Source: an uncultured Litorilinea sp. (GTDB lineage Bacteria; Chloroflexota; Anaerolineae; Caldilineales; Caldilineaceae). Taken from it: DNA of 8,493 bases. Positions 1 to 8,493 of the stretch are shown in pieces. The notes beneath the pieces were generated by a model. That model did no database searches. It was not told the DNA's origin and was given only the letters and a program-made list of their open reading frames with translations. Every line of letters starts with the position of its first letter. Position 1 is the first letter of the stretch. The stretch lies in contig CAMPHP010000095.1 of assembly GCA_946885925.1 (NCBI GenBank), positions 1 to 8,493 of the forward strand, written 5' to 3'. The position numbers were made by a program, and so were the translations under genes.

Positions 1-438
1 CAGCGGCAGCGCGCTTGGATCGCAATGGCATTGGCCCAAGAGACAGAGATCCTGCTTCTGGATGAGCCGACGACCTTTTTGGATTTGGCCTACCAACTCG
101 AAGTGCTCGACCTGCTGCATGACCTGAACGAGCGGGGACGCACGATCATTATGGTGTTGCACGACCTGAATCAGGCGTGTCGCTATGCCGACCACCTGGT
201 GGCAATGCGCGCTGGGGTGATCATGGCCCAGGGTGCGCCAAAGGAGGTTATGATACCCGAGTTGGTCAAAGAGGTTTTTCAACTCGATTGCCAGATTGTA
301 CCCGACCCTATTAGCGGCACGCCTCTCTGTGTGCCCATCGGTCGCAAACACCAAGCCGCGATACGCGCCAACAATGATCACACAACCCTGCTGACCATGC
401 CCCATACGAGTCAGCCTGTTTTGTCGGCTGCGGGCTAG
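1..438 (+). CDS. ABC transporter ATP-binding protein, FecE/FepC-like (5' truncated)
   Basis: C-terminal 145 residues of an ABC ATPase that would hydrolyse ATP on the cytoplasmic side of an iron-siderophore, heme or cobalamin importer. The frame is open from base 1. It begins with [13 protein letters not shown], the stretch just after the LSGG signature, so roughly the first half of the protein (Walker A, Q-loop) lies outside the window. Visible motifs, counted from base 1, are Walker B with catalytic Glu (ILLLDEP, D21 E22), the D-loop (TFLD, residues 25-28) and the switch histidine H54 in VLHDLNQA. The [11 protein letters not shown] run and the tail with GAPKEVM and VKEVFQLDC are typical of the FecE/FepC/BtuD group. 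The last 25 or so residues are low in conservation. A strong terminator 36 nt downstream makes this the last gene of its operon. The substrate cannot be told from this fragment. Confidence 0.93.
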
Positions 439-473
439 CTGCGGAGTAGTATCCCACTCGTAAACGAGAATTT

Positions 474-510
474 ACACGCGCAGAAGCAACTCTGCGCGTG
501 TTTGTTTTTT
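474..510 (+). terminator. Rho-independent terminator of the ABC ATPase operon
   Basis: Perfect 11-bp stem, ACACGCGCAGA (474-484) with TCTGCGCGTGT (491-501). The 6-nt loop is AGCAAC and the stem is followed at once by TTGTTTTTT (502-510). This is a textbook intrinsic terminator and isolates the iron-type operon from what follows. Confidence 0.93.
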
Positions 511-589
511 AGGGCTTTGCAAGGGTAATGGGTAAAAGTTGTGGTAGACTTACTATCATATCCTATGCAATGCAAAGATCACGCACTAA

Positions 590-620
590 CCTTCGAGGAA
601 GCTCGGAGTTTCCTCGAAGG
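590..620. repeat. 31-bp near-perfect inverted repeat (hairpin or operator)
   Basis: CCTTCGAGGAA (590-600) is the exact reverse complement of TTCCTCGAAGG (610-620). The symmetry continues inward: 602-604 CTC pairs with 606-608 GAG, and only the 601/609 pair departs (G and T, a wobble in RNA). As RNA this gives about a 14-bp stem with a CGG triloop. No U-tract follows on either strand, so it is not a canonical terminator. It sits 85 nt before the DUF4160 start and could be a 5' UTR hairpin, a dyad operator, or a relic of a repeat element. Confidence 0.6.
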
Positions 621-705
621 TGTATGACAAGTAGATGGATACTTATTCGCTAATCTGTGCCTTCAAGAACTCAAATAAAAACGTTCTACACAATAAGGTA
701 TAATA

Positions 706-942
706 ATGCCCACTGTCCTTCAAGATGGGCCATACAGTTTTATCTTTTTTAGCTCCGACTGGGCCGAACCGCCCCATATCCATGTCAAACGTGATCGTCA
801 ATTGGTGAAATTTTGGCTTCAGCCTGTATCGCTTGCTAAGAACCGCGGATTCCCTGAACATGAGCTGAATCATATCGAACGATTGGTAACAAAGCATTGT
901 GTAACGCTAATAGAGGCATGGAATGACTACTTTAGTGCTTGA
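706..942 (+). CDS. DUF4160 family protein (possible toxin-like partner)
   Basis: A 78-residue protein that I recognise as DUF4160 from its N-terminal pattern MPTVLQDGPYSFIFFSSD, then EPPHIHVKRD (residues 21-30), KFWLQPV and the C-terminal ERLV...LIEAWNDYF. The length is normal for the family. The PPHIHV block with its two histidines is the most conserved part. The biochemical activity is not established to my knowledge. The start is supported by AAGG at 695-698, 7 nt before the ATG. The stop lies inside the next gene, giving a 20-bp overlap with the DUF2442 gene, so the two are almost certainly co-translated. DUF4160 and DUF2442 genes are often adjacent and have been regarded as a putative toxin-antitoxin-like pair; that role is inference here. 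Confidence 0.9.
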   Translation: MPTVLQDGPYSFIFFSSDWAEPPHIHVKRDRQLVKFWLQPVSLAKNRGFPEHELNHIERLVTKHCVTLIEAWNDYFSA

Positions 943-1216
943 AGCGGACCCCATCATCAACAATGTCCGATTTGACGATGAGAAGCTAGTCGTAGAACTA
1001 GCTGACGGACGCGAGCTGAGCGTGCCACTGACTTGGTATCCGCGGCTACTAATCGCTACGCCTGCCGAACGTGCCCATTGGCATTTGCTAGGGGATGGCT
1101 TTGGCATTGAATGGCCCGATTTAGATGAACATATCAGCGTGGAAGGCTTGCTCGCCGGTAGGCGCAGCGGCGAAAGCCAACGCTCGTTTCAACGTTGGCT
1201 GGCAGAACGAACATAA
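923..1216 (+). CDS. DUF2442 family protein (possible antitoxin-like partner)
   Basis: A 97-residue protein matching the DUF2442 pattern. An N-terminal beta-rich part carries NNVRFDDEKLVVELADGRELSVPLTWYPRL (described in parts: V.F.D..L.V.L.DGR near residues 15-32, then the P L . W Y P R L block at 35-42). The middle has ATPAERAHW and the GFGIEWPDLDEHISVEGLL stretch, in which W.DLDE.IS.EGLL is the family hallmark. It starts inside the DUF4160 gene, with AGAGG at 912-916 placed 6 nt before the ATG. The C-terminal tail (SGESQRSFQRWLAERT) is basic and helical in character. In related cassettes this member is the candidate antitoxin or DNA-binding partner. That is inference; nothing in the sequence proves regulation. 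Confidence 0.9.
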   Translation: MTTLVLEADPIINNVRFDDEKLVVELADGRELSVPLTWYPRLLIATPAERAHWHLLGDGFGIEWPDLDEHISVEGLLAGRRSGESQRSFQRWLAERT

Positions 1217-1241
1217 GCAGGACATTTACATTCACATATCT

Positions 1242-1259
1242 AGATTGTTTCCCCAATCT
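1242..1259 (+). other. Small inverted repeat between DUF2442 and isomerase genes
   Basis: AGATTG (1242-1247) and CAATCT (1254-1259) are complementary around a TTTCCC loop. Only 6 bp and without a U-tract, so a weak hairpin at most. It is the only structure I see in this 66-nt gap apart from three ACATnn hexamers (1222-1239) and the ribosome binding site AAAGGA at 1269-1274. Confidence 0.3.
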
Positions 1260-1282
1260 GATCCCAGGAAAGGAAAAGAGTT

Positions 1283-2308
1283 GTGACAGACGCGCGTAAA
1301 TCGGCGCAAGTGCCGATTGGGCTGTGTGTCTATGGCATCGCCTATATCGCCGGGTTTGCGGGTCGCGGTACGCCGCGTGCTAACCCTCGCCCGTTGGATG
1401 CCATCGGCGTCTTAGAATTGGCTGCACAGTTTGGTCTGAATGCAGTCGAACTCCCCTTTGGCTATATTCATCCTCAAGAGGATGAGGCGATCTTGCGTGC
1501 TTATTGTGAGCAGGCGAGCGAAAAAGGGCTGCGTGTGATTAGTGCCGGGTTGCCGATTGAGGTAGAACCTTTCCGCCGCCATCTTGCCCTCTGCCAACGC
1601 CTTGGTATTACGACAGTACGTTGTGTCCTTAGCAGCGTGCTCTGTGGCGACCGCCGCCCTATTGGTGGGCTGGAGGGATGGCAGCGTCACTTGGATGAAA
1701 AGATCGGCATCCTCAAGGAACTTGCGCCCATTGCTGAAGATGCGGGGGTACGCATTGGTGTCGAAAATCATCAGGATGCAACCTCGGCGGATCTCGTCTA
1801 TCTCTGCCAAACAGTCAACAGCCCCAATGTGGGTGTGACGCTAGACACGGGTAACCCCTTGGCAGTCGCCGAAGATCCGGTGGAATTTGCACGCACCATC
1901 CTGCCCTACCTCATGCATGTCCATCTTAAGGATTATCGCATGACCGCTTCACCCGAAGGCTATCGCATATTCCATTGCGCCATTGGTGCAGGCGTCGTGG
2001 ACTATCCTGCCCTCTTCGATCTCTTCCGCACCAAGGACGATCTTGTCTGCAACATCGAAATGGCTGCCTTGGGCGAGCGCCATATCCGTCTCTTGACCGA
2101 GGAATATTGGGCTGGACATACGCAGCGTCCTGTGACCGCTGTGCTGCCGGTATTGCGCCGCCGCGACAATGCGGAGGTGGATGTCGAATGGCGCACGCCG
2201 TGGGAGATGGAGCAGGACAGCATCATGGCGCAGTGGGAGATGGAGCGGCTGGTGGAGAGCGTCGCCAATATGCAGCAGGTCGAGGCACGCCCGCGCGTTG
2301 TGGCGTAA
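1283..2308 (+). CDS. Sugar phosphate isomerase/epimerase (xylose-isomerase-like TIM barrel)
   Basis: A 341-residue cytoplasmic enzyme of the AP-endonuclease-2/xylose-isomerase-like superfamily, whose members use a divalent metal to isomerise, epimerise or dehydrate sugars and inositols. The usual metal-ligand strands are all present: E161 in GVENHQD, D188 in VTLDTGN, H212/H214 in LMHVHLKDY and E259 in CNIEMA. GLNAVELPFG (residues 51-60) is the early barrel strand. Residues beyond about 285 form a charged tail ending in a probable helix rich in M, E and Q. The start is GTG, chosen because AAAGGA (1269-1274) lies 8 nt upstream. The Gfo/Idh/MocA gene follows after 57 nt on the same strand, a pairing common in inositol and unusual-sugar catabolism. 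Exact substrate is unknown. It resembles hydroxypyruvate isomerase, IolE/IolI and D-psicose epimerase alike, so no gene name is given. Confidence 0.9.
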   Translation: MTDARKSAQVPIGLCVYGIAYIAGFAGRGTPRANPRPLDAIGVLELAAQFGLNAVELPFGYIHPQEDEAILRAYCEQASEKGLRVISAGLPIEVEPFRRHLALCQRLGITTVRCVLSSVLCGDRRPIGGLEGWQRHLDEKIGILKELAPIAEDAGVRIGVENHQDATSADLVYLCQTVNSPNVGVTLDTGNPLAVAEDPVEFARTILPYLMHVHLKDYRMTASPEGYRIFHCAIGAGVVDYPALFDLFRTKDDLVCNIEMAALGERHIRLLTEEYWAGHTQRPVTAVLPVLRRRDNAEVDVEWRTPWEMEQDSIMAQWEMERLVESVANMQQVEARPRVVA

Positions 2309-2350
2309 TCTGTGCAATTCATTCTCAATGTAACAATTAAATTTGAAACT

Positions 2351-2357
2351 AAAGGAG
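2351..2357 (+). promoter_or_regulatory. Strong ribosome binding site of the Gfo/Idh/MocA gene
   Basis: AAAGGAG at 2351-2357 with an 8-nt spacer to the ATG at 2366. It fixes the start. I see no convincing terminator or promoter in the 57-nt gap before it, which fits co-transcription with the isomerase gene. Confidence 0.75.
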
Positions 2358-2365
2358 TCTAGTTC

Positions 2366-3484
2366 ATGTCCTCGTCAACGACGCCATCCTCCCCTGTTCG
2401 CGTGGGACTGATCGGCGTAGGTGGTATTTGTGGCTTTGTCCATTATCCTGGGCTGGAACGAATTCCCGGAGTAGATATTGCGGCACTGGCGGATCCCAGC
2501 GCAGAGTTATTGGAAAGACGCCAGCGAGAATGGGAAGTGGATCATATTTATCAGGACACGGCGCAGATGTTGGCCGAGATCAAGCCTGATGCCGTCGTAA
2601 TTGCCACACCCAATAATGTGCACAAGCAGTTGATCTTCCAGGCATTGGACGCTGGCTGTCATGTCTTGTGCGAAAAGCCGTTGGGTATGGATTATGCCGA
2701 AACCGTGGAGATCTACGAGTATGCCAAGCGTTCTGGCAAGCGGCACATGATGGCCTTCACCTATCGCTATGTGCCCGCCATGAACTACATTCGCCACTTG
2801 ATTCATTCGGGCCAACTGGGCGAGATTCGCCATGCTCGTTTCCAACGTTTGCAGGATTGGGGCGAGTTTGCGATTGGCTGGCGTCAATATAAGGCGATGG
2901 CTGGATCGGGTGAGCTAGGCGATATGGGCATCCATCGCATTGACTTTGCCCAAGACCTGATGGGGCCAATTAGCGCAGTGGCTGCATCGGCCAAGCAACT
3001 GGCCCAGCGCGACCGTACCAAAGATGGTCAAAGCGTGCCGCCCCAGGATGTAGAAGATTGGGTAGCGTGGATTGCGGAGTTTAAGAGTGGCGCAACCGGG
3101 GTCTTTGAGATGGGCAAGTTGACCAAGGGACAAGGCCCCAAAGGCGACCATGATTTGGCCGAGTTCAATGGCACCGAAGCCTCTGCGGCCTATCGCCTCC
3201 ATGCACCGCATGAGATTCTCTTTGCCCGCCGCGGTGAACCCTATCAGCCCGTACCTGTGCCCCAGGAATTCTTGACGCGACCTGGCTCACCGCGCGATCC
3301 CAACGAGGGCGACCCCAACCAGGTCTTCCGCTTTGACCAGGCATGGGAGTTTATCAGTGCGATTCGCGAGGGGCGTGACCCCAAACCTTCGTTCTATGAG
3401 GGAATGCGCGCCCAGGCCGTGGCAGACTCCATTCTGATCGCAGCCGCCGAGCGTCGCTGGGTGGATGTGCCGGACGTGCCGTAA
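2366..3484 (+). CDS. Gfo/Idh/MocA family NAD(P)-dependent oxidoreductase
   Basis: A 372-residue cytoplasmic dehydrogenase that would oxidise a sugar, inositol or sugar derivative with NAD(P). The N-terminal Rossmann fold opens with VRVGLIGVGGICG (residues 11-23, GxGxxx nucleotide loop) and has the VVIATPNNVH strand at 77-86. The family-defining EKP motif is CEKPLGMD (E103, K104, P105), with K104 the expected catalytic lysine. The C-terminal alpha/beta domain carries GELGDMGIHRIDF (residues 182-194) with the catalytic-site D186, H190 and D193 pattern. Length is normal. It is paired with the upstream isomerase/epimerase, which suggests a two-step route on one ring substrate such as oxidation to a keto-sugar followed by isomerisation. 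Substrate identity cannot be assigned from motifs. The next gene is convergent, so the operon ends here. Confidence 0.94.
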   Translation: MSSSTTPSSPVRVGLIGVGGICGFVHYPGLERIPGVDIAALADPSAELLERRQREWEVDHIYQDTAQMLAEIKPDAVVIATPNNVHKQLIFQALDAGCHVLCEKPLGMDYAETVEIYEYAKRSGKRHMMAFTYRYVPAMNYIRHLIHSGQLGEIRHARFQRLQDWGEFAIGWRQYKAMAGSGELGDMGIHRIDFAQDLMGPISAVAASAKQLAQRDRTKDGQSVPPQDVEDWVAWIAEFKSGATGVFEMGKLTKGQGPKGDHDLAEFNGTEASAAYRLHAPHEILFARRGEPYQPVPVPQEFLTRPGSPRDPNEGDPNQVFRFDQAWEFISAIREGRDPKPSFYEGMRAQAVADSILIAAAERRWVDVPDVP

Positions 3485-3526
3485 GCGTCTTATCATGCTG
3501 TAGAGATCTATGTAGGGAAACTGGGG

Positions 3527-3602
3527 CAGAGAGACTCCTACGCGCCCTGGGCGCACCCGACAAAACAGGTTGGCCTGTCATGCCTATGGCATGACAGGCC
3601 AA
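3527..3602. repeat. Degenerate copy of the cloverleaf repeat, with 15-bp perfect hairpin
   Basis: 3527-3542 (CAGAGAGACTCCTACG) is the exact reverse complement of the inner 16 nt of the left arm of unit 4 in the 6640-6935 array, and then breaks off. GCGCCC-T-GGGCGC (3542-3554) is a further small palindrome. The main hairpin pairs 3570-3584 with 3588-3602 perfectly (15 bp) around a TAT triloop. Its core is CTGTC, then ATGCC-TAT-GGCAT, then GACAG. That equals the outer stem and right-hand hairpin of the array element with the rest deleted. The 14 nt at 3588-3601 are identical to 6692-6705. It lies between two convergent stops (3484 and 3606) and may serve as a bidirectional transcript end. CCTGTTTTG follows the stem on the minus strand but there is no good U-tract on plus. 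Confidence 0.75.
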
Positions 3603-3605
3603 GAA

Positions 3606-3791
3606 TTATGCTCTTGGTTGCCCCTCGTCGTGGATCAAAGTAGCGATCTGTTGGGCCTGTTCAGGTGTCACATCCACGTTATGGACTTGCTTGGCATGCT
3701 CCGCGGCAATCGCCAAGATCTCTTCATCTGTTTCTGCATGTACGACTGCATTACAATCAAAGCCAATATCACGGCAGTGTAATTCCCTCAT
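3606..3791 (-). CDS. DUF1059 small protein (putative metal-binding)
   Basis: A 61-residue protein recognised as DUF1059 from MRELHCRDIGFDCNAVVHAE at the N-terminus and the EILAIAAEHAKQVH block. Two cysteines (C6, C13) and two histidines (H32, H37) sit at the family's conserved positions and could make a zinc site; that is inference, and the function of the family is not known to me. The open frame extends upstream to 3893, but the correct start is the ATG at 3789-3791 because AAGGAG (plus positions 3798-3803) is 6 nt upstream and family similarity begins there. Three 13-bp tandem repeats lie just upstream (3811-3849). It is convergent with the Gfo/Idh/MocA gene. No link to the sugar genes is evident. 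Confidence 0.9.
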   Translation of the reverse strand: MRELHCRDIGFDCNAVVHAETDEEILAIAAEHAKQVHNVDVTPEQAQQIATLIHDEGQPRA

Positions 3792-3810
3792 CACAGTCTC
3801 CTTGATCATT

Positions 3811-3849
3811 GTAGATACCAGGCGTAAATACCAAGTGTAGATACAAAGC
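3811..3849. repeat. Three tandem 13-bp repeats upstream of the DUF1059 gene
   Basis: GTAGATACCA (3811), GTAAATACCA (3824) and GTAGATACAA (3837) recur with an exact 13-bp period. They begin 20 nt upstream of the DUF1059 start, in its promoter or 5' UTR, so they may be regulator sites or a slippage-derived repeat. Confidence 0.75.
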
Positions 3850-4028
3850 AGATGGAGCAACAATCTGTTGTACAGGAATCGAAATTCTAGCACGGAGGTC
3901 AGGCGGTGTAAAGCAAGCTTTTGAAGCCCGCGGCCCCATCAAGCCAGATTGACATCTGCTCCATCAACTGGTAACATCCTCCGCAGCAGAAGAACTCCCA
4001 ACAATCATTCACTGCTCAATTCAACTCA

Positions 4029-4064
4029 CTAATCGCTATCCTAACCGAGATACTAACCGTATTG
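4029..4064. repeat. Three tandem 12-bp repeats, core CTAAYCG
   Basis: CTAATCG (4029), CTAACCG (4041) and CTAACCG (4053) recur at an exact 12-bp period. A related ACCGTATT pair occurs at 4056 and 4070. Spacing near one helical turn would suit cooperative binding of a regulator, but no known operator is recognised. Confidence 0.55.
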
Positions 4065-4200
4065 GTTGTACCGTATTACCCGCCCAAATCAGCAGTGCGT
4101 GTTTCCCGCGCAAGTTCCCCTTTGAGCAATGCTGTGCCTTGGTGCGTCATTACATCAAATACGCGTTATCGCTGAACCAACCTTACGATATCAAATTTAG

Positions 4201-4229
4201 TTGTACACAGCGTTTCCCATGTGTATACA
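4201..4229 (+). promoter_or_regulatory. Weak candidate sigma-70-type promoter for the binding-protein operon
   Basis: TTGTAC (4201-4206) and TATACA (4224-4229) are separated by 17 nt. Matches are 3 of 6 and 4 of 6 to the bacterial consensus, so this is a low-confidence call. The two boxes also form an imperfect inverted repeat (8 of 10 between 4201-4210 and 4221-4230), which could instead be a regulator site. Confidence 0.22.
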
Positions 4230-4251
4230 ACTCGTACTATCACCTCGTGTC

Positions 4252-4265
4252 ACCAACATGTTGGT
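4252..4265. promoter_or_regulatory. 14-bp perfect palindrome, candidate operator
   Basis: ACCAACATGTTGGT is a perfect dyad with no central spacer. It lies 23 bp downstream of the weak -10 box at 4224-4229 and about 170 bp before the binding-protein start. Position and symmetry suit a repressor site for the transport operon. No cognate regulator gene is in the window. Confidence 0.35.
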
Positions 4266-4434
4266 TTGTCATGGTTGAGACTAAAGGAACAAGGGCCAAG
4301 CTTCCCGCTATTTTCAAAACAGATCTCTTGCGCGCATTGGGCTTGAGCGATTTTTACCCGCTTCCTACCTGGCAACCAATATTGGCGAATAAATTGATTC
4401 CCAATCACATCGGAGCAACCTCTGGAGGAGTGTA

Positions 4435-6540
4435 ATGGTTCAAAAAAGTCGTGTATTAAGTAAGTTTGTCTTCCTGCCGCTCTTACTGGTCACGTTAATG
4501 ATCATTGCGGCTGCCTGTGGCGATGGCCCACCCCAAGGCACCGCGCCGGAGCCGGCTGCTGTCCCTGCGGAAGGTGGCGAACAAGCCGCGGCTGACCCTG
4601 CGGCCCCTGTCGATGAATATCAGGCGCAACGCGAAGCCTGCACCACGGAAAGCCCCTGCTGGCCTGACATTGCGGAGACCGTTCCCACCGAGTTCAACGA
4701 AGCTCCTAGCCTGGCCGAGCGAGTAGCCAGTGGCGATCTCCCCCCAGTCGAAGAACGACTTCCCGTGGACCCCTTGGTCATCGAACCCACGGAATTGACC
4801 GGTGAATATGGCGGCATTTTACGCGGTGCCTTTACAGGCCCTGGCGACCGCCAAAATTATGAACGATGGATCAACGACTACACCATCTTCTGGGATGCCG
4901 GTGCCACCGAATTGCGCCCTCGTCTTGCCAAGCAATGGGAAGCGAATGAAGATGCTAGCGAGTGGACAATTTACCTGCGCGAAGGCTTAAAGTGGTCGGA
5001 TGGCGAACCGTTTACCTCCGATGACTATCTCTTCTGGTATGAACACATTGTCCAAAATCCCGATTTAGTACCTGCCATTCCGTGGTGGATGCAATGGGGT
5101 GGCGAGCTAGCCACATTTGAGAAGATAGATGATGCCACCTTCAAAATCATCTTTGCCGAACCATTCCCGACTTGGCCCGTAAATCTAGCTTCCTCCACCG
5201 TAGCAGGTCATCTGCAAGGCGGGCGTACAGGCGGCGGTCTCTATGCGCCACAACACTATCTAGAGCAGTTCCATCCGGATTTCATCGGCGAAGAAGAAGC
5301 TACGGCGATGGCCGAAGAGGCCGGTTTTGATAGCTGGAGTCTCTTCTTCCTTGCTATGAACGACGCAGCCATGAACCCGGATGCGCCGGTGATGGCTCCC
5401 TGGAAGCCAACGACAATTCTGGCGTCGGATGAACTCGTTTTCGAGCGCAACCCCTACTTCTGGGCCGTTGACACCGAAGGCAACCAGTTGCCTTACTTTG
5501 ATGGCATTTCCTTGGAATTGGTCGAGGAGTTAGAGGTACTTAACCTGCGCGCCATTGCTGGTAACTACACCATTCAAGGTCGCCACATTGACTTCTCAAA
5601 GTTGCCCGTGATTCGTGAGAACCAGGCCCAGGGTGATTACTTTGTGGATTTCTGGCTCAGTGGTACCCGCCACCCGGTCAAGGTTGCCTTTAACATGGAC
5701 TGGAACGAAGACCCGGCTACGGCTGAGTACACTGTCCACAGTGTAGAGTTCCGCCGCGCGCTGTCGCTTGCGATTGAACGTGAAGAGATCAACGAGACCT
5801 TCTTCCTTGGGGTTGGCACTCCGGCTTCGCTCTGCCCTGCCGATACGCCTCCCTATTACAATGAAAGCCGCTGGGATGAAGAATGGGGTCAGTTTGATCC
5901 CGATACCGCCAACCAAATCCTTGACGAGATCGGTCTGGATCAAAAGGATGCCGAGGGCTATCGCTTGTTACCCAATGGCGAACGGTTGACGTTGCGGTTG
6001 GATGCGGTCAGTGGCTCGTTCCTCGATTACCCCAGCATTGGCGAGCGCATCGCCCAAATGTGGGCCGAGAATGTTGGCATCTATATGACCATCAACCCGG
6101 TAGAGCGCAGCCTTTGGATCGAACGATCCGAAGCGAACCAGCCGATGATGAGTATCTTTGAGACAGGTGAGTTTAACCCGGAAGCATTGCCTCGCCTGCT
6201 CCCCTCTGAGCGCTGGGCCCCCGTCGCACAAGATTGGGCGAACAATCCCAACCCCGATCCGGCAGCCTATGACGGGCCGCAGTGGGTCAAGGATCTCGTC
6301 TTGAAGCACTGGGAGGCGATGAAGGAAGTAGACCCGGAGAAGCGCCGCCAGTTGCTTATCGAGGGTACGGAAATCATGTGTGACAACCAGCCTCGCCTTG
6401 GTATTGTGGTGGATGTGCCGGTCTATACCACGTTGATCAAGAACAATGTACGCAATGTACCCAAGCCATTTGAATGGGTCGTCTATGCCCAAACACCTGG
6501 CAACGGCCTGCCCGAACAGTTCTTCATGATCCAAGAGTAA
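4435..6540 (+). CDS. Opp/Dpp-family ABC transporter substrate-binding lipoprotein (SBP_bac_5)
   Basis: A 701-residue extracytoplasmic solute-binding protein of family 5 that would capture ligand and deliver it to the permeases encoded downstream. The N-terminus is a lipoprotein signal: basic MVQKSR, a hydrophobic core at about residues 11-27, and a lipobox ending AAAC with lipidated C28. Residues 29-60 are a low-complexity Ala/Pro/Glu/Gly linker. The family core begins near residue 125. It includes LRPRLAKQWEAN (160-171) and then WTIYLREGLKWSDGEPFTSDD (177-197), which is the classic SBP_bac_5 signature. NPYFW (339-343) and PYFDGI (353-358) mark the lobe-I return. It is longer than typical DppA/OppA (about 530-550), partly through the linker. 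The start is fixed by GGAGG at 4424-4428 with a 6-nt spacer. The nearby sugar enzymes suggest a carbohydrate ligand, as in some Opp-like sugar transporters of thermophiles. Ligand identity is not determinable here. Confidence 0.93.
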   Translation: MVQKSRVLSKFVFLPLLLVTLMIIAAACGDGPPQGTAPEPAAVPAEGGEQAAADPAAPVDEYQAQREACTTESPCWPDIAETVPTEFNEAPSLAERVASGDLPPVEERLPVDPLVIEPTELTGEYGGILRGAFTGPGDRQNYERWINDYTIFWDAGATELRPRLAKQWEANEDASEWTIYLREGLKWSDGEPFTSDDYLFWYEHIVQNPDLVPAIPWWMQWGGELATFEKIDDATFKIIFAEPFPTWPVNLASSTVAGHLQGGRTGGGLYAPQHYLEQFHPDFIGEEEATAMAEEAGFDSWSLFFLAMNDAAMNPDAPVMAPWKPTTILASDELVFERNPYFWAVDTEGNQLPYFDGISLELVEELEVLNLRAIAGNYTIQGRHIDFSKLPVIRENQAQGDYFVDFWLSGTRHPVKVAFNMDWNEDPATAEYTVHSVEFRRALSLAIEREEINETFFLGVGTPASLCPADTPPYYNESRWDEEWGQFDPDTANQILDEIGLDQKDAEGYRLLPNGERLTLRLDAVSGSFLDYPSIGERIAQMWAENVGIYMTINPVERSLWIERSEANQPMMSIFETGEFNPEALPRLLPSERWAPVAQDWANNPNPDPAAYDGPQWVKDLVLKHWEAMKEVDPEKRRQLLIEGTEIMCDNQPRLGIVVDVPVYTTLIKNNVRNVPKPFEWVVYAQTPGNGLPEQFFMIQE

Positions 6541-6639
6541 GCTGTCTAGACAACCGCGTGATGAGCGCCGCGGGATCGTGCAAATTAACAATTAAAAGCC
6601 GGTAACCAGTACGACTTCCGTCAGTTCCATGACGTAGCT

Positions 6640-6701
6640 CTGTCACCCCGTAGGGGTCTCTCTGCCCACGTTGGCCCAGAGAGATGCCTACGGCATGACA
6701 G
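6640..6701 (+). repeat. Cloverleaf repeat unit 1 (reference copy, 62 nt)
   Basis: Reads as four perfectly paired helices meeting without unpaired junction bases. Outer stem CTGTC (6640-6644) pairs with GACAG (6697-6701). The left hairpin is ACCCC-GTA-GGGGT (6645-6657). The central stem CTCTCTG (6658-6664) pairs with CAGAGAG (6677-6683) around a 12-nt loop. The right hairpin is ATGCC-TAC-GGCAT (6684-6696). The two 25-nt arms are also 21/25 complementary, so one long hairpin is an alternative fold in this copy. Confidence 0.88.
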
Positions 6702-6711
6702 GCCACGCAGT

Positions 6712-6774
6712 CTGTCACCCCGTAGGGGTCTCTCCGCTCTGCGCGCCCCCAGAGAGATGCCTGCGGCATGACAG
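6712..6774 (+). repeat. Cloverleaf repeat unit 2
   Basis: Same architecture as unit 1, 10 nt downstream of it. Outer stem CTGTC/GACAG, left hairpin ACCCC-GTA-GGGGT, central stem CTCTCCG/CAGAGAG with one C-A mismatch and a 13-nt loop, right hairpin ATGCC-TGC-GGCAT. The triloop differs from unit 1 by one base, while the stems of both side hairpins are unchanged. Confidence 0.87.
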
Positions 6775-6784
6775 ACGCGTTGCT

Positions 6785-6863
6785 CTGTCACCCTGGAAGG
6801 GTCTCTCTGCTCTGCTGCAACCCCAGAGAGATGCTTGCCCTTACAGGGGGACCAGCATGACAA
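6785..6863 (+). repeat. Cloverleaf repeat unit 3, expanded right hairpin
   Basis: The left hairpin is ACCCT-GGA-AGGGT, a paired C:G to T:A change relative to unit 1. The central stem is CTCTCTG/CAGAGAG with a 14-nt loop. The right hairpin has become ATGCT (6831-6835) with AGCAT (6854-6858), again a compensated pair. Its 18-nt loop contains a nested CCCT-TAC-AGGG hairpin (6838-6848). The outer stem keeps 4 of 5 pairs, ending GACAA. Confidence 0.85.
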
Positions 6864-6875
6864 ATGCATGTCGCC

Positions 6876-6935
6876 CTGTCACTCCGTAGGAGTCTCTCTG
6901 GGACACAATAGTAGAGAGACCCCTGGGGGTGACAG
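6876..6935 (+). repeat. Cloverleaf repeat unit 4
   Basis: The left hairpin is ACTCC-GTA-GGAGT (6881-6893), another compensated C:G to T:A pair at a different position. The central stem CTCTCTG (6894-6900) pairs with TAGAGAG (6912-6918), the last pair being a G-U wobble, around an 11-nt loop. The right hairpin is ACCCC-TG-GGGGT (6919-6930), unlike the ATGCC type of units 1 and 2 but still fully paired. Outer stem CTGTC/GACAG is intact. Confidence 0.87.
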
Positions 6936-7001
6936 AGGGCTTACCGGCTTAAATTGCTAAGGATCAATGATCCCCCGGCGTCTCACCCCATCATGCCTTT
7001 T

Positions 7002-7040
7002 GCTCCTAGTTTTAGCTCCTAGTTCTTGTTCCTAGAAGGA
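7002..7040. repeat. Three tandem 13-bp repeats leading into the permease ribosome binding site
   Basis: GCTCCTAG at 7002 and 7015 and GTTCCTAG at 7028 recur with an exact 13-bp period. The third copy ends in AGAAGGA (7034-7040), the likely Shine-Dalgarno of the permease. The repeat number therefore changes the sequence just upstream of translation initiation. Confidence 0.75.
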
Positions 7041-7047
7041 TGTGCAG

Positions 7048-8031
7048 ATGCTGAGGTATCTCACAAAACGGATGGGCTATGGACTGCTTACCATCTGGGC
7101 TGTCTCCATCCTCTCTTTTGTCATTATTCAACTTCCCCCTGGCGATTATGTCACTTCCTATATTGCCGCCCTAGAGGCACAAGGGGGAGAAGTGGCTGAC
7201 GAAGAAGCCGCCAGCTTGCGTGCCCAATATGGGTTAGGCCAGCCTATGTATGTCCAGTATGGCAAATGGATTGGACAAATTCTGCAAGGCAACCTGGGCG
7301 TTTCCTTCCAATACCGCGTGCCTGTAGCGGATGTGATTGGCGAGCGCCTCTTGCTCACCATCATACTCGCTCTGGGCAGCGTGCTCTTTGTCTGGATAAC
7401 AGCTATCCCCATTGGCATCTTCTCCGCGGTTCGCCAATATTCATTGCAAGACTACCTTGCCACCACGATTGGCTTTATTGGTCTTGCCGTCCCCGACTTT
7501 TTGCTGGCCCTGGTGATGATGTACTTTGCCTGGGATCTTTGGGGGTTTAGCATTGGTGGTCTCTTCTCGCCCGAATATGTCACCGCACCGTGGAGTTGGG
7601 GACGGGTATCAGACCTCCTCCAGCACATGGTCATCCCCATTATCGTCCTCGGTACATCGGGTACTGCCGCGCTCATTCGTATTACCCGTGCTAATCTGCT
7701 GGATGAGCTACGCAAGCCCTATGTGACCACAGCTCGCGCCAAAGGGATGAGCGAATGGCAATTGATCTTCAAATATCCGGTGCGGCTGGCCTTCAACCCT
7801 ATTATCAGCATGACTGCCTATATCCTGCCCTTCCTGGTGTCGGGTAGCGTGATCGTCTCTGTCGTACTTAACTTGCCTACCTTGGGGCCTGTGCTGCTGC
7901 GCTCCTTGTTATCACAGGACATGTTCCTGGCTGGCTCCATCATCTTAATGATCGGCGTGATGACAGTGATCGGTACACTGCTTTCCGATATTCTGTTGGC
8001 ACTGGTTGATCCCAGGGTTAGACTCCAATAG
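7048..8031 (+). CDS. Opp/Dpp-family ABC transporter permease, DppB-type
   Basis: A 327-residue inner-membrane permease that with a DppC-type partner would form the translocation pore. TM1 is at about residues 10-30, followed by PPGDYV (30-35), the DppB-type PGD motif. The extracytoplasmic segment carries GLGQPMYVQYGKW and GNLGVSF (81-87), both family hallmarks. Further hydrophobic helices lie at about 103-128, 139-161, 193-210, 255-276 and 294-320. The cytoplasmic EAA loop, which contacts the ATPase, is TTARAKGMSEWQLIFKYPVR (227-246) with the conserved Gly at 233. I start at ATG 7048 rather than the in-frame GTG at 7042, because AAGGA (7036-7040) would leave only 1 nt before the GTG but 7 nt before the ATG. 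The gene is flanked by triplicated short repeats on both sides. Confidence 0.94.
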   Translation: MLRYLTKRMGYGLLTIWAVSILSFVIIQLPPGDYVTSYIAALEAQGGEVADEEAASLRAQYGLGQPMYVQYGKWIGQILQGNLGVSFQYRVPVADVIGERLLLTIILALGSVLFVWITAIPIGIFSAVRQYSLQDYLATTIGFIGLAVPDFLLALVMMYFAWDLWGFSIGGLFSPEYVTAPWSWGRVSDLLQHMVIPIIVLGTSGTAALIRITRANLLDELRKPYVTTARAKGMSEWQLIFKYPVRLAFNPIISMTAYILPFLVSGSVIVSVVLNLPTLGPVLLRSLLSQDMFLAGSIILMIGVMTVIGTLLSDILLALVDPRVRLQ

Positions 8032-8065
8032 ATCAGACTCCATTAGATCGGACTCCAACAGACGG
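8021..8065. repeat. Three tandem 15-bp repeats spanning the permease stop codon
   Basis: GACTCCAATAGATCA (8021), GACTCCATTAGATCG (8036) and GACTCCAACAGACGG (8051) follow each other directly. The first copy contains the last codons and TAG stop of the permease. Because the period is a multiple of three, copy 2 places another TAG in the same frame (8044-8046). Confidence 0.85.
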
Positions 8066-8082
8066 ATTGGCGATGAACGCTA

Positions 8083-8106
8083 AAATATCAGGTGAAATAT
8101 CAAACG
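8083..8106. repeat. Duplicated 12-mer before the second permease gene
   Basis: AAATATCA occurs at 8083-8090 and 8095-8102, an exact 12-bp offset. It fills the region where a ribosome binding site for the next gene would be expected. The only purine-rich candidates are AGGTGA (8090-8095, too far) and weak GAGAAA. Confidence 0.5.
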
Positions 8107-8125
8107 AGAAATTGGTTAAAAACGC

Positions 8126-8493
8126 ATGAGTCAAGCGATTTCAATTCCCATAGACGCAGAAGCCGTCAGTAAAGACCGCATCAGTGTGGCTTCGCAGCGC
8201 CAGTTGGTTTGGTGGCGATTCCGACGCCATCGTATCGCCTTGATCGCGCTGATCATTGTGCTCCTCTATTATCTGGTTGCACTCGGTGCGGAGTTTGTCT
8301 CGGTTAGTGACCCGCGCGAAGGGCGCTCGGTGCGTGCGGTCGTTCCACCCCAGCCGATCCACCTCTTTGATCAAGGTACCTTCCGTCCCCATGTCTGTGC
8401 AGTTGAAGGTAAGCGCGACGAATTTACGCGGGCAAAGTCCTATGTAGCCGATTGTACGCAAAAAATAGATGTACGGCTCTTTGCCAAAGGCTA
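8126..8493 (+). CDS. Opp/Dpp-family ABC transporter permease, DppC-type (3' truncated)
   Basis: Open from the ATG at 8126 to the window end, 122 codons. The N-terminus has a polar cytoplasmic leader (residues 1-24), then QRQLVWWRFRRHRIALIALI, which is the DppC-type W..F...R.A hallmark before TM1. TM1 spans about residues 36-54 (LIALIIVLLYYLVALG region). Residues 55-122 are extracytoplasmic and longer than in E. coli DppC, with VPPQPIHLFDQG and a C-x18-C spacing (C91, C110). Such an extended first loop ending in a VRLFAKG-like motif occurs in Opp-like transporters of thermophilic and environmental bacteria. The EAA loop lies beyond the window. The start lacks a good Shine-Dalgarno but overlaps, as ATGA, the stop of an 18-codon frame at 8073-8129, so coupled translation is possible. 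Confidence 0.88.
   Translation, partial: MSQAISIPIDAEAVSKDRISVASQRQLVWWRFRRHRIALIALIIVLLYYLVALGAEFVSVSDPREGRSVRAVVPPQPIHLFDQGTFRPHVCAVEGKRDEFTRAKSYVADCTQKIDVRLFAKG

Follow-up and report, generated by a model that had tools for sequence, protein, structure and literature searches.

Four tandem TGTC-tagged, REP-like hairpin dimers between two transporter genes of an uncultured Litorilinea species

The window analysed in this study is the whole 8,493-nt stretch of DNA from an uncultured Litorilinea sp. (Chloroflexota), and it carries a gene for a solute-binding protein followed on the same strand by a permease gene. An array of four tandem units lies within the 501-nt gap separating these two genes, at 6640-6935, with start-to-start spacings of 72, 73 and 91 nt. 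Bit scores in the list below refer to model R1, which was built from 20 elements (4 from the window and 16 from the Caldilineaceae bacterium SJ28 draft genome).

3527..3542, minus strand: half-unit remnant CGTAGGAGTCTCTCTG, adjoining the double-tag hairpin
3571..3601, minus strand: single double-tag hairpin, CTGTC-ATGCC-ATA-GGCAT-GACAG
4435..6540, plus strand: upstream gene, extracellular solute-binding protein family 5 (PF00496)
6640..6701, plus strand: unit 1, head-to-head dimer, 81 bits
6645-6657: unit 1 left hairpin, ACCCC-GTA-GGGGT
6684-6696: unit 1 right hairpin, ATGCC-TAC-GGCAT
6712..6774, plus strand: unit 2, 74.2 bits
6717-6729: unit 2 left hairpin, ACCCC-GTA-GGGGT
6757-6769: unit 2 right hairpin, ATGCC-TGC-GGCAT
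6785..6863, plus strand: unit 3, 60.2 bits
6790-6802: unit 3 left hairpin, ACCCT-GGA-AGGGT
6831-6858: unit 3 right hairpin, ATGCT-(18 nt)-AGCAT, loop-expanded
6876..6935, plus strand: unit 4, 68 bits
6881-6893: unit 4 left hairpin, ACTCC-GTA-GGAGT
6919-6930: unit 4 right hairpin, ACCCC-TG-GGGGT, with a 2-nt loop
7042..8031, plus strand: downstream gene, permease (PF00528, PF19300)

The initial annotation had described four tandem cloverleaf units with compensatory changes between them; the coordinates, the R1 scores and an excess of hairpins over shuffled sequence confirm the units, and every stem change that it listed is present. GNA-triloop hairpins of at least 5 bp occur six times on the two strands of the window, every one inside the array, against a mean of 1.15 and a maximum of 4 in 100 shuffles of the window, and a half-unit pattern defined by its flanking letters gives 7 matches (one with 2 mismatches) where 0.61 would be expected. 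Two stems need to be redrawn in part. The TGTC/GACA portion of the proposed outer stem CTGTC/GACAG stands, but its extra C-G pair does not (25 against 23.2 in shuffled sequence, 53 relatives) and is broken in unit 3, where the stem reads CTGTC/GACAA; the central stem CTCTCTG/CAGAGAG holds in general but not in unit 2, in which the sixth pair is broken (CTCTCC/AGAGAG). Complementarity just beyond the outer stem is slight, exceeding shuffled sequence at 2 of 6 positions. The double-tag hairpin at 3571..3601 gave no match to model R1 at E 0.001; it may have arisen from a dimer that lost its centre, and it can be compared with the double-foot idea (PMC6006769). The window also contains short tandem repeats of 13-15 nt at 3811-3849, 6998-7035 and 8020-8062, the last of which overlaps the end of the permease gene.

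Each unit is made of two directional half-units joined head to head, and each half-unit reads, from 5' to 3', TGTC, one strand of a 5-bp stem, a loop with G and A at its two ends, the other strand of the stem, and CTC. The first base of the stem is A and the second T or C. When the parts are drawn as a cloverleaf, the TGTC tags form the outer stem and the CTC tails form the central stem of two facing REPs. In the direction from TGTC to CT, the first loop base is G and the last is A in 146 of 152 half-units whose 5-bp stems are perfect, drawn from five genome groups (window 7/7, SJ28 30/33, G002 and G003 together 39/40, G062 4/4, G065 66/68), and likewise in 40/40 half-units of 20 representative elements, a set for which perfect side stems were required and which covers 20 of 21 chosen loci, G122 being without a complete pair. 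This rule holds across loop lengths of 3 to 35 nt: most half-units of the window and SJ28 have 3-nt loops, those of G002, G003 and G062 mostly 9-35 nt, and those of G065 3 to 31 nt, and in G003 and G062 the longer forms add an inner stem atop a G..A mismatch. DNA hairpins with a GNA triloop are highly stable, owing to a sheared G-A pair. The CTC tail is found in the window and in most relatives, and GTAG is present in the loop of some units, not at the foot. Head-to-head dimers make up most elements; single half-units also occur and were left out of the count.

A first pattern scan of genome contigs returned 25 stretches, 20 of them in SJ28. Searching SJ28 with model R1 gave at least 37 distinct places at E<=0.1 and at least 32 at E<=0.001 (68 matches with both strands counted), a lower bound since 150 of 2404 first-look candidates were scored. 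Matches occur in at least 5 of 61 genomes comprising SJ28 and its relatives, SJ28 being one of the five, and two others, G035 and G044, each resting on one weak or odd element. The wider model R2 detected the family at E<=1e-6 in at least 26 of 151 evenly drawn Chloroflexota genomes and in at least 12 of 39 genomes around Chryseobacterium gambrini (Bacteroidota), again lower bounds with part of the first-look candidates scored; it also gave a match at 1e-3 in an acidobacterium, and found the family in 2 of the five other genomes from the first scan. The element is patchy in both Chloroflexota and Bacteroidota. Viral contigs held no match to the element pattern. Tandem arrays occur elsewhere, with four units at a period of 77 in G122 (L261), and with a period of 75 in G141 (L262), where two copies carry CGTC tags and two more GGTC; the same architecture under CGTC tags joins the TGTC family to the CGTC REPs.

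Several copies have neighbours of other kinds. Two SJ28 copies, in L024 (about 3080-3200) and L042 (about 1470-1600), lie within a larger shared repeat, so that the element is either nested in that repeat or part of it, and others (e.g. L014, L019, L021 and L025) stand beside heptad repeats of the CATCCCT/CATCCTT type. The G003 element at L104 1485-1583 is nested in another simple hairpin, TGTCATTCC..GGAATGACA. In Chryseobacterium gambrini, 16 matches at E<=0.01 are spread over 11 kb (L188 3279-14385), a stretch of ordinary genes plus an OLD-like AAA/TOPRIM gene, with no transposase in the 9 ORFs scanned there.

Dispersed copies made it possible to ask by covariation which fold is kept, the side hairpins of the cloverleaf or a long hairpin of left arm against right arm. 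In the MAFFT alignment A1, the cloverleaf has 95.0% paired cells against 90.3 in shuffles, 7 pairs with both sides changed against 3.8 (1/500) and a covariation of 0.181 against 0.094±0.011 (0/500), further pair types being no commoner than in shuffles (13 vs 13.7), and the long hairpin has 86.2% paired cells, 7 pairs changed on both sides against 4.9 (27/500) and no covariation excess (0.107 vs 0.098±0.009, 94/500). The seeds of A1 came largely from a pattern permitting only certain stems, and two freer tests were therefore added. The first used 33 elements from the window, SJ28, G002 and G003 located by the anchors TGTC, CTCTC, GAGAG and GACA, after 13 of 46 had been dropped since each contained another; loci L005, L007, L012, L016, L023, L095 and L096 are excluded, one or two poor rows are kept (L038 mis-anchored, L107 doubtful), and the set, its loci having been fetched by similarity search, is not entirely unbiased. 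Among these elements the side hairpins pair in 92.7% of cells (G-T allowed) against 77.8±1.5% shuffled (0/5000), and the long hairpin in 78.5% against 76.6±1.5% (622/5000). The second took CTGTCA-N-TCTCTC matches genome-wide in SJ28 at 11-nt spacing (33/48, two probable chance hits kept) and found 151 of 165 positions in Watson-Crick pairs against 115.9±5.2 shuffled (0/10000), the pattern itself setting one of the five pairs (A-T), also in the shuffles. Shuffle tests overstate significance because the copies share kinship, and the eight perfect stem types within the anchor set alone are the independent point. A model-fitted alignment, A2, includes both strands of many elements and was for this reason kept out of the covariation counts, serving solely to build model R2; a fuzzy regex parse of the elements, the first attempt, was discarded as too noisy.

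The dispersed copies with compensatory changes in their side hairpins bear out the earlier suggestion of a REP-like element, and the covariation test that it had proposed gives an excess in the side hairpins and little or none in the long hairpin. Its stronger statement, that the four-way fold is maintained, is supported for the pairing of the side hairpins but not for the cloverleaf as a whole. Covariation cannot test the outer stem, TGTC/GACA being near-invariant. Beyond CT the central stem has 69 of 120 pairs against 42.1±5.1 shuffled (0/10000) in the representative elements, and it reaches at least 6 pairs in 8/20 of them only. The SJ28 copy in L042 is completely paired when drawn as a long hairpin, but its two side hairpins contain mismatches (3 and 4 of 5 pairs form, G-T included), and a copy in L001 has a mispaired left hairpin. 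In 7/7 elements folded, the computed minimum-energy structure is more stable than the constrained cloverleaf, the difference being 5 to 18 kcal/mol for DNA and 3 to 25 for RNA (unit 1 as DNA, -21.6 vs -14.7 kcal/mol); that structure is an imperfect long hairpin for units 1, 2 and 4 and a different fold for unit 3. Since the side hairpins covary but the cloverleaf is disfavoured energetically, it is the single hairpin that appears to be kept, and a standing cloverleaf is unproven. In our reading, constraint acts on one tagged hairpin at a time, and a cloverleaf results when two such hairpins face each other.

With respect to movement, flank duplications are not in excess, since duplications of at least 3 bp flank 11 of 53 elements against 12.6 shuffled and those of at least 4 bp flank 1 of 53 against 3.4 expected, nested elements having been left in the test. 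The initial annotation had pointed to a REP-associated tyrosine transposase as a possible mobiliser, and no regular partner of this kind emerged: a copy at E<=0.01 lies within about 1.5 kb of a Y1 gene at 3 of 92 loci (L228, L283 and L285), a raw count among the matches listed, in which L287 and L291 are one gene and thresholds varied between searches. One Y1 gene of G003 has a copy 2.1 kb away. The copy-bearing genomes G002, G200, G168 and G232 gave no Y1 match, and these drafts may be incomplete. SJ28 has a REP-type Y1 gene of its own flanked by other repeats, and at this locus (L139 4400-5260) the long inverted flanking repeats include GCCGGAGGCTAAAGCC and CGCCCCCTAAACGGGGC parts.

Of 32 Bacteroidota Y1 loci, 14 have at least two GNA-triloop hairpins near the gene; the unmatched control pieces, taken from mixed genomes and with hairpins after TGTC excluded, gave 1 of 69. 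The loci concerned include L208, L210, L212, L215, L218, L221, L227, L231 and L242, and GCTCCGTAGGAGC is an example of such a hairpin. They are rarer elsewhere, at 5 of 30 loci around the relatives of SJ28 and 0 of 3 in G062, which rules them out as general companions of Y1 genes. Their presence around the Bacteroidota genes makes hairpins with such an apex plausible substrates of the enzyme class, those of the TGTC family being candidates.

The array is absent from the gap of the same gene pair in three of three relatives, SJ28, G002 and G003, in which the binding protein is 84, 77 and 77% and the permease 91, 83 and 83% identical to those of the window; none of the model matches listed for these genomes falls in the gap. 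The gap is about 165, 130 and 100 nt in these genomes, respectively, against 501 in the window, and each (L243, L244, L245) has its own long stem-loop of unrelated sequence; folding z-scores are -3.25, -0.92 and -3.87 for the relatives and -15.3 for the window, so the G002 stem-loop is not unusual for its composition. Insertion of the array in the lineage of the window is, as far as these sequences go, the simpler reading, with loss in the relatives possible. Relatives without the array but with unrelated hairpins in the gap suggest a 3' barrier on the mRNA, and such a barrier below the binding-protein gene would be consistent with gap sequences that differ but serve one structural purpose. 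The array is probably transcribed within the operon, in which it would act as a 3' barrier shielding the binding-protein mRNA, with more binding protein than permease as the expected outcome. In E. coli, a REP lies between malE and malF, and the binding protein exceeds the permease.

We favour, with somewhat better than even confidence, a composite explanation in which the array consists of four TGTC-tagged REP dimers whose hairpins are recognised and copied as single strands, with tandem duplication and a 3' barrier role following. A protein would recognise each REP as a folded single strand at replication, and the REP would then be copied; the most likely agent is a Y1 (HUH) single-strand transposase that works in trans or has meanwhile disappeared. 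The four copies at the window site would have arisen afterwards by tandem duplication. Compensatory changes without function might instead come from templated mutation, that is, misaligned synthesis in small palindromes (quasipalindrome correction). The near-perfect side hairpins beside a freely drifting long hairpin are what such a process would leave, and L042 resembles its action on a long palindrome; however, such mutation alone would not preserve the unpaired G and A at the ends of loops of 3 to 35 nt through three phyla in 146 of 152 half-units, nor a fixed TGTC and CTC, and we regard it as an unlikely account.

Selection as a structured RNA module, with the cloverleaf or two hairpins acting in the transcript, would suit an array in a likely operon whose relatives have other stem-loops in the same gap. 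Yet copies occur in all gene orientations, the element is nearly symmetric across the two strands, its presence is patchy, and Rfam holds no family for it above the gathering cut-off, returning only microRNA models far under their cut-offs; we consider this reading improbable. Among 51 copies, 27 lie between tandem, 9 between convergent and 6 between divergent genes and 9 within ORFs, on naive ORF calls, and these classes are not clearly different from those of all gaps (35, 9, 11) and are uninformative. A plain long palindrome, serving as terminator or cruciform with the cloverleaf incidental, is the minimum-energy fold in most units and would explain why left and right stems of an element are alike at 89 of 100 positions against 73.7±3.1 shuffled (0/10000, the representative elements), a likeness by which the two halves are seen to stay related within a genome. 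But arm-to-arm covariation is not in excess in copies of SJ28, G002, G003 and the window, and the two stems differ, each being self-complementary, in 8 of the 20 representative elements (for which perfect side stems were preset), so that we give this reading little credence. A MITE of a DDE insertion sequence, to which inverted ends, dispersal and the two copies nested in a larger repeat could point, is very improbable given that target-site duplications were not found, the transposase survey having covered Y1 only.

Among known systems, the malE-malF REP of E. coli, which belongs to another sequence family, likewise has palindromes separating a binding-protein gene from a permease gene in a transporter operon. 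The window site and its counterparts in the relatives form a natural contrast between an operon that has the array and operons that lack it. GTAG REPs and REPINs are directional hairpins with a 5' tetranucleotide, often inversely paired (PMC6006769, PMC8266576, PMC3116915), and RAYT or TnpA-REP recognises loop and foot in a strand-specific way (PMC6006769, PMC8266576); the REP of S. maltophilia has a 3-nt loop which matters for cleavage (PMC8266576). The window family shares the directional, tagged and often inversely paired hairpin, but the foot is TGTC instead of GTAG (or GTGG), and whereas RAYT genes are flanked by copies of their REPs, a regular RAYT partner was absent in the genomes examined.

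The closest likeness is to the CGTC REPs, which according to the excerpts of PMC3733652 have an unpaired tag, CGTC, often TGTC or, as a further form, CCTC, are abundant in some genomes and uneven over phyla, and apparently have no dedicated transposase. Most occur as head-to-head dimers, in many cases heterodimers for which the paper sees 'no obvious explanation', and the components might fold separately or as one stem-loop (PMC3733652). For Chloroflexi, the excerpted text names GTAG repeats and not CGTC repeats (PMC3733652), and no paper on a family with TGTC tag, G..A loop and CTC tail was found in the open-licence literature. The initial annotation did not recognise the family, which is nevertheless recognisable and, judged by its sequence, is a variant of the CGTC/TGTC-tagged REPs as these excerpts describe them (PMC3733652). 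We tentatively suggest, as a possibility well short of even, that CGTC/TGTC REPs are single-strand substrates read through a G..A-closed hairpin apex, with the Bacteroidota Y1 enzymes or their relatives as mobilisers in trans; if they are so read, selection on each hairpin alone would explain the heterodimer puzzle. Tracing the constraint to each hairpin and its G..A loop closure in three phyla provides a defined single-stranded candidate substrate for Y1 proteins. The differences from the published family lie in the stem (8-9 bp with AT at the first two positions there, 5 bp here), the loop (4-5 nt there, 3 or 9-35 nt with G..A ends here) and the tail, which there mostly, not always, fits CCA and here is CTC (PMC3733652), and the tag, unpaired there, can pair with that of its partner in the window dimer. 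Shared are the lack of a transposase association (here for Y1 only, in the raw count given above), the tag itself, TGTC in the window half-units and CGTC in two copies of the G141 array, and the stem starting with A, the short tail and the head-to-head dimers (PMC3733652).
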